A stretch of 64,000 nt of DNA from an uncultured Deferribacterales bacterium (GTDB taxonomy: Bacteria > Chrysiogenota > Deferribacteres > Deferribacterales > Mucispirillaceae). Below the pieces are notes generated by a model. It was not told where the DNA came from. It worked only from the letters and a program-made list of their open reading frames with translations, and searched no databases. Shown here one piece after another: positions 1 to 64,000 of the stretch (within the stretch, counting starts at the first letter, position 1; the number at the start of each line of letters is the position of its first letter). The DNA is taken from contig CANTXF010000017.1 in the NCBI GenBank assembly GCA_947853665.1, positions 1 to 64,000 on the forward strand, in the 5' to 3' direction. Made by a program: the position numbers and the translations under genes.

Positions 1-41
1 GAGCAGGTCTTATTATGAATGTTTTTGACAGTACGGAGCAT

Positions 42-75
42 TATTATAATTATTTACCATAACTATCTACGTTAG
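42..75. repeat. Diverged intergenic repeat, copy A
   Basis: This has the pattern TATAATTATTTACCATAA followed by an ACGTTA block. It resembles copy B at 232-269 and the two copies near 59.5 kb, which share a TATAAAYATTTTCC core and a TTAATC-like end. The match is imperfect and was judged by eye. Confidence 0.4.
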
Positions 76-231
76 ATGATATTTGCCGATAATTATAATA
101 CCGGCTCGTCAGGGGGCGCAATCCTGAATAATAAGGTCTTACGCAGGCAAAATAAATTTAGGGAATCGGCCCTAAAGACGCTGCCCTGCAGGAACGCTTA
201 GGGTGAGGTCATTCACAGGCGTGAGCAGGCA

Positions 232-269
232 GCCGTATTATAAATATTTTCCATGATTTTACTTAATCA
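232..269. repeat. Diverged intergenic repeat, copy B
   Basis: The copy starts GCCGTATTATAAATATTTTC and ends in ACTTAATC. It is the best match to the copy at 59458-59498. The sequence before it (181-202, with GGAACGCTT) is also echoed at 59411-59433, so the shared unit may be longer than the core. Function unknown. Confidence 0.5.
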
Positions 270-608
270 GCCTTATGGATAGTCGCTAAAATCCATATAA
301 TGGCCGCGATTAAATTTATTCCTCGATTATATTCTAACACAGATTGGGATAAAATTATCGTAAATATTGACCTATGGAAAAGGAACCGGCTTGATTGAGC
401 GGTTCTCTCTTTGATAAAGGCGGCTTGCGCCCGCTTGCGGGGGAGTTTATCGGGATTTTGATGTATGCGCTCTTCTTAGATAAAGCTGCGGCTTGCCTTA
501 ATATGCTGTTTTTATGGCGGATATTCTGACCAGGCCGCTTTCTGCTTCTCTGTCGGCTGGCGGATTTGCTTTCCGGTGAGGCCGCCCGTTTATATTAACT
601 CGGCCGGC

Positions 609-640
609 AAAAAAAGCGGCGGGTATTTACCCGCCGCTTT
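609..640 (-). terminator. Terminator of the RND efflux operon
   Basis: A perfect 11-bp stem (613-623 with 630-640, GC-rich centre) has a 6-nt loop. On the minus strand it is followed by a run of seven T (609-615, overlapping the stem base). It lies about 20 bases after the stop codon of the minus-strand transporter gene, as expected for intrinsic termination. Confidence 0.85.
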
Positions 641-662
641 ATTGTTTTGACCGTTTATATTT

Positions 663-3600
663 TTAAGCGGTTTCCTCTTCCTCGTCCTTTTTATCCGGAA
701 AGAGTTTTACGGATATGGTCATTACCGCTTTAAAGAAATACGGTATGAACATCGGCGCCAGAACCGTGGCGAATATCATACCGCCCACTACCGCCGTGCC
801 CAGAACGTTACGGCTGGCGGCTCCCGCGCCCGTGCTTATGGCAAGAGGCAGACAGCCGAATATAAATGCCAGCGATGTCATTATGATAGGCCTGAAACGC
901 AGCCTTGCGCCTTCCTGGGCCGCTTCCATAATAGACATATGGCCTCCGCGGAATTTTTCCACCGCGAATTCCACTATCAATATGGCGTTTTTAGCCGACA
1001 GGCCTATAAGCGTGACTAGGGCCACCTGGAAATAAATATCGTTGCTGTAGCCCGAAAAATAAGTGGCAAGCCCCGCGCCCAGTATGGCGAAAGGCACGGA
1101 TATGATAACCGCCAGAGGCAGAGACCAGCTTTCATACTGGGCCGCGAGAATAAGGAATACCATTACCATTGCCAGTATAAGCACGGCGGAAGTTCCGCTG
1201 GAGGTTATCTTCTCCTGATAGGCCGAGCCGGACCATGCTATAGTATAATCGCCGGGAAGTATGCTTTCGGCTATTGTTTCTATGGCGTCCATAGCTTCGC
1301 CCGAGCTGTAACCGGCGGCAGGGCTTCCCATTATTTTACCCGCCGGGAATCCGTTAAACCTTTCTATGGTGTTGGCTCCGCCCACTTCTTCAATTTTAAT
1401 GAATTCGGATACGGGTATCATGGCTCCCGAACTGCTGCGCACATGGAGCTTTTTAAGCTCGTCGGGAGTGGCCCTGAATTTGGCGTCCGCCTGGGCGTAT
1501 ACCCGATAGGCTTTTCCGAACATGTTAAAGTCGTTTATATAGTATTTGCCGAAGGTGGACTGCATCACGGCGAACACGTCGCTTACGCTTACGCCCATGG
1601 ACATGGTTTTTTCCCTGTCTATGGTGAGCACAAGCTGGGGCGAGCTTACGGACATCATGGAAGTAACGCCCGTAAGAGCGGGGTTTTTCCTGGCTTCCGC
1701 TATTATGGCCTGCACGTAGCCGTAGAGCTTATCCACAGGATCTCCGGCCCTGTTCTGTACCCACATTTCAAAGCCGCCGGTGGTGCTCATGCCGGATATG
1801 GGAGGCGGGTTGAATGCTATCGCCATACCTTCGGAAAGGCCCATGCCCATGCCGTAAAACTGCTTGGTCATATCGAAAGAGGACATGCCAGGCTGTTCCC
1901 TCAGGCTCCAGTCCTTCAGCTTGACGAAATAGGCCGCGTAGTTCGGTTTCAGGGAGAAAGAGAACATATCCATACCCGTAAAGCTCGTTACCTTATCAAC
2001 GGCGGGGTTTGCCATTACCATTTTATTGAGCTTTTCCACCGCTTCGTCGGTACGGTTTATGGACGCGCCTTCGGGCAGCATAAGCACGCCCATGATAACG
2101 CCCTGGTCTTCGTCGGGTACGAGGCCGCTGGGGATTTTAGAGAGCAGCAGAGCCGCGCCGGCTATTACCGCAGCGTATAGAACCACGGTTACCGTGTTCC
2201 ACCTGAGGAGTCTTTTTACGATTCCCAGATATCCGCTGGTGGTTTTATCGAAAAATTTGTTAAACCAGTTGAAGGCTCTGGATTTTTCCGTTTTACCTTT
2301 TTTCAGTATGAGCATACATACTGCCGGGGTAAAGGTCAGGGCCACTATACCGGAAATTACGACGGATATTACGATGGTTATGGCGAACTGCTGATACATG
2401 CGCCCGGCCATTCCGCCCATAAAGGCCACTGGTATAAACACGGAGCAAAGCACGAACACGACCGCGATAACCGGCCTTGTAACCTCGTTCATAGCCTGGG
2501 CCGTGGCTTTGCGCACGGACAGGGATGTGGTCGTCATTATACGCTCCACGTTTTCAAGGACGATGATCGCGTCGTCCACCACAAGGCCGATAGAGAGAAC
2601 CATGGCGAACATGGTAAGGGTATTTATGGAAAATCCCAGAGCGTACATTCCCGCAAACGTGCCTATAATGGATACGGGAACCGCCAGGCACGGTATCAGC
2701 GTCGCCCGCCAGTTCTGCAGAAATAGGAACACGATGATAAACACCAGTACCATAGCTTCGATAAGGGTCTTTACAACTTCCTCTATCGATATCTGTATGA
2801 AGGTGGTGGTATCGAAGGGAATATCGTAGGACACGCCTTCCGGAAAGTTTTCCGCCAGCTCCGCCACCTTGGCTTTTACCCTTTCCGCCGTGGCGAGAGC
2901 GTTTGCTCCGGGGGAAAGGAATATGCCTATCGGCGTGGTGTCCTGACCGTTAAGACGGCCTATAAAGCTGTAATCCTCTGCGCCCAGTTCCACGCGGGCC
3001 ACGTCTTTTACCCTTAAAATGCTTCCGTCCGTATTGGTGCGCAGTATTACGTTTTCAAATTCCTTCGGATCGGAAAGCCTGCTGGGGGCGATAACCTGCC
3101 AGTATACGTCCGAGCCTTCTATCATGGGGGCGTCCCCCACGGCTCCGGCGGCAAACTGGGCGTTCTGGGCCGTTATGGCGGCTCCCACGTCCGCGGGAGT
3201 CAGGCCGAAGCCCGCCAGCTTGTTAGGGTCGAGCCAGAGCCTTATGGAATAGTCCTGCGAAGCGAAGTTTCTCACGTCTCCCACGCCGTTTACCTGTTTA
3301 AGGTCGTCTATAACGTTAAGCTGGGCGTAGTTTGAAAGGAATATGCTGTCGTATCTGCCGTCGGGCGACGTAAGGGCTACCATCATAAGCATGGAGGGGT
3401 TACGCTTTACAACCGTAACGCCTATCTGCCTTACTTCCGCCGGAAGGCGTGAAAGGGCCTGCTGTACCCTGTTGTTTACGTTGATTGTGGCCATGTCCGG
3501 GTCGGTGCCGATAGCGAAGGCTATGCTGAGCATCATAGAACCGGAGCCGCTTACGGAGTTCATATAAATCATGTCCTCCACGCCGTTTATCTGGCTTTCC

Positions 3601-3803
3601 AGAATAGAGGCCACGTTCTGGGATATTGTATCCGCGCTGGCTCCGTTATATGTGGCGACCACATAAACCTGAGGCGGGGTAAGGTCGGGATACTGTTCGA
3701 TAGGCAGTATCCTTATACAGATAAAGCCCACAAGGGTTATCAATATCGAAATGACCGTCGCGAAGATCGGCCGTTTAAGAAAAAATCCTTCTTTTACTTC
3801 CAT
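663..3803 (-). CDS. RND multidrug efflux transporter, HAE1 (AcrB/MexB) type
   Basis: Inner-membrane proton-driven pump of a tripartite efflux system, 1046 residues, the usual length of the family. The N-terminus (FFLKRPIFATVISI) begins the first membrane helix. The periplasmic porter loops follow. The proton-relay aspartates are D410-D411 in GLVVDDAIIVLENVE of helix 4, and GLSAKNAILIVEFA carries the helix-10 lysine. The repeated two-half architecture is intact. It lies 8 bases after its adaptor gene, so the two are co-transcribed. No outer-membrane TolC-like gene is present here, so the third component must be encoded elsewhere. Substrates cannot be read from sequence. Confidence 0.95.
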   Translation of the reverse strand: MEVKEGFFLKRPIFATVISILITLVGFICIRILPIEQYPDLTPPQVYVVATYNGASADTISQNVASILESQINGVEDMIYMNSVSGSGSMMLSIAFAIGTDPDMATINVNNRVQQALSRLPAEVRQIGVTVVKRNPSMLMMVALTSPDGRYDSIFLSNYAQLNVIDDLKQVNGVGDVRNFASQDYSIRLWLDPNKLAGFGLTPADVGAAITAQNAQFAAGAVGDAPMIEGSDVYWQVIAPSRLSDPKEFENVILRTNTDGSILRVKDVARVELGAEDYSFIGRLNGQDTTPIGIFLSPGANALATAERVKAKVAELAENFPEGVSYDIPFDTTTFIQISIEEVVKTLIEAMVLVFIIVFLFLQNWRATLIPCLAVPVSIIGTFAGMYALGFSINTLTMFAMVLSIGLVVDDAIIVLENVERIMTTTSLSVRKATAQAMNEVTRPVIAVVFVLCSVFIPVAFMGGMAGRMYQQFAITIVISVVISGIVALTFTPAVCMLILKKGKTEKSRAFNWFNKFFDKTTSGYLGIVKRLLRWNTVTVVLYAAVIAGAALLLSKIPSGLVPDEDQGVIMGVLMLPEGASINRTDEAVEKLNKMVMANPAVDKVTSFTGMDMFSFSLKPNYAAYFVKLKDWSLREQPGMSSFDMTKQFYGMGMGLSEGMAIAFNPPPISGMSTTGGFEMWVQNRAGDPVDKLYGYVQAIIAEARKNPALTGVTSMMSVSSPQLVLTIDREKTMSMGVSVSDVFAVMQSTFGKYYINDFNMFGKAYRVYAQADAKFRATPDELKKLHVRSSSGAMIPVSEFIKIEEVGGANTIERFNGFPAGKIMGSPAAGYSSGEAMDAIETIAESILPGDYTIAWSGSAYQEKITSSGTSAVLILAMVMVFLILAAQYESWSLPLAVIISVPFAILGAGLATYFSGYSNDIYFQVALVTLIGLSAKNAILIVEFAVEKFRGGHMSIMEAAQEGARLRFRPIIMTSLAFIFGCLPLAISTGAGAASRNVLGTAVVGGMIFATVLAPMFIPYFFKAVMTISVKLFPDKKDEEEETA

Positions 3804-3811
3804 TTAGCGCC

Positions 3812-4969
3812 TCATTTAGCCTGGCCGGCGGGGGCGCTGGGAGCTATCTGCACCTGGGCGCCTTCCGCTACTTTGTTCTGGCCTTCCACGATTATCCTTT
3901 CGCCGGCTTTAAGGCCGTCGGCCACGAGGAAATCGTTGCCGATGTTCATGGCCATGGTTACAGGCCTGTAATGGGCCGTGTTGCTTTCGTCAACGACTAT
4001 CACCATGGTTTTGTTGCCCATCTTGAGTATGGCTTTCTGGGGTATTATTATGGCGTCTGTCAGGGTGAAGCCCATAAGCTCCGCCGTGGCGAACTGGCCC
4101 GGCAGGAGTATCAGGTTCGTGTTGGGAAATTCCGCCCTTACCTTAATATCGCCCGTAGTGGCGCTTACCTGCTTGTCGAAAAAGGTTACCTTACCGATGT
4201 CTGTATAGGCCGTGCCGTCTTCAAGGAGGAGCTTTACGGTAAGCTCTTCCGTCTTGAGCTTTTTCTGGGCGGCCAGCGTCCTGAGCATACTCATGGTGGA
4301 AGCTGGAACGGAAAAATTGACGTATATGGGGTCCACCTGATTTATTACCGTAAGGGGCTGGGTTGCCGCGGCGGATATAAGGTTCCCCTCGGAATAGCTG
4401 GACTTGCTGGAATATCCTGAAACTGGAGCCACGACGGAGGTATATCCCAACTGTATTTTAGCGTTGTCCACGGCGGCTCTGGCCGTTTCGAGCTGCCCCA
4501 GGGCCGTGTCGTAGGAAGCCTGGGCCGCGTCGTAGTCCTTTTTGCTCATGGCGTTTTGCTTATAAAGGTTCTGCGCCCTTTCGTAATTAAGACGGCTTTG
4601 CTTTACGTTAGCCTCCGCCTGGGCGAGAGAACCCTGAGCCTGTGTAAGGGCCGCGCGGTAAGTGTCCGGCTCTATCACGAACATAACGGAGCCCGCTTTT
4701 ACGAACTGGCCTTCCGTATATTTTTTTTCTTTTAATATGCCGGATACCTGCGCTCTTACGTCCACGGCTTTAGAGCCTTCGGTCTGGGCGATATAACGGT
4801 CCGTGTAGGGGGTGTCCTTCTGCTCCACCGTCATTACCTGGACGAGAGCCGGAGGCATCTGCCCCGCCGCCTGCTGGGCTCCTCCCTTGTCGGAAGAACA
4901 TCCGGCCGCCGCCATAGCGAGGGTCAGTCCCAATAACGGAAAACATTTTTTTAAACGAGAAATCTTCAT
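3812..4969 (-). CDS. RND efflux periplasmic adaptor (membrane fusion protein), lipoprotein
   Basis: A 385-residue adaptor that bridges the RND pump to an outer-membrane channel. I chose the ATG at 4969 rather than 4981 because it has GGAG six bases upstream and gives a clean lipoprotein signal, MKISRLKK then a hydrophobic stretch ending AAAGCSS, with the Cys as the predicted lipidation site. A biotinyl-lipoyl-like half motif, an alpha-hairpin rich in Ala/Gln (about 95-165), the second lipoyl half and a beta-barrel follow, the order seen in AcrA/MexA. A promoter lies just upstream. No local TetR- or MarR-type regulator is seen. Confidence 0.93.
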   Translation of the reverse strand: MKISRLKKCFPLLGLTLAMAAAGCSSDKGGAQQAAGQMPPALVQVMTVEQKDTPYTDRYIAQTEGSKAVDVRAQVSGILKEKKYTEGQFVKAGSVMFVIEPDTYRAALTQAQGSLAQAEANVKQSRLNYERAQNLYKQNAMSKKDYDAAQASYDTALGQLETARAAVDNAKIQLGYTSVVAPVSGYSSKSSYSEGNLISAAATQPLTVINQVDPIYVNFSVPASTMSMLRTLAAQKKLKTEELTVKLLLEDGTAYTDIGKVTFFDKQVSATTGDIKVRAEFPNTNLILLPGQFATAELMGFTLTDAIIIPQKAILKMGNKTMVIVVDESNTAHYRPVTMAMNIGNDFLVADGLKAGERIIVEGQNKVAEGAQVQIAPSAPAGQAK

Positions 4970-4998
4970 ACTCAACTCCATGCTGTATCAGCCAACAA

Positions 4999-5027
4999 AA
5001 ATTATCCTAGTTATGTCTATTTGTCAA
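4999..5027 (-). promoter_or_regulatory. Sigma-70-type promoter of the efflux operon
   Basis: Read on the minus strand, TTGACA (5027-5022), a 17-base spacer and TAATTT (5004-4999) lie about 30 bases upstream of the adaptor start codon. The -35 box matches consensus, spacing is ideal and the -10 is fair. Confidence 0.75.
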
Positions 5028-5189
5028 TATATACAATTGGAAATAAATCGGCTATATAGGATAGCATGTAACATATATTAAATGCAAGAAACTTGTATGT
5101 AAGACGGGTTTGATCTTTCCCCGGTTCACGCATTTTCGAAAAATTGTAAATCGGTTAACGGTTTGCTTCCCTCCGGCGTTTTTATTTTA

Positions 5190-5218
5190 TTGACGGAGAG
5201 CGGCGCTAAACTTATAAT
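5190..5218 (+). promoter_or_regulatory. Strong sigma-70-type promoter of the ubiD-nth-larC-cobO operon
   Basis: TTGACG (5190-5195), a 17-base spacer and a consensus TATAAT (5213-5218). The transcript would have a leader of about 100 bases before the start codon at 5325. The leader contains a GC-rich potential hairpin around 5244-5295 that I cannot assign to a known riboswitch. Confidence 0.8.
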
Positions 5219-5324
5219 ACGCATAAAATAAGGAAAAACCGGAGTCTGCCGGGCAAAGGGCGTTTTTCCGCTCACGGGGCTTTTTGGCCCGGCGGTTAAA
5301 TAATAAAAAATACGGACGGATTTG

Positions 5325-6779
5325 ATGGCTTATAACGATCTGCGGGATTTTCTTTCCGCTTTGGAAAAAGCCGGGGAGCTGCGCCGCGTGAAGGCGGAGG
5401 CGGACCCGGAGCTTGAAATAACGGAAATAACCGACAGGGTGTCGAAAAATTTCGGCCCGGCCCTGCTTTTTGAGAACGCTAAGGGTTCGGCCCACAGCCT
5501 GGCTATAAATATCTTCGGCTCGGAAAAGCGTATGTGCATGGCTCTGGAGGTGGACTCTCTCGACGACCTGGGCGCGAGGATAATCAACCTTGTGGATAAA
5601 AACGTGCCCCAGAACCTTATGGATAAGCTCAAAACCCTGCCCGCCCTTATGGAGCTGAGCAGCATACTTCCCAAAACAGTGAAAAAGGGCCCCTGCAAGG
5701 AAGTCGTCCTTAAAGGGGACGATATAGACATTCTTAAATTCCCCGTATTGAAATGCTGGCCGGGAGACGCCGGCAGGTTTATAACCATGCCCTGCGTGTT
5801 TACTAAGGACCCGGAAAACGGCTCCCGCAACTGCGGAATGTACCGTATGCAGGTATACGACGGCGCCTCCACGGGGATGCACTGGCATACCCACCACACG
5901 GGGGCGGAGCATTTCAGGAAAGCCGCCCGTATGGGGCTTGACAGGCTGGAGGCAGCGGTGGCTCTGGGGCCAGACCCGGCCGTTACCTTTTCCGCCACGG
6001 CTCCCGTGCCCGACGGAATAGACGAAATGCTCCTTGCCGGCTTCATAAGGAAAAAGCCGGTGGAGCTTATAAAGTGTGAAACGGTGGATATAGAGGTGCC
6101 CGCAAACAGCGAGATCGTCCTGGAGGGCTATGTGCCCGTAGGCGAGCTGCGCAGGGAAGGGCCCTTCGGAGACCATACGGGCTATTATTCTCTTGCGGAC
6201 GATTACCCCGTTTTCCATATTACCTGCATAACCCACAGGAAGGACGCCGTATATCCCGCCACCATAGTGGGCAAGCCGCCTATGGAGGATTGCTACATGG
6301 GAGTCGCCACGGGCCGCATATTCCTGCCCCTGCTAAAAAAACAGGTTCCCGAAATCGTGGATATGTCCATGCCGCTTGAAGGCGTGTTTCACAATATAAT
6401 GTTTCTTTCCATCGATAAAAAATATCCCATGCAGGCCCACAAGGTTATGAATTACGTATGGGGCACCGGCCAGATGATGTTTACCAAGATGATAGTCGTA
6501 GTGGATAAGGACGTGGACGTGCGCAATATGAGCGAAGTCATGTGGAGGCTGGGCAACAACGTGGACTGGGCAAGGGACGTTACGGTAGTGAAGGGCCCGG
6601 TGGACACGTTGGACCACTCCTCCCCCTATCCCTACTGGGGCAATAAAATAGGCATAGACGCCACGAAGAAGCTGCCCGGGGAAGGCCATATGAGAGAATG
6701 GCCCGACGACATAGTGATGAGCGGCGATATAAAAGACCTGGTTACAAAACGCTGGAAGGAGTACGGCATTGATGACTAA
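5325..6779 (+). CDS. UbiD-family prenylated-FMN-dependent decarboxylase
   Basis: A 484-residue member of the UbiD/Fdc family, which reversibly decarboxylates aromatic or unsaturated acids using prenyl-FMN made by a UbiX-type enzyme. The signature EGPFGDHTGYYS (about residue 280), which includes catalytic and cofactor-site acidic residues, and the LRREGPFG context are clear. Length fits the family. The ATG at 5325 follows a GGACGGA ribosome site; an in-frame TTG just before it is unlikely to be the start. It is first in a coupled operon and overlaps nth by 8 bases. Whether it acts in ubiquinone/menaquinone synthesis or on another acid cannot be told here; no ubiX is in view. Confidence 0.9.
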   Translation: MAYNDLRDFLSALEKAGELRRVKAEADPELEITEITDRVSKNFGPALLFENAKGSAHSLAINIFGSEKRMCMALEVDSLDDLGARIINLVDKNVPQNLMDKLKTLPALMELSSILPKTVKKGPCKEVVLKGDDIDILKFPVLKCWPGDAGRFITMPCVFTKDPENGSRNCGMYRMQVYDGASTGMHWHTHHTGAEHFRKAARMGLDRLEAAVALGPDPAVTFSATAPVPDGIDEMLLAGFIRKKPVELIKCETVDIEVPANSEIVLEGYVPVGELRREGPFGDHTGYYSLADDYPVFHITCITHRKDAVYPATIVGKPPMEDCYMGVATGRIFLPLLKKQVPEIVDMSMPLEGVFHNIMFLSIDKKYPMQAHKVMNYVWGTGQMMFTKMIVVVDKDVDVRNMSEVMWRLGNNVDWARDVTVVKGPVDTLDHSSPYPYWGNKIGIDATKKLPGEGHMREWPDDIVMSGDIKDLVTKRWKEYGIDD

Positions 6780-7407
6780 GGACGATAAAGGCCTCAAGGC
6801 GTTCAGACAGTATCTGGAATCCCTTTTTCCCGCGCCGGAATGCGCCCTGAAATTCGCCACTCCGTTTCAGCTGCTCGTCGCGACCATAATGTCTGCCCAG
6901 TGCACGGATAAACAGGTCAATAAGACTACTCCCGGCCTTTTCGCCAAGTATCCCGACGCAAAGTCCATGGCCGGGGCGGAGCTTTCCGATATAGAGGAGA
7001 CGATAAGGTCCATAGGCATATATAAGAACAAAGCCAGAAACATCCATAACGCGGCCAAAGCCATTATGGAAAATTTCGGCGGCGAGGTGCCCCGCACCAT
7101 GGAGGAGCTGACCTCTCTCCCCGGCGTAGGCAGGAAAACCGCCAACGTGGTGCTGGGCAACGCTTTCGGCGTGCCCGGCATGGTGGTGGACACCCATGTG
7201 AAACGCATAGCCAACCGCTTCGGCCTTACTAAAAATCAGGACCCGGCAAAAATAGAGCAGGATTTGATGAAGCTGATACCCAGCGAAAGCTGGACGGATT
7301 TTTCCCATCAGCTGGTACTTTTCGGCAGAAGCGTGTGCGACGCGAGAAAGCCGGACTGCGCCGGATGCGGGGTATCTGAAATATGTCCTTCGGCGGTAAA
7401 AAAATGA
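6772..7407 (+). CDS. nth: Endonuclease III, base-excision DNA glycosylase/AP lyase
   Basis: A 211-residue enzyme that removes oxidised pyrimidines and cuts the abasic site. The helix-hairpin-helix LPGVGRKTANVVLGNAF holds the catalytic lysine, VVDTHVKRI the catalytic aspartate, and the C-terminus has the 4Fe-4S ligands in a C-x6-C-x2-C-x5-C pattern (CDARKPDCAGCGVSEICPS). The start at 6772 has a strong GGAAGGAG site inside the end of the decarboxylase gene, with an 8-base overlap. It overlaps the next gene by 4 bases (ATGA). Confidence 0.96.
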   Translation: MTKDDKGLKAFRQYLESLFPAPECALKFATPFQLLVATIMSAQCTDKQVNKTTPGLFAKYPDAKSMAGAELSDIEETIRSIGIYKNKARNIHNAAKAIMENFGGEVPRTMEELTSLPGVGRKTANVVLGNAFGVPGMVVDTHVKRIANRFGLTKNQDPAKIEQDLMKLIPSESWTDFSHQLVLFGRSVCDARKPDCAGCGVSEICPSAVKK

Positions 7408-8588
7408 AAACTCTTTATTTCGATATGCCCTCCGGTATTTCGGGCGATATGGCCCTGGCATGTCTTTTCCAGCTTGGAGCGGACGCGGAGGCTTTTTCGG
7501 ATGCGGCTTCCGGTATTCTTGGCGCTCCGGTAAAGGTGTCGCTTGAAAAGGTCATGCGCGGAGGCGTTTCCTGCGGCCGCCTTAAGATAGAGGCCGGCGA
7601 TACGGCCGGGGATCTTGAAAGCTTCAGGGATATGAGGAAGATGATAGTAAGCTCCTCCGTGCCGGAAACGGTTAAATCCAACGCCATAAAGACGATTTCC
7701 ATTCTTGCCGAGGCTAAGAGCCTGGTTCACGGCGTTCCGGTGGAGGATATACGTTTCAATAAAGCGGGAGCGGCGGATAAGCTGATATGCTGCGCGGGCT
7801 TCGCCTGGTGCGTAAACGAACTTGGCATCGGCAAAGTAAGGGCCAGCCGCCCCGTTTTTGGATGCGGCTGCGTAAATACTGAGGACGGCCCCATGCCTTC
7901 GCCAGCTCCTGCTACCCTTAAAATCCTTGGCGGAGTGCCTGTAAAGCGGATAGATGCGGAAGGGGAGCTTACCACCCCTACGGGAGCCGCCATACTTAAA
8001 ACCTATGTGTCAGAATTTTCCAACTCCTTTCACGGTCAGGTAGGGCGGGATTGTTACGCCGCCGGTTTAATGGAGTTTGAGGGGACGCCTAATTTTACGC
8101 GAGCCGTTCTTTTCGAGGACGATAAGGCCGAAAATAAAGACGAAGTCCTGCTTATGAAAACCAATATCGACGATATGAGCGGTGAAAATTTCGGCTTTCT
8201 CCTCAATACTCTTATGGATATAGGCGCTCTCGACGTAAGCTACTCTCCCGCCTACGGCAAGAAAAACAGGCCCCTTTATATGCTCACCGTTATGCTTCCC
8301 AAGGAAAGGGAGAAGGAGATAGCGAAAATAATATTCCGCTACTCCACGACGGCCGGCATACGCGTCCAGACGGTGGACAGGCTCGTTATGGGGAGGGAAA
8401 TGATATCCGTAAGCATCGAAGGCGAGCCGGTCAGCGTGAAGCGCCTTTATTATAACGACATAGAAAAATTCTGCCCCGAGTGGGACGACTGCGTGAGAGT
8501 ATCAAAAAAAATAATCACCACGCCTACCGACGTTCACTGCCGGGCGACGCTGCTTGCGGCGAAGGTTAAGGAAAAGGATGAAAGATAA
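7404..8588 (+). CDS. larC: LarC-type nickel insertion protein (nickel-pincer cofactor synthesis)
   Basis: A 394-residue LarC/DUF111 family protein, which in the characterised pathway inserts nickel into the pincer nucleotide cofactor of lactate racemase and related enzymes using CTP. The N-terminus LYFDMPSGISGDMALACLFQ is the family hallmark, and ELTTPTGAAIL and the C-terminal ferredoxin-like CTP-binding part are present. Here the whole protein is one frame; in some bacteria larC is split and joined by frameshifting. ATG 7404 gives a 4-base overlap with nth; an ATG at 7383 would be less usual. LarB, LarE and a LarA racemase are not seen here. Confidence 0.88.
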   Translation: MKTLYFDMPSGISGDMALACLFQLGADAEAFSDAASGILGAPVKVSLEKVMRGGVSCGRLKIEAGDTAGDLESFRDMRKMIVSSSVPETVKSNAIKTISILAEAKSLVHGVPVEDIRFNKAGAADKLICCAGFAWCVNELGIGKVRASRPVFGCGCVNTEDGPMPSPAPATLKILGGVPVKRIDAEGELTTPTGAAILKTYVSEFSNSFHGQVGRDCYAAGLMEFEGTPNFTRAVLFEDDKAENKDEVLLMKTNIDDMSGENFGFLLNTLMDIGALDVSYSPAYGKKNRPLYMLTVMLPKEREKEIAKIIFRYSTTAGIRVQTVDRLVMGREMISVSIEGEPVSVKRLYYNDIEKFCPEWDDCVRVSKKIITTPTDVHCRATLLAAKVKEKDER

Positions 8589-9099
8589 AGGATATATACA
8601 GATATACACCGGAAACGGCAAAGGGAAAACCACCGCATGCATGGGCCTTGCGTTAAGGGCCGCCGGGGCCGGTTACAGGGTTTTTATAGGCCAGTTTATG
8701 AAAGGCGCCGGTTATTCGGAGCTTAAATCAGTGGAAATGCTCTCTCCCTATGTGGAGATAAAGCAGCTCGGAGGGGAGTGTTTCGTTTTCGGCAAACCGT
8801 CGGCGGAGGATTTCAGGCTGGCCGCGGAAGGCTTCGAACTTTGCAGGAAGAATATGCTTTCCGGCAAATACGATATTATTATAATGGACGAGATAAACGT
8901 TGCCCAATCTATCGGCCTCGTTCCTCTGAAAGACGTGCTGGCCCTTATGGACGAGAAGCCGGAGAATGTGGAGCTTGTTATGACTGGGCGCGGCGCGGCT
9001 CCGGAAATGATGGAAAAAGCCGATCTGGTAACTGAAATGCGTGAAATAAAGCACTACTATCAAAAAGGCGTGGAAGCCAGAACCGGTATAGAAAAATAG
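8578..9099 (+). CDS. cobO: Corrinoid adenosyltransferase, CobO/BtuR family
   Basis: A 173-residue ATP:cob(I)alamin adenosyltransferase that makes adenosylcobalamin in the cytoplasm. The Walker-A-like loop YTGNGKGKTTACMGLALRA at the N-terminus and IIIMDEINVA (Walker B) identify the CobA/CobO/BtuR fold, and the C-terminal VTEMREIKHYYQKGVEAR element is typical. The start at 8578 follows an AAGGAAAAGG site and overlaps larC by 11 bases. It is last in the operon; neighbouring nth, larC and decarboxylase share no obvious pathway with it. Confidence 0.93.
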   Translation: MKDKGYIQIYTGNGKGKTTACMGLALRAAGAGYRVFIGQFMKGAGYSELKSVEMLSPYVEIKQLGGECFVFGKPSAEDFRLAAEGFELCRKNMLSGKYDIIIMDEINVAQSIGLVPLKDVLALMDEKPENVELVMTGRGAAPEMMEKADLVTEMREIKHYYQKGVEARTGIEK

Positions 9100-9348
9100 C
9101 CTGTCTTTCCTGCCCGGCGGCTTTAATCTCCGGAGTTTTCAGAAATCATAAGCCACGTTTATTTATTATATGTTTGCAGCATAACTGCGGAAATCTTTTA
9201 TGACCGCCGCTTGTATGTATGGCTAACAACCTGCTCCAATCGTTTTGTTTCTCCGGATAGAATATGTCCGCAGGCGGCAGCTTATTTCCCGTATACAGCC
9301 AGATCGTTCTTTCTCTGAATTGATTTTAACGCAGACTTTTGAAAACGC
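9100..9348. other. Intergenic region, nothing recognised
   Basis: This stretch separates the cobO operon from the next promoter. It has no gene-like frame and no terminator I can defend. It is AT-rich toward its end. Confidence 0.5.
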
Positions 9349-9375
9349 TTGACATCCCCCCCCCGACTGTAAAAT
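9349..9375 (+). promoter_or_regulatory. Promoter with a C9 homopolymer in the spacer
   Basis: A consensus TTGACA (9349-9354) is followed by a 15-base spacer containing nine consecutive C (9356-9364), then TAAAAT (9370-9375). The start codon at 9403 and an AAGGAGGG ribosome site lie just downstream. Fifteen bases is shorter than the optimum 17. A change in the C-tract length would alter promoter strength, as known for some phase-variable surface genes in other bacteria. Confidence 0.65.
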
Positions 9376-9402
9376 AGGCATTGGGCATAAAAGGAGGGAT
9401 TA

Positions 9403-10563
9403 ATGGTAAAAGCATTTCATATCTTTGTTGTATTGACAATATCGGCTTTATCCGTTTCATGTTCAGGCGGGGAAGGGGAAGGCAAAACTGTTCTTTATAA
9501 GGGTATGCTTGAATACCCTGGCAGCTTTGACGCCAATGTTTGTATCGATGAAAATCTGAACGGCTACGCGGACGATGAAAACTGCCAGACTATTACCAAT
9601 ATAGACGCGGAATACAGCATTGCAGGCTCCGCAGGCGGGTTTCCGCTTGCCGCAGGTATTTATGCCGAAAGCGCCATTACCGCTGAAAGGGCAGTCGAGC
9701 CTATTTACGACAATGTTCTGTCGTCTCCCGCTGAATCTACAGAAAAAATATCCATATTTACGACTTTTATAAAATACGCTATGGACGCGGATCCTGCCGT
9801 AAAATTCGGGGAAGCCGAAAAGCGTGTGACGGCCGACCTGAACCTTATGGAGGGTGAAGATGCCAATAGAGACAAACTATCGGCCTTGCTGCATAAACAG
9901 AAGGAGGCTCTTTCTTATATAAACAGAGGTATGGACGGAGGTCTTACGGCAGATTATGTGCCTGCCGTTATGGCGGAGATTATGTCCGGTCTCAAAGGGC
10001 TGGGAAGCAAAACCACTGAAGAAATTAAATCTGAAAAAGTTGAAGACCTTATTCAACAGGATATTTTTGATAGCATGGAAATCAAAAGAATAGCGGAGGA
10101 GATAAAAAGAACAGTTAAAAAAATGGCCGCAGCAGACGAAGTGGACTTCGGGAAAGTAACTATACCGGATAATGAGGATGAGAGCGTCTTTCAGGGAAAA
10201 CACCCCATTACGTTTAGTAATGACGGCGGCAAAGAGGCGTATGTTTTGATAGGTTGTTATTCTCAAACCGTATACGTTCATGCGGCGGATAAAAACGGTG
10301 TGATCATCAGAGAACCCATAACTTTTGATGCCGGTGAAACGCGGGATCTGAATCTCGTTCTGCAGGTGTCTACCGAACTGGAACCCGGCCTGGTAGAATC
10401 GGATTTTTATATTGCTGCATATTCATCTGAGGATTATGAAAAGTACGGCCTCATTAATGAAAACAGCCAGATAACGCGCGAATTCGCAGACGAGGCCATA
10501 GACGTATTTAAAAAAGCTGTAAAAAAACGCTATTTCTGCAAATTTGACGGAGTTAAAGAATAG
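9403..10563 (+). CDS. Predicted lipoprotein of unknown function
   Basis: A 386-residue protein with a lipoprotein signal: MVKAFHIFVVLTISALSVSC, lipidation Cys at 20, followed by a Gly/Glu-rich linker. The mature protein is acidic, begins with a small beta-rich part (about 30-110) containing DENLNGYADDENC, which resembles a carbohydrate-binding or EF-hand-like acidic loop only superficially, then a helical middle (about 130-255) and a beta-rich end. I do not recognise the family. The ribosome site AAGGAGGG is strong. It is a single gene under the C9-tract promoter, which suggests variable surface or periplasmic display. Confidence 0.7.
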   Translation: MVKAFHIFVVLTISALSVSCSGGEGEGKTVLYKGMLEYPGSFDANVCIDENLNGYADDENCQTITNIDAEYSIAGSAGGFPLAAGIYAESAITAERAVEPIYDNVLSSPAESTEKISIFTTFIKYAMDADPAVKFGEAEKRVTADLNLMEGEDANRDKLSALLHKQKEALSYINRGMDGGLTADYVPAVMAEIMSGLKGLGSKTTEEIKSEKVEDLIQQDIFDSMEIKRIAEEIKRTVKKMAAADEVDFGKVTIPDNEDESVFQGKHPITFSNDGGKEAYVLIGCYSQTVYVHAADKNGVIIREPITFDAGETRDLNLVLQVSTELEPGLVESDFYIAAYSSEDYEKYGLINENSQITREFADEAIDVFKKAVKKRYFCKFDGVKE

Positions 10564-10767
10564 CTTTGCGTCGGGCCGTGGTTTTGTGTGTACCCGGCGG
10601 CTTTTTAAGGGTCCCGGTTGACACGGGGCCTTTATGATGTTACATTCAATAGGTCGGAAGCGGTCGCTTTTTCCAAATTTTGCACGGACGCAAAATTACC
10701 TGACACGGGGGTCTTGCGGACGTTCTTTTGCCCGTAGGCTCCTTAAAACATGTTTTGGGAGATTTTT

Positions 10768-11076
10768 ATGGGTATCGAGAAAATCGGGCTCAACGCGGTT
10801 CATATTCCCCGCGTGCGCCCCAAAGATGAAACGCACAAAATGATTCAGCGCAGCAACGCCGTCCGCGAGGACGCCTATATGCACGTCAAATGGTCTCAGG
10901 AAAACGAAAACCAGCGTTTAAAGGCCGAATCCTTCCGGATATCCGACATCAATAAGATAAACCGGCAGGGCATGAACGCCCCGGCGCCCAACGTGCACCA
11001 TTACGAACGGCCTTACAGATCAAACATACCCCACTATAAGCAGGACGTGGGCACGGTTTACGACATTCTGGCTTAA
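10768..11076 (+). CDS. Small conserved-looking hypothetical protein
   Basis: A 102-residue soluble protein rich in Arg, His, Asn and Pro, beginning MGIEKIGLNAVHIPRVRPKD. The ATG at 10768 follows GGGAG at good distance, and I prefer it over the ATG at 10750. There are no membrane segments, cysteines or known motif. Codon use matches the surrounding chromosome, so it looks like a real gene. Its stop codon overlaps that of the convergent ccdA gene by 4 bases. Function unknown. Confidence 0.6.
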   Translation: MGIEKIGLNAVHIPRVRPKDETHKMIQRSNAVREDAYMHVKWSQENENQRLKAESFRISDINKINRQGMNAPAPNVHHYERPYRSNIPHYKQDVGTVYDILA

Positions 11077-11804
11077 AAAACAGGCATATCCGGGAAGAGC
11101 TTAAGCATCAGCACTGTTATTTTGGTCATGTTGCCGGTTATAAGGACGAGGCCTATTATAATAAGCAGCGCTCCTGCGGCCCTTTCCACCCACACTATAT
11201 ATCTGCCCGCTCTGCGGACTGCGTTCATGGTTTCGCCGACGGCGAGAGCCGCTATTAAAAAAGGTATCCACAGGCCGAAAGAATATACGAGCAGAAGGCC
11301 CATGCCTTTATAGACCGAATCCTCGAAAGCCGCCAGAGCCAGTATTCCGGATAGTATCGGCCCTACGCAGGGCGTCCAGCCCAGCACGAAGGCGGCGCCC
11401 AGAAGGAATGCTTCCACAAAGAAAGGAAAGGCGTGCTTTTTGTAATCCACCCTGGCCTGCTTAAGCAGGAATTTTATTTTGAATACTCCGGCCATGTGGA
11501 GGCCGAATATCAGTATAATGACCCCCGCCGCCCTGGCAAGGACGTATTTGTATTCTGAAAGCGCCTGCCCCAGTTTCGTGGCGGTGGCGCCCAGAAGCAC
11601 AAATATAAGGGTAAAGCCCAGGCCGAAAAATACGGCGCCAAGAACGGCCTTTACCCTGGGGGATACCTTTTCCGTCTTTTGCAGCTCCTCCAGAGTTTCC
11701 CCGGAAATAAAGGATATATAGCCGGGCAGGAGAGGCAGTATGCAGGGAGAGAGAAAAGTAAGAACGCCCGCTATGAATGCGCTTAAAAAAGTGGGGTTGT
11801 CCAT
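11073..11804 (-). CDS. ccdA: Cytochrome c biogenesis membrane protein CcdA (DsbD-type thiol transporter)
   Basis: A 243-residue polytopic inner-membrane protein that passes electrons from cytoplasmic thioredoxin to the periplasm to keep apocytochrome cysteines reduced. FLSPCILPLLPGYISFISGE in helix 1 and LGWTPCVGPILSG in helix 4 carry the paired active cysteines and proline kinks. Six hydrophobic segments are visible. It stands divergently upstream of the ccm operon, which fits a shared role in cytochrome c assembly. A periplasmic CcmG/ResA thioredoxin is not seen nearby. Confidence 0.93.
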   Translation of the reverse strand: MDNPTFLSAFIAGVLTFLSPCILPLLPGYISFISGETLEELQKTEKVSPRVKAVLGAVFFGLGFTLIFVLLGATATKLGQALSEYKYVLARAAGVIILIFGLHMAGVFKIKFLLKQARVDYKKHAFPFFVEAFLLGAAFVLGWTPCVGPILSGILALAAFEDSVYKGMGLLLVYSFGLWIPFLIAALAVGETMNAVRRAGRYIVWVERAAGALLIIIGLVLITGNMTKITVLMLKLFPDMPVF

Positions 11805-11948
11805 GGTGGCGTAAGATCCTCCCTTAAAGGCGGAAAAATCCGGCGACGGTTTTCCGCGCAGTTTGAAAACTATTTTTGTATTTTCATGTCTGATTGTTTA
11901 GGTTATGTTATAGTTTATATCCGATGTCAAGTTTTTGAGGTTTTTAAT

Positions 11949-12374
11949 ATGAAAAAGTGGGTCAAATTTGCCGTAGCCGGGGCGGTAGCCGTAGGCGTTG
12001 TCGTCTATCTTATGACGGTGGGCCTTTCCCAGCACAGCATTTATTATGTGGAGGTCTCCGAGCTTCTTGAAAATCCCTCTAAATTCGACGCCAAAGGTAC
12101 CCGGCTCAGCGGGGACGTGGTGGAGAATTCCGTAGTTAAGGACGTTATGGATAAAAAGCTGCTCCAGTTCAGCATTGCGGACCAGAAAGGCGCTTCCATG
12201 GCGGTGGAGTATAAAGGAGTGGTGCCCGACGCCTTTGAAGAGGGCGTTACCGTTATCCTGGAAGGAAACTACGACCCTATGAAAAAGGTTTTCCACGCCA
12301 GCACCCTTATGGCGAAATGCCCTTCCAAATACGAAGGTGAAGACCCGGCGGAACATACGGCTGCAATGCGCTAG
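11949..12374 (+). CDS. ccmE: Cytochrome c maturation heme chaperone CcmE, CxxxY variant
   Basis: A 141-residue membrane-anchored OB-fold heme chaperone. One N-terminal helix (about 6-25) is followed by the beta-barrel with VEYKGVVPDAFEEG and VILEGNYDP. The heme-attachment motif reads LMAKCPSKYEGED: Cys124 replaces the usual His of LAKHDExY, and Tyr128 is kept. This CxxxY form is known from archaea, Desulfovibrio and some other bacteria, where it goes with absence of CcmH. The start at 11949 has GAGG eight bases upstream; the longer frame from 11886 lacks a site. First gene of the ccm operon. Confidence 0.92.
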   Translation: MKKWVKFAVAGAVAVGVVVYLMTVGLSQHSIYYVEVSELLENPSKFDAKGTRLSGDVVENSVVKDVMDKKLLQFSIADQKGASMAVEYKGVVPDAFEEGVTVILEGNYDPMKKVFHASTLMAKCPSKYEGEDPAEHTAAMR

Positions 12375-12395
12375 TTTTTTGCGGTTCGGCGGTAT

Positions 12396-14114
12396 ATGGC
12401 TGGTATAGGCGGCGGTTTTCAGATACTGGGTTTGCTCGCGGGAGCCGCGTCGGCGGTTTTTTACGCCCTTGGGGCGCGCACGGGCCGCCCCGTTTTCCGC
12501 TCCTACGGAAACGCCCAGCGTTTTCTTATGCTCGTGTCCGTGGTTCTGGCTTTCGCCGTTTTGTGCCGCGCCGTTTTCGCGGACGATTTCAGCTTCCGCT
12601 ACGTTTCTCTTTATTCAGACAGGACCCTGCCGTTAATATATAAAATAAGCGTTTTGTGGGCCGGTCAGTCCGGCGCTCTGCTTACGGCCTGCCTCGTTAT
12701 GTCTTTTCTTGGCTTGTTTGAAATATGGCGCCTTGAAAAGGCGGAGGAAAAATACGCGTGCGCCGTAAATATGGTGAGCGTAATTTTCTGCTGCGTGCTC
12801 TTAGCCCTAACGGTTTTTATCGCAAACCCTTTCGCCGAGCTTGATTTTATCCCGGTAAACGGCTCCGGCCTTCCTCCCGTGCTGCAGAACGTGTATGTGT
12901 TTCTGTATCCCCTTTTTACCTGTTTGTGGATAGGAGGGGCGTCCATAATTTTTTCCCACGCTTTCGCGGCCCTTATTACGGGAGACCTTTCTCCCTACTG
13001 GATAAACCGGAGCCGCCCCTGGATATACGCGTCGTGGATTTTCGCGTCGGCCTCCCTTTTTGCCAGGAGTCTGTGGTCTTACGCCGTCCACGGAGACTTC
13101 TGGAACTGGAGCGTGCAGGAAATGACGGCGGTTCTCGCCCTTCTTTCCGTAACCGCCCTTATCCACACGTCAATGGCCTATGAGGCGAAAGGGCAGATGA
13201 AAACGCCCAGCTTTTTTTACGCCCTTGTTTTTTTTGAAACGGCGCTTTTCTCCCTGTATCTTACCCACAGCGGGGCGAAAGACGTTATAACTCCTTTTAA
13301 ATACGCTTTGTGCGGCGCTTATATGCTTGTGGCGATGTTTCTCGCGGCGTTTTTTTTCACCGCCGCGGCTGCTGTCAACAGAAAAGGGCTGAGGCCCGCC
13401 TGCCGCGCCGCTCCTAACGCGAGATACGCGGCTTTGAGAATACTTAATATCGGTTTTTCAGCCGTTATTTTCTTCGTTTTCGCCGGAGTGCTTTTTCAGA
13501 CCGCCGCGGGAGACAGCTCTATGCCGGGCAGGTATTATCTGCTTGTAATGGTGCCGTCGTGCGTCCTTACCGTTTCTTTTATGGGAGCCGTTCAGCTTTA
13601 TCCGGTTTTTAAAGCGGGCTTCAGACGCGGGTTCAGGCCGGGAGGCCGCGTAATGTCCGCGGGGAGCGCGGCTTCCCACGCCGGGCTTATACTTGTTCTT
13701 GCGGGAGCCGCCCTTTCGTCCGTTTCCCACGGAGACGGGGAGATGATACTGTACCCGGGGGGAAGCGCCTCGTTCAGAGGCTACGAAGTAACGGTAAACG
13801 GCGTGAAATCCATGCAGAGGGATAATTATGTGTCCACGTTTGTCGATATTTCTTTATCTTCCGGCGAAAAGATGATAGGTAATATCTACCCCGAGATAAG
13901 GGGATATAATAACTCCAATAAACTTAAGGCGGAGACGAAAAGCGTTTTTTCCGGCCTCGGCGTTGTTTCCGTGGCTTTTTTAAGCTATGATTTTTCGTCC
14001 GGCGAGGTGAGGCTGCTGGTAATGGATTACCCTTTCGTACTTATGACCGCGCCCGGTTTCCTGCTCCTTATTTTCGGAGCTTTCCGGGCCATACGCAGAG
14101 GCTGGAACAACTGA
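12396..14114 (+). CDS. ccmF: CcmF-type heme lyase component of cytochrome c maturation
   Basis: A 572-residue polytopic membrane protein of the heme-handling family, shorter than the usual 640 or so. About a dozen hydrophobic segments are visible. The expected tryptophan-rich WWD loop appears as HGDFWNWSVQEMTAV, retaining the W-x-x-x-x-E frame but not the full WGGWWFWDPVE consensus. The C-terminal soluble loop (about 450-530) with GYEVTVNGVKSMQRDNY matches the CcmF periplasmic domain. It lies between ccmE and ccmA and overlaps ccmA by one base. Divergence of the loop fits the variant pathway suggested by the Cys-type CcmE. Confidence 0.85.
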   Translation: MAGIGGGFQILGLLAGAASAVFYALGARTGRPVFRSYGNAQRFLMLVSVVLAFAVLCRAVFADDFSFRYVSLYSDRTLPLIYKISVLWAGQSGALLTACLVMSFLGLFEIWRLEKAEEKYACAVNMVSVIFCCVLLALTVFIANPFAELDFIPVNGSGLPPVLQNVYVFLYPLFTCLWIGGASIIFSHAFAALITGDLSPYWINRSRPWIYASWIFASASLFARSLWSYAVHGDFWNWSVQEMTAVLALLSVTALIHTSMAYEAKGQMKTPSFFYALVFFETALFSLYLTHSGAKDVITPFKYALCGAYMLVAMFLAAFFFTAAAAVNRKGLRPACRAAPNARYAALRILNIGFSAVIFFVFAGVLFQTAAGDSSMPGRYYLLVMVPSCVLTVSFMGAVQLYPVFKAGFRRGFRPGGRVMSAGSAASHAGLILVLAGAALSSVSHGDGEMILYPGGSASFRGYEVTVNGVKSMQRDNYVSTFVDISLSSGEKMIGNIYPEIRGYNNSNKLKAETKSVFSGLGVVSVAFLSYDFSSGEVRLLVMDYPFVLMTAPGFLLLIFGAFRAIRRGWNN

Positions 14115-14842
14115 TGGAAAAAGCGCCGTTGGTCGCCCTGAGGGGCGTAGTCAAGCGGTACGGCCACGTCGCCGCCGTAAAGGATTTGTCCCTGGATATA
14201 CCGGAGGGCAGCTTTACCGCCATATTCGGCCCTAACGGTGCCGGAAAATCCACCCTGCTTAAAATATTATCTAACCAGACGCGCCCTACCTCGGGAGAGA
14301 TATTATATTCCGGCGTTCCCGCAGCAAAGCTGGAGGATTCCTTCCGCTCCAAATTCGGGGTCATATCCCATCAGCCATTCGTTTACGATAACCTTTCGGC
14401 AAAAGAGAATCTTGAGTTTTACGCTTCGCTCTACGGTGTTAAAAACGCGGGAGCGCGCGCCTGCGAGCTTCTCAAAAAGGTAGACCTTTACACGCGCCGG
14501 GACGACCCGGTAAGGACCTTTTCCCGGGGTATGCTGCAAAGGGTGTCGATAGCCAGGGCGCTCCTGCACGACCCGGCGATAATATTTTTGGACGAGCCTT
14601 ACACCGGCCTGGACAGCGTCGCTTCCGCTTCCCTTACAAATATTCTGCGTGAACAGCTTGAGGGCAGAAAAACCATACTTATGGTTACCCACGACCTTAA
14701 AACCGGCCTGGAGCTGGCCTCCAGAGTGGTGATAATGAAAAAAGGCCGCATAATATATTTCCGTGAAAGGGGAGAAGTGGACGCCTCCGCCTTCGAAAGC
14801 GTTTATCTGGAGCAGGCGGGCGGCCCGGAGGCTGCGGGATGA
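14114..14842 (+). CDS. ccmA: ABC transporter ATPase CcmA (heme release from CcmE)
   Basis: A 242-residue ATP-binding subunit. The Walker A is GPNGAGKST, the signature region TFSRGMLQRVSIARAL (SRGM in place of LSGGQ, as common in CcmA), Walker B IIFLDEPYTGLD, and the switch histidine lies in MVTHD. With CcmB and CcmC it uses ATP to free heme-loaded CcmE. The start codon shares one base with the ccmF stop (TGATG), and the end overlaps ccmB by 4 bases, so the genes are tightly coupled. Confidence 0.94.
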   Translation: MEKAPLVALRGVVKRYGHVAAVKDLSLDIPEGSFTAIFGPNGAGKSTLLKILSNQTRPTSGEILYSGVPAAKLEDSFRSKFGVISHQPFVYDNLSAKENLEFYASLYGVKNAGARACELLKKVDLYTRRDDPVRTFSRGMLQRVSIARALLHDPAIIFLDEPYTGLDSVASASLTNILREQLEGRKTILMVTHDLKTGLELASRVVIMKKGRIIYFRERGEVDASAFESVYLEQAGGPEAAG

Positions 14843-15513
14843 ATTATTTAATGGCCGTATTTTCCATCGTGAAAAAGGACGTGCTTATGGAATGGCGCTC
14901 TAAGGAGGCCGTCAATTCCATGCTTGTGTTCGCCCTTCTCGTAACTGTGGTTTTCAGCTTTATATTCGAGCCTGGCAGCGAAACTAAAAACGAGGTGGTA
15001 GGCGGCATATTCTGGATAGCCGTAATATTCTCCGGCCTGCTGGGATTGGGGAAATCAATGGTGAGCGAGGTACAGGGGGGCAATCTTGAGGCGCTGCTGC
15101 TTTCGCCGGTGGACAGAAGCGCCGTGTTTTTCGGCAAGTTTTTATCAAACCTGCTGTTCATGCTTTTTATGGAAGCCGTTCTCGTGCCCCTTTTTACGGT
15201 GTTTTACGACGTTAATATCGTAGCCCGCCCAAAAGTGATCCTCGTGATATTTCTCGCCACTTACGGCTTCTGTCTGCTGGGAACGCTTTTTTCCCTTATA
15301 TCGGTAAGGACCAAAACAAGAGAGATAATGCTGCCCCTTATGCTTTTGCCCGTTATGGTGCCGGTAATACTGGGGGCGATACTTTCCACCAACGTTTTTA
15401 TCGGCGGCTTTCCGGCGGAAAACGCCGGCAACTGGATAACCCTTATCGCTTCTTTCGACGTGGTCTTCACGGCGGTAATATTTGCCATATTCGGTTTGAT
15501 AATAGAGGAGTAA
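14839..15513 (+). CDS. ccmB: ABC transporter permease CcmB
   Basis: A 224-residue membrane protein with six predicted helices, partner of CcmA. The N-terminus IVKKDVLMEWRSKEAVNSML and LGLGKSMVSEVQGGNLEALLLSP are typical of the CcmB family. It sits between ccmA and ccmC in the conserved order. The ATGA overlap with ccmA indicates translational coupling. Confidence 0.94.
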   Translation: MNYLMAVFSIVKKDVLMEWRSKEAVNSMLVFALLVTVVFSFIFEPGSETKNEVVGGIFWIAVIFSGLLGLGKSMVSEVQGGNLEALLLSPVDRSAVFFGKFLSNLLFMLFMEAVLVPLFTVFYDVNIVARPKVILVIFLATYGFCLLGTLFSLISVRTKTREIMLPLMLLPVMVPVILGAILSTNVFIGGFPAENAGNWITLIASFDVVFTAVIFAIFGLIIEE

Positions 15514-15520
15514 AAGAGGA

Positions 15521-16186
15521 ATGACTTTAAGAAAAGCAGAAAAGGTTTTCGACGTGCTGGCGTTGATAGCCGTTCCCGCGGGCCTGTGGTTCGCTTTTAT
15601 GTACGCGCCTATGGAGGTAAGGATGGGCGCCGTGCAGAAGATATTTTATTTTCACGTGGCTTCCGCGTGGATAGGTTTTTTTGCCTTTTTCGTAACTTTC
15701 CTGATGAGCATAATGCTGCTTTTTACGAAGAATTACCTTTACGACGATATCGCAGAGGCCTCCGCAGGCGTGGGCGTTATATTCTGCACGATAGTAATAG
15801 TTACCGGGCCCTTGTGGGCAAGGCCTACCTGGGGAGTTTACTGGACCTGGGACCCGCGCCTGACGTCCACGCTTATTCTGTGGTTTGTATATATAAGCTA
15901 TATTATGCTCAGAAAATTTATAGACGACCCGGACAGGCGTGCTAAATTCTCCGCGGCTCTGGGCATCGTGGGTTTTATAGACGTGCCTATCGTGTTTCTT
16001 TCCATACGCTGGTGGAGGACTATACACCCCAACGTGGTTCAGCCCGGAGGCGGCGGCCTGCACCCCGGTATGAGAACCGCTATGTTCGTCTGCCTCGGCG
16101 TATTTACGGTGCTTTATATCTGTATGATGATAAAAAAACTCCGGCTTATCCGGCTCGAACGCCGGGTCAGGTCCCTTGAAGGTTAA
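15521..16186 (+). CDS. ccmC: Heme exporter/handling protein CcmC
   Basis: A 221-residue six-helix membrane protein that presents heme to CcmE. The WWD signature is complete as ARPTWGVYWTWDPRLTSTL, and two histidines flank it in FYFHVASAW and RWWRTIHPN, the expected heme ligands. Unlike CcmF in this operon, CcmC is fully canonical. It is followed by the tiny ccmD-like gene. Confidence 0.95.
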   Translation: MTLRKAEKVFDVLALIAVPAGLWFAFMYAPMEVRMGAVQKIFYFHVASAWIGFFAFFVTFLMSIMLLFTKNYLYDDIAEASAGVGVIFCTIVIVTGPLWARPTWGVYWTWDPRLTSTLILWFVYISYIMLRKFIDDPDRRAKFSAALGIVGFIDVPIVFLSIRWWRTIHPNVVQPGGGGLHPGMRTAMFVCLGVFTVLYICMMIKKLRLIRLERRVRSLEG

Positions 16187-16206
16187 AAAAGAGAGGATAA
16201 AAAAAT

Positions 16207-16347
16207 ATGAAAAATTTTGAATTTCTTATAGCGGCTTATTCCGCTATCTGGCTTTTGATAGGCTATTATTTTATAAACATCGGGCGCAAAACGGAAGCCC
16301 TTTCCAAAAAAGTGGAAATCCTGGAAAGCGAAAAAAAAGAGAGCTGA
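16207..16347 (+). CDS. ccmD: CcmD-like small membrane protein
   Basis: A 46-residue protein with one hydrophobic helix (about residues 5-25, FLIAAYSAIWLLIGYYFI) followed by a charged Lys/Glu tail, the size and layout of CcmD. The ribosome site GAGAGGA is 10 bases upstream. It lies 20 bases after ccmC, where CcmD is usually found, and just before the operon terminator. CcmD keeps CcmC, CcmA/B and CcmE together. An A8 run near its 3' end is noted but would change only the last residues. Confidence 0.75.
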   Translation: MKNFEFLIAAYSAIWLLIGYYFINIGRKTEALSKKVEILESEKKES

Positions 16348-16405
16348 AAAAAGGCTCCGCTTTCCCGCTGGCGGCGCTAAGCCGCGCAATATGGTAAAAA
16401 CAGGC

Positions 16406-16424
16406 GCCCGGCTTAAGGCCGGGC
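16406..16424. terminator. Bidirectional terminator between ccm operon and tautomerase gene
   Basis: A 7-bp GC stem (GCCCGGC/GCCGGGC) with a 5-base loop. On the plus strand it is followed by a T-rich stretch (16429-16435) and on the minus strand by a T5 run (from 16400 downward). It sits between two convergent genes. Confidence 0.75.
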
Positions 16425-16429
16425 CTGGT

Positions 16430-16645
16430 TTATTTCTGCCGTTTTTTCTGGCCTTGTCCGCGCTCCGTAACGGATAGGCCGCCTATCCCCCAGTTGTCCG
16501 TGGGGATTTCCTCTATTATTACTATGGTAGTTTCGGGGTTTTTGCCCAGGGTATCCGCCAGTATTCTGGTAAATTCCTTTATTATGTGCGCTTTCTGTTC
16601 TTTCGTGGGCGGCGTGCCCGCCAGTTTGACATTTATGAACGGCAT
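16430..16645 (-). CDS. 4-oxalocrotonate tautomerase family enzyme
   Basis: A 71-residue small tautomerase. MPFINVKLAGTPPTKEQK begins with Met-Pro, the proline becoming the catalytic N-terminal base after Met removal. A strong AAGGAGAT ribosome site precedes the ATG. The substrate is unknown; the family includes 4-oxalocrotonate tautomerase, malonate semialdehyde decarboxylase-like and promiscuous tautomerases. The Lys/Arg-rich tail (GQGQKKRQK) is slightly longer than in the shortest members. It stands alone, convergent to the ccm operon. Confidence 0.85.
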   Translation of the reverse strand: MPFINVKLAGTPPTKEQKAHIIKEFTRILADTLGKNPETTIVIIEEIPTDNWGIGGLSVTERGQGQKKRQK

Positions 16646-16911
16646 ATCGGTATCTCCTTATAAGGCGTTATTTTGCGGCCGCTCCCTGCCGAAAACCGGC
16701 GTAAAGCTGCGGCAATAATTATTTACGTTAAGAAAGGGCAGCCTGGCATTTATATTATTTTAGCATGACCGGCGGCATATTGGGAGAGGAAATCCTGCAA
16801 AGCCGCGCAGGGGAATTCATTAATAAAACCATAGTAAAACAATACAAAATAGTGTAACATAACTGCCGTCGGCTCTCTTGACCGCGCAATAGACTTCGAG
16901 GTAAAACATAT

Positions 16912-18065
16912 ATGCTTAAAAAATATCTTTTGACTCCCGGGCCTACCGCCGTTCCCGAGCAGGTGCTCCTTGATATGGCGGTTCCCATGATACATCACAG
17001 GACTCCCGCCTTCGCGGAGATTTTCGCTTCCTGCCGGGAGGGGCTCAAAAAAGTATTTAAAACGGAGGAGGACGTCCTTATCCTGCTGGGCAGCGGTACC
17101 GCCGCCATGGACGCGGCCGTGTCCAACACCGTAAATCCCGGGGATAAAGTTCTCGTAATAAACGGCGGCAAATTCGGCGAACGCTGGGTTAAAATATGCA
17201 AAGCCTACGGGGCGGACGTCCATACCGTGGACGTTCCCTGGGGCCGTTCCGTAAATCCGGCGGACGTAAAAGATTTTCTCGGCAAAAACCCCGATACAAA
17301 AGCCGTTTTTGTTCAGGGCAGCGAAACTTCCACCACCGTGTATCATCCCGTGAAGGAGCTGGCGGCCGTTACCGCGGATATGCCGGAAACGCTGCTCGTT
17401 GTGGACGGCATCACTTCCGTGGGCGTGCACGACACCCGTATGGACGAATGGGGCGTGGACATACTGCTTACCGGGTCGCAAAAGGCGTTTATGCTGCCCC
17501 CCGGCCTCGCTTTTATCGCTTTAAGCAAAAAGGCTTGGACCGCGGCGGAAAAGTCTTCCCAAAGCAAATTTTATCTCGATTTAAAAACGGAGCGCAAAAA
17601 TCAGGCTAAAAATACTACCGCGTGGACGGCGGGCGTAAGCCTTGTTATCGGCCTTAAAACCGTTCTTGGCATGATGGAGGCGGAGGGCCTCGAAAACGTG
17701 TTCAAAAGGCACGCCTTAAACGCGGAAGCCACAAGAGCCGCGGCTAAGGCTCTGGGCATGAGACTTTTGGCGGAGGATTATCCATCCGACGCGGCCACGG
17801 GCTGCTTCCTGCCCGAAGGCGTGGACGGCAAGGCGTTCGTAAAATATCTGCGGGATAAATGCGGCGTGGCTCTTGCGGGCGGCCAGGATAAGCTCGAGGG
17901 AAAAATACTGAGAATATCCCATCTGGGTTATCATGACGCGTTCGATACTATTACCGCCATAAGCGCCATAGAAATGGGTCTGCGCAAATTCGGAGCGGAC
18001 GTTAAGCTGGGTTCTGGCGTTTCCGCCGCTCAGGAAATACTTATGCGGGCCATGGCCGAGCGCTG

Positions 18066-18066
<1 letters not shown>
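16912..18066 (+). CDS. Class V aminotransferase, alanine-glyoxylate/serine-pyruvate type
   Basis: A 384-residue pyridoxal-phosphate enzyme. The start LLTPGPTAVPEQVL with MIHHRTPAFAEIF is the hallmark of the AGXT/PucG group. The cofactor lysine is in LLTGSQKAFMLPPGLAF, and LLVVDGITSVG carries the ring-stacking Asp/Ser region. Likely reactions are serine, alanine or purine-derived ureidoglycine transamination with glyoxylate or pyruvate; sequence alone does not choose. It is first in a coupled set with hisZ (one-base overlap) and purA. Confidence 0.9.
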
Positions 18067-20544
<2,478 letters not shown>

Positions 20545-20571
20545 TATTTCAAATCTTTCTGTAAAAATTCA

Positions 20572-20603
20572 AAAGGCGGGCTCAATGCCCGTCTTTTGTT
20601 TTT
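20572..20603 (+). terminator. Intrinsic terminator after purA
   Basis: A 10-bp stem (AAAGGCGGGC with GCCCGTCTTT, one G-T pair), a 5-base loop, then a T-rich run. It lies about 30 bases after the purA stop. Confidence 0.9.
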
Positions 20604-20718
20604 GCTCCGGTTTTGCCCTTATTTTTATGATAATGTCATATTTTTATAATTAAAATATTGTTAATTCTACCGCTTGAGTGATATGATAAGCAAAATATAG
20701 CGAAAAGGTGATGTTGTA

Positions 20719-22680
20719 ATGTTGAAATCACTTGGTTCTAAAATTATTTTTCTTATGCTTGCCATCGTTATCGCCAGCGTAGCGGTGTCTTCCTACCTTT
20801 TTATGAAGTCCAGCTATACTTCCGCGGTTTATTCCATGGAGTCGACCCTGCCCGTGCTGGCCAAGGAGCTTGCCTCAAAAACCGAGGTGCTTTTGGGGGA
20901 GTACCGCATGATAGCCGAAACCCTTGCGGCCGATAAGGAGATCATGGACGTTACGGTGCCTCTTGAAGAAAGGGTGGAGGCCCTTGAAGCCGCCAACAAA
21001 CTGGGCGGGTTCCTGCTTATCGGCATTACGGACGCGGAAGGCAACGTGCGCAACACCTCCGGCGGCAAAACGCCCATAAGCGACAGGGATTATTTTAAAA
21101 AAGCTAAGGAAACCGGCAAAACCGTTGTTTCCGACCTTATAATAAGCAACACCACCGGCGATAAGATAGTCATCGTAAGCGCGCCTATGTTTTACGGAGG
21201 CAAGTTTTCCGGAGTTGTGTATATAGGCTGCCTTTACAGCGCCATAAGCGCCATGGTAAACGATATATCATTTGCGGCTTCCGGCTCCGTGTTCGTCACG
21301 GATAAAGATTCCATGCTGCTTGTGCACAAAGACCCGGCCTTTACGGAAAACATTACTTATCTGAAAGATATAGCCAAGGGCAATGCCGCTTACGAGGCGG
21401 TTGTAGCGGGTATGACGTCCGGCGCTCCCGGCAGCGGCATATATTCCGAAGGCGGCAAGGATATTTTTGTGGCGTATTCTCCCGTTGAGGGAACCAACTG
21501 GTCCCTGGCGCTTTCCGTAAATACGGAGGATTTTACCGCCGTGGCCGATAAAAACTTTAAAAGCTATATGGGAGCCATGGTCGTTCTCCTTATCGCCGCC
21601 GTCGTCGTCAGCCTGTTCTTCGCAAGGCGGGTGTCCAGGCAGATAGGCGCGGTTACTTCAAAGTTTAAGGCGCTTGTGCGCAGCGAAGCGGCCAGAGATT
21701 TTCCGGAACTGGAAAACCGGGACGAAATCAAAATGCTTACCGATACCATACGCATAAGGGAGGACGTTATCCAGTCCTACATCAGAGAGACGGGGCAGGT
21801 GCTTGACAAAGTGTCCTCCGGAGACCTGCGCGACAGCATAGAAGGCACTTTCGGCGGAAATTTCGCAGGTATAAAGCAGGCGGTTAACGGCACGGTGGCG
21901 GAGCTTAACTCCATGATTTCTGAAATAGGTGAAAACTCCTCCGCTCTGAACCGCATATCCTCCGATTTTGTGGGAGTTTTCAACATAGTGTCCAAGGGCA
22001 CCAGCGACCAGGCGGCGGCAGTGGAGGAGCTCTCGGCCTCCGTGTCTGAAATTTCCGAACAGGTAGCTCAAAATGCCGGTGATTCCTCCCAGGCGGACCA
22101 ACTGGCGGAGGAGACCCGCAGGGAAGCGGAAACGGGGACTACCGGCATGGAAAATATGCTTGCCTCTATGAGGGATATAGAAACCTCGTCCGGAGAAATA
22201 AGCAGCATAATAGGCGTTATAGAGGAAATTTCCTCCCAGACGAACCTGCTTGCCCTGAACGCCGCCATAGAAGCCGCCAGGGCCGGAGAGGCGGGCAGAG
22301 GCTTTGCCGTGGTGGCCGACGAAGTGAGAAAGCTGGCGGAAAAAAGCTCCAAAGCCACCCAACAGATAAGCGAGCTTATAACCGTATCTGTGGAGCATAC
22401 TAAAAAAGGCGGCATAGTTGCCGACGAAATGGCGGCGTCATTAAGAAAAATAGTGGAAGGCGTGGAAAAAATATCCGCTCTGGTAAAAAATATAAGCGAA
22501 GCCGCCTCTAAAGAAAGCATGGCCCTCAAACAGATTTCCATAGGCGTGGAGCAGATCGCGGGCGTTACCCAGAGCAACGCGTCGGCGGCTACGGAAAGCG
22601 CAGCTTCGGCGGAGGAGCTGGCCCGCCAGGCGCAGAACCTTCAGGACCTGGTGGAACGCTTTAAGGTAAAAGGGCAATAG
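20719..22680 (+). CDS. Methyl-accepting chemotaxis protein with periplasmic Cache sensor
   Basis: A 653-residue receptor. The first membrane helix is at about 8-28, then a periplasmic region of some 250 residues with double-Cache character ([20 protein letters not shown] is a typical Cache motif), a second helix at about 283-303, HAMP-like linker, methylation helices and the signalling tip [20 protein letters not shown] with [15 protein letters not shown]. It signals to CheA through CheW; no che genes are adjacent. No CheR-tethering pentapeptide is seen at the C-terminus. The ligand is unknown; Cache receptors often sense small acids or amino acids. Confidence 0.93.
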
Positions 22681-22712
22681 AAAAAAAAATATTAAAAACT
22701 TTTGAAAAAACA

Positions 22713-22741
22713 TTGACACAGCCTGCTGTATTTGGTATACA
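22713..22741 (+). promoter_or_regulatory. Sigma-70-type promoter of the tRNA cluster
   Basis: TTGACA (22713-22718), a 17-base spacer and TATACA (22736-22741). It lies 35 bases upstream of the first tRNA, the arrangement expected for a stable-RNA promoter. Confidence 0.85.
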
Positions 22742-22775
22742 AATACTCCGCCCGATAATTCGGCGGAAAAATAGT

Positions 22776-22851
22776 GAGCCGTTAGCTCAGCCGGTAGAGC
22801 AATTGCCTTTTAAGCAATGGGTCACTGGTTCGATCCCAGTACGGCTCACCA
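22776..22851 (+). tRNA. tRNA-Lys (anticodon TTT)
   Basis: A 76-base cloverleaf with a GAGCCGT/ACGGCTC acceptor stem. The anticodon stem ATTGC/GCAAT encloses the loop CTTTTAA, anticodon TTT. The T-loop is GTTCGATC. The CCA end is encoded. Confidence 0.97.
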
Positions 22852-22858
22852 TTTTTAT

Positions 22859-22933
22859 GACCCGTTCGTCTAGCTTGGCCTAGGACATCGGCCTTTCACG
22901 CCGACAACAGGGGTTCAAATCCCCTACGGGTCG
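22859..22933 (+). tRNA. tRNA-Glu (anticodon TTC)
   Basis: A 75-base cloverleaf with a GACCCGT/ACGGGTC acceptor stem and anticodon stem TCGGC/GCCGA with loop CTTTCAC. The T-loop is GTTCAAAT. Discriminator G; CCA is not encoded. Confidence 0.96.
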
Positions 22934-22939
22934 CTTTTC

Positions 22940-22976
22940 GACTGGTTTTTAAAACCGGTCGGGTTTTGTTGGAGGG
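22940..22976 (+). terminator. Possible terminator or processing hairpin between tRNAs
   Basis: GACTGGTTTT and AAAACCGGTC form a near-perfect stem with a very tight loop, followed by a GGGTTTTG run. It could end some transcripts after tRNA-Glu or mark processing. The last two tRNAs have no obvious promoter of their own. Confidence 0.4.
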
Positions 22977-23029
22977 CTGAAGCTTAATATTTAAGGTTTC
23001 GCTTCGGACAACGGGATAAAATCACAACC

Positions 23030-23102
23030 GGACGCTTAGCTCAGCTGGGAGAGCAACGGCCTTACAAGCCGTGGGTCGCAGGTTCGATCCCTGCAGCGTC
23101 CA
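23030..23102 (+). tRNA. tRNA-Val (anticodon TAC)
   Basis: A 73-base cloverleaf with GGACGCT/AGCGTCC acceptor stem and anticodon stem ACGGC/GCCGT with loop CTTACAA. The T-loop is GTTCGATC. Discriminator A; CCA is not encoded. Confidence 0.96.
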
Positions 23103-23114
23103 TTTCCTTTTTAC

Positions 23115-23188
23115 GGGGGCGTAGTTCAGTTGGTTAGAACGCTGGCCTGTCACGTCAGAGGTCGCGAGTTCAAGTCTCGTCGTCCCCG
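23115..23188 (+). tRNA. tRNA-Asp (anticodon GTC), island attachment site
   Basis: A 74-base cloverleaf with GGGGGCG/CGTCCCC acceptor stem (one G-T pair) and anticodon stem CTGGC/GTCAG with loop CTGTCAC. Discriminator G. Its last 24 bases (23165-23188) recur exactly at 28348-28371, so the downstream element entered at the tRNA 3' end and rebuilt the gene. Confidence 0.96.
23165..23188 (+). repeat. Left attachment repeat (attL) within tRNA-Asp
   Basis: These 24 bases comprise the T-arm and acceptor 3' strand plus discriminator of tRNA-Asp. They are identical to 28348-28371. The pair brackets about 5.2 kb of AT-rich DNA that begins with a tyrosine recombinase gene, the usual signature of tRNA-targeted integration. 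Confidence 0.92.
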
Positions 23189-23193
23189 CTCTT

Positions 23194-23221
23194 AAATCCC
23201 TGATAATTCAGGGATTTTTTA
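23194..23221 (+). terminator. Terminator just downstream of tRNA-Asp, supplied by the island
   Basis: AAATCCCTGA and TCAGGGATTT form a 10-bp stem with a TAAT loop and a following T run. A different terminator follows the right repeat (28384-28405), so the island brought a substitute terminator for the tRNA operon. Confidence 0.85.
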
Positions 23222-23226
23222 TTTCG

Positions 23227-24177
23227 TTATTCCTCTTGGTAGCCGTTTGGCAACACTACATCCAATTTGAAGCGTGAACCAGCCCTACGATCATCATCAG
23301 GTAAGTAACAATTGCCATAAGTATTGAACAACATAGCCAGCGTTTCATGCCCCAGCATATCTTTTATCCAGTTGGGATCTTCTCTTGCCTTGAGCATATG
23401 CACGGCAAAGGTGTGTCTGGTTTGATATGGCTGTCTGTATCTTATAGCAAAATCATCAATAACAGGCTTCCAGTAATCCAGTACGGTATTCTTGGATCTT
23501 ATGGGAGTGCCATTCCGGTTTGTAAACAGAAATTCGCTTTCAGGTTTTATAAACTGCTGGTGAAACTCAATATAAGGCTCAAGCTGTCCCAGTATATCTA
23601 CATTCCTGTCTTTATTGGTTTTTGTGGACATTTTTAGTTCATTATCGCTGAATGTCTTGGTTATTGATATCTTCTTCTCTGACAGTTTAATATCAGACAC
23701 CATGAGCACCTGTATTTCACCTGTTCGGGCACCGGCAAAGAATCCAATGGCAAAAAACAACGCCATCTGGGGAGTACGCCTTGTTATCTCAGTAAGAATT
23801 GTATTAATTTCAGCAGAAGTAAAAGGATTAGGCTTCTTTCTGACATTTTTCGGTCGTTCCACATCTGCCAACGGGTTTACGGCAATGATTCTGTCTTTAA
23901 CAGCACGTCCGCTTATAGATGACATAAGCACAAGGTGTTCTTTGATGGTTTTAGGAGCGTATCCTTTGTCGTACATCATCTTTATCGCTTTTTTGTCAGC
24001 TTACTCTGTCACTGACAACTGGTAATATGGTCTTTGTAAGAGTGGAATGTGTTTTTGCCGATGTGTGGCTCTTACAGATAAGTCCCATTTGGCATAATAG
24101 TCTTTAAACTACACATCAAGTACTTTTAGGATTTCTTCATTTTTGTAAAGAACATCAATACAGTATTTGATATAATT
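23227..24177 (-). pseudogene. Tyrosine recombinase (integrase), broken by in-frame stops
   Basis: The open part (23227-23979, 250 codons) has the end of the core-binding domain (GYAPKTIKEHLVLMSSI) and the catalytic domain: GFFAGARTGEI with the first Arg, YQTRHTFAVHML with the second Arg box, LGHETL, and a C-terminal Tyr region NTYGNCY. Reading on in the same frame upstream gives recognisable integrase N-terminus (FKDYYAKWDLSVRATHRQKH, HIPLLQRPYYQLSVTE) interrupted by TAA at 24001-24003 and TAG at 24109-24111. The protein would lack its arm and part of its core-binding domain, so the element is probably immobile. A shortened product from 23979 is possible but unlikely to integrate. Confidence 0.75.
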
Positions 24178-24579
24178 TTATTTCATGATAACATAAAGCA
24201 AACCATAAGGACATAAAAAGTATATTAAATTAAAAATTAAATAGTTTTCCACTGAGGTAGTTCAAATTCTCAGAGAGAAGTAAATTATATATTTTCTTAT
24301 TTTATAATATATTTTTTAATTTACCAAAAACTTTACTTCTGGAATTCGATGAATATTAAAAATAGAAAATCTTGTAGCATTAGTTTTTGATAATACATTG
24401 TGCCCTATGTTGGTCTAAAAAATATTCTTGATTTATGTTAAATAATTAATCTGTAATCTACCTTTGCATTGTCATAAATATGAGCGTTACCACTATATCC
24501 AAAGTATTACGGATTTTGTTATAAAGTTTTTAAATGAGGTTGATTAAGTAAATATTCATAAGTATAATAAGATAAGACT
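24178..24579. other. AT-rich non-coding region upstream of the methyltransferase
   Basis: About 400 bases, very AT-rich, with no coding frame. AGAAGTAAA at 24276-24284 and its inverse TTTACTTCT at 24332-24340 flank a nearly pure A/T segment that can fold or serve as an operator. Promoter elements for the cargo operon must lie here, but no single pair stands out in such AT-rich DNA. Confidence 0.5.
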
Positions 24580-25569
24580 ATGAAAATGCGTTCTATTGAA
24601 ATATGTGCTGGTGCTGGTGGGCAAGCTCTTGGTTTGGAGCAGGCAGGTTTTGAGCATATTGCTCTTATTGAGATTGACAAAGACGCCTGTAACACATTGC
24701 GTTACAACCGCCCTAACTGGAATGTTATAGAGGATGATGTAAAGCATTTTTCAGCAAAAGATTATGCTGATATAGATTTGCTTGCTGGTGGGGTACCATG
24801 CCCACCATTTTCAATAGCAGGTAAACAGCTTGGGCAAAATGATGAGAGAGATCTGTTTCCTGAAGCATTAAGACTTGTTAGGGAGTGCTTTCCTAAAGCT
24901 GTTATGCTTGAAAATGTGAAAGGTCTATTCGATGCTAAATTTGAGCAATATAGAGAAAATATAAAAGCTGAATTAGAAGATATGGGTTATAGGTGTACTT
25001 GGAAACAGGTACAAGCTAGCCACTATGGCGTAGCTCAATTACGGCCTAGAACCGTACTTATTGCACTAAAAGCGGAATATGCAAGTTACTTTACTATGCC
25101 ATTTGGTAAAGTTGCCCCTCCACCGACTGTCGGAGATGTTTTATATGAAGAGATGGCTAGTAATGGTTGGAAAGGAGCAAAAAAATGGGCAAAACATGCT
25201 AATGATATTGCTCCAACATTGGTTGGTGGCAGTAAGAAGCATGGTGGTGCCGATTTAGGACCAACCCGTGCAAAACAGGCATGGGCCAAATTAGGTGTTA
25301 ATGGGCACGTTTTGGCTGAGATCCCCCCCGATAAAGATTTCATGGGAGATCCCAAATTGACCGTAAAAATGGCAAGTCTTATTCAAGGTTTTCCTCCTGA
25401 ATGGATTTTTGTTGGAAAGAAAACTCCTGCTTATAGACAAGTTGGTAACGCATTTCCTCCACCAGTTGCTAAAGCTATTGGGATTGCAATAAGAAAAGCT
25501 ATTATTGAAGGACAAAATACCCTAGAGGATTTAGGATATGACAAGAAAAAAGCAAGGCGCACGCGATAA
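24580..25569 (+). CDS. DNA C5-cytosine methyltransferase of a restriction-modification system
   Basis: A 329-residue enzyme with all main motifs in order: SAM-binding IEICAGAGGQALGLEQAGF (6-24), catalytic GGVPCPPFS with Cys74, ENVKG (111-115), QLRPRTVLI (153-161), a compact target-recognition region (about 180-270, with APTLVGGSKKHGG), and the final RQVGNAFPPPVA. It makes 5-methylcytosine at an unknown site. AT-rich codon use differs sharply from the chromosome, so it was acquired. The 3' end overlaps the HNH gene by 32 bases, a typical R-M arrangement. No strong ribosome site is seen; ATG 24580 or 24586 may be used. Confidence 0.93.
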   Translation: MKMRSIEICAGAGGQALGLEQAGFEHIALIEIDKDACNTLRYNRPNWNVIEDDVKHFSAKDYADIDLLAGGVPCPPFSIAGKQLGQNDERDLFPEALRLVRECFPKAVMLENVKGLFDAKFEQYRENIKAELEDMGYRCTWKQVQASHYGVAQLRPRTVLIALKAEYASYFTMPFGKVAPPPTVGDVLYEEMASNGWKGAKKWAKHANDIAPTLVGGSKKHGGADLGPTRAKQAWAKLGVNGHVLAEIPPDKDFMGDPKLTVKMASLIQGFPPEWIFVGKKTPAYRQVGNAFPPPVAKAIGIAIRKAIIEGQNTLEDLGYDKKKARRTR

Positions 25570-26107
25570 ATTAAGAGAATACTTTCTAAGAAATATTGGA
25601 AAAGTACTGAAGTCAGATGAGCTACGTAATATCACAGGTATCAGTGAATGGGCTAGACGTATACGGGAATTACGTAATGAAGAAGGATACCAAATCCTTA
25701 CCCACAATGATAGATCTGATCTTAAACCTGGAGAGTATATTTTAGAAAATCCCAAACCTCAACCCGCATTTTCTCGTGAAATCAGTAAGGAAACAAGAGC
25801 TTATGTATTAGATCGCAATGGTTTTACATGTCAAATGTGTGGTGCTGTTGCTGGAGAACCTCATCCATATGATCCAACCCGGAAAACACGTTTGCATATT
25901 GGTCATATCATTGATAAAAGTATGGGAGGGACTGATGATGCTTCTAACTTAAGAGCAATATGTAGTGTTTGTAATGAGGGAGCGTCAAACCTTACTCTTG
26001 ACAGGCCTTCCTATGAAAAGCTTCTCATTCAAGTCAGGCGAGCTACTGGTGCAGATCAATTGAAAGTACTTGAATGGCTAAAAAAGAAATTTCCTGATTT
26101 AGCCTAA
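25538..26107 (+). CDS. HNH endonuclease, likely the restriction partner of the methyltransferase
   Basis: A 189-residue protein. The N-terminal part (1-70, ISEWARRIRELRNEEGYQI) looks like a winged-helix DNA-binding domain. The HNH nuclease follows: RNGFTCQMCGA (C98, C101), HIGHIIDKSMGG (H120, H123), NLRAICSVCN (N137, C142, C145), i.e. a four-Cys zinc site around the beta-beta-alpha metal core. It is translationally coupled to the methyltransferase by overlap. Together they read as a type II R-M system. Cleavage specificity presumably matches the methyltransferase site, but this is inference. Confidence 0.85.
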   Translation: MTRKKQGARDKLREYFLRNIGKVLKSDELRNITGISEWARRIRELRNEEGYQILTHNDRSDLKPGEYILENPKPQPAFSREISKETRAYVLDRNGFTCQMCGAVAGEPHPYDPTRKTRLHIGHIIDKSMGGTDDASNLRAICSVCNEGASNLTLDRPSYEKLLIQVRRATGADQLKVLEWLKKKFPDLA

Positions 26108-26122
26108 AACAAAGGGGGCTAT

Positions 26123-27182
26123 GTGAGGAATATTTTAATTGTATTGGGTAACGGTTTTTCAATTGATTTCTTATCTTATTATAATAAATTAACACCAGTT
26201 AAAATTGATTGTGTTAATTTATTTACTTATGGTGAGAAAATAAAAAATCCCATGGACAATAGGTACGGTTTTCTTTCACACAAAAACTGTCCATCTTTAT
26301 GGAGATTGGGGGTTCGTCCAACTAATTCTTCTGAAAAAAAATTTACATATTATTGAAGAAATTTTAACATGTGTAAATATGCTTTTTGATTTTACTACAA
26401 AGGTTGATAACAAAGATAAACTGATATCATATGCAAAAGAACATAGTGTCCATAGTGGGGCATATTGTGAATTAATTGTTTATCTTAAATCTTTATTTAC
26501 TCATTATAATGATTTAATTTCTAAGGCACAATTAAATGCATTTGTAAAAAAGACAGACTGGGGTTGGTGTAGTTTTTTTAATAATATTGATCCCAACGAT
26601 AAAATCACATTTATCACATATAACTATGATATTTGGCTGGAGCGTCTGTTAGATGCATATAAACTAAATTATAATGTTTGCGGATTTAAAGATAGGGGAG
26701 CAAACATTAATATTGTCAAACCTCATGGTTCAATTGATTTCATCCCAATGAATATAAGATCTACATCGACAGGGATTGATTATAATATAGGGCATTATGT
26801 TGACAACAGCACTCCAATAAAGAAAATAAAACGATATCCACGGAAGTTTCCTGAATTTTGCCGCAGTACTTTAATCCCTCCCGCTGGTGATTCAACAAGA
26901 GTACACCCAAGTCAGTCATGGTCTGATGTTCTAAGAAACAAAGCAAGATCTTCTGCTAGCGATATTTCCGCAAATGACGAAGTTGTAATTTGTGGTATTT
27001 CATATTGGTATGTGGATCGCAAAGAAATTGACGAGATCCTGATTAATATTGATCCGAAAGTAAATATAACACTTATAAATCCAAATCCTTCTTCTGAAAT
27101 GAATGCTATACTATGTAGTTTTTTCGAAAAATATGTTTTACAAACCACGTCTGAAAGAATAGGGGATATAATATATGCTTAA
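26123..27182 (+). pseudogene. SIR2-like protein, split by a one-base insertion in an A8 run
   Basis: A GTG start at 26123 follows AAAGGGGG. The first frame (77 codons, to 26356) has a Rossmann start, ILIVLGNGFSIDF. It shifts at AAAAAAAA (26334-26341); deleting one A gives SSEKNLHIIEEILTCVN and a continuous protein of about 352 residues ending at 27182. The second part has TYNYDIWLERLL (about 165-176), KPHGSIDF (about 199) and ICGISYWYVDRKEID (about 290-303), matching the N-Y-D, catalytic His and G-x-S-x-x-D pattern of SIR2-like NADases of defence systems. Assignment to that superfamily is by motif only. The gene may be dead, phase-variable, or expressed by slippage. Confidence 0.65.
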
Positions 27183-28242
27183 GCTTTTTGATAGAAATTC
27201 CACAAAGCTAACAATATCTGAATTTTATGATAATCACTTATCAGGCAAGTATCAATATAATGTCAGTTATCAAAGAAAAAGTGATGTTTGGTCGCCAGAT
27301 AAAAAATCTTTTTTGATTGATTCTATTCTAAAAAATTACCCTATTCCTGCTATTTTTATGAGACCTAAAGTTAATAGTAAGTCCGGTAAGACCATTTATG
27401 AAATCATAGATGGAAAGCAACGATTGGAATCAATAATAAGCTTCATAGAGAACAAAATTCCATTAACTGATTATTTTGCAGAAGATGATTTGTTTGATAT
27501 ATCAAATGAAATTGCAGAAGAAATATCAGGCTTGTTTTTCAAAGAGATATCACGTGAAAAAGAATATGAGCCATACCTTAATCAATTTTGGAAATATGCT
27601 TTAAGTATTGAATATCTTTATGAAGAGAGTGAAACATTAATAGCAACAGTTTTTGATAGGCTCAATCGAAACGGGGAACCTTTGAATCGGCAGGAACTTA
27701 GAAATGCAAAATATTCAACTTCATTACTAATTAAGACTGTACAAAGAGTAAGTAAGCACAAATTCTTCGACAACACTCTTCAGCGTTTAAAAAAAGAACG
27801 AATGGAAATAGAAGAATTTATTTCAGAACTTCTATTTTTAATAATAGAAGACAGGATATTAGATTCATCACCTGAAATATTAGATGAACTATATGAAGAA
27901 CATTATAGTTCAAAAAATTTGAAAAGTGCCGAAGAAACCTTATATAAGGTTTTAGAATTTATACTAAATTTAAATTTAGGACTCGACCAGTATAAAAGAT
28001 TATATTGGTCAACTCATTTTTATGGCCTATTCGCTTTTGCGTGGTTTTGTATAAAGAATAAAATATCAACTCAAAAAGTTAAACAGCCTCTGCATGATTT
28101 ATATGGCGAATATTTTAATACAAAGAATGAGTATAAGGGACCATTGAAGGACTATAAGGCTAGTGTTTCAAGTAGAACTCGCTCAGTAGGTCAACGAACA
28201 AAACGCTTAGAAGCTATAAAAAAATATTGTGGAGTCAAGTAA
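27175..28242 (+). CDS. DUF262 (GmrSD/ParB-like) domain protein, stand-alone
   Basis: A 355-residue protein overlapping the SIR2-like gene by 8 bases. Motifs of the DUF262 nucleotide-binding domain are clear: NVSYQRKSDVWSPDKKSFLI (30-49), IPAIFM, EIIDGKQRLESI (76-87, the DGQQR-type motif), and FDRLNRNGEPLNRQELRNAKY (160-180). The rest is helical and lacks the DUF1524 HNH nuclease found in GmrSD, BrxU or SspE, so it cannot cut DNA by that route. It could be an NTP-using sensor or regulator of the SIR2-like neighbour. AT-rich codon use matches the island. Last cargo gene before the right repeat. Confidence 0.88.
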   Translation: MLKLFDRNSTKLTISEFYDNHLSGKYQYNVSYQRKSDVWSPDKKSFLIDSILKNYPIPAIFMRPKVNSKSGKTIYEIIDGKQRLESIISFIENKIPLTDYFAEDDLFDISNEIAEEISGLFFKEISREKEYEPYLNQFWKYALSIEYLYEESETLIATVFDRLNRNGEPLNRQELRNAKYSTSLLIKTVQRVSKHKFFDNTLQRLKKERMEIEEFISELLFLIIEDRILDSSPEILDELYEEHYSSKNLKSAEETLYKVLEFILNLNLGLDQYKRLYWSTHFYGLFAFAWFCIKNKISTQKVKQPLHDLYGEYFNTKNEYKGPLKDYKASVSSRTRSVGQRTKRLEAIKKYCGVK

Positions 28243-28347
28243 ATAAACTTGGTAATAGATTTGGCAACACTTGTGTACGAATATATACCAATTATATAAA
28301 TTAAGGGATGTCGGATGCTTAGAACACGGGAATATCTGTAAATACAA

Positions 28348-28371
28348 CGAGTTCAAGTCTCGTCGTCCCCG
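28348..28371 (+). repeat. Right attachment repeat (attR)
   Basis: An exact copy of the last 24 bases of tRNA-Asp (23165-23188). No tRNA body precedes it, so it is the remnant target left on the far side of the island. Past it, sequence composition returns toward the chromosomal style. Confidence 0.92.
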
Positions 28372-28383
28372 TCCTTAAAAAGT

Positions 28384-28405
28384 CTTGAGAAATCAAGGTT
28401 TTTTT
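28384..28405 (+). terminator. Probable ancestral terminator of the tRNA operon
   Basis: CTTGA-GAAA-TCAAG with a stable tetraloop is followed by a T7 run. It lies at the same distance after attR as the new terminator does after tRNA-Asp, so it is likely the original end of the tRNA transcript. Confidence 0.75.
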
Positions 28406-28705
28406 ATTGCCTGCCGGATTAAGTAATAAACTTTCCATATTTAAAAATTCCGTATATCTGCCGTTATATCTGGAAATAACGCTGATTTTGCAGGCATTTT
28501 CCTGCGTATAAGATAAATATCAGATACCAGCGTATTACTAATTTGTTATTGGTACAAATATTGCTCCTCTATTTTGCGGCTTTATTGTTTTTTACTGAGT
28601 GCTTTACCGCAAACCCGATACCTGCGCAGCTGACGGATGTTTTTCAAAGGCTATACTAAAATGCGCGGATGTGTTATAGTTGAATAATTCAATGTGGAGT
28701 GCCTT
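28406..28705. other. Intergenic region, nothing recognised
   Basis: About 300 bases between the island's right end and the next gene. It contains short inverted repeats (for instance TTTCCA near 28433 and TGGAAA near 28470) but no gene and no known RNA. Confidence 0.45.
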
Positions 28706-29299
28706 ATGGAAGAAAAACGGCAGGAAGATTATCTGGCGCTTATTTTAAATGACGAAAAGTTATACGAAAGATTTGGGGCCTTGTGCTGTATGGATATTAT
28801 GGAGAAATTTACGCCTTTATCCGACTGCCATGACTACGAATATATATACAGCATGGACGGCATGGCTTTTGCGGAGGACGGCGCGGGAGGATATTATATT
28901 TTATTGGACGACGGAAGTATCGGATATGTCAATTTTGCTGAAAATGAGTGCGGGCGTGTCGCCGAAACATTGAAGGATTTATTCGAGCTTGAATTAAACT
29001 GCGCGTATTCGTGGCATAATTATCTGCTGGAGGAATTTTTTGGAATGTCCCCTTTTCCGGAGGAGCTGGTAAAATCTGCAGAAGTCAAGGGCAGGGAAGA
29101 GTTTGAAGACGTATACGGCGACGAAATGCCGTCGTATGACGAGCTGCGGCGGGAAATCGCTGAGAAGCTCCGTTTAGATATTTCCCCCGATATTACGAAA
29201 GATATTTTGCCGAAGCTTTATCGCGCTGTAATGAGAAAGCCTGAATTTACGGCACTGTCGAAGGAAGATAACGCTCCTGTGTCAAAATTATACGGATAA
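28706..29299 (+). CDS. SUKH (SMI1/KNR4-like) domain protein
   Basis: A 197-residue soluble acidic protein. The segment FAEDGAGGYYILLDDGSIGY followed by VNFAENECGRVAETLKDLFE fits the SUKH superfamily, whose members are frequent immunity proteins of polymorphic toxin systems but also occur as lone genes. The start at 28706 has GGAG six bases upstream; an upstream in-frame GTG at 28694 is less likely. No toxin gene is adjacent. It lies outside the island repeats. The family call rests on this central pattern only. Confidence 0.6.
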   Translation: MEEKRQEDYLALILNDEKLYERFGALCCMDIMEKFTPLSDCHDYEYIYSMDGMAFAEDGAGGYYILLDDGSIGYVNFAENECGRVAETLKDLFELELNCAYSWHNYLLEEFFGMSPFPEELVKSAEVKGREEFEDVYGDEMPSYDELRREIAEKLRLDISPDITKDILPKLYRAVMRKPEFTALSKEDNAPVSKLYG

Positions 29300-29420
29300 C
29301 CTTATTAAGGTATGTAAATCCGGAATTACTGTCAAATTTATAGCGGCGGCATTGTGGCATGGCTTATGACGCCGCGCTTTGTAGAAATGTCAGTCCTATC
29401 CTTTCTTTTAAACTATTTGC

Positions 29421-29448
29421 TTGTTTCAATCTTTATTTCTGTTAGAAT
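29421..29448 (+). promoter_or_regulatory. Likely promoter of ftsY
   Basis: TTGTTT (29421-29426), a 16-base spacer and TAGAAT (29443-29448), about 28 bases before the start codon. Confidence 0.5.
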
Positions 29449-29475
29449 TATTTAAAATATATATCGGAGCGTTTG

Positions 29476-30426
29476 ATGGGGTTGTTCGGTTTTCTTCAAA
29501 AAAATAAATCCTCCGAAGACGGCTTTAAAAAAGGCATGTCCAAAACTTCCGGCAGGCTTGCGGGCGGGTTATCGGCTTTGTTTCTGGGCCGCAAGACCAT
29601 AGACGCCGGGCTTCTGGAAGAGCTGGAGGAGCTGCTTATAACAGCCGATATAGGCCCCTCCGCCGCGGATGAGATAATAAACGCCGTAAAGGACGAGGCC
29701 TCCCGCGGCGTGCTTAAAGATCCTGAAAAGCTGAGCCTCGCCATAAAAACAAAAATAACCGAAATGCTTACTCCCTCCGTCCAGGAGGAAGCGCCGGAGG
29801 CAAAGCCCTACGTTATCCTTGTGGCAGGCGTAAACGGAGTGGGCAAAACCACAAGCATTGCCAAGCTGACGAACATTTATAAAAAGGACGGCAAAAATGT
29901 TATGCTCGCCGCCGGGGACACTTTCCGGGCCGCCGCATCGGAGCAGCTTTCCGTATGGGCCCAGAGGCTGGACGTGCCCATAGTGCGCCAGCCGGACGGT
30001 AGCGACCCGGCCGCGGTGGTTCATGACGCGGCTTCTGCCGCCAAGTCCAGAAATGTTGACGTCCTTATAGCCGATACGGCGGGCCGCCTGCATACTAAAA
30101 CCAACCTTATGCGCGAGCTTATGAAGATAGAAAAGGTAGTTTCCCGCGAGATAGAGGGCGCGCCCCACGAAAAACTGCTTGTGCTGGACGCTATCGGCGG
30201 CCAGAACGCCATGAGTCAGGCGAAAACTTTTAACGAGGCCATAGGAATAACCGGAATAATCCTTACCAAGCTGGACGGCACCGCGAAAGGCGGCGTCGCC
30301 GTGCGTATAGTCAACGAGCTTAAAATACCGATAAAATACATAGGGTTCGGCGAGGGTATGGAGGATATGCGCCCTTTCGACGCGGAAGCCTTTGCCGAAG
30401 CCCTTTTCGCTTCTCCGGAAAAATGA
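29476..30426 (+). CDS. ftsY: Signal recognition particle receptor FtsY
   Basis: A 316-residue SRP GTPase that docks ribosome-SRP complexes at the membrane. A short N-terminal segment is followed by the four-helix N domain and the G domain: [14 protein letters not shown] (G1), [24 protein letters not shown] (G3), [10 protein letters not shown] (G4/G5). The long acidic A domain of E. coli is absent, as in many phyla. ATG 29476 has GGAG seven bases upstream. It overlaps the next gene by 4 bases. Confidence 0.97.
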
Positions 30427-31172
30427 AACAGGTTTTATACGCGATAATTTTGCTTTGCTTTCTTGCGCCTGCGTACGGGGCGGAAAAGGGGGCGGAGCTT
30501 TTCCGCCGCGCTCAGAAAGCCTGTTCGCAAAGCGGCACGGCGGCTTTTATAGACTGCGTGTCTCTCCACAAAAGAGCCGCTTCTCAGGGCTGGGTCCCAT
30601 CCATGAGGGCTTTGGGCAACGTGTATCTGCACAGAGACGTTTTTCGTGAAAATATAGGCAGATACGTAAAATGGTACGACTTTGCCGCCCGGAGCCTGGG
30701 CGTTTTCTATGCCGGATGCGGCCTTCTGAAGGCGTCCGCCGCGGAAGCTGCCGATTGGTTTTCGCTGGCCGCCGATAAATACGGCGACCCGGTTTCCGCT
30801 TACGCTCTGGGCAATATTTATTCTTCCGACTATTTCTTTACCGGAAGCGCATATCCCGATTTTGCAAAAGCCGCTTTCTGGTACGGCAGGGCCGCCTCCG
30901 CAGGTTACGCTCCCGCGTTATATGCTCTGGGGGATATGGCTTTTAACGGCAAGGGCACCCGTCAGGATTACGGCCTTGCCGTTCAGTATTTTGCCGCCGC
31001 CTCCGCCGCTGGAGACGCGGAAGCTGCCTATATGGTGGGCCGCATGTACTACGAGGGCATAGGCGTGGAGCATAATTTCGACCTTGCGCTGGAACAGCTT
31101 AACCTTGCGTCCGAGCGCGGCAGCGGCGCCGCTTCCGAACTGCTTGAAAAAATAAACGAGGAAATGAAATAA
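30423..31172 (+). CDS. Exported Sel1-like repeat protein
   Basis: A 249-residue protein with a signal peptide ([20 protein letters not shown], cleavage after about residue 20). It has several Sel1-type repeats of about 36 residues, e.g. AAFWYGRAASAGYAPALYAL, then GTRQDYGLAVQYFAAASAAG and GVEHNFDLALEQLNLASERG. These form a solenoid for protein binding in the periplasm. The start overlaps the ftsY stop (ATGA). Role unknown. Confidence 0.85.
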   Translation: MKQVLYAIILLCFLAPAYGAEKGAELFRRAQKACSQSGTAAFIDCVSLHKRAASQGWVPSMRALGNVYLHRDVFRENIGRYVKWYDFAARSLGVFYAGCGLLKASAAEAADWFSLAADKYGDPVSAYALGNIYSSDYFFTGSAYPDFAKAAFWYGRAASAGYAPALYALGDMAFNGKGTRQDYGLAVQYFAAASAAGDAEAAYMVGRMYYEGIGVEHNFDLALEQLNLASERGSGAASELLEKINEEMK

Positions 31173-31175
31173 AAT

Positions 31176-31979
31176 ATGGCCTTTTCCCTTGTCCGCCTTA
31201 AAGATACGGATAACAGCACTTTTGCGTGGCCTTTTATGCGGCCTGTTTCCCCTTTGCCTCCGGCGGCCGTTTCCTTCGGTGGGAATCTGTACCGGGTGTC
31301 CAATTTCGGAGCGGAGGCGGGGGAGTATCTTTTTACCGAAGTATCCGGCCCTTTCGAGGCGCTTGAGATCTCCCTCTCCTTTTACGGGGATATTACCATG
31401 CCGGAGCTGGCTTTTCTGGCGGCCCTGGCCTTTAAGCTGGGCGTTGAGCCGGAAAGCTTGAGCGTGTTCCGCCGGCGGGGCATTAAAGGGCGCAAAAATT
31501 TCGATATGCTCGTAAAAGCCGCCGGACTGCCCGAAAGCGTGCTGTCGTATATGGCCCGCAAGGACGTTCCGCTTAAAACCGCGTCCCTTCTGGCGTCTTT
31601 CGGCCCGGGAGCTCTGCGCTTGGCGGAAAGCCGCCTTGTTTCCGGCAGGGAGCCTTCCGTAGGCGAATTTATAAAATTTGTGAACGACGCGGCGGATTTT
31701 AAAGAGCTGGCGGAAAAATCGGAATATTTTCCCGGTTTCAGCTTTCCGGAAAGGATAAGCCCGGCAAGAGCGGCCCTTGAATCTTCCCTCAAGGAGCTTA
31801 ACGCCGCCCTTGCTCCCGTTTCCGCCCAGGTTAAGGACTTTTTTGAAACCGGCGGCGTGGAATTTTCTTTTAAAGCCTTTTCCGCCGGGGATTTTGCCGA
31901 AGCCTGCCGCCGCCTTTCCGAAAACGCTCCTCTGGCGTCGCAGTTTTTTGAAAAGCTCAAAAATTATGATATTCGTTGA
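31176..31979 (+). CDS. Hypothetical protein paired with the SplB-type gene
   Basis: A 267-residue soluble protein starting MAFSLVRLKDTDNSTFAWPF. The middle (about 105-175, MARKDVPLKTASLLASFGPG) has a helix-turn-helix-like rhythm somewhat like the ParB/KorB family, but I cannot confirm it. It overlaps the radical SAM gene by 14 bases, so the two are translated together and may act together. No membrane segments or cysteine clusters are seen. Confidence 0.65.
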   Translation: MAFSLVRLKDTDNSTFAWPFMRPVSPLPPAAVSFGGNLYRVSNFGAEAGEYLFTEVSGPFEALEISLSFYGDITMPELAFLAALAFKLGVEPESLSVFRRRGIKGRKNFDMLVKAAGLPESVLSYMARKDVPLKTASLLASFGPGALRLAESRLVSGREPSVGEFIKFVNDAADFKELAEKSEYFPGFSFPERISPARAALESSLKELNAALAPVSAQVKDFFETGGVEFSFKAFSAGDFAEACRRLSENAPLASQFFEKLKNYDIR

Positions 31980-33000
31980 AAAAAGCGCCCTCGGCCTGCC
32001 CCTTACGGCATTTCTCGAAAGGGAAGGGGCCGATATGACCGTAATAGACGACGGCTTTCCCGTGGAAGATAAAAAATCCAACATAGTGCTTACTGCCCGT
32101 AAGGACAATTTTGTGCATCCCTGTCCCGGCACGGGCATATATCGCTGCTGTAATTACCATGTGGCCGATATTATGCAGGGCTGCCCTTTCGACTGCGCCT
32201 ATTGTATACTCCAGGCCTATCTGCCCCACAGGCATATCCGGGTTTCAGCGGACACCGCCGCCGTTCGGGAAGCCATACTTGCGGCCGTTAAAAACGGAAA
32301 AAGGCGCGTCGGCACCGGCGAGCTTTCGGACAGCCTTGCTCTCGACGGTCTCGTGCCCCTTTCCAGAATACTTATGCCTGTTGCGGCGGAAACGGATAAT
32401 ATCCAGTTCGAATTCAAAACCAAGTCCGACCGGGTGGAAAACCTGCTTGCGATGCGGCCCGTAAACGCCGTCGTGTCGTGGAGCCTTAACCCTCAGGAGA
32501 TAATAGATAAAGAGGAGCCTCTGACCGCTCCGCTAGCCCGCCGTCTGGAAGCCGCCCGCGCCTGCTCCCGCCACGGCTACAAGCTGGGCTTTCATTTTGA
32601 CCCGCTTATAATGACGGAAAACTTCAGGGAGCTTTACTCCGGCCTTATAGAGAGGCTTACGGACTCGGTGGAGGAAAGCTCGGTGGAATTTATAAGCGTG
32701 TCCACCTTCCGCTGCCCTGCCGAGCTTCTTGACTGCATACGCCGCAGAAAAACCCCGTCCTCCCTTCTGCTGGGGGATTTTATCCGCGGGCTGGACGGCA
32801 AGGCCCGCTACTTTAAGGCCGTCCGGGTGGAAATGCTGCGTTTTGTTCTGGAAAGCTTAAGAAAACGCTGGAAAAAGGTTTTTATATATTTCTGTATGGA
32901 GCACGAATCCCTGTGGGATAAGCTCCTTGCAGGGGACCCTGGGGACAGGGAGAGCTTCGAGGCCCTTTTCCCTTTTTACAGCCCGAGGATAATTTCTTGA
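31966..33000 (+). CDS. Spore photoproduct lyase family radical SAM protein
   Basis: A 344-residue protein with the cluster motif CPFDCAYCILQAYLPHR, i.e. the C-x3-C-x2-C of SplB, preceded by YRCCNYHVADIMQG. The known enzyme splits the thymine dimer called spore photoproduct using a 4Fe-4S cluster and SAM. Homologues in non-sporing bacteria exist and their substrate is not settled. I see no sporulation genes in this window. The start at 31966 lies inside the previous gene; the longer frame upstream is an overlap artefact. Confidence 0.85.
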   Translation: MIFVEKSALGLPLTAFLEREGADMTVIDDGFPVEDKKSNIVLTARKDNFVHPCPGTGIYRCCNYHVADIMQGCPFDCAYCILQAYLPHRHIRVSADTAAVREAILAAVKNGKRRVGTGELSDSLALDGLVPLSRILMPVAAETDNIQFEFKTKSDRVENLLAMRPVNAVVSWSLNPQEIIDKEEPLTAPLARRLEAARACSRHGYKLGFHFDPLIMTENFRELYSGLIERLTDSVEESSVEFISVSTFRCPAELLDCIRRRKTPSSLLLGDFIRGLDGKARYFKAVRVEMLRFVLESLRKRWKKVFIYFCMEHESLWDKLLAGDPGDRESFEALFPFYSPRIIS

Positions 33001-33031
33001 ATTTTTACGGGAAATAAAAGAAAATATAACG

Positions 33032-36000
33032 ATGAAGTTCAACAAACTTTACCTTCACGGATTCAAATCCTTCGTAGAGAAAACCACCGTCGATTTTCCC
33101 GACGGCATAACGGCCATCGTAGGCCCTAACGGAAGCGGCAAAAGCAACATTATGGACGCGGTGCGCTGGGTATTCGGCGAGCAGAACGCCAAGGAGCTGC
33201 GCGGCGCAGAAATGGAGGATATCGTCTTTAACGGCTCACAGAAGCGCAAGCCAGCCGGGTTTGCGGAGGTGGGGCTGACTTTAAGCGATATCGACGAGGC
33301 CGTGGCGGCCAAATACGGCACGTTTTCCGAAATTACCATCACAAGGAAATTTTATAAGACCGGCGAGCGCGAGTATTATATAAACAACCGCAAATGCCGC
33401 CTTAAAGATATAAAGGATATTTTCATGGATACGGGGCTGGGCGCCCGCAGCATATCCATTATAGAGCAGGGCAAGGTCGATAAGATAATAAACGCCACGC
33501 CGGAGGAGCTTCGTTTTTTCCTTGAGGAAACGGCGGGCGTTACGAAATTTAAAGATAAAAAGAAGGACGCCGAACGCCGCCTGGGCCAGACGCGGGATAA
33601 TCTTGACCGGGTAAACGACATCATATCGGAGATAATAGGCCGCCGGGAGGCCCTTGCCGCCCAGGTAAAGGTTTTAAGGGAAAGCGAGGCTCTCCAGGAG
33701 CGCAGGCGTTCTCTTGAAAAGAAATTTTTGTGTTCCTCCTACGCCCAGAGAATTGCCGAGCGTTCGGAGCTTACCGGCAGGCTTGCTGAAAGCAAAATGG
33801 AGCTTGAAGGCCGGATTGCCGAATATTCGCAGTACGTGCGCCGTGAAAACGAGGCGGCTCTGCTTTATTCCCAGAAGCAGGCCGAAAGCGCCTCTCTGCA
33901 GGAAAAACGACTTGACGCGGCCAAAAACGTCACAAGGGCGGAGGGCCGCATAGCCTCCCTTAAAGACCGCCTTTCCTCTTCGGAGGCGGTAAAGGTCCAG
34001 CTTGCGGGGGATATAGAGAAAGCCGAGGCCCAGCTTGCGGAGGCGAAGCTCGCCGCCGGCGGCATGGCTGGAGCTCTTGAGGATGCGGAGGCGGCTTTAT
34101 CCGCCGCAGACGATAAAATAGACTCCCTGGGCGACGTTATAGACGATATAAAAGGCCGCAGGGAGGATGCGGAGGAGGAGTTTGCCTCCGCGGACGCGGA
34201 GTATCTGGAATATACCTCCGCCGTTACGGACAAGCGCAACAGACTTATCCGCAGGGAGGCGGAGCTTGAGCATCAAAGGTCCTCCCTTGATAGGCTCAAG
34301 GCCGAGAGAAGCTCCGTAGGCGAGGCGGCTTCCGGCATACAGGAAAAAAAGGAAAGCCTGGCCTTGCTTCTTGACGGGCTATCCACCGATTTTATGCGGT
34401 CCGAATCGGAGCTTGCGGAGGCTAAAGAGGGGGCTTCTCTGGCAAAATCCGCCTGCGAGGAGCTTAAGATAAAAAGCTCCGGCCTTGAAGCGTCCCTTAA
34501 CGGCGTTAAAAAAAGCGTTGATTTTCTTGAGGAGGAGCTTGCCGCGTCCTCCGGCGCTTCCGGCAGCGACGGGGAGCTTTTAAAGGAGCTTGGCCCCAGG
34601 CTGCTTATAGATTGTCTCGGCGGCTTTCCCAGAACCAAGCTGACGGAAGTAGGGGACGTGCTCCTTTTCGCCGATTCCGACATGGATAAGGTACTTGCAG
34701 CCGTTTCCTCGATGAAGTCCTCCCTGAAATTTACCTTTGAAAGCATGACGCCTTTAATAACGGAGCGTCTTGAAACGGACGCGCCGGAGGAAATAGGCCC
34801 TGGCATATATTTTTCTAGCGGCATATACAGGAAAGCCGGAGAGGAGGACAGAGGGTTTAAGATAATCCGCATAAAGGAGCGTCTTGACGGCGAGCGCTCC
34901 AGGGCGGAAGCTCTTGAAAGGGAAATAACCCTCTGCGCGGCCTCGAGGGACGCGGCGGAAAAGGAGCTTGAGGAAAAGAGCCGCGTTCTTTCCGCCGCGG
35001 AAAAGGAGCTTGCGGAAAAGCGGGAGGCCCTGGCCTCCGCAAAGGCGGAGCTGGGCAGGCTGGAAGCGGACGCGGAGCGAAGCCGCAAAAGGGCTTCCAC
35101 AATAGATAAGGAAATAGAGCTTGCGGAAAAGACTCTGGAGGAAACGGAGAGGGAAACCGCCTCTTTAAAGGAGGAAATGCGCCTTGCCTCCGAAAAGCGG
35201 GAGGAGGCGGAAGAAAGGCGGTCGGAGCTTGAGGACAGGCTTGAATTTATAAACGGCGAGCTTGAGGATAAAAAGGACGAAATGCGTGAGCTTAAAATAG
35301 AGCGCTCCGCGCGGGAAAGCGAGGCGGAATCGGTACGTCGGGAGATCGCAGCATCTTCCCGCCGGTCGGAAGAATTATCGGCCGGTATCGCCTCTTTGAA
35401 AAAACGACTGGACGAGCTTATAAACCGTGACGAAGCCGCCTGGAAGAGCGAGCTTGCCTCTCTGGAGGACGAGCTTACAGAGAGCGGCAAGGCCTTGCTC
35501 TCCCTTGAGGAGGCCCTTAAAGATTCGCTGCGGGAGCAGGACGAAATCAAAAGCCGCATAGAGGAGATAAAGCTCCAGACGGAGAAGCGCAACAATATCA
35601 TAAAGACCGTGGAGGAGGAGATAAAGCAGCGGGAGGTGTCCTTAGCTTCCGTAGGCTCTTTTCTCGAAGCCATAAGCGGGCAGTATTCGGAAAAATTCGG
35701 CTCCGATATAAATTTCGACTACGAGCGCCATGCGGAGGATAATTTCCAGCCCAAGAAAGTAAAAGAGGAAATAAACCGTATAGAAGCTCAGCTGGAGGAG
35801 CTGGGGCCTATCAATCTTAACGCCTTAAACGACTATAACGAGGCGGAGGAGCGCTACGCCTTCCTTTCCGGCCAGCGGACGGACCTGGAGGGCTCCGTGG
35901 CGGATATAACGTCCTTTATAAACGAGACGGACGAAGCCACGGTGCGTATGTTTGAAGCCACCTTCGGCTCCGTAAAGGAAAAATTCGTAGAGGTTTTTCA

Positions 36001-36415
36001 TATTCTTTTCGGCAACGGGGAAGCGGAGCTCAGGCTCACCGAGCCGGACAACCTGCTTTCAAGCGGCGTGGAAATATACATACAGCCACCCGGCAAAAAG
36101 CTGCAGCACATGGGGCTTCTTTCCGGCGGAGAGAAGGCCCTTACGGCTATGACGCTGCTTTTTGCGCTCTTTTTGCAAAAGCCTACCCCTTTCTGCTTTC
36201 TAGACGAGGTAGACGCCCCGCTGGACGACGCCAACGTGGAGCGTTACACCGGCATGGTAAAGGCTCTTTCCGATAAAACCCAGTTTATACTTATAACCCA
36301 CAACCATAACACCATGGCCATAGCCGACTCCCTTTACGGCGTAACGATGCAGGAATACGGCGTTTCCAGCATCCTTTCGGTAAAGCTGGAGCAGGTCGCC
36401 CAGGCGGGAAGGTAA
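33032..36415 (+). CDS. smc: Chromosome segregation ATPase SMC
   Basis: A 1127-residue condensin ATPase. The N-terminal head has YLHGFKSFVEKTTVDF and Walker A GPNGSGKSNIMDAVRWV, and two long coiled coils flank a central domain at about 513-612. The C-terminal head has LLSGGEKALTAMTLLFALF (signature) and FCFLDEVDAPLDD (Walker B). It organises and segregates DNA with ScpA/ScpB, not seen here. The central hinge is shorter than usual and lacks the clear GG-rich motif of other SMC hinges. Confidence 0.95.
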   Translation: MKFNKLYLHGFKSFVEKTTVDFPDGITAIVGPNGSGKSNIMDAVRWVFGEQNAKELRGAEMEDIVFNGSQKRKPAGFAEVGLTLSDIDEAVAAKYGTFSEITITRKFYKTGEREYYINNRKCRLKDIKDIFMDTGLGARSISIIEQGKVDKIINATPEELRFFLEETAGVTKFKDKKKDAERRLGQTRDNLDRVNDIISEIIGRREALAAQVKVLRESEALQERRRSLEKKFLCSSYAQRIAERSELTGRLAESKMELEGRIAEYSQYVRRENEAALLYSQKQAESASLQEKRLDAAKNVTRAEGRIASLKDRLSSSEAVKVQLAGDIEKAEAQLAEAKLAAGGMAGALEDAEAALSAADDKIDSLGDVIDDIKGRREDAEEEFASADAEYLEYTSAVTDKRNRLIRREAELEHQRSSLDRLKAERSSVGEAASGIQEKKESLALLLDGLSTDFMRSESELAEAKEGASLAKSACEELKIKSSGLEASLNGVKKSVDFLEEELAASSGASGSDGELLKELGPRLLIDCLGGFPRTKLTEVGDVLLFADSDMDKVLAAVSSMKSSLKFTFESMTPLITERLETDAPEEIGPGIYFSSGIYRKAGEEDRGFKIIRIKERLDGERSRAEALEREITLCAASRDAAEKELEEKSRVLSAAEKELAEKREALASAKAELGRLEADAERSRKRASTIDKEIELAEKTLEETERETASLKEEMRLASEKREEAEERRSELEDRLEFINGELEDKKDEMRELKIERSARESEAESVRREIAASSRRSEELSAGIASLKKRLDELINRDEAAWKSELASLEDELTESGKALLSLEEALKDSLREQDEIKSRIEEIKLQTEKRNNIIKTVEEEIKQREVSLASVGSFLEAISGQYSEKFGSDINFDYERHAEDNFQPKKVKEEINRIEAQLEELGPINLNALNDYNEAEERYAFLSGQRTDLEGSVADITSFINETDEATVRMFEATFGSVKEKFVEVFHILFGNGEAELRLTEPDNLLSSGVEIYIQPPGKKLQHMGLLSGGEKALTAMTLLFALFLQKPTPFCFLDEVDAPLDDANVERYTGMVKALSDKTQFILITHNHNTMAIADSLYGVTMQEYGVSSILSVKLEQVAQAGR

Positions 36416-36419
36416 TTTT

Positions 36420-37562
36420 ATGGATATGATATTCGCCGCATTTTTTACAGGGTGCGTTTTCGGCGCTGGCGTATCGGCCGCCGTTTATTTCGCGGTTTCA
36501 AGGGCCGGGGAGAAAAAGCTTTCCCAAGCTATAGACGAAGCCTCCGGCAGGCTTAAGATGAGTTTTTCGGATTTGTCGCTGGACGCGCTTTCAAAAACAG
36601 CCGACCATATGATAAAGCTGGCTTCCGAAAAGCTGGCGTCGGAAAGGCAGATAGGCGAGCGCGAGATGGCCGGGCATAAGCGCCTGCTTGAAGCCCGCAT
36701 AGAGGGGCTTAACGGCGAGATATCACGCCTTACGGATTTGGTAAACGCTCTTGAATCCAGGCGCAGCGCCCAGATGGGCGAGCTGCGCACGGCCATAGAC
36801 GCCAGCAACGCAAGCGCGAAAGAGCTTTACGCCGTTACGAGCGGCCTTAAAGACACTCTTTCTTCAAAGCAGGGCCGGGGCCAGTGGGGAGAGCGTATGG
36901 CCGAAGACATACTGGCTTCCTCCGGCCTGCGCCTGGGCGTCAACTATCTGCGGCAGAATACGGAGGCCTCCGGCAACAGGCCGGATTTTACCTTTATGCT
37001 CCCCAATAAGATGAAGCTCAATATGGACGTTAAATTTCCCTTTGAAAATTACAGGCGTTTCCTCGAAGCTTCCGACGGCGAAAGGAACGCCTTTCGCCAG
37101 GCTTTCATAAAGGACGTGCGCGGCCATATAAAGGCCGTTTCCGGCAGGGAGTACATAAACCCGGAGGAGCATACCGTGGACTGCGTGATAATGTTCATAC
37201 CCAACGAGCGCATATACGGGTTCATATTCGAGTGCGACCCGGCCCTTATGGACGAAGCCGCGGCGAAGAACGTGCTTATATGCTCGCCGGTGACGGTTAT
37301 TTCCGTGCTTTCCGTAATAAGGCAGGCGGCCGATAATTTCGTGATAGAAAAAAGGGCCAGGGAGCTTTTGCAGGCCGTTGGCGTTTTCCGAAAGGAGTGG
37401 ACCAAGTACTCCGAAAGCCTTGAGAAAATAGGCGTCCATATAGACCGCCTCTCCGCCGAATACCGGGAGCTTTCCGTTACAAGAGCCAAGAAGCTCGATA
37501 ATTCCGTAAGCCGCCTGGAGGCTCTGCGCCATGCCGGAGAAATAGAAATAAAGCCGGAATAA
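36420..37562 (+). CDS. rmuC: DNA recombination protein RmuC family
   Basis: A 380-residue protein. An N-terminal membrane helix (about 3-25) is followed by a coiled coil (about 30-150) and the RmuC domain with GRGQWGERMAEDILASSGL, LNMDVKFPFENYRRFLE and DCVIMFIPNERIYGFI, a PD-(D/E)XK-like fold. RmuC limits inverted-repeat recombination in E. coli; exact activity is not known. It begins 5 bases after smc and is likely co-transcribed. Confidence 0.93.
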   Translation: MDMIFAAFFTGCVFGAGVSAAVYFAVSRAGEKKLSQAIDEASGRLKMSFSDLSLDALSKTADHMIKLASEKLASERQIGEREMAGHKRLLEARIEGLNGEISRLTDLVNALESRRSAQMGELRTAIDASNASAKELYAVTSGLKDTLSSKQGRGQWGERMAEDILASSGLRLGVNYLRQNTEASGNRPDFTFMLPNKMKLNMDVKFPFENYRRFLEASDGERNAFRQAFIKDVRGHIKAVSGREYINPEEHTVDCVIMFIPNERIYGFIFECDPALMDEAAAKNVLICSPVTVISVLSVIRQAADNFVIEKRARELLQAVGVFRKEWTKYSESLEKIGVHIDRLSAEYRELSVTRAKKLDNSVSRLEALRHAGEIEIKPE

Positions 37563-37570
37563 AAAAGTTC

Positions 37571-37598
37571 TAAAGTAACCCCGCGTCTTTTCCGATAA
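37571..37598 (+). promoter_or_regulatory. Possible sigma-28 (FliA) promoter far upstream of flagellin
   Basis: TAAAGTAA and TCCGATAA resemble the flagellar sigma-28 consensus TAAAGTTT-N11-GCCGATAA, with one extra spacer base (16 between TAAA and the octamer). It lies about 450 bases before the flagellin start, leaving an unusually long leader or a separate small transcript. Confidence 0.55.
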
Positions 37599-38044
37599 GG
37601 AAGCTGTGAGAAAGGACCATCTCCTGTAACGGCCTTCCGGATGCCGACCCACCAAGGGCGGCGGCAGGCTTATAAGGGGATACGGAAAAGTCCTTATCTT
37701 CAAGCATGGATACTGAAACAATCAGGTCGGTAAGCGGCGCAGATGAGTCAATTATTCTTTCGCGTGCGTGCCGGCCTCAGATTCTCCGTATGGAGATGAC
37801 GAGGGGGAGAACATGAGCAGACGCTGAAGATTTCCATAACCTTAATTTAAAAGGCGATGCCTTTTTTATTTAAGGTTCTATATTTTTTTCTTAATGCAAG
37901 GACTTTTTATTACTACTGTTTCATCCCGGCGGTGATGCCTGCGTCCGTTTTTAGCGGAGCGGCGGCTTACGGCGGGGGAACTAATCGATTTGCATGCCGG
38001 AGCAAGGATGTTCCGGGCTTCTGCTTACACGGAGGTAAGTAATT
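37599..38044. other. Long flagellin leader region
   Basis: About 450 bases without a convincing gene; a 36-codon frame at 37707-37817 lacks a ribosome site. A terminator-like hairpin divides it at 37838-37877. The second half contains a GGAAC/GTTCC hairpin (about 37977-38013) and an ACGGAGGTAAG ribosome site before the flagellin ATG. I find no match to known c-di-GMP riboswitch cores. Confidence 0.5.
37838..37889 (+). terminator. Terminator-like hairpin in the flagellin leader
   Basis: AACCTTAATTTAAAAGGC pairs with GCCTTTTTTATTTAAGGTT around a GAT loop and is followed by a T7 run at 37883-37889. It would act as an end for transcripts from the upstream sigma-28-type promoter or as an attenuator. 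Confidence 0.6.
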
Positions 38045-40414
38045 ATGGCACTTTCAATTTATAATAACGTAGCTTCGCTTACGGCGCAGCGGGCCCTTTC
38101 GGTGGCTTCCGGCGCCCAGAATAAATCTCTGGAAAGATTATCCACAGGGTTGAGGATAAACCACGCCGCCGACGACGCGTCGGGTCTGGCGATTTCTGAA
38201 AAGCTTCGCAGCCAGATACGCGGCTTTCAAAAGGCGTCCATGAACGCCCAGGACGGCATATCCTATCTCCAGACCGCGGAAGGCGGCATGGAGGTTATGA
38301 CGAACATGCTCCAGCGTATGAGGGAGCTTGCCGTGCAGGCGGGAAACGGCACATATACCACTAACGACCGTGCCATGCTCCAACTTGAGGTGGATCAGCT
38401 TAAAGAGGAGATAAACCGTGTGTCCTCCGCTACGGAATTTAACACGAAAAAGCTCCTTAACGGGGACGCCACGGCTTTATGGTCTTCCGATAAGGATTTT
38501 ATCGGCGCGGTCGTGCGCGGGCCGGAGGTGGCCGAAGGCAACTATAAGATAGACGCCATTGTGGACCCGGGCCAGAACGCCAAATATAAAACGGACATAA
38601 TGAAGGTAAACGAGGGGGTTCTCGTTTCGGAAGTTACCTCCGCAACCGGAAATCTTACGTCCGTGCGCGACCCTTATAACATACCTACGACGGGCACTGC
38701 CGGCCTTTCCGTAACCGTGGCGGGAGGAAACATTACCGCCTCCGCGACAGTTACGAGTACGTTCAAGCAGGAAGGCTCCAACTGGAACCTGCAGAACGCA
38801 GACGCCGCCAACGCTGACTATTCCGGTTATTTCGAGATCGAATTTACCAGCACGGGCAACCTGTCGGCAAACACCACCACCGATGAACTCACTTATAAAT
38901 ATCGCGTAATGGACGCTAAGACGGGCGAGCTTACGGAATGGAGAACGGGAACCGTAAGCAAAGCTGATGCTACAAGCGCCCAGCTTACGCTTAATATCAA
39001 TCAGAGCGCGGGCGGCACAGCCACCAATATAACCATAAATATGCCTTACGGAAGCGACGTTAAATCCGGCGATAAAGCTATGGGCTATTTCCAGCCTGCC
39101 AATGCCAATATCGTCGCCAATGACGTGCTTAATTCCGGCGGCGGCACCATTAAGGTGGATAACGGCCCGACCATAGCCTACGAGAAAAAAGGCGAGCTTA
39201 CTAAAGCGGACAACGACAACTTTAAGGTAGACTATAACGAAGTTAAAGTGCACATGGCCACTATGGACCCGAAAACGGGCGTCGTCGATTACGGCAGCCT
39301 TACCATGGAATTTCAGGAAGGTGCGGCGGCGACTACTCCCGGAGCGGGAGTTACCGTGGCTGGCACTACCGTAGTAAACGTGCGGGATAACGGCGTCGCC
39401 ACGAAGGACACGAAGCTCTCCGACATAGGCGTGTTCACTAACGACGACGGCGTGAATATTCTCGCAAACACTCAGGAGCTTAAAATATACGCAGGGGGCA
39501 AATATACCACGGTGTATCTTGAAAGCGACGACACGGTAGAGGACTTTATCAATAAAATGAATAAGGCCCTTGTGGAGGATCTGGACATGGGCGCAGACGA
39601 TATGACCTCCTCCGGCAAAACCGTGAACAACAATCTTATAAACTACGTGCCTAACCTGGGCACCACGGACAACACGGGCGAGGCCGTTCCCGGCACCTTT
39701 ATAATACAGACCGCCAAGCTGGGGGACGATTCCAACCTTGTGTTCGTAGGCGACCAGGGTCTTATAGACGCCCTTTCGCTTGCCACCATACAGGAGAGCA
39801 AAAACTCCTCCATGGACGTTACCGTTACGGACGCCCACACGGGAAAATTTATCGGCAGCGACACGGTGGGAGACGGAGTGCTCAGGAACGTTATCAGAGG
39901 GATGGACGTTACCCTTGAGCAGAATTTCGGCATAGACCCCGTGTGGAACGATTTAAGCAAGCAGCTTGAATTCGTCGCAAACGGCGAGAAAGCTTCCGGT
40001 TATCTGCACGTCGTTGATAATCGCACTGAACTCCAGATAGGTGCGAATCAGGGACAAACCATAAATGTCTCCGTTGGCCAGCTTGACACGACTGGGCTCG
40101 AAATCGACGATGTATACGTAGTTGACATGGAACTTTCTCAGAAAGCCATTACGAAAATAGACAAAGCCATAGAAAGGATTAACGCCTCCCGCGCAACGGT
40201 GGGGGCTCAGATAAACAGGTTGGAATACACTATCCAGAACCTCCAGACGGCCAGGGAAAACCTGACTGCCGCAGAATCCAGAATAAGGGATTTGGATATG
40301 GCGGAGGAGACCTCCAACCTTACCAAAAACCAGGTGCTCGTTCAGGCGGCGACGGCCATGGTGGCCCAGGCCAACCAGGTGCCGCAGCAGGCTCTGACGC
40401 TCCTTCAGGGCTGA
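38045..40414 (+). CDS. fliC: Flagellin with a very large variable domain
   Basis: A 789-residue filament protein, far longer than typical flagellins of 270-550. Conserved D0/D1 ends are present: the N-terminus MALSIYNNVASLTAQRAL with LERLSTGLRINHAADDASG (about 30-48), and the C-terminus NQVLVQAATAMVAQANQVPQ (to 784). The central 550 residues (about 145-695) are Thr/Asn/Gly/Val-rich and surface-exposed, with few charged clusters, and are likely glycosylated. AGGTAAG precedes the ATG. It is a single gene followed by a terminator; no other flagellins are seen. Confidence 0.96.
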   Translation: MALSIYNNVASLTAQRALSVASGAQNKSLERLSTGLRINHAADDASGLAISEKLRSQIRGFQKASMNAQDGISYLQTAEGGMEVMTNMLQRMRELAVQAGNGTYTTNDRAMLQLEVDQLKEEINRVSSATEFNTKKLLNGDATALWSSDKDFIGAVVRGPEVAEGNYKIDAIVDPGQNAKYKTDIMKVNEGVLVSEVTSATGNLTSVRDPYNIPTTGTAGLSVTVAGGNITASATVTSTFKQEGSNWNLQNADAANADYSGYFEIEFTSTGNLSANTTTDELTYKYRVMDAKTGELTEWRTGTVSKADATSAQLTLNINQSAGGTATNITINMPYGSDVKSGDKAMGYFQPANANIVANDVLNSGGGTIKVDNGPTIAYEKKGELTKADNDNFKVDYNEVKVHMATMDPKTGVVDYGSLTMEFQEGAAATTPGAGVTVAGTTVVNVRDNGVATKDTKLSDIGVFTNDDGVNILANTQELKIYAGGKYTTVYLESDDTVEDFINKMNKALVEDLDMGADDMTSSGKTVNNNLINYVPNLGTTDNTGEAVPGTFIIQTAKLGDDSNLVFVGDQGLIDALSLATIQESKNSSMDVTVTDAHTGKFIGSDTVGDGVLRNVIRGMDVTLEQNFGIDPVWNDLSKQLEFVANGEKASGYLHVVDNRTELQIGANQGQTINVSVGQLDTTGLEIDDVYVVDMELSQKAITKIDKAIERINASRATVGAQINRLEYTIQNLQTARENLTAAESRIRDLDMAEETSNLTKNQVLVQAATAMVAQANQVPQQALTLLQG

Positions 40415-40500
40415 TGATAACGCGGGGCAGGCCGGGCGCGGCCGCTCCGCCGCCTTATTTAAAAGAACGCATTACGCAGAATTTTTGGAAACTCTCTTTT

Positions 40501-40526
40501 CCCCGGCGAAAAACGCCGGGGTTTTT
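40501..40526 (+). terminator. Terminator of the flagellin gene
   Basis: A perfect CCCCGGCG/CGCCGGGG stem with an A5 loop is followed by TTTTTATT. A textbook intrinsic terminator. Confidence 0.95.
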
Positions 40527-40552
40527 ATTGCGCTTTAAGCCCGGAGAGGAGC

Positions 40553-40903
40553 CTATAAGCCTGATATGGCTTCGGTTATCCTTTCGTATCGGGAGGAGAG
40601 TTTTTTAAAGATTTCCTTTTCGTTGCCTTCCTCCCTGCCTCTCAATACTGCTTCAAGGCGGGAGGCGGATTCGTAAAGCTCTTTCATGCTCAGGTTTCCC
40701 GCCACTCCTTTAAGGGTGTGGGCGTGCAGAACGGCTTCGTCCCGCGAGCCGCGCTCCATAGCGTCCTTCAGCATGGAGAAAGAGCCGTCCTGGAGAAATT
40801 TTTTCATAAATTTCATTATAAGGTCCGCGCTGCCGCCGAAACGCTCCGCAAGGTCGTCCGTATCGACGCCGGCGCTTTTTAACACATCCGTGTTGCTGTT
40901 CAT
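40553..40903 (-). CDS. Histidine phosphotransfer (HPt) domain protein
   Basis: A 116-residue four-helix phosphorelay protein. AHTLKGVAGNLS holds the phospho-accepting histidine (about residue 61), and RFGGSADLIMKFMKKFLQD is the typical first helix. It would accept phosphate from a hybrid kinase and pass it to a receiver protein. Neither partner is adjacent; the receiver protein at 51554-51928 is degenerate. Start uncertain between 40903 and 40915. Close to flagellin, so a motility or signalling role is possible. Confidence 0.85.
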   Translation of the reverse strand: MNSNTDVLKSAGVDTDDLAERFGGSADLIMKFMKKFLQDGSFSMLKDAMERGSRDEAVLHAHTLKGVAGNLSMKELYESASRLEAVLRGREEGNEKEIFKKLSSRYERITEAISGL

Positions 40904-41073
40904 TAACCGCCCCATATTTATCGTTGTTAAGGATTTATAATATTTTTAAGGCCGCTTGTCCATATTTAGCGGAGATTTTTCGTTTACCGGCCCCGTAAGG
41001 GGGATTGACACCCGTCTTTTGCCGGGGTAATCTTACCCGGAAAAAATAAAGACCCTTAAAGGATTTTACGGTA

Positions 41074-41460
41074 ATGAAAAAAATAATTTTCAGCTCTCTC
41101 CTGCTGTGCGGCTTTTTCGTATGCTCCTGCGCACGCACGGTAGAAAGCCCCTCCCGGGGAAGCGACCCTCTGGATAAGAAAGAGTTTGTTCTTGTCAATA
41201 TGTTCGACGGTTACGGAATAGATATAGGCTTCGATAACGGCCGGATATACGGCTTTGCGGGCGTAAACAGATATATGGGTTCCTACGCGGTTTCCGGCGG
41301 CTCCATAAAGCTGGGCCACACGGGAACTACCATGATGGCGGGTCCGGAAGATAAAATGAAGGCCGAAACGGAGTATCTGAAGCTCCTTGGCGAAGCGTCG
41401 TCCTTTACTTTCGACGGCTCCGTATTAAAACTGGGGAAGCTGGAATTCAGGCTTAAATAA
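41074..41460 (+). CDS. META/HslJ domain lipoprotein
   Basis: A 128-residue protein with a lipoprotein signal (MKKIIFSSLLLCGFFVCSC, lipidation near Cys19) and a META domain: IYGFAGVNRYMGSYAVSGG, then KLGHTGTTMMAGPEDKMKAE. HslJ-like META proteins sit in the outer membrane or periplasm and are linked to heat or drug tolerance in E. coli, mechanism unknown. Its stop is 5 bases from that of the convergent regulator. Confidence 0.87.
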   Translation: MKKIIFSSLLLCGFFVCSCARTVESPSRGSDPLDKKEFVLVNMFDGYGIDIGFDNGRIYGFAGVNRYMGSYAVSGGSIKLGHTGTTMMAGPEDKMKAETEYLKLLGEASSFTFDGSVLKLGKLEFRLK

Positions 41461-41465
41461 GGGTA

Positions 41466-42110
41466 TTATCCTTTTTTCATTATAAAAAAGATTTTATAAT
41501 AAGAGTTAATCTCCTCCGGGCTTTTAAGGATAATGTTTTTCGCTTCGTGGGAGTCCAGCAGAGCCCTTATGCCGCCCGATTCGTGGTATCTGTAAAGTGA
41601 CGGGTAGCGGCCGTTTTTAAGGATTTTGTCTCCGCTTTGCGGCTTGGCCGCCGCGCAGCCGGCGCATATTATAAAATCCCCCTCGCCTATGCCGTAATCG
41701 GGAAACTTTGCCTGGCTTACGAACACGGCCCCGTTTTTCTCCGGCTCCGGTATGCCCTCAAAAAAAGATTCTCCTAGAACGACCTTTTTCTGGGAAGGGC
41801 TTTTTCTTTTGGCGTACAGCTCCTGCAGGGGCAGGGTAAGGCCGCCGCTTTTATCGTATTTTTCCGGCTTTTCGCATACGCTTTTCCATTCCGGCGCAGG
41901 CTCGGGATAGCCGGAGCCGGTATCTGCGAAGGTGTCGAGAGGCTCCCTTATATAGGAAGCTATGCGTACCAGAGTGTTAAAATCCGGCTCCCTTTTGTCG
42001 TTCATATAGTTTGAAAGCCTGGAGGCGGATATTCCCAGATAATCTGCCAGGTCTTTATGCTTTATGGCCTTTATTTTTAATATGTATCTGAGCCTTTTTC
42101 CTATACCCAC
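41466..42110 (-). CDS. XRE-family regulator with a degenerate S24 peptidase-like domain
   Basis: A 214-residue protein. The GTG at 42110 has a strong AAGGAGG site and starts the helix-turn-helix domain directly: [20 protein letters not shown] (about 22-41). The C-terminal half has the LexA/CI-like barrel pattern [14 protein letters not shown], but the usual Gly-Asp-Ser-Met nucleophile is missing, so it should not self-cleave. Divergent from lepA; it may bind in the 225-base gap between them. It could be a prophage-repressor relic or a stress regulator. Confidence 0.75.
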
Positions 42111-42336
42111 GGGAGGCCTCCTTATCAGCGCGCCGGTTACTGCCGGTTGGATAAATATATATAAACAATCGGTAATTGGCAATCGGTATATTCACATATA
42201 TGCCCGTCCGCCATGCGCCCGGGAGAGTTTTACATTTTTTAAAAGAATGCTTGAAATCGGCCCGGCAAACATAGTAAACTATCAAGAATATACGGGCTGC
42301 GCCTCTTTTGCCGGGCGGCCCCGGTACGGAGACACA

Positions 42337-44142
<1,806 letters not shown>

Positions 44143-44146
44143 TATA

Positions 44147-44758
44147 ATGGCGGACGTTGTTAAAGAACAAAGCGGGCAGGACGCTCCTAAAAAGAAAAGC
44201 GCCGCGAGGGATACGGTAGATTCCATAGTCGTGGCTTTCGTGATAGCCATGATAATACGCACCTTTTTTGTGCAGGCCTTTAAAATACCATCCGGCTCCA
44301 TGCTGGAGACTTTGCAGATAGGCGACCATATACTCGTAAATAAACTCTCTTACCTTGTAAGCGACCCGCGGCACGACGATATAATCGTATTCGAATTTCC
44401 CCTTGAGCCGGATAAGGATTATATAAAAAGGGTGATAGGCGTTCCCGGTGACAGGATACGCATAGAGGATAAAACCGTCTACCGTAACGGCGAGAAGCTG
44501 GACCCGGACTACACCAGGTTCGAATACGCTTCCAGCATCCCGGGCTCCGTAATGCCGAGAGACAACGTGGAGGAGTTCACGGTGCCGGAGGGGGCGTTTT
44601 TCGTAATGGGCGACAACAGGGACGCCAGCTTCGACGGCCGTTTCTGGGGCTTCGTTAAAAAGGACGCCATCGTCGGCCGCGCCTTTATTATTTATTGGTC
44701 CTGGGGCGGCGGAGGAATGTTTAACGTGCGCTTTGAGAGGATCTTAAAGCTGCTTTAA
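44147..44758 (+). CDS. lepB: Signal peptidase I
   Basis: A 203-residue membrane protease that removes signal peptides. An N-terminal charged segment is followed by one membrane helix (about 24-42), then the catalytic Ser in FKIPSGSMLETL, the Lys in DYIKRVIGVPGDRI, and the conserved box FFVMGDNRDASFDGR. Co-transcribed with lepA. The last 17 codons are duplicated downstream (44860-44922). Confidence 0.95.
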   Translation: MADVVKEQSGQDAPKKKSAARDTVDSIVVAFVIAMIIRTFFVQAFKIPSGSMLETLQIGDHILVNKLSYLVSDPRHDDIIVFEFPLEPDKDYIKRVIGVPGDRIRIEDKTVYRNGEKLDPDYTRFEYASSIPGSVMPRDNVEEFTVPEGAFFVMGDNRDASFDGRFWGFVKKDAIVGRAFIIYWSWGGGGMFNVRFERILKLL

Positions 44759-44768
44759 ATGGCCGCCG
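44706..44768 (+). repeat. 63-bp direct repeat, first copy (lepB 3' end)
   Basis: Covers the last codons of lepB and the following GGCCGCCG. It is repeated at 44860-44922 with one mismatch (C at 44731, G at 44885). The period is 154 bases. Confidence 0.93.
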
Positions 44769-44780
44769 CATGAGTAAGCC

Positions 44781-44843
44781 GCGAGCAAATTTATTTTGCT
44801 CGCACGGCGTGTTTGCAAAGTTTCCTATGGGGAAGCTTTGCAA
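44781..44843. other. Two hairpins between the lepB repeats
   Basis: Hairpin 1: GCGAGCAAA (44781-44789) with TTTGCTCGC (44795-44803). Hairpin 2: TTGCAAAG (44813-44820) with CTTTGCAA (44836-44843), extended inside by TTCC/GGAA. Lying between two direct repeats, they look like an inserted or duplicated palindromic unit. They may stabilise or end the lepB mRNA. Confidence 0.7.
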
Positions 44844-44859
44844 GTTGATTTGACAAGGC

Positions 44860-44922
44860 GCGGCGGAGGAATGTTTAACGTGCGGTTTGAGAGGATCTTA
44901 AAGCTGCTTTAAATGGCCGCCG
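44860..44922 (+). repeat. 63-bp direct repeat, second copy (orphan lepB 3' end)
   Basis: A copy of 44706-44768 with one mismatch, carrying a stop-terminated copy of the lepB C-terminus but no start. It ends 47 bases before pyrH. Confidence 0.93.
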
Positions 44923-44969
44923 GGCAAGGGCGGCTTCAGATATAAGGTATCGGGAAAAGGAGGGAGCGT

Positions 44970-45683
44970 ATGGAGTTAAAGTATAATACGATTTTGCTTA
45001 AGCTCAGCGGAGAAGCCCTTATGGGCGGTCAGATATACGGCATAGACGCGGAGACGGTGCGTTTTATTGCGTCGGAGATAAAGCCCGTTTACGATTTGGG
45101 CGTAAGGATAGGCATAGTTATAGGCGGCGGCAACATTTTCCGCGGGGTGTCTCCCGCCGCTAAAGGTATGGACAGGGTAACGGCCGATCATATGGGCATG
45201 CTCGCCACGGTTATCAACTCCCTGGCCGTTCAGAACGCTCTTGAGGCGGCCGGTATAGAGACCAGGGTACAGTCCGCCGTGGACATGAGGCAGATAGCGG
45301 AGCCTTATATACGCAGGCGGGCTATGAGGCATATGGATAAAGGCCGGGTGGTTATATTTGCCGCAGGTACGGGCAATCCCTATTTTACCACGGATACCAC
45401 GGCCACGCTCAGGGCTTCAGAAATAAACGCCCAGGTAGTGCTTAAAGCCACCAAGGTGGACGGCATATACACGGCGGACCCGGTAAAAGACAGCACGGCA
45501 GTTAAATACGACACTATAAATTACATCGACGTTCTGACGAAGGGGCTTAAAGTCATGGACTCTACGGCCATAAGCATGTGTATGGATAATAAGATACCTC
45601 TGATAGTCTTTAATATGTTCGGCAAGGGTAATCTTATGCGTATAGTCAGGGGCGAGCCCGTCGGGACTCTTGTGGAGGGTTAA
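44970..45683 (+). CDS. pyrH: Uridylate kinase (UMP kinase)
   Basis: A 237-residue amino-acid-kinase-fold enzyme making UDP from [27 protein letters not shown] and [20 protein letters not shown] are family motifs, as is [15 protein letters not shown] strong AAAGGAGGGAGCGT site precedes the start. First gene of the classical pyrH-frr-uppS-cdsA-dxr-rseP cluster; rpsB and tsf, often upstream, are not here. Confidence 0.97.
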
Positions 45684-45685
45684 AA

Positions 45686-46240
45686 ATGGCAGATGTTATC
45701 AGCGAACTTAAAGAAAGTATCGAAAAACGCATATCCTATTACAAAGAGGAGCTTAAAGGCGTGCGTACGGGCAGGGCTTCCGTATCCATGTTCGATAATA
45801 TCAAGGTGGATTATTACGGCACGATGACCCCCCTTTCCGGCGTGGCTTCCCTTTCCGCCCCGGAGCCAAGGCTCGTTACCATAACCCCGTGGGACGCCTC
45901 CATGATAAAAGCCATCGAAAAGGCAGTGCAGACCAGCCAGATGGGCTTTAATCCGTCCAACGACGGCAAGGTTATAAGGGTGCCTTTTCCGCAGCTTACG
46001 GAGGAACGCAGGAAAGAGCTTGCCAAAATCGTCAAAAAAATGGGCGAGGAGGCCAAGGTGGCCGTGCGCAACGAACGCCGTGACGCCAACGATAAAATAA
46101 AAAAGCAGGAAAAGGACAAAGAGATAAGCGAAGACGAGTCCAAAAAGCTGCAGGAAGAGGTTCAGAAGGTTACGGACGCGTCCGTCAGGAAGCTGGACGA
46201 AATAACGGAAGCGAAAGAAAAGGAAATAATGGAGATATAA
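45686..46240 (+). CDS. frr: Ribosome recycling factor
   Basis: A 184-residue factor that with EF-G splits the post-termination ribosome. GVRTGRASVSMFDNIKVDYYG, PWDASMIKAIEKAVQ and LTEERRKELAKIVKKMGEEA match the family over the full length. It lies 2 bases after pyrH and overlaps uppS by one base, so translation is coupled. Confidence 0.97.
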   Translation: MADVISELKESIEKRISYYKEELKGVRTGRASVSMFDNIKVDYYGTMTPLSGVASLSAPEPRLVTITPWDASMIKAIEKAVQTSQMGFNPSNDGKVIRVPFPQLTEERRKELAKIVKKMGEEAKVAVRNERRDANDKIKKQEKDKEISEDESKKLQEEVQKVTDASVRKLDEITEAKEKEIMEI

Positions 46241-46971
46241 TGGCGAAAAACGCCTTACCCGACCATGTGGCCGTGATAATGGACGGCAACGGAAGGTGGG
46301 CCAAAAAACGCGGCCTGCCCCGGGCGTTCGGCCACAGGGAAGGGGTTGCCACGGTAAAGAAAATAGTTACCCACGCGGCGGAATCCGGCGTGAAGGTTTT
46401 AAGCATGTTCGCCTTTTCCGCGGAGAATTGGCTGAGGCCTGCGGAGGAAGTCGGCTTTCTTATGAAGCTGCTGGACGATTATATAGCTTCCGAATCCCGG
46501 CTTATGATGGAGAATAATATAAGGTTTCTTGTGTCCGGCCGCACGGAAATGGTGCCGGAGCGCACGGGAAAGGCTTTGCGGGAGCTTTCGGCCCTTTCTT
46601 CCGGCAACACGGGAATGACGCTTAACCTGCTGATAAGCTACGGAGCAAAGGACGAGCTTGCGGACGCGGTTCGCCATATCGCCCGCGACGCGGCGGAGGG
46701 CCGCTTAAACTGGCGTGACGTGGACGGCGCCCTTATAAGATCCCGCCTTTATAACCCGGAGCTTCCTGACGTGGATCTGCTTATACGCACCAGCGGGGAA
46801 CACAGGATAAGCAATTTTATGCTGTGGCGCATAGCTTACGCCGAGCTTTATTTTACCGATATTTTATGGCCGGATTTTTCCGAAAAAGACTTCGACGCGG
46901 CATTAGAGGATTTTGCGGGCCGCGTAAGGCGTTTCGGCAAAACCGACGAGCAGATGGAGAACCGGGGCTGA
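46240..46971 (+). CDS. uppS: Undecaprenyl diphosphate synthase
   Basis: A 243-residue cis-prenyltransferase that makes the C55 carrier lipid for cell wall and LPS synthesis. VAVIMDGNGRWAKKRGLPR with AFGHREG (substrate loop), FAFSAENWLRP, and LIRTSGEHRISNFMLWRIAY with the second diphosphate-binding Arg are diagnostic. The cluster position supports the assignment. Confidence 0.97.
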   Translation: MAKNALPDHVAVIMDGNGRWAKKRGLPRAFGHREGVATVKKIVTHAAESGVKVLSMFAFSAENWLRPAEEVGFLMKLLDDYIASESRLMMENNIRFLVSGRTEMVPERTGKALRELSALSSGNTGMTLNLLISYGAKDELADAVRHIARDAAEGRLNWRDVDGALIRSRLYNPELPDVDLLIRTSGEHRISNFMLWRIAYAELYFTDILWPDFSEKDFDAALEDFAGRVRRFGKTDEQMENRG

Positions 46972-47017
46972 CGCATTAAGGGCGGCGGTTTTTTACGCCG
47001 TCAGGGGGGATTTTTCA

Positions 47018-47839
47018 GTGGACAGCAAAAAAAAGAAGGAATTGGCCTACCGGGTAGCCGCCGGGCTGATACTCGTTCCCATAGCCGTTTATATTACCGT
47101 ATTCGCGGACAGGTTTCTTTTCTTTTTGATAATGGAAGCGATAATCCTGCTGGGCACAAGGGAGATGATAGCCCTTGTTCCCAAGGGCGGCTCTTTCGCC
47201 GGGGCGCCTCTTATGTGGGCGGGGGCCGTGGCGTTCCCCACAGTTCTTTATTTCGGCTCTCTCCAGGTGTTTCTCTCGGTGGCTTTTATGCTGCTCTTTA
47301 TTCTTTTTCTGCTGAAGATGTTTTCTGCCGAACCTACGGAAAGGGTCGTGGAGGACGTTTCATCCGGATTTTTTTCCGTGGTTTTCCTGCCTTTTTTATT
47401 TTCCTTTTTTATGATGATAAGGGATATCGACCCTTCCTGGCTGGTTTTTCTTTTCTTCGTTATCTGGATGTCCGATACGTGCGCTTATTTTACGGGCATA
47501 TCCATAGGCAAAAGGAAGCTCATTCCTAAAGTAAGCCCCGGAAAAACCATAGAAGGCCTTGCCGGAGGGGTTATAGGAGCCCTTATAATGGCTTTTCTGT
47601 GGAATTATTTTCTTTTTGACATAAACCCGCTTCTCATGGGGCTGATAGCTGTGGATATAATAATAGCCGGCATTATAGGCGATCTTATAGAATCCATGAT
47701 AAAGCGTGGAGCGGCCGTTAAGGACAGCGGCAGCCTTATACCGGGGCACGGAGGCATACTTGACAGGTTCGATTCGCTGCTTTTCGCCGCGCCCGTGCTG
47801 TTTTTCTATCTTTATTTTCTGGTAGATTACAATGCCTAA
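47018..47839 (+). CDS. cdsA: Phosphatidate cytidylyltransferase (CDP-diacylglycerol synthase)
   Basis: A 273-residue polytopic membrane enzyme making CDP-diacylglycerol for phospholipids. The signature DSGSLIPGHGGILDRFDSLL is near the C-terminus (about 238-257), and about eight hydrophobic segments are seen. GTG start at 47018 after AGGGGGGA. It overlaps dxr by 8 bases. Confidence 0.96.
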   Translation: MDSKKKKELAYRVAAGLILVPIAVYITVFADRFLFFLIMEAIILLGTREMIALVPKGGSFAGAPLMWAGAVAFPTVLYFGSLQVFLSVAFMLLFILFLLKMFSAEPTERVVEDVSSGFFSVVFLPFLFSFFMMIRDIDPSWLVFLFFVIWMSDTCAYFTGISIGKRKLIPKVSPGKTIEGLAGGVIGALIMAFLWNYFLFDINPLLMGLIAVDIIIAGIIGDLIESMIKRGAAVKDSGSLIPGHGGILDRFDSLLFAAPVLFFYLYFLVDYNA

Positions 47840-48953
47840 AAAACGCATAGGGATAATAGGCTCCACCGGCTCGGTGGGCAGGCAGGCCGTGGAGGTGGTT
47901 CTCGCCAACAGGGAGCTTTTCGAGGTGGTTTTTCTAACGGCCCATACCAACAAACCGCTGCTTTTTAGGCAGACGGAGCTTTTAAACGCCTCTTACGGCG
48001 TAATAACCTCGGAAAGCGGCGACGGAGCTATTACGGAAATACTGGACGGGGAACAGCCCGACATCGTGCTCCACGCGGCGGGCGGTATAGGCGGGGTAAA
48101 ACCGGCCTATGAAATCGCTTCGAGGGGCATAGATATGGCCCTTGCCAATAAGGAATCCATAGTTACCGCGGGAGAGATAATCCTCGAAGCCGCCAGAGAA
48201 AGCGGTTCCAGAATAATCCCCGTGGACAGCGAGCATTCCGCCATATTCCAGTGCCTTATGGGGCAGAGGAAAAAGAGCCTTTCATCAGTGACCCTTACGG
48301 CCAGCGGAGGCCCTTTCTGGAAGCGCCCGGGAGACGCTATGGACTACGTTTCCATGCAGGAAGCCCTGCACCACCCTAACTGGAACATGGGGCGCAAGAT
48401 TTCGGTGGATTCGGCCACCATGATGAATAAAGGGCTGGAGCTTATAGAGGCCCGCTATCTTTTCGACGTGGAGCCGGATAAGCTGGAGGTCGCCGTTCAT
48501 CCTGAAAGCATAGTCCATTCCTTCGTTACCTTTAAGGACGGCTCGACCATAGCTCAGCTTGGCCGCCCCGATATGAGGATACCCATATCCTTCGCCCTGG
48601 GGTTTCCGGAGCGTATAGATTCCGGCGTGGAGCCTGCGGAGCTGTGGAAGCTGGGCAAGCTCACCTTTGAAAAGCCGGATTTAAAGCGTTTCAGATGCCT
48701 CGATATTGCCATGAAGGTTCTTAAAGAGGATTCCTCCCCGCTTATGATAGCCATGAACTCCGCAAACGAAGCGGCGGTCTGCGCCTTTCTCGATAACGAT
48801 ATATCGTTTTCCGGCATAGCGGACGTGGTGGAGGAGACTGTTGCCAGAACTTCCTTTAAAAACGCCTCCACAATAGAGGAGGCGTGCAGTTACAGCGCCG
48901 CCTCTTATGAAACGGCCCTTTCGGTTATTGCAAACAGAAACAAACGGGTATAA
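47832..48953 (+). CDS. dxr: 1-deoxy-D-xylulose 5-phosphate reductoisomerase
   Basis: A 373-residue NADPH enzyme, second step of the MEP isoprenoid pathway. IGIIGSTGSVGRQAVEVV is the nucleotide fold, LANKESIV and VDSEHSAIFQ carry metal/substrate residues, and TASGGPFWKR is the flexible loop start. KISVDSATMMNKGLELIEA completes the signature. It supplies precursors to UppS in the same cluster. Confidence 0.97.
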   Translation: MPKKRIGIIGSTGSVGRQAVEVVLANRELFEVVFLTAHTNKPLLFRQTELLNASYGVITSESGDGAITEILDGEQPDIVLHAAGGIGGVKPAYEIASRGIDMALANKESIVTAGEIILEAARESGSRIIPVDSEHSAIFQCLMGQRKKSLSSVTLTASGGPFWKRPGDAMDYVSMQEALHHPNWNMGRKISVDSATMMNKGLELIEARYLFDVEPDKLEVAVHPESIVHSFVTFKDGSTIAQLGRPDMRIPISFALGFPERIDSGVEPAELWKLGKLTFEKPDLKRFRCLDIAMKVLKEDSSPLMIAMNSANEAAVCAFLDNDISFSGIADVVEETVARTSFKNASTIEEACSYSAASYETALSVIANRNKRV

Positions 48954-49112
48954 ATAAGAACGTCAGGGCTGCGCGGCTGTCTATATATCTGCCGCGGGCT
49001 GCGCGTTGTTTTTAAAGCGCTTTAAGGTTCGTCCTTATCTGGCTGCGCCGTAAGCGGAGGCCCGGTAAGGACGTAAACGGGCGCAAAATACATTTTGAGA
49101 GAGTTGTCGTTT

Positions 49113-50435
49113 ATGAATATAGTCATTGCCATAATCATATTGGGAGTGCTTATCTTTATCCACGAGCTGGGTCATTTTCTCGTGGCCAAGCTCAACGGCG
49201 TTTATGTGGAAAAGTTTTCCCTGGGCTTCGGCCCCAGGCTTCTGGGCAGGAAAATAGGCGAGACGGATTACTGCCTGTCCGCCTTTCCCCTGGGCGGGTA
49301 CGTAAAGATGTACGGAGAGCAGCCGGAGGAGGAAACAGACCCTTCGAGAGAGGGCAGGGCCTTTTCTGATAAAAAGCCGTGGCAGAGAGCCTCGATAATC
49401 CTGGCCGGGCCTTTTGCAAACGTGCTGCTTGCCGTTGTTGTTTTCTGGGGCCTTTTTATGTCCGGCTATCCGGATTATCCGGCCGTGATAGGGGATGTAA
49501 AAGCCGGAAGCCCCGCCGCGGAAGCGGGCCTTGCGCCGGGCGATAGGATAGTTTCTTCTGACGGCGCGCCTGTGCGCTCCTGGAGCGATTTTCAGGGTAT
49601 TGTGGCGGATAACCCCGGCAAAACCCTTAACCTTACCCTTGCGGACGGAAGGATAGTGCCCGTTGCCGTGGCTTACGGCCAGGCGGAGGACGTTTTCGGA
49701 GACAGGCAGACCGTGGGGGAAATCGGCGCCCTTCTTTATGTTCCGGCGGTCATAGGGGCGGTTCACGAGGGTACCCCGGCGGGGAAAGCGGGCCTTATGC
49801 CGGGAGATAAGATAGTTTCCATAAACTCTCAAAGGCTCCCCTCCTGGAACGCTTCTGCCGAATATATAAGAAAACGCCCCGGAGAGCCTCTTAAATTCGA
49901 GATAGACAGAGCAGGGGAGACGCTTACCCTTGAAATAACGCCTGAAATGTCGGAAATAACAGGGGAAAATGGCGAAAAAATAAATGTGGGCCTTATAGGC
50001 ATAAATCCGAAAGCCGGGGACGTAATGGTCCGGTACGGGTTTTTCGAGTCAATGGTAAAGGGCTTTGAAAAAAGCTACGAATTTACTGCCCTTGTGTTTA
50101 AGGGCTTTGTAAAACTTGTGCAGCGGGCCGTTCCCGCCGATTCTCTCGGTGGCCCCATAATGATAGTGCAGATGGCGGCCGATTCGGCCCAGTCCGGACT
50201 TGTGGCGCTTCTGACGTTTATGGCGGTAATAAGCCTTAATCTGGCCGTGTTTAACCTGCTGCCCATACCGGCTTTGGACGGGGGGCACCTGCTTATAATA
50301 ATTATCGAGTCGGTTACGAGGCGCAGGCTGAGCGAAAGGGTTCTGGGCAATTTTCAGATGGTGGGCTTCGCCCTTCTTATGTGTCTTATGGTTTTCGCTT
50401 TTTATAACGACTTATCGAGAATATTCATAAAATAA
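49113..50435 (+). CDS. rseP: Site-2 metalloprotease RseP
   Basis: A 440-residue intramembrane protease. IFIHELGHFLVAKLNGV contains the HExxH zinc motif in helix 1. Two PDZ domains (about 120-200 and 205-290, with SPAAEAGLAPGDRIVS and TPAGKAGLMPGDKIVS) lie in the periplasm, and FNLLPIPALDGGHLLI carries the LDG motif. It cleaves anti-sigma factors and signal peptide remnants. ATG 49113 is preferred to the upstream TTG. A terminator follows. Confidence 0.96.
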   Translation: MNIVIAIIILGVLIFIHELGHFLVAKLNGVYVEKFSLGFGPRLLGRKIGETDYCLSAFPLGGYVKMYGEQPEEETDPSREGRAFSDKKPWQRASIILAGPFANVLLAVVVFWGLFMSGYPDYPAVIGDVKAGSPAAEAGLAPGDRIVSSDGAPVRSWSDFQGIVADNPGKTLNLTLADGRIVPVAVAYGQAEDVFGDRQTVGEIGALLYVPAVIGAVHEGTPAGKAGLMPGDKIVSINSQRLPSWNASAEYIRKRPGEPLKFEIDRAGETLTLEITPEMSEITGENGEKINVGLIGINPKAGDVMVRYGFFESMVKGFEKSYEFTALVFKGFVKLVQRAVPADSLGGPIMIVQMAADSAQSGLVALLTFMAVISLNLAVFNLLPIPALDGGHLLIIIIESVTRRRLSERVLGNFQMVGFALLMCLMVFAFYNDLSRIFIK

Positions 50436-50440
50436 CCCCG

Positions 50441-50467
50441 GGCCGCCTTAAGGGCGGCCTGTTTTTT
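50441..50467 (+). terminator. Terminator after rseP
   Basis: GGCCGCC/GGCGGCC stem with TTAAG loop is followed by a T6 run (50462-50467). It ends the long pyrH-rseP transcript. Confidence 0.9.
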
Positions 50468-50934
50468 CCTGATTTGAGCATACGTCAACCCACTTTTCGG
50501 CGGGAGTATATTTTTCCAGCTCGGCGCAGGTCATTTCAACGGCGCTGCGGTCGCTTCCCGCGGCCGGGTATACGCTTGAAAAGCGTTTTAGGGATTTGTC
50601 CAGATATATTCTTACGTTCTCTTTTACGGCGAAGGGGCATACCCCGCCGGGCACGTGGCCCGTGTATTTCTCCACCAGGTCCGCCGGTATCATTTTCGGC
50701 TTGGCTCCGAATTCCGCCCTGAATTTACGGTTTTCTATTTTTGTATCCCAGGCGGCGACTACTAGTATCGGCCCTCCGGGAAGCAGAAAGGACAGGGTCT
50801 TTGCTATACGGGCCGGTTCGCAGCCCAGCGCCTCTGCTGCAAGCTCCACGGTGGCGCTTTAATTTTTCCAGCTCCGTCACTCTGTTTTCCGCTCCGTAGA
50901 GAGCAAGATATTTCTTTACTTTTTCAAGAGACAT
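50448..50934 (-). pseudogene. YbaK/aminoacyl-tRNA deacylase family gene, frameshifted
   Basis: From ATG 50934 the frame reads MSLEKVKKYLALYGAENRVT, then ELEKLK, and leaves the family pattern. In another frame from about 50865 the family sequence continues as SATVELAAEALGCEPARIAK, then VPGGVCPFAVKENVRIYLD. Removing one A near 50866-50869 joins the two as ELEKLSATVELAAEALG, giving a protein of about 161 residues. Relatives hydrolyse mischarged Cys- or Ala-tRNA(Pro). The gene is probably inactive unless the shift is a sequencing error. Confidence 0.8.
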
Positions 50935-51010
50935 GACATTGACCCCTTACGGTTTCCTTTATAAAAAAGCCGCCCCGGCCGGGCCGCCGCGTTATTTTTC
51001 CAGCCCCGCC

Positions 51011-51043
51011 AAAAAAAACGCGCGGGGTTTTGCGCCCGCGCGG
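51011..51043 (-). terminator. Terminator of the uspA-side minus-strand operon
   Basis: Read on the minus strand, CGCGCGGG and CCCCGCGCG form a GC stem followed by T8 (51018-51011). It lies about 35 bases after the uspA stop. Confidence 0.9.
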
Positions 51044-51075
51044 GTTTCCAGATATTTTCCGGCTCGCTTTGCCTT

Positions 51076-51543
51076 TCAGGCCAGCTCGTTTACGGGGCCT
51101 TTGGGCCTTACGGTAAGAACGGGGCACGGAGCTTTGCGCACCACTTTTTCCGCCGTGGAGCCGAAAAGCACGTGCTCTAAACCTGTGCGCCCGTGGGTGC
51201 CTATTATTATCATATCGAAATTACCGTCGGCCGCTTCCCTTACTATTTCGTTATAGGGCGTGCCTTTAAGGAGCTTTTTGGTAAAGGTTACGCCTTCCAG
51301 CTCCGGCGCGTTGGCCGTAAATTCCTCAAACTGCTTCATAGCGCCGTCTTCAAATTCGTGGGAAATGTTCTGCATGGTCATCTGAGGCAGATAAAAAGAT
51401 ACGATATTAGCCTCGTCGAAAAGGACGTGGGCTATCTCAAGCTCGGCGTTCAGCAGTTTTTTCATTTTTACCGCGTAACTGAGGGCATAATGGGACGCCT
51501 CGGAAAAGTCGGTAGGAAACAGTATTTTTTTTACCTCATCCAT
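51076..51543 (-). CDS. Universal stress protein, UspA family
   Basis: A 155-residue alpha/beta protein. KKILFPTDFSEASHYALSYA begins the fold, and IIIGTHGRTGLEHVLFGSTA is the ATP-binding G-x2-G-x9-G-S/T motif. A GAGGAG ribosome site precedes it. Probable ATP-binding stress regulator; last gene of the holB-ricT-metG-tatD strand. Confidence 0.92.
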   Translation of the reverse strand: MDEVKKILFPTDFSEASHYALSYAVKMKKLLNAELEIAHVLFDEANIVSFYLPQMTMQNISHEFEDGAMKQFEEFTANAPELEGVTFTKKLLKGTPYNEIVREAADGNFDMIIIGTHGRTGLEHVLFGSTAEKVVRKAPCPVLTVRPKGPVNELA

Positions 51544-51553
51544 AATAATCTCC

Positions 51554-51928
51554 TCACCCTTGCGGGGTTAGCGCTTTTTTTATAACGGGTATGAGCTCTT
51601 CCGCTCCGCAGGATTTATCCGATATGTCGAAAGCTCCCAGCTCGTAGGCCAGCAGTATGTCGTCCGCTCCCGGCTTTTTCGCCGTTATTATTACCGGCGT
51701 GTCGTACTGCATTACGTTCATCCTGTGGAGCAGGGCAAATGGCGACATTTCATCGGAATCCTCATCCGCTACAATCATATAATAGCTTTTATCCCTTAAC
51801 ATCTCAATAGCTAAGCACGGGCTTTTTACGGATTTTACCCGGAAGCCGTTTTCCGCCGCCAGGGACACGAATTCGTTTTGAAAATTAATGTCTTTTGTTA
51901 TCAATAATATAAATTTTTCTTCCGTCAT
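51554..51928 (-). CDS. Receiver-like (CheY-fold) protein with a degenerate active site
   Basis: A 124-residue single-domain protein. The alternating strand/helix pattern fits a response-regulator receiver, with MIVADEDSDEMSPF at the phospho-acceptor position and a lysine in FDISDKSCGAEEL. The N-terminal acidic pair is reduced (LITKDINF), so phosphorylation may be altered. It overlaps the tatD stop by 4 bases. The output is unknown, as there is no effector domain. Confidence 0.7.
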   Translation of the reverse strand: MTEEKFILLITKDINFQNEFVSLAAENGFRVKSVKSPCLAIEMLRDKSYYMIVADEDSDEMSPFALLHRMNVMQYDTPVIITAKKPGADDILLAYELGAFDISDKSCGAEELIPVIKKALTPQG

Positions 51929-52707
51929 AGCATGCGCCCGAAAAGATCGTCGAAATTTTTTTCCAGCCTTAAAGCCAGTTCCTCCGTTTCAACGCCCAGC
52001 TCTTTAGCCGCGAAAGCGGCAGTGTAGGCGACATTGGCCGGTTCGTTGGTTTTTCCTCTTAACGGCACCGGGGCGAGATAGGGGGAGTCCGTTTCCACGA
52101 ACATCCTGTCCGCAGGGACGAGTTTCAGGGTTTCGCGTATAGTCCCGGCGGATTTATACGTTAGCTGCCCGGCGTAGGATATGTAAAAATTATTATCGAG
52201 AGCCCATTTTATAATATCGTCCCCGCCGGAAAAGCAGTGGAATATGCCCCCTGCGGAGCGGCCGCGCCCCAGCTCCTCCTCCAGCACGGCAAGGCATCTG
52301 GAGGATGCTTCCCTGTTATGTATGATAACGGGCTTTTTAAGCTCCCTGGACATTTCAAGCATGCGCCTGAATACTTTTTCCTGAACGGGGGCGGGGGCGT
52401 AGTCCCTGTAAAAATCCAGGCCTATTTCGCCCACGGCGATTACCTTTTTGTGGGACGCCGTGCGGAAAAGCTCCCCGCAGGCTTCTTCCGAAAAGCTCTC
52501 CCAGTCCTCCGGGTGTATCCCAGCGGCGGCGTAAACGTTGGGAAACATAAGCGCCGTTTTCAGGGCCTCTTTGCTGTCCTCTGGGTTTACTCCTACGGTT
52601 AATATCCTTTCCACCCCGTTATTAAAGGCTCTTGAAACGACGCCTTCAATATCGTCGGAAAGGGGCGGCATGTGTATATGGGCGTGGGTGTCCGTCAGCT
52701 TTGCCAT
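51925..52707 (-). CDS. tatD: TatD-family metal-dependent deoxyribonuclease
   Basis: A 260-residue TIM-barrel hydrolase. LTDTHAHIHMPPL holds the first metal HxH, GEIGLDFYRDYAP the Glu, PVIIHNREAS and FHCFSGG further ligand histidines, and FVETDSPYLAP the last Asp. TatD enzymes act on DNA or D-aminoacyl-tRNA. It lies 16 bases after metG, as in many genomes. Confidence 0.95.
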   Translation of the reverse strand: MAKLTDTHAHIHMPPLSDDIEGVVSRAFNNGVERILTVGVNPEDSKEALKTALMFPNVYAAAGIHPEDWESFSEEACGELFRTASHKKVIAVGEIGLDFYRDYAPAPVQEKVFRRMLEMSRELKKPVIIHNREASSRCLAVLEEELGRGRSAGGIFHCFSGGDDIIKWALDNNFYISYAGQLTYKSAGTIRETLKLVPADRMFVETDSPYLAPVPLRGKTNEPANVAYTAAFAAKELGVETEELALRLEKNFDDLFGRML

Positions 52708-52723
52708 GGCTTAAAGACCGCCG

Positions 52724-54640
52724 TTATTTAATTCTCGTTCCCGCGGGGGTTTCGTCCGGCAGTTTAAGGACGTTGTGCCTGTCTCCTGCCGTGGCGGAAA
52801 GCACCATGCCGCGCGATTCTATACCCATGAGCTTAACCGGCTTCAGATTGGTTACCACTGCTATGGTAAGGCCCACAAGGTCTTCCGGCTTATAGGTTTT
52901 GGCGATGCCGGAAACTATCGTTCTGCCTCCGTCTCCCACGTCTATGGTGAGCTTGAGCAGCTTTTCGGATTTTTTGACGTTTTCGGCCGCCAGCACCTTG
53001 CCGGCCTTTATCTCGACCTTATCGAAATCGCCGTATTCTATCCCGCTTTCCGAAGGGGCTTCCGCCGCCTCTTTTTCAGGCGAAAGCTCCTCAAGCATGG
53101 CCTTTTCGTCTATCCGCGGGAATATGGCCTTTGTTTCGCCTATGGGGCGGCCGCTTTTAAGCGTTTTTACCCGTTTCAGGTCCTCCGGGGAGCTGACGTT
53201 TACGGGGCTTTCTTCCGCAAGCTGCTTTCTCATTGCTTCGGCCGTTTCCGGCATAAAGGGATATATAAAATGGGATACGGCTCTTAAACCGTCCATAACC
53301 GTGTAAAGGACGGAGCCAAGCCTGTCCTTCTTTTCCGGGTCTTTAGCCAGGAACCAGGGCTGCGTTTCGTCTATATATCTGTTCATGGCGCCTACGAATT
53401 CCCATATTGCCGTAAGGGCTTTGTTGAAGGCTTGAGCGTTAAGAAAGCCCTCTACTCTGTCAGCCAGGGTCGGCAGGGCTCCGTATATTTTTTCGTCCGC
53501 GGCTTCGGGGGCGTTATAATCGGGTATGGTCCCGCCGAAATATCTCTGAACCATACCGAGGGTTCTGGAAAGCAGGTTGCCCAGATCGTTGGCCAGGTCT
53601 CCGTTGATACGGTGTATCATCGCCCTGAAGGAAAAATCCCCGTCAAGGCCGAAAGGCACCTCCCTTAAAAGGAAATACCTGAAAGAGTCTCTTGAAAATT
53701 TCTTTACGAGCCAGTCCGGGTCTATGGCGTTGCCCATGGATTTGGACATCTTTTTGCCTTCCACCGTCCACCAGCCGTGGGCGAATACGGATTTGGGCAG
53801 CTCTATCCCCGCGCTCATCAGCATGGCGGGCCAATATACCGTATGGAAGCGCAGTATATCCTTGCCCACAAGGTGAACATCGGCGGGCCAGAATTCGCCC
53901 GCTTTCGGGTCTCCGGAAAAATAGCCTACGGCGGATATATAATTGACGAGAGCGTCCATCCATACGTATATCACATGGTCCGGGTCGCCTTCCACGGGTA
54001 TGCCCCATGAAAAATTGACGCGGCTTATGGAAAGGTCCCTGAGGCCCTCCCTTACGAAGGATACGATCTCGTTTTTTCTGCTTTCCGGCCTTATAAATTC
54101 CGGGTGTTTTTCTATATGCTCCAGGATCCTGTCCTGATATTTGGACATTCTGAAAAAATAAGACGCTTCTTTCATTTTGGAGGTCGGCCTGCCGCAATCC
54201 GGGCAGACGTTTCCGTCCAGTATCTGGGTTTCCGTCCAGTAAGCTTCACAGGGCGTGCAGTACCAGCCTTCGTATTCGCCCAGGTATATGTCTCCGGCGT
54301 CCTTCATTTTTTTGAACATGGCCAGAACGGTTTTTTTGTGGCGTTCCTCCGTAGTGCGGATGAAATCGTCGTTTGAGATATTAAGGGTTTTCCATAAATC
54401 CCTGAACCGGGCCATGTTGGCGTCGGCAAGCTCAATGGGCTTCACGCCCTTTTTCATGGCCGCCTGCTCCATTTTCTGGCCGTGTTCGTCTGTACCGGTA
54501 AGAAAAAGCACGTCGAAGCCGCACATACGCTTGTAGCGGGCCATAACGTCCGCCGCCACGGTAGTGTAGGCGTGGCCTATGTGGGGTTTGTCGTTTACGT
54601 AGTATATGGGTGTGGTAATGTAAAAAGATTTTTTGCTCAT
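52724..54640 (-). CDS. metG: Methionyl-tRNA synthetase
   Basis: A 638-residue class I synthetase. TTPIYYVNDKPHIGHAYTTV carries HIGH, and GKKMSKSMGNAIDP the KMSKS loop. The zinc knuckle has CTPCEAYW and NVCPDCGRPTS. After the anticodon-binding helices the C-terminal 110 residues form a tRNA-binding OB domain (VEIKAGKVLAAENVKKSEKL). Full length, coupled to ricT by a 4-base overlap. Confidence 0.97.
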   Translation of the reverse strand: MSKKSFYITTPIYYVNDKPHIGHAYTTVAADVMARYKRMCGFDVLFLTGTDEHGQKMEQAAMKKGVKPIELADANMARFRDLWKTLNISNDDFIRTTEERHKKTVLAMFKKMKDAGDIYLGEYEGWYCTPCEAYWTETQILDGNVCPDCGRPTSKMKEASYFFRMSKYQDRILEHIEKHPEFIRPESRKNEIVSFVREGLRDLSISRVNFSWGIPVEGDPDHVIYVWMDALVNYISAVGYFSGDPKAGEFWPADVHLVGKDILRFHTVYWPAMLMSAGIELPKSVFAHGWWTVEGKKMSKSMGNAIDPDWLVKKFSRDSFRYFLLREVPFGLDGDFSFRAMIHRINGDLANDLGNLLSRTLGMVQRYFGGTIPDYNAPEAADEKIYGALPTLADRVEGFLNAQAFNKALTAIWEFVGAMNRYIDETQPWFLAKDPEKKDRLGSVLYTVMDGLRAVSHFIYPFMPETAEAMRKQLAEESPVNVSSPEDLKRVKTLKSGRPIGETKAIFPRIDEKAMLEELSPEKEAAEAPSESGIEYGDFDKVEIKAGKVLAAENVKKSEKLLKLTIDVGDGGRTIVSGIAKTYKPEDLVGLTIAVVTNLKPVKLMGIESRGMVLSATAGDRHNVLKLPDETPAGTRIK

Positions 54641-55377
54641 TTGCCGTCTCCGCCCAGCTCTTTAAGGCTTTCGTCCTTTATTTCGATAAATTCGCCGTCT
54701 TCTGCTTCCCTGCCCGCGCCGCATCCGCAGGGGCGGCCGTACTGGTCCTTTTCAAACATAAGGCAGCACATAAGCCTGCCGCATACGCCCGATATTTTGT
54801 TTGGATTCAGTATCAGATTCTGGTTTTTAGCCATTTTTATCGATATGTTGTCGAAGCGCCTTAAAAAGCAGCTGCAGCAGAATTCCCTGCCGCAGAGCCC
54901 GAAGCCGCCTATCATTTTCGTGGCGTCTCTCACGCCTATCTGCCGCATTTCTATCCTGGTGCGGAACACCCGGGCCAGATCCCTTACGAGCTGCCTGAAA
55001 TCCACCCGGCCGTCGGCGGTAAAATAGAAAGTAAGCTTGCTTCTGTCGAGAGAATATTCGGCTGAGAGAAGCTTCATTTCAAGGCCGCCGGTCACCGCCA
55101 TTTTTTTGCATATTTCAAAGGCCTTTTCTTCATCCCGGGAGTTTTTTTCGTTTTCCTTTATATCGTTTTCCGTGGCCTGGCGGAGTATGGCTTTCATCTG
55201 CTGGTCGTCCTGAACGGATATGACGCGCGGAGCCACGGCCACTTCGGCCAGGTCCTCGCCCTTGTCCGATTCCACGACGACGAAATCTCCCTTAGCAAGG
55301 GGTAGGCCCCCGCTCAGGAAGTCGTATACTTTACCGGCGCGCTTGAACATCACGCCTACGGCTTCATACTGCTTCAC
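54637..55377 (-). CDS. PSP1-domain protein, RicT (YaaT)-like
   Basis: A 246-residue protein of the PSP1 family. The C-terminal half is Cys-rich: GLCGREFCCSCFLRRF and GVCGRLMCCLMFEKDQYGRP, the ligands for an iron-sulfur cluster in RicT of Bacillus, where it works with RicA and RicF on RNA maturation. Homologues occur widely beside holB and metG, as here. Its role outside Firmicutes is not settled. Confidence 0.9.
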   Translation of the reverse strand: MKQYEAVGVMFKRAGKVYDFLSGGLPLAKGDFVVVESDKGEDLAEVAVAPRVISVQDDQQMKAILRQATENDIKENEKNSRDEEKAFEICKKMAVTGGLEMKLLSAEYSLDRSKLTFYFTADGRVDFRQLVRDLARVFRTRIEMRQIGVRDATKMIGGFGLCGREFCCSCFLRRFDNISIKMAKNQNLILNPNKISGVCGRLMCCLMFEKDQYGRPCGCGAGREAEDGEFIEIKDESLKELGGDGK

Positions 55378-56293
55378 TGAATACCTCTATGACTTTGCTT
55401 GAAAAGTCGGCCTTGATGAGGTCGACGTTGGCATTATAGTTAAATCTGCGTAAAATATCCAGAAGATAGTACCCCAAAAGGCAGTAGGAGTAGCGCCCGG
55501 TCTTCTTGAAGGCTTCGAGGGCCTCCGGATAAACCGAGCTTACCGCCATGCTTATTTCTTCCTGGGTTTTGAGCTTCTGCACGGCCGCGGCGAATTTTAC
55601 GAAATCCCCGTCTTTAAGATATGGGGTAACGTCCGTGAACTTTTCGTTTAAAATATCGAGGGTTCTGGAAACCGACCCTCCTGACATAAGGGCGGCTCTG
55701 TCTATAAAGGACCCTTCCGGCACGATGCCGGAAAGGGCCTGCCTTATCTGGTCTATGGTAAGGGGCGAGAATTTTACGTTTACCGCCCTCGAGCGGATTG
55801 TGGGCAGGATGGCTTCGTATTTGTCCGTTATAAGGAAAAACACCGTGTTTTCCCCCGGCTCTTCCAGGGTTTTCAGCAGGGCGTTTGCCGCCGGGCCTCC
55901 CTGGGCGGTGTCCGCAAGCTGGTGCGCGCCGTCGATTATATAGACCTTCCATTGTCCTTCAAGAGGGGTCATTCCGGCGCTTTCCACTATTTTGCGCACG
56001 TTTTCTATGTTGATTATCTTATCTTCGTTCAGAACCTTTCCGTCGGGGGATGTTTCTTTTTCGCCGTAGAGGTGCAGGTCCGGATGGGTGCCCATATCTA
56101 TCTGCACGCAGGAGGGGCAGCCGCAGGGAGAAAAAAAGGACCCTTCCCGGCACAGCAGGGCTTTTGCCGTGTTTACGGCGAAAAGCCGCTTGCCTATTCC
56201 CTTAATTCCGGAAAATATATAGGCGTGCATAAGCCTGCCGCTTTTTACGGCGCGCCTGAATATTTCCGTTTGTTTTTCGTGACCGGCGAACAT
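55364..56293 (-). CDS. holB: DNA polymerase III delta-prime subunit
   Basis: A 309-residue clamp-loader subunit. MFAGHEKQTEIFRRAVKSGR starts the AAA+ domain, IFSGIKGIGKRLFA is the modified P-loop typical of the non-hydrolysing delta-prime, and CGCPSCVQIDMGTHPDLH is the zinc module. ALLKTLEEPGENTVFFLIT (Walker B region) and PTIRSRAVNVKF (SRC-like motif) are clear. I chose ATG 56293, which follows the MOSC-MogA stop by one base, over the longer frame. Confidence 0.94.
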   Translation of the reverse strand: MFAGHEKQTEIFRRAVKSGRLMHAYIFSGIKGIGKRLFAVNTAKALLCREGSFFSPCGCPSCVQIDMGTHPDLHLYGEKETSPDGKVLNEDKIINIENVRKIVESAGMTPLEGQWKVYIIDGAHQLADTAQGGPAANALLKTLEEPGENTVFFLITDKYEAILPTIRSRAVNVKFSPLTIDQIRQALSGIVPEGSFIDRAALMSGGSVSRTLDILNEKFTDVTPYLKDGDFVKFAAAVQKLKTQEEISMAVSSVYPEALEAFKKTGRYSYCLLGYYLLDILRRFNYNANVDLIKADFSSKVIEVFSEAV

Positions 56294-56294
56294 C

Positions 56295-57221
56295 TTACCG
56301 GGCGCAGTCCGATTTGTCGCCGTGTATTTTCCCGACCGTGTGGTCAAGGGCGGGCATTATTACGGACAGGTTTTCGAGAGCCCCCTTGGGGCTTCCCGGC
56401 AGATTTATTATAAGGGAGCTTCCCCTTACACCGCACACGGCTCTTGAAACCATGGCGGTTTTTGTAATTTTAAGGCTTTCCGCCCTCATGGCTTCCTCGA
56501 AGCCGGGCAGTCTTTTCTCGATAAGGGGCAGGGTGGTTTCCGGCGCTATGTCCCTGGGGGATACCCCGGTGGAGCCGTTGGTTATTATCACGTCGAACTG
56601 CTGGGTGTCGGCAAAGTCTTTTAAAACGGCTTCGAGCCTGTCTTTTTCGTCCGGTATCACTTCCCGGCGGATAAAGGATATCTGCGCGTTTTTTCTTAAA
56701 TATTCCTCTATGTCCGGGCCAGTCTTATCTTCCCGCTCGCCGGAGGAAGCCCTGTCTGAAAGGGTTATTATACCTACCGAATGGCCTTTTTTACCAAGGT
56801 TTTCTATTTCGTCTCCCACTTTCAGCTCCCCGTTGCCTTTAACCGTGCCGAATATGCCCTCTCTGGGCATTACGCAGTCTCCCGCCAGCTTGTATATTGC
56901 GCAGCGGTGGTGGCATATTTTGCCTTTCTGGGATATTACAAGGCTTATGCCGCCTATTTTCAGCTCCGTGCCCACGGGCAGGGCCAAAAGGTCGATACCC
57001 TCGGTTGTGACGTTTTCGGCGAAATCCCCGCTTTTGACGTTAAGCCCCTTTTCAATCATTTTTTTTACGCTTTCGACGGCGAGTAGGCTTACCTGCCTGT
57101 GCCATTTGCCTGCGTGGGCGTCTCCTTTTATGCCGAAGTCGTTTTCAAAAAAGGCTTTTTCCACATTCGTCTTGCGCACGCCTTTTCTGTCGCTTACGGA
57201 TATCGCATATATTTTTGACAT
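56295..57221 (-). CDS. MOSC-MogA/MoaB fusion, molybdenum cofactor biosynthesis
   Basis: A 308-residue two-domain protein. Residues 1-145 form a MOSC domain (GIKGDAHAGKWHRQVSLLAV), and its cysteine region reads GKICHHRCAIY with GDCVMPREGIFG. Residues 146-308 form a MogA/MoaB domain: VGIITLSDRASSGEREDKTG, TNGSTGVSPRDIAPE (molybdopterin site) and INLPGSPKGALENL. MogA adenylylates molybdopterin before molybdate insertion. The fusion puts adenylylation and a sulfur-carrier or molybdenum-related step on one chain. Divergent from the metal chaperone gene. Confidence 0.92.
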   Translation of the reverse strand: MSKIYAISVSDRKGVRKTNVEKAFFENDFGIKGDAHAGKWHRQVSLLAVESVKKMIEKGLNVKSGDFAENVTTEGIDLLALPVGTELKIGGISLVISQKGKICHHRCAIYKLAGDCVMPREGIFGTVKGNGELKVGDEIENLGKKGHSVGIITLSDRASSGEREDKTGPDIEEYLRKNAQISFIRREVIPDEKDRLEAVLKDFADTQQFDVIITNGSTGVSPRDIAPETTLPLIEKRLPGFEEAMRAESLKITKTAMVSRAVCGVRGSSLIINLPGSPKGALENLSVIMPALDHTVGKIHGDKSDCAR

Positions 57222-57367
57222 TTATACAGCTCCCGATGAACTTTTGTTTAACTGTTTATTCTGATATTTGTTGGGAAAAAGGATAATTAGATATTCCTTC
57301 CTATAACGTATTGTGCTATTTTAAAGGATAGTAACAAGGATTTATTCTTAAAGCAAGGAGTAAGGAA

Positions 57368-57571
57368 ATGAAATATGAAATAAGCGTAACGGGAATGAAA
57401 TGTCAGAATTGTGCAAAAAGCATTGAAAACGGGTTGAAAAGTATTGACGGATTGTTAAATTGTGATATAGATGTAAAGAACGGTACCGTTACAGTGGAAT
57501 TGAACCAAGGAGGGGAGAACCTGGATAAAATTAAGTCCACAATTTCGGATTTAGGCTTTGACGTGGCTTAA
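57368..57571 (+). CDS. Heavy-metal-associated (HMA) domain copper chaperone
   Basis: A 67-residue ferredoxin-like metal carrier. The GMKCQNCAKSIENGLKSIDG motif with paired cysteines binds Cu(I) or a similar soft metal, as in CopZ or MerP without its signal. The ribosome site AAGCAAGGAGT is strong. AT-richer than neighbours. The related ArsR regulator lies downstream. No P-type ATPase is in view. Confidence 0.92.
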   Translation: MKYEISVTGMKCQNCAKSIENGLKSIDGLLNCDIDVKNGTVTVELNQGGENLDKIKSTISDLGFDVA

Positions 57572-57768
57572 AGGTCTGTAACGCAAAGGATTTATTTATA
57601 TTAGGTATAAAAAAGTTGTGCAATATACATATTAAATTATAATCCTGATTACAGATTAGATATACTTGTCTACACAGATAGTGGAGAACCCGCATCTTTA
57701 TCTGTTTGTACCGACGTATGTTTGAAACTGTCTGTAAAGAGAACACTATCAATATCTATGAGGGTAAT

Positions 57769-58098
57769 ATGGACAAAAAAGCTTATGAAAATTACGCAGA
57801 GAAATTAAAGGCTCTGGGCCATCCAGTAAGGCTCAGGATAGCCGTGGAGCTTTCGGAAAAGGATTTTACGGTGAACGCTTTGTGCGCCGCTCTGGACGTT
57901 CCTCAGGCTACGGTGAGCCAGCATCTTTCGATTCTCAGAAATAAAGGGATAATAGAAGGCAGCAGAAACGGGACGAGCATCAGCTACCGTCTCAGCTCCG
58001 CTCCCGTAAGGGATATGCTGGAGCAGCTCCGCAGAAGCATAGGAGACAGACTTCCGGCTTCCGAGGGCAGAAGAACCGGTACGGTGGCAAGAGCCTGA
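57769..58098 (+). CDS. ArsR-family transcriptional regulator
   Basis: A 109-residue winged-helix repressor. LKALGHPVRLRIAVELSE opens the domain, and VPQATVSQHLSILRNKGII is the recognition helix region. It lacks the ELCVCDL metal box of ArsR/SmtB (only one Cys, in NALCAALDV), so the signal may not be a metal. ATG 57769 has GAGGG just upstream; the longer frame is not preferred. It could regulate the HMA gene before it. Confidence 0.87.
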   Translation: MDKKAYENYAEKLKALGHPVRLRIAVELSEKDFTVNALCAALDVPQATVSQHLSILRNKGIIEGSRNGTSISYRLSSAPVRDMLEQLRRSIGDRLPASEGRRTGTVARA

Positions 58099-58126
58099 AA
58101 AAGGCCTTTGCCTGCTGAAAATCCCC

Positions 58127-58172
58127 GCGGCTTGTCTCGCCTCTCCCCCAAATATCGGGGCAAGCCGCTTTT
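58127..58172 (+). terminator. Terminator after the ArsR gene
   Basis: GCGGCTTG/CAAGCCGC outer stem with an inner CCCC/GGGG pair, then TTTT. The long loop makes it weaker than the others. Confidence 0.6.
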
Positions 58173-58298
58173 CCTGATCTTTCCCGTGCCGGTAAAATTC
58201 CGACGGCGTTCGGGCGGGTTCCGTTTCCGCCCGGTTTTACGTCCGTTTCTGCGGCGCTTTATTTTTTGGGGAGCGGTTCTTTTTCGCCTTGCGGCTTC

Positions 58299-59270
58299 TT
58301 AATTTGAGTACAGTTTAAGAGGAAATTTTTCCACGGAACGGAGCAGGCTGCGCCAGCCGCCGTAATCCGCAGATTCCAGCGTGGAAAGTATCGAGGCCTT
58401 TTCCCCGCCGTCAGATTTTATCACTACGCGGGAGGGGCTTTCTATAAATCTGTAAATCTGTACGAGCTGATCCCTTGTCCGCGCATCGTTTTTATATTTG
58501 CCGGATATGCGCCTTTCTATTCCGTGGAGGGCTCTTGCTTTCGCCGTATCTTCGCCGGAATTGACCGCCGCCGCGTAGCGGGCCATGACTTTTTCCGCAA
58601 AGCCTCCGTTCGTGAAGGATATCCACATATCGGAGTAATCGTTCGATATTATCTGCTTTAAGGCGCCTGCGGGAGAGGCCGCGTTCACGCCGTCTACCCG
58701 GAATTCCGCCTCAATCAGCCCCACGGTTTCCGCTTTAAGGGAGAATTTTTCCATCTTAAAGGTTTTCGATACGGGCCCCAGGGTAAAAATCACGCTTCCC
58801 GAAACGGGTATGGGGCCGTAACCCAGCTTTTCCGCCAAAAGACCGTAGCGGCCGAATATTTTGGCGTCGGCGTTTATCGTTCCGTCGCTGAATTCGGCGG
58901 AAAGGTTGGCCGGAAGGGGAGAGCCGGACACTATGCGGCCGAAATCCACGAGGCCGAAGCGGGCCGCCTCTTCCTCGCCGCATATTACGGACATACCGGT
59001 AACCTTAAGGCGGCGGGTCATAATGTCGTATTCCGATTTTTCGTAGATGGCGTAGCAGGGGCCTTTAAAGGAGTCCAGAAGCTCTGTAAATTTTTTATCC
59101 GTATATTTATTCGCGACGAATTTCGCCCCGAAAGGGAAAAGTATTATGACAGCCAGTATGGCAAGAAAAACCGCCAAAGCCCTGAATTTGGCTTTTTTAG
59201 GTTTTTCCTTCATTATGGCTTTTACTTCAGCCGCAAGCTCTTCCTTGCTTCCGTCCCCGTTTTCAGACAT
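58299..59270 (-). CDS. Hypothetical membrane-anchored protein
   Basis: A 323-residue protein with a short charged cytoplasmic start, one helix at about 29-50 (ALAVFLAILAVIILFPFGA), and a large periplasmic part. The part at 60-195 is beta-rich with repeated SGSVIFTLGPVSKTFKMEKF-type strands, a little like the AsmA/DUF748 lipid-transfer families, but I cannot assign it. The C-terminus is helical. No ligand motif is seen. Codon use is native. Confidence 0.65.
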   Translation of the reverse strand: MSENGDGSKEELAAEVKAIMKEKPKKAKFRALAVFLAILAVIILFPFGAKFVANKYTDKKFTELLDSFKGPCYAIYEKSEYDIMTRRLKVTGMSVICGEEEAARFGLVDFGRIVSGSPLPANLSAEFSDGTINADAKIFGRYGLLAEKLGYGPIPVSGSVIFTLGPVSKTFKMEKFSLKAETVGLIEAEFRVDGVNAASPAGALKQIISNDYSDMWISFTNGGFAEKVMARYAAAVNSGEDTAKARALHGIERRISGKYKNDARTRDQLVQIYRFIESPSRVVIKSDGGEKASILSTLESADYGGWRSLLRSVEKFPLKLYSN

Positions 59271-59457
59271 AAAAACTTCTCCCTTTTACTTATGCGTGTA
59301 TAAAGAAAGCTGCTATCCCTATAAATGGCAAATAATTATAACAACAGGTTCATTATGCGCCGCAAGTATTCATAACAGGCTCCGCGCAGCAGGGCTAAGC
59401 CCTCAAAACAGCGCCTTGACGGAACGCTTCGGCTAATATTATTTACCCGCATGCAAG

Positions 59458-59498
59458 CCGCCGTATCATAAATATTTTCCATAACGCTGCGTTAATCC
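59458..59498. repeat. Diverged intergenic repeat, copy C
   Basis: GCCGCCGTATCATAAATATT then TTCCATAACGCTGCGTTAATC. Best match to copy B at 232-269. Confidence 0.5.
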
Positions 59499-59615
59499 GT
59501 TTAAAGATATAACCGCGTAAAAAATATGCGGCTGTATATATTATGGATAGTTACGGGGAAACATTTGTAAGCCGGCCCCGCGGTAAGTTCATGTTCGGTT
59601 CATCATTGCCGCCGA

Positions 59616-59658
59616 AGCCGCTCCCTTATAAACATTTTCCGTAATTTTACGTTAATCC
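59616..59658. repeat. Diverged intergenic repeat, copy D
   Basis: GCCGCTCCCTTATAAACATT then TTCCGTAATTTTACGTTAATC. Resembles copies B and C. Confidence 0.5.
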
Positions 59659-59735
59659 GCGTAAATATAACATCTGCGGGAAAACATACTATGCCAAACC
59701 GCCGCAAAAGGCAATCCGCATCCGGCTTCAGGGCG

Positions 59736-59984
59736 CTATAACGTTTCCAGGGTAAGTTTTTTAGACTGGTTTCTGAGACCCTCTACCAGAACGGCAAGCT
59801 CCATTATGGACCTGTCCAGGTCCGACAGGGTTTTCTGGGCCGTCTGAACAAGGGCTCCCGATACCTTTATGTCGTCCGATATGGGGCTTGCCTGTACGGC
59901 GTTTTTGATTTCCGTGTTTTCCATTTTTTCTGCCTCGCTCCTTTCTTGAGGAGTTGCAAGCAATTCCTGTGCCACTAAACTCAT
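59736..59984 (-). CDS. Small protein with a sigma-28-type promoter
   Basis: An 82-residue helical protein starting MSLVAQELLATPQERSEAEK; its second half (SALVQTAQK-like, TLSDLDRSIMELAVLVEG) looks like a coiled coil. The start has GGAGGA at ideal spacing. A near-consensus sigma-28 promoter lies just upstream, so it should be made with late flagellar and chemotaxis genes. It is not FlgM or FlgN by motif. Role unknown; a filament-cap, chemotaxis-scaffold or motility regulator role would fit. No Cys or membrane segments. Confidence 0.7.
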   Translation of the reverse strand: MSLVAQELLATPQERSEAEKMENTEIKNAVQASPISDDIKVSGALVQTAQKTLSDLDRSIMELAVLVEGLRNQSKKLTLETL

Positions 59985-60001
59985 ATCGTCCTCCGATAAC
60001 A

Positions 60002-60028
60002 TTATCGGTTTTTTCTCCGTTATCTTTA
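60002..60028 (-). promoter_or_regulatory. Sigma-28 (FliA) promoter
   Basis: Read on the minus strand, TAAAGATA (60028-60021), 11 bases, then ACCGATAA (60009-60002). This matches the consensus TAAAGTTT-N11-GCCGATAA with correct spacing. The -10 forms half of a perfect inverted repeat CCGATAA/TTATCGG (59993-59999 and 60002-60008). Confidence 0.8.
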
Positions 60029-60102
60029 AGGAAAATTATTCCTACCGCTGCACCGGTCTTTGGTGTTATTATCCTTTTTGCCCGGACGGGCTGGAGGAAC
60101 CT

Positions 60103-61728
60103 ATGAGGGAGACGATTCTCACCGATAAAATAAAGGACGAACTTGAAAGGCTTTCCGGCGAAGGCCTTATGTACGGAATTCTGGAAGCGATAGAGAATTT
60201 TGCCGGAGAAGGGGTGGAGAAAGGGTATTTTACGAAAGAGGACGTTTTAGACGACATGGAAATATCTCTCTGGATAGCCTACGCCGATATGAATATCGCC
60301 GAATACGACCGTTACGTCCACGCGGAAAAATGGCTCAAAAGAACGGAAATCCGGGCGCGGGGCTGCGGCGTGTGGTATTATAGATATTCCGTGGCCCTTA
60401 TGTATCTGGGCCGCCCGGACGAAGCCCTTGATTATGCGGAAAAAGGCGCGCAGGAGGAGCCCGCCTATCCGTGGATCTGGCTCCAACTGGCGGCTTTAAG
60501 GGCTCACGCCGGCCGTGTGCCGGAAGCTCTGTCCGCCATAGAAAAGGGTCTGGAGCTTGTGCCGGGGGATTATGAGTTTTTAAGGCGGCGCGGGGAAATA
60601 GAGGCTGGGCGCAGTCTGGAGGAAATGGAAAACCATTATATAGACGAAGACGCTGACAGGGCGCTTTCCGCTCTGGATGAAAACAGCGACAACAGGTTCC
60701 TTAAAAACGTCTCCGTTTCCACCATACTGGAGGATCCGGAAAGGCTGAGCCGCGTTAAGAATATCCTCGGCGCCGAAAATTGGGAACCGGGCGTATATTG
60801 TTATTTTTCCATGAGACCGGGCGGGGTTCCTCTTTCCTGCCGTTTCGAGCTGAACGAGGCGGGCGCGTCCAAATTCGAGCCCGGATGGCTTGAAAATTTT
60901 ATGGCGCTTTTCGGAGAACTTGAGGAAAAGGGAGCTGCCGCCGTTAAAGCCGCCTGCGGGGAGGAAGCGCCTCTTGAAGGCGTATCCTTCTCCCAGGACA
61001 GGTCTTTTATGTTCCGCTACGCCTACGGCCCGGACGCTCCCGGTTTTTATGTGCGTTTCGGCCGGGATTTTACCGTACGCGGCGGAGTTTACGCGGACGA
61101 ACAGGCGGATCGGCCCGCCTATTCCACGCCGGAAAAGGAAACGGTGCGCGCCCATATAGAAAAATATTTCGGCGGCGTTTCAAAAATATCGGCGGAAAGC
61201 CTTTATACGGGAGGCCGTATTGAAATATGCCTTATACCGCCGGCGCCGGAGCGCTATTATTATACTCTTGTAACCTGCGGAATGGGGGCTTTTAAAATGA
61301 ACGTGCCGGAGGAGCTGGCGGGGGAAGCGCCCCAGAGGGCGGAGCTTGCAATATGCCTGCCGGCGGACTGGAAAATAGACGGAAAGGAGGAGGAATGGTA
61401 CTGGCCAGTAAGGTGCCTGCTTGTTCTGGCGGGCCTGCCGGCGCGTGAGGATTCGTGGCTTGGCTTGGGGCACACAGTGCCCAGAGGCGGGAGCTTTGCC
61501 GGAAACACGGCCCTTTCCGGCGTGATCCTTACCCGGCCTCAGGACGCCGCTCCGGGCTGCGAAATCTGCCTGCTTCCGGACGGGGAGGAGGTCGCTTTTT
61601 ATCAGATTATACCTCTTTATGAGGAGGAAATGGATTATAAAATAACAGAAGGCGCGGACGCCCTTATGGAAAGGCTTGCCGATACGGACCATGTGGTCGA
61701 TATAAAACGCGGTAACGTAATATTTTAA
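60103..61728 (+). CDS. TPR protein with a C-terminal SUFU (suppressor of fused) domain
   Basis: A 541-residue soluble protein. Residues 60-180 contain TPR-type helices (LDYAEKGAQEEPAYPWIWLQ). The C-terminal 200 residues match the SUFU family: RYYYTLVTCGMGAFKMNVPE, AELAICLPADWKIDGKEEEW, DSWLGLGHTVPRGGSFAG, EVAFYQIIPLYEEEMDYKI. Bacterial SUFU domains are often immunity proteins of polymorphic toxins. Here no toxin is adjacent and the gene stands alone. The middle domain (about 200-340) is unassigned. Confidence 0.8.
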   Translation: MRETILTDKIKDELERLSGEGLMYGILEAIENFAGEGVEKGYFTKEDVLDDMEISLWIAYADMNIAEYDRYVHAEKWLKRTEIRARGCGVWYYRYSVALMYLGRPDEALDYAEKGAQEEPAYPWIWLQLAALRAHAGRVPEALSAIEKGLELVPGDYEFLRRRGEIEAGRSLEEMENHYIDEDADRALSALDENSDNRFLKNVSVSTILEDPERLSRVKNILGAENWEPGVYCYFSMRPGGVPLSCRFELNEAGASKFEPGWLENFMALFGELEEKGAAAVKAACGEEAPLEGVSFSQDRSFMFRYAYGPDAPGFYVRFGRDFTVRGGVYADEQADRPAYSTPEKETVRAHIEKYFGGVSKISAESLYTGGRIEICLIPPAPERYYYTLVTCGMGAFKMNVPEELAGEAPQRAELAICLPADWKIDGKEEEWYWPVRCLLVLAGLPAREDSWLGLGHTVPRGGSFAGNTALSGVILTRPQDAAPGCEICLLPDGEEVAFYQIIPLYEEEMDYKITEGADALMERLADTDHVVDIKRGNVIF

Positions 61729-61867
61729 AAACCGGTTTTCCGCATATTTTTATGCCGCTTCCTTGCCGTGGATAAAACTTATCCCTTGAATGTTGCAGAT
61801 AATATATTATAATAATAAATTCCGCATATTTTATTGCCGCGCTGTTATGGGGCGGGGAGAGGTATTT

Positions 61868-62065
61868 ATGGCGAAGGCCGTTATAGAGATAAACGCTGAA
61901 TGCTGCAAGGGTTGTTATATATGCGTGGAGCTTTGCCCCACCGGAGCCCTGGAGATAAAGGATTTCAAAGCCGCCGTAAAGGACGCGGAGCTTTGTACCG
62001 GGTGTATGAGCTGCGAGCTCAGATGCCCCGATTTTGCCATAATAATAACAAGAAACGCTAAATGA
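61868..62065 (+). CDS. korD: 2-oxoacid:ferredoxin oxidoreductase delta subunit (4Fe-4S ferredoxin)
   Basis: A 65-residue protein with two 4Fe-4S motifs: CCKGCYICVELCP and CTGCMSCELRCPD. It passes electrons from the KorAB catalytic pair to soluble ferredoxin. ATG 61868 follows a GGAGAGG site; the upstream extension is not coding. First of korD-korA-korB. Confidence 0.93.
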   Translation: MAKAVIEINAECCKGCYICVELCPTGALEIKDFKAAVKDAELCTGCMSCELRCPDFAIIITRNAK

Positions 62066-62101
62066 TTTTTAACGCCAAGCACAATCCTATCGGGAGGCAA
62101 C

Positions 62102-63235
62102 GTGTCTAAGGATAAACGTTTTTTACAGGGCAACGACGCTGTGGCCCTGGGGGCTCTTTACGCCGGGTGCCGGTTTTTTGCCGGGTATCCCATAACCCCC
62201 TCCACTGAAGTGGCGGAAAAGCTGGCCGCCATGCTTCCGAAAGCTGGGGGCCGTTTCATACAGATGGAAGACGAAATAGCCGCCATGGCCGCGGTTATCG
62301 GAGCGTCCCTCGCGGGCAGGAAATCCCTCACCGCTACCAGCGGCCCGGGAATGTCACTTAAAATGGAAAATCTGGGCTTCGGCTGTATGGCCGAGGTGCC
62401 CTGCGTTATACTGAACGTAATGAGGGGCGGCCCTTCCACCGGCACTCCCACAGGCCCTGGCCAATCCGATATTATGCAGGCCAAGTGGGGCCCCCACGGG
62501 GATCATCCCTGCATAGCCCTTACTCCTTCCACTGTGGCCGAGCAGTTTACGGAAACGGTAAGGGCCTTTAACCTGTCGGAAAAATACAGAACGCCCGTAA
62601 TAATCCTTACCGACGAAATCATAGGCCACATGAGGGAGGCGGTTGAAATACCGGCCGAGGGCGAGCTTGAGGTCATAGACAGGGTAAAGCCCGACTGCGC
62701 TCCAGAGGATTATCTTCCTTACGACTCCTCCAAAGGGGACGTGCCGCCAATGGCAAATTTCGGCGAAGGCTACCGCTATCATGTCACGGGACTCAATCAC
62801 GACGCCAGCGGGTTTCCCACGGCCAAGCCGTCTATTATAGATTCCGAGGAGCGCCGCCTCGTGCGCAAGGTGGAAGCCAACTACGACGATATAGTAAAGG
62901 TCGAGGAATTTATGTGCGGCGACGCGGACAGGATTGTTTTCGCTTTCGGAAGCTCCGCCCGTTCCGCCAAAGACGCCGTTCTTGCTCTCAGGGAAAAAGG
63001 CGTTAAGGCCGGCCTGCTGAAGGCACTTACCATCTGGCCTTTTCCCGAGAGGCATATTAAAAAATACGCTGACGGCGGCGTTAAGGGCATACTTGTGCCG
63101 GAGCTTAATCTGGGCCAGGCTGTTTGCGAGACGGAAAGGGCCGCCGGGGGCAAATGTCCCGTGGAAGGCCTTTTCCGGGTGGATTCGGAAGCTATACTTC
63201 CTTCCCAGATATCGGGCACCCTTGAGAGGTTTTAA
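62102..63235 (+). CDS. korA: 2-oxoacid:ferredoxin oxidoreductase alpha subunit
   Basis: A 377-residue subunit. GNDAVALGALYAGCRFFAGY then PITPSTEVAE is the conserved start, and MEDEIAAMAAVIGASLAGRK with TATSGPGMSLKMENLG the core. It forms the CoA/2-oxoacid site with KorB. Most likely 2-oxoglutarate (KorA-like) by gene order and size, though other 2-oxoacids cannot be excluded. GTG start after ATCGGGAGGC. Confidence 0.93.
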   Translation: MSKDKRFLQGNDAVALGALYAGCRFFAGYPITPSTEVAEKLAAMLPKAGGRFIQMEDEIAAMAAVIGASLAGRKSLTATSGPGMSLKMENLGFGCMAEVPCVILNVMRGGPSTGTPTGPGQSDIMQAKWGPHGDHPCIALTPSTVAEQFTETVRAFNLSEKYRTPVIILTDEIIGHMREAVEIPAEGELEVIDRVKPDCAPEDYLPYDSSKGDVPPMANFGEGYRYHVTGLNHDASGFPTAKPSIIDSEERRLVRKVEANYDDIVKVEEFMCGDADRIVFAFGSSARSAKDAVLALREKGVKAGLLKALTIWPFPERHIKKYADGGVKGILVPELNLGQAVCETERAAGGKCPVEGLFRVDSEAILPSQISGTLERF

Positions 63236-63237
63236 CT

Positions 63238-64000
63238 ATGGCTTACGATTACGCTAAATTTATACGTCCCGGCAGGCTGCCCCATATATGGTGCCCCGGG
63301 TGCGGCTACGGTATAATAATGAAATCCATGCTCAGGGCCATAGATTCTACCGGCTGGAGCAAGGACGAGATAGTGCTTGCTTCCGGCATAGGCTGCGCCA
63401 GCCGCCTGCCGGGATATGTGGATTTCAATACGATACACACTACCCACGGCAGGAGCCTTGGCTTCGCCACAGGGATAAAGCTGGCAAACCCCGCGCTGAA
63501 GGTTATAGCCATGGGCGGGGACGGGGACATGAGCGCCATCGGAGGAAACCACTTTATCCACGCCTGCCGCAGGAATATAGATATAACAGTTCTCGTTTTC
63601 AATAACTATATATACGGCATGACGGGGGGCCAGTATTCCCCCACAACGCCCATGGGTGCTAAAGCCACCACCGCCCCTTACGGTATGATAGAGCCTTCCT
63701 TCGACATCGCAAGGCTTGCCGTGGCGGCAGGAGCCACCTTTGTGGGCCGTACCACCTCTTACCACGCGGTGCCGATGGAAAAGCTCATTTTACAGGCCCT
63801 TAACCATAAAGGGCTTTCTGTGGTGGAGATAATGGCCGGATGCCCCACGGGCTACGGGCGCAGGAACGGCCAGAAAGCCGCTTCCGATATGCTTATATGG
63901 GAGAAGGAACACGCCGTTCCCTATGAAAAAGCCAAAAACATGACGGAAGCGGAAATGGCCGGGAAATTCGCCATAGGCGTTATATATAAGGACGAATCCA
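63238..64000 (+). CDS. korB: 2-oxoacid:ferredoxin oxidoreductase beta subunit (partial at window end)
   Basis: The first 254 codons are present; the gene continues past the window. IWCPGCGYGIIMKSMLRA, the TPP motif GGDGDMSAIGGNHFIHACRR with NIDITVLVFNN, and HTTHGRSLGFATGIKL are diagnostic of the TPP-binding beta subunit. It follows korA by 2 bases. With KorD and KorA it oxidises a 2-oxoacid to acyl-CoA using ferredoxin, or runs in reverse under strong reduction. Confidence 0.94.
   Translation, partial: MAYDYAKFIRPGRLPHIWCPGCGYGIIMKSMLRAIDSTGWSKDEIVLASGIGCASRLPGYVDFNTIHTTHGRSLGFATGIKLANPALKVIAMGGDGDMSAIGGNHFIHACRRNIDITVLVFNNYIYGMTGGQYSPTTPMGAKATTAPYGMIEPSFDIARLAVAAGATFVGRTTSYHAVPMEKLILQALNHKGLSVVEIMAGCPTGYGRRNGQKAASDMLIWEKEHAVPYEKAKNMTEAEMAGKFAIGVIYKDES

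Follow-up and report, generated by a model that had tools for sequence, protein, structure and literature searches.

Judging from sequence comparisons, the promoter of a lipoprotein gene in an uncultured Mucispirillaceae bacterium (Deferribacterota) is likely to be tuned by slippage of a homopolymeric C tract, to rest in a low state at nine C (C9), and to belong to a family that would vary lipoproteins cell by cell. It lies in a window of 64,000 nucleotides, the whole stretch of DNA analysed (G000:C17). In the proposed mechanism, the slippage-prone C tract would set the distance between the -35 and -10 elements of a sigma-70-type promoter. C9 would give a 15-bp spacer, 1–2 bp below a family optimum of 16–17 bp, and so keep lipoprotein transcription low. 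Gaining one or two C (16–17 bp) would raise transcription, and losing C would shut it off further. A family of such promoters would let single cells randomly vary the lipoproteins they make. We infer that slippage occurs within populations, as we do the direction and size of its effect on expression and the surface exposure of the lipoproteins.

Layout of the window promoter and its gene

Direct reading of positions 9349–9375 (TTGACATCCCCCCCCCGACTGTAAAAT) bore out to the letter what the sequence-only reading had reported, a TTGACA and a TAAAAT separated by 15 bases of which nine are C. The tract (CCCCCCCCC) is flanked by TTGACA-T- and -GACTG-TAAAAT and, as in promoters of the porA type, lies wholly between recognisable -35 and -10 elements (Table 1). 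The -10 element is 27 bp from the start of the lipoprotein open reading frame (ORF; ATG at 9403), and a CobO-type gene upstream ends at 9099. Searching the plus strand from 9050 to 9402 for other promoter-like (sigma-70-like) sites returned none, which makes 9349–9375 the obvious promoter candidate; a search for RNA families near the same positions gave no match. That empty upstream stretch bears on the idea that the tract slips but is neutral, either because the real promoter lies elsewhere in 9100–9348 or because 15 versus 17 bp hardly matters. Across the family described below, the hexamers are also conserved and stand at a near-fixed distance from the start codons of 45 lipoprotein genes, and we regard neutrality as quite improbable.

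Table 1. Features of the window promoter and its gene, and tract-bearing genes elsewhere in the genome
Feature	Position or locus	Strand	Basis
-35 element TTGACA, perfect consensus	9349..9354	+	direct reading; recurs in family genomes
Spacer, 15 bp, T-C9-GACTG	9355..9369	+	direct reading
C9 homopolymer, proposed variable element	9356..9364	+	position shared by 62 family promoters
-10 element TAAAAT, no TGn extension in window copy	9370..9375	+	homologous promoters aligned
Ribosome-binding site AGGAGG	9392..9397	+	direct reading
Lipoprotein gene, 386 aa, lipobox LSVS-C20	9403..10563	+	ORF translation, homologues in Mucispirillum
Signal peptide and lipid-attachment Cys20	9403..9462	+	Cys20 invariant, 6 aligned homologues
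Tat-signal tract genes, own genome	L006, L007, L008, L243, L245, L253, L254, L256, L258, L262, L263, L264

The encoded protein begins with a signal peptide that carries a lipobox cysteine (MVKAFHIFVVLTISALSVSC), as bacterial lipoproteins do. Serine at lipobox position -3 is atypical but still fits the loose PROSITE-type rule used for ORF scoring. Homologues in relatives have Cys20 and a V-C-x-D-x-N...A-x-D...C motif in common, and five homologues sit directly behind the same promoter (G008:C35, G008:C15, G010:C87, G013:C70 and G013:C149). The upstream region of a paralogue in the same genome (C17:90856) has no tract. Searches of Pfam, NCBIfam and PDB with the window lipoprotein gave no match; a lookup across the GTDB 220 genomes turned up no relative of the protein; the searches gave no close orthologue of the window copy; and the AlphaFold model (mean pLDDT 31.7) was too low in confidence for use. 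The product had been called a surface-type lipoprotein. Its lipoprotein signal stands, and the lipobox marks an envelope protein, but placement at the surface goes beyond that signal and is presumed.

A family of tract promoters in Mucispirillaceae

The source genome is a 2.43-Mb draft in 68 contigs. Up to length six, every extra base sharply lowers the run count in the window, a trend that predicts, as a rough estimate, about one 9-mer genome-wide. The genome contains 60 exact C/G runs of length nine, against 11, 9, 3 and 1 of lengths 7, 8, 10 and 11. Exact 9-mers number 10–37 in nearly all genomes of the sister genus Mucispirillum (g3), 2 in its least complete one, and 0–3 in the third family genus (g2). 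Among the 64 tracts of at least nine in the source genome, TTGACA ends 1–4 nt upstream of the C side in five, versus ~0.06 expected on a rough estimate; the reversed-pattern control for TTGACA plus C tract gave zero. Six sites around C tracts reached a promoter score of at least 10 of 12, versus ~0.3 in shuffles. The window layout is not chance. The genome is a draft and homopolymers are prone to error, yet 10 further genomes, each assembled separately and one of them a single-contig chromosome (G002), show the layout too, and this, together with the excess over expectation, leaves chance or assembly artefact with next to no credibility.

We searched the family genomes for TTGACA, a C run of at least seven and a downstream TANNNT, permitting spacers of 7 to 25 bp or more. 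Tract promoters were present in 11 of 15 genomes, from two genera, with 0 or 1 in reversed-pattern controls. The source genome has five with TTGACA and a sixth site with TTGACT. In a tally restricted to spacers of 12–19 bp, the 62 non-redundant promoters of the family have mostly 15-bp spacers (43 promoters), followed by 16 bp (11) and 14 bp (5). The tract is C9 in 49 of the 62, with the remaining lengths within C7–C11. A ribosome-binding site and a lipobox ORF follow 45 of them at a median distance of 32 bp, a combination found at 16 of 3000 random window positions (0.5%), and several promoters outside the 45 precede genes for other exported proteins.

Tract flanks differ between copies (T+5, TT+4, AAT+3) but add up to about six, with a total near 15, which makes total spacer length the conserved quantity. 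The core in Mucispirillum reads TTGACATTC9[AG]TGATATAAT, and many copies there carry the extended -10 (TGATATAAT) that is missing from the window copy; the extension may give such copies some activity even at 15 bp. This near-invariant core, and the strong conservation of C9 with exactly 15 bp across species, would also suit a fixed structural or regulator-binding spacer, 15 bp being simply normal for the promoter class. An extended -10 can lower the dependence of a promoter on its -35 element, which counts towards the same explanation. However, C9 is also the dominant length inside reading frames of the source genome and so is not promoter-specific, lengths differ between near-identical loci, and the flanks vary around a total near 15. 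We therefore consider a fixed element unlikely and favour a spacer tuned by slippage.

Several further sites accompany this family. Not all C9-spacer promoters of the source genome precede lipoprotein genes: those at L270 and L279 stand before genes for an Obg GTPase and a nitrous-oxide-reductase-like protein. In G007, L299 holds a neighbouring near-duplicate of tract promoter plus lipoprotein gene on the minus strand (at 458 and 1262; 99.75% identity over 400 bp). Candidates for a mirror class in the source genome (L236, L244, L277) combine TTGACT, a short T run, C, G9 and a -10-like hexamer at 15 bp; this poly-G class is weak: two sites score at least 10 where ~0.3 would be expected, and one of the two falls within a coding region.

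Tract length, coding tracts and the direction of effect

Tract lengths were compared between species and on related promoters (from Mucispirillum and Clostridia) rather than on the window copy. Two gut Clostridia metagenome-assembled genomes (L147 and L177) differ over 609 aligned bases by three substitutions and by spacer length, 16 versus 17, with no other indel. L110 has C9 where L304, with identical flanks, has C7, and C9 in L132 stands against C8 in L293 in near-identical surroundings. Related promoters thus show the length differences between near-identical loci that mark porA-type systems; the single-contig chromosome has copies with C10 and with C11. The sequence-only reading had set variable against invariant tract length, and in this between-species comparison, which covers related promoters only, pairs of at least 90% identity gave both outcomes: roughly one third differ and about two thirds are the same (manual count). 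Its broader proposal of a tract-length-tuned promoter gains support at the sequence level from the presence of the layout in 11 family genomes, usually in front of lipoprotein genes, from tracts spanning C7–C11 and from near-identical loci that differ in length. MutS1 and MutL are present and intact, which rules out mismatch-repair loss in the clade; slippage may therefore be slow, possibly at rates below those of mismatch-repair-deficient organisms.

Reading frames in the same genome carry tracts as well. Twelve paralogous Tat-signal genes (Table 1) have G9 or G10 just past the signal peptide, half of them (6 of 12) in frame and half frameshifted with a long downstream frame intact. The four that were searched are all molybdopterin oxidoreductases, and such respiratory reductases are apparently phase-variable by frameshift. 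The frameshifted half thus offers independent support for tract slippage and for a genome-wide phasome. Separately, two methyl-accepting chemotaxis genes (L229 at ~2317 and L233 at ~2020) have a G9 a few bases before their ATG, where it may change ribosome-binding-site spacing.

The probable direction of effect comes from spacing. TTGACA–TATAAT pairs without a tract peak at 16–17 bp in the family (25 and 35 of 121), with 18 at 15 bp, in a sample where reversed-pattern controls were about as many as matches, so chance pairs are numerous. Because of this peak and the precedents of porA and tp0126, C9 is probably the low state and C10–C11 the higher one.

Breadth and comparison with known systems

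We scanned 84,980 species genomes for TTGACA-N1-4-C9-N2-5-TATAAT. Among the matches listed, besides Mucispirillum, are many uncultured gut Clostridia, some Treponema and Histophilus somni, with spacers mostly of 15–17 bp. Among the matches listed (L115–L228), uncultured gut Clostridia have many C9-spacer promoters per genome, and lipoproteins and ABC-transporter-like proteins are among the products encoded behind the listed promoters. The spread across lineages suggests that the same solution has evolved repeatedly. We suggest tentatively, and with slightly less than even confidence, that Mucispirillaceae use one cassette preset low (C9, 15 bp) as a common switch with which to hedge bets over a growing set of lipoproteins, alongside frameshift switching of respiratory reductases, and that the same cassette arose independently in gut Clostridia.

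Mucispirillum belongs to the core gut bacteria of mice and has been linked to inflammation. Should its promoters switch, the cells of a genetically uniform population would carry different envelope lipoproteins, which could affect how the immune system recognises them, how sensitive they are to phage and how well gnotobiotic experiments can be reproduced. Their recurrence also offers dozens of natural length variants for relating spacer length to promoter output outside model pathogens. The use of such promoters as a lipoprotein family in Mucispirillaceae appears undescribed: a literature search on Mucispirillum and phase variation, with subscription papers and preprints outside its scope, returned only unrelated mentions, and the word 'phase' is absent from the M. 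schaedleri genome paper.

The spacer-tract mechanism itself is already established by porA and tp0126. Neisseria meningitidis porA had been invoked as precedent, and a spacer homopolymer does tune expression there (11G high, 10G 2-fold lower and 9G 13-fold lower surface expression; PMC3639595), but the closer precedents, porA and tp0126, are poly-G rather than poly-C. As in the window, the porA homopolymer lies wholly between -35 and -10, and in porA its length shifts expression stepwise; porA differs in having G on the coding strand, in controlling a single porin gene rather than a lipoprotein family, and in that the studied strain stood at 11G, the high state. In Treponema pallidum tp0126, as summarised in PMC7864442, the tract likewise lies between -35 and -10 and transcription is optimal at a total spacer of 17, whereas the tract is poly-G, the product OmpW-like and the phylum unrelated. 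Neisseria meningitidis opc shares a promoter poly-C tract whose length sets expression (11C in the parent, 12C in high expressers; PMC3447861), but that tract is described in PMC7864442 as encompassing the -35 sequence, whereas the window tract lies between two intact hexamers. Campylobacter jejuni NCTC11168 has 29 G/C tracts of at least seven, 23 of the 29 in reading frames and three intergenic (PMC4965091). Its contingency loci resemble the source genome in their many G/C tracts around length nine; those of C. jejuni are mostly intragenic, whereas here tracts form a recurring promoter class in the presence of MutS1 and MutL.
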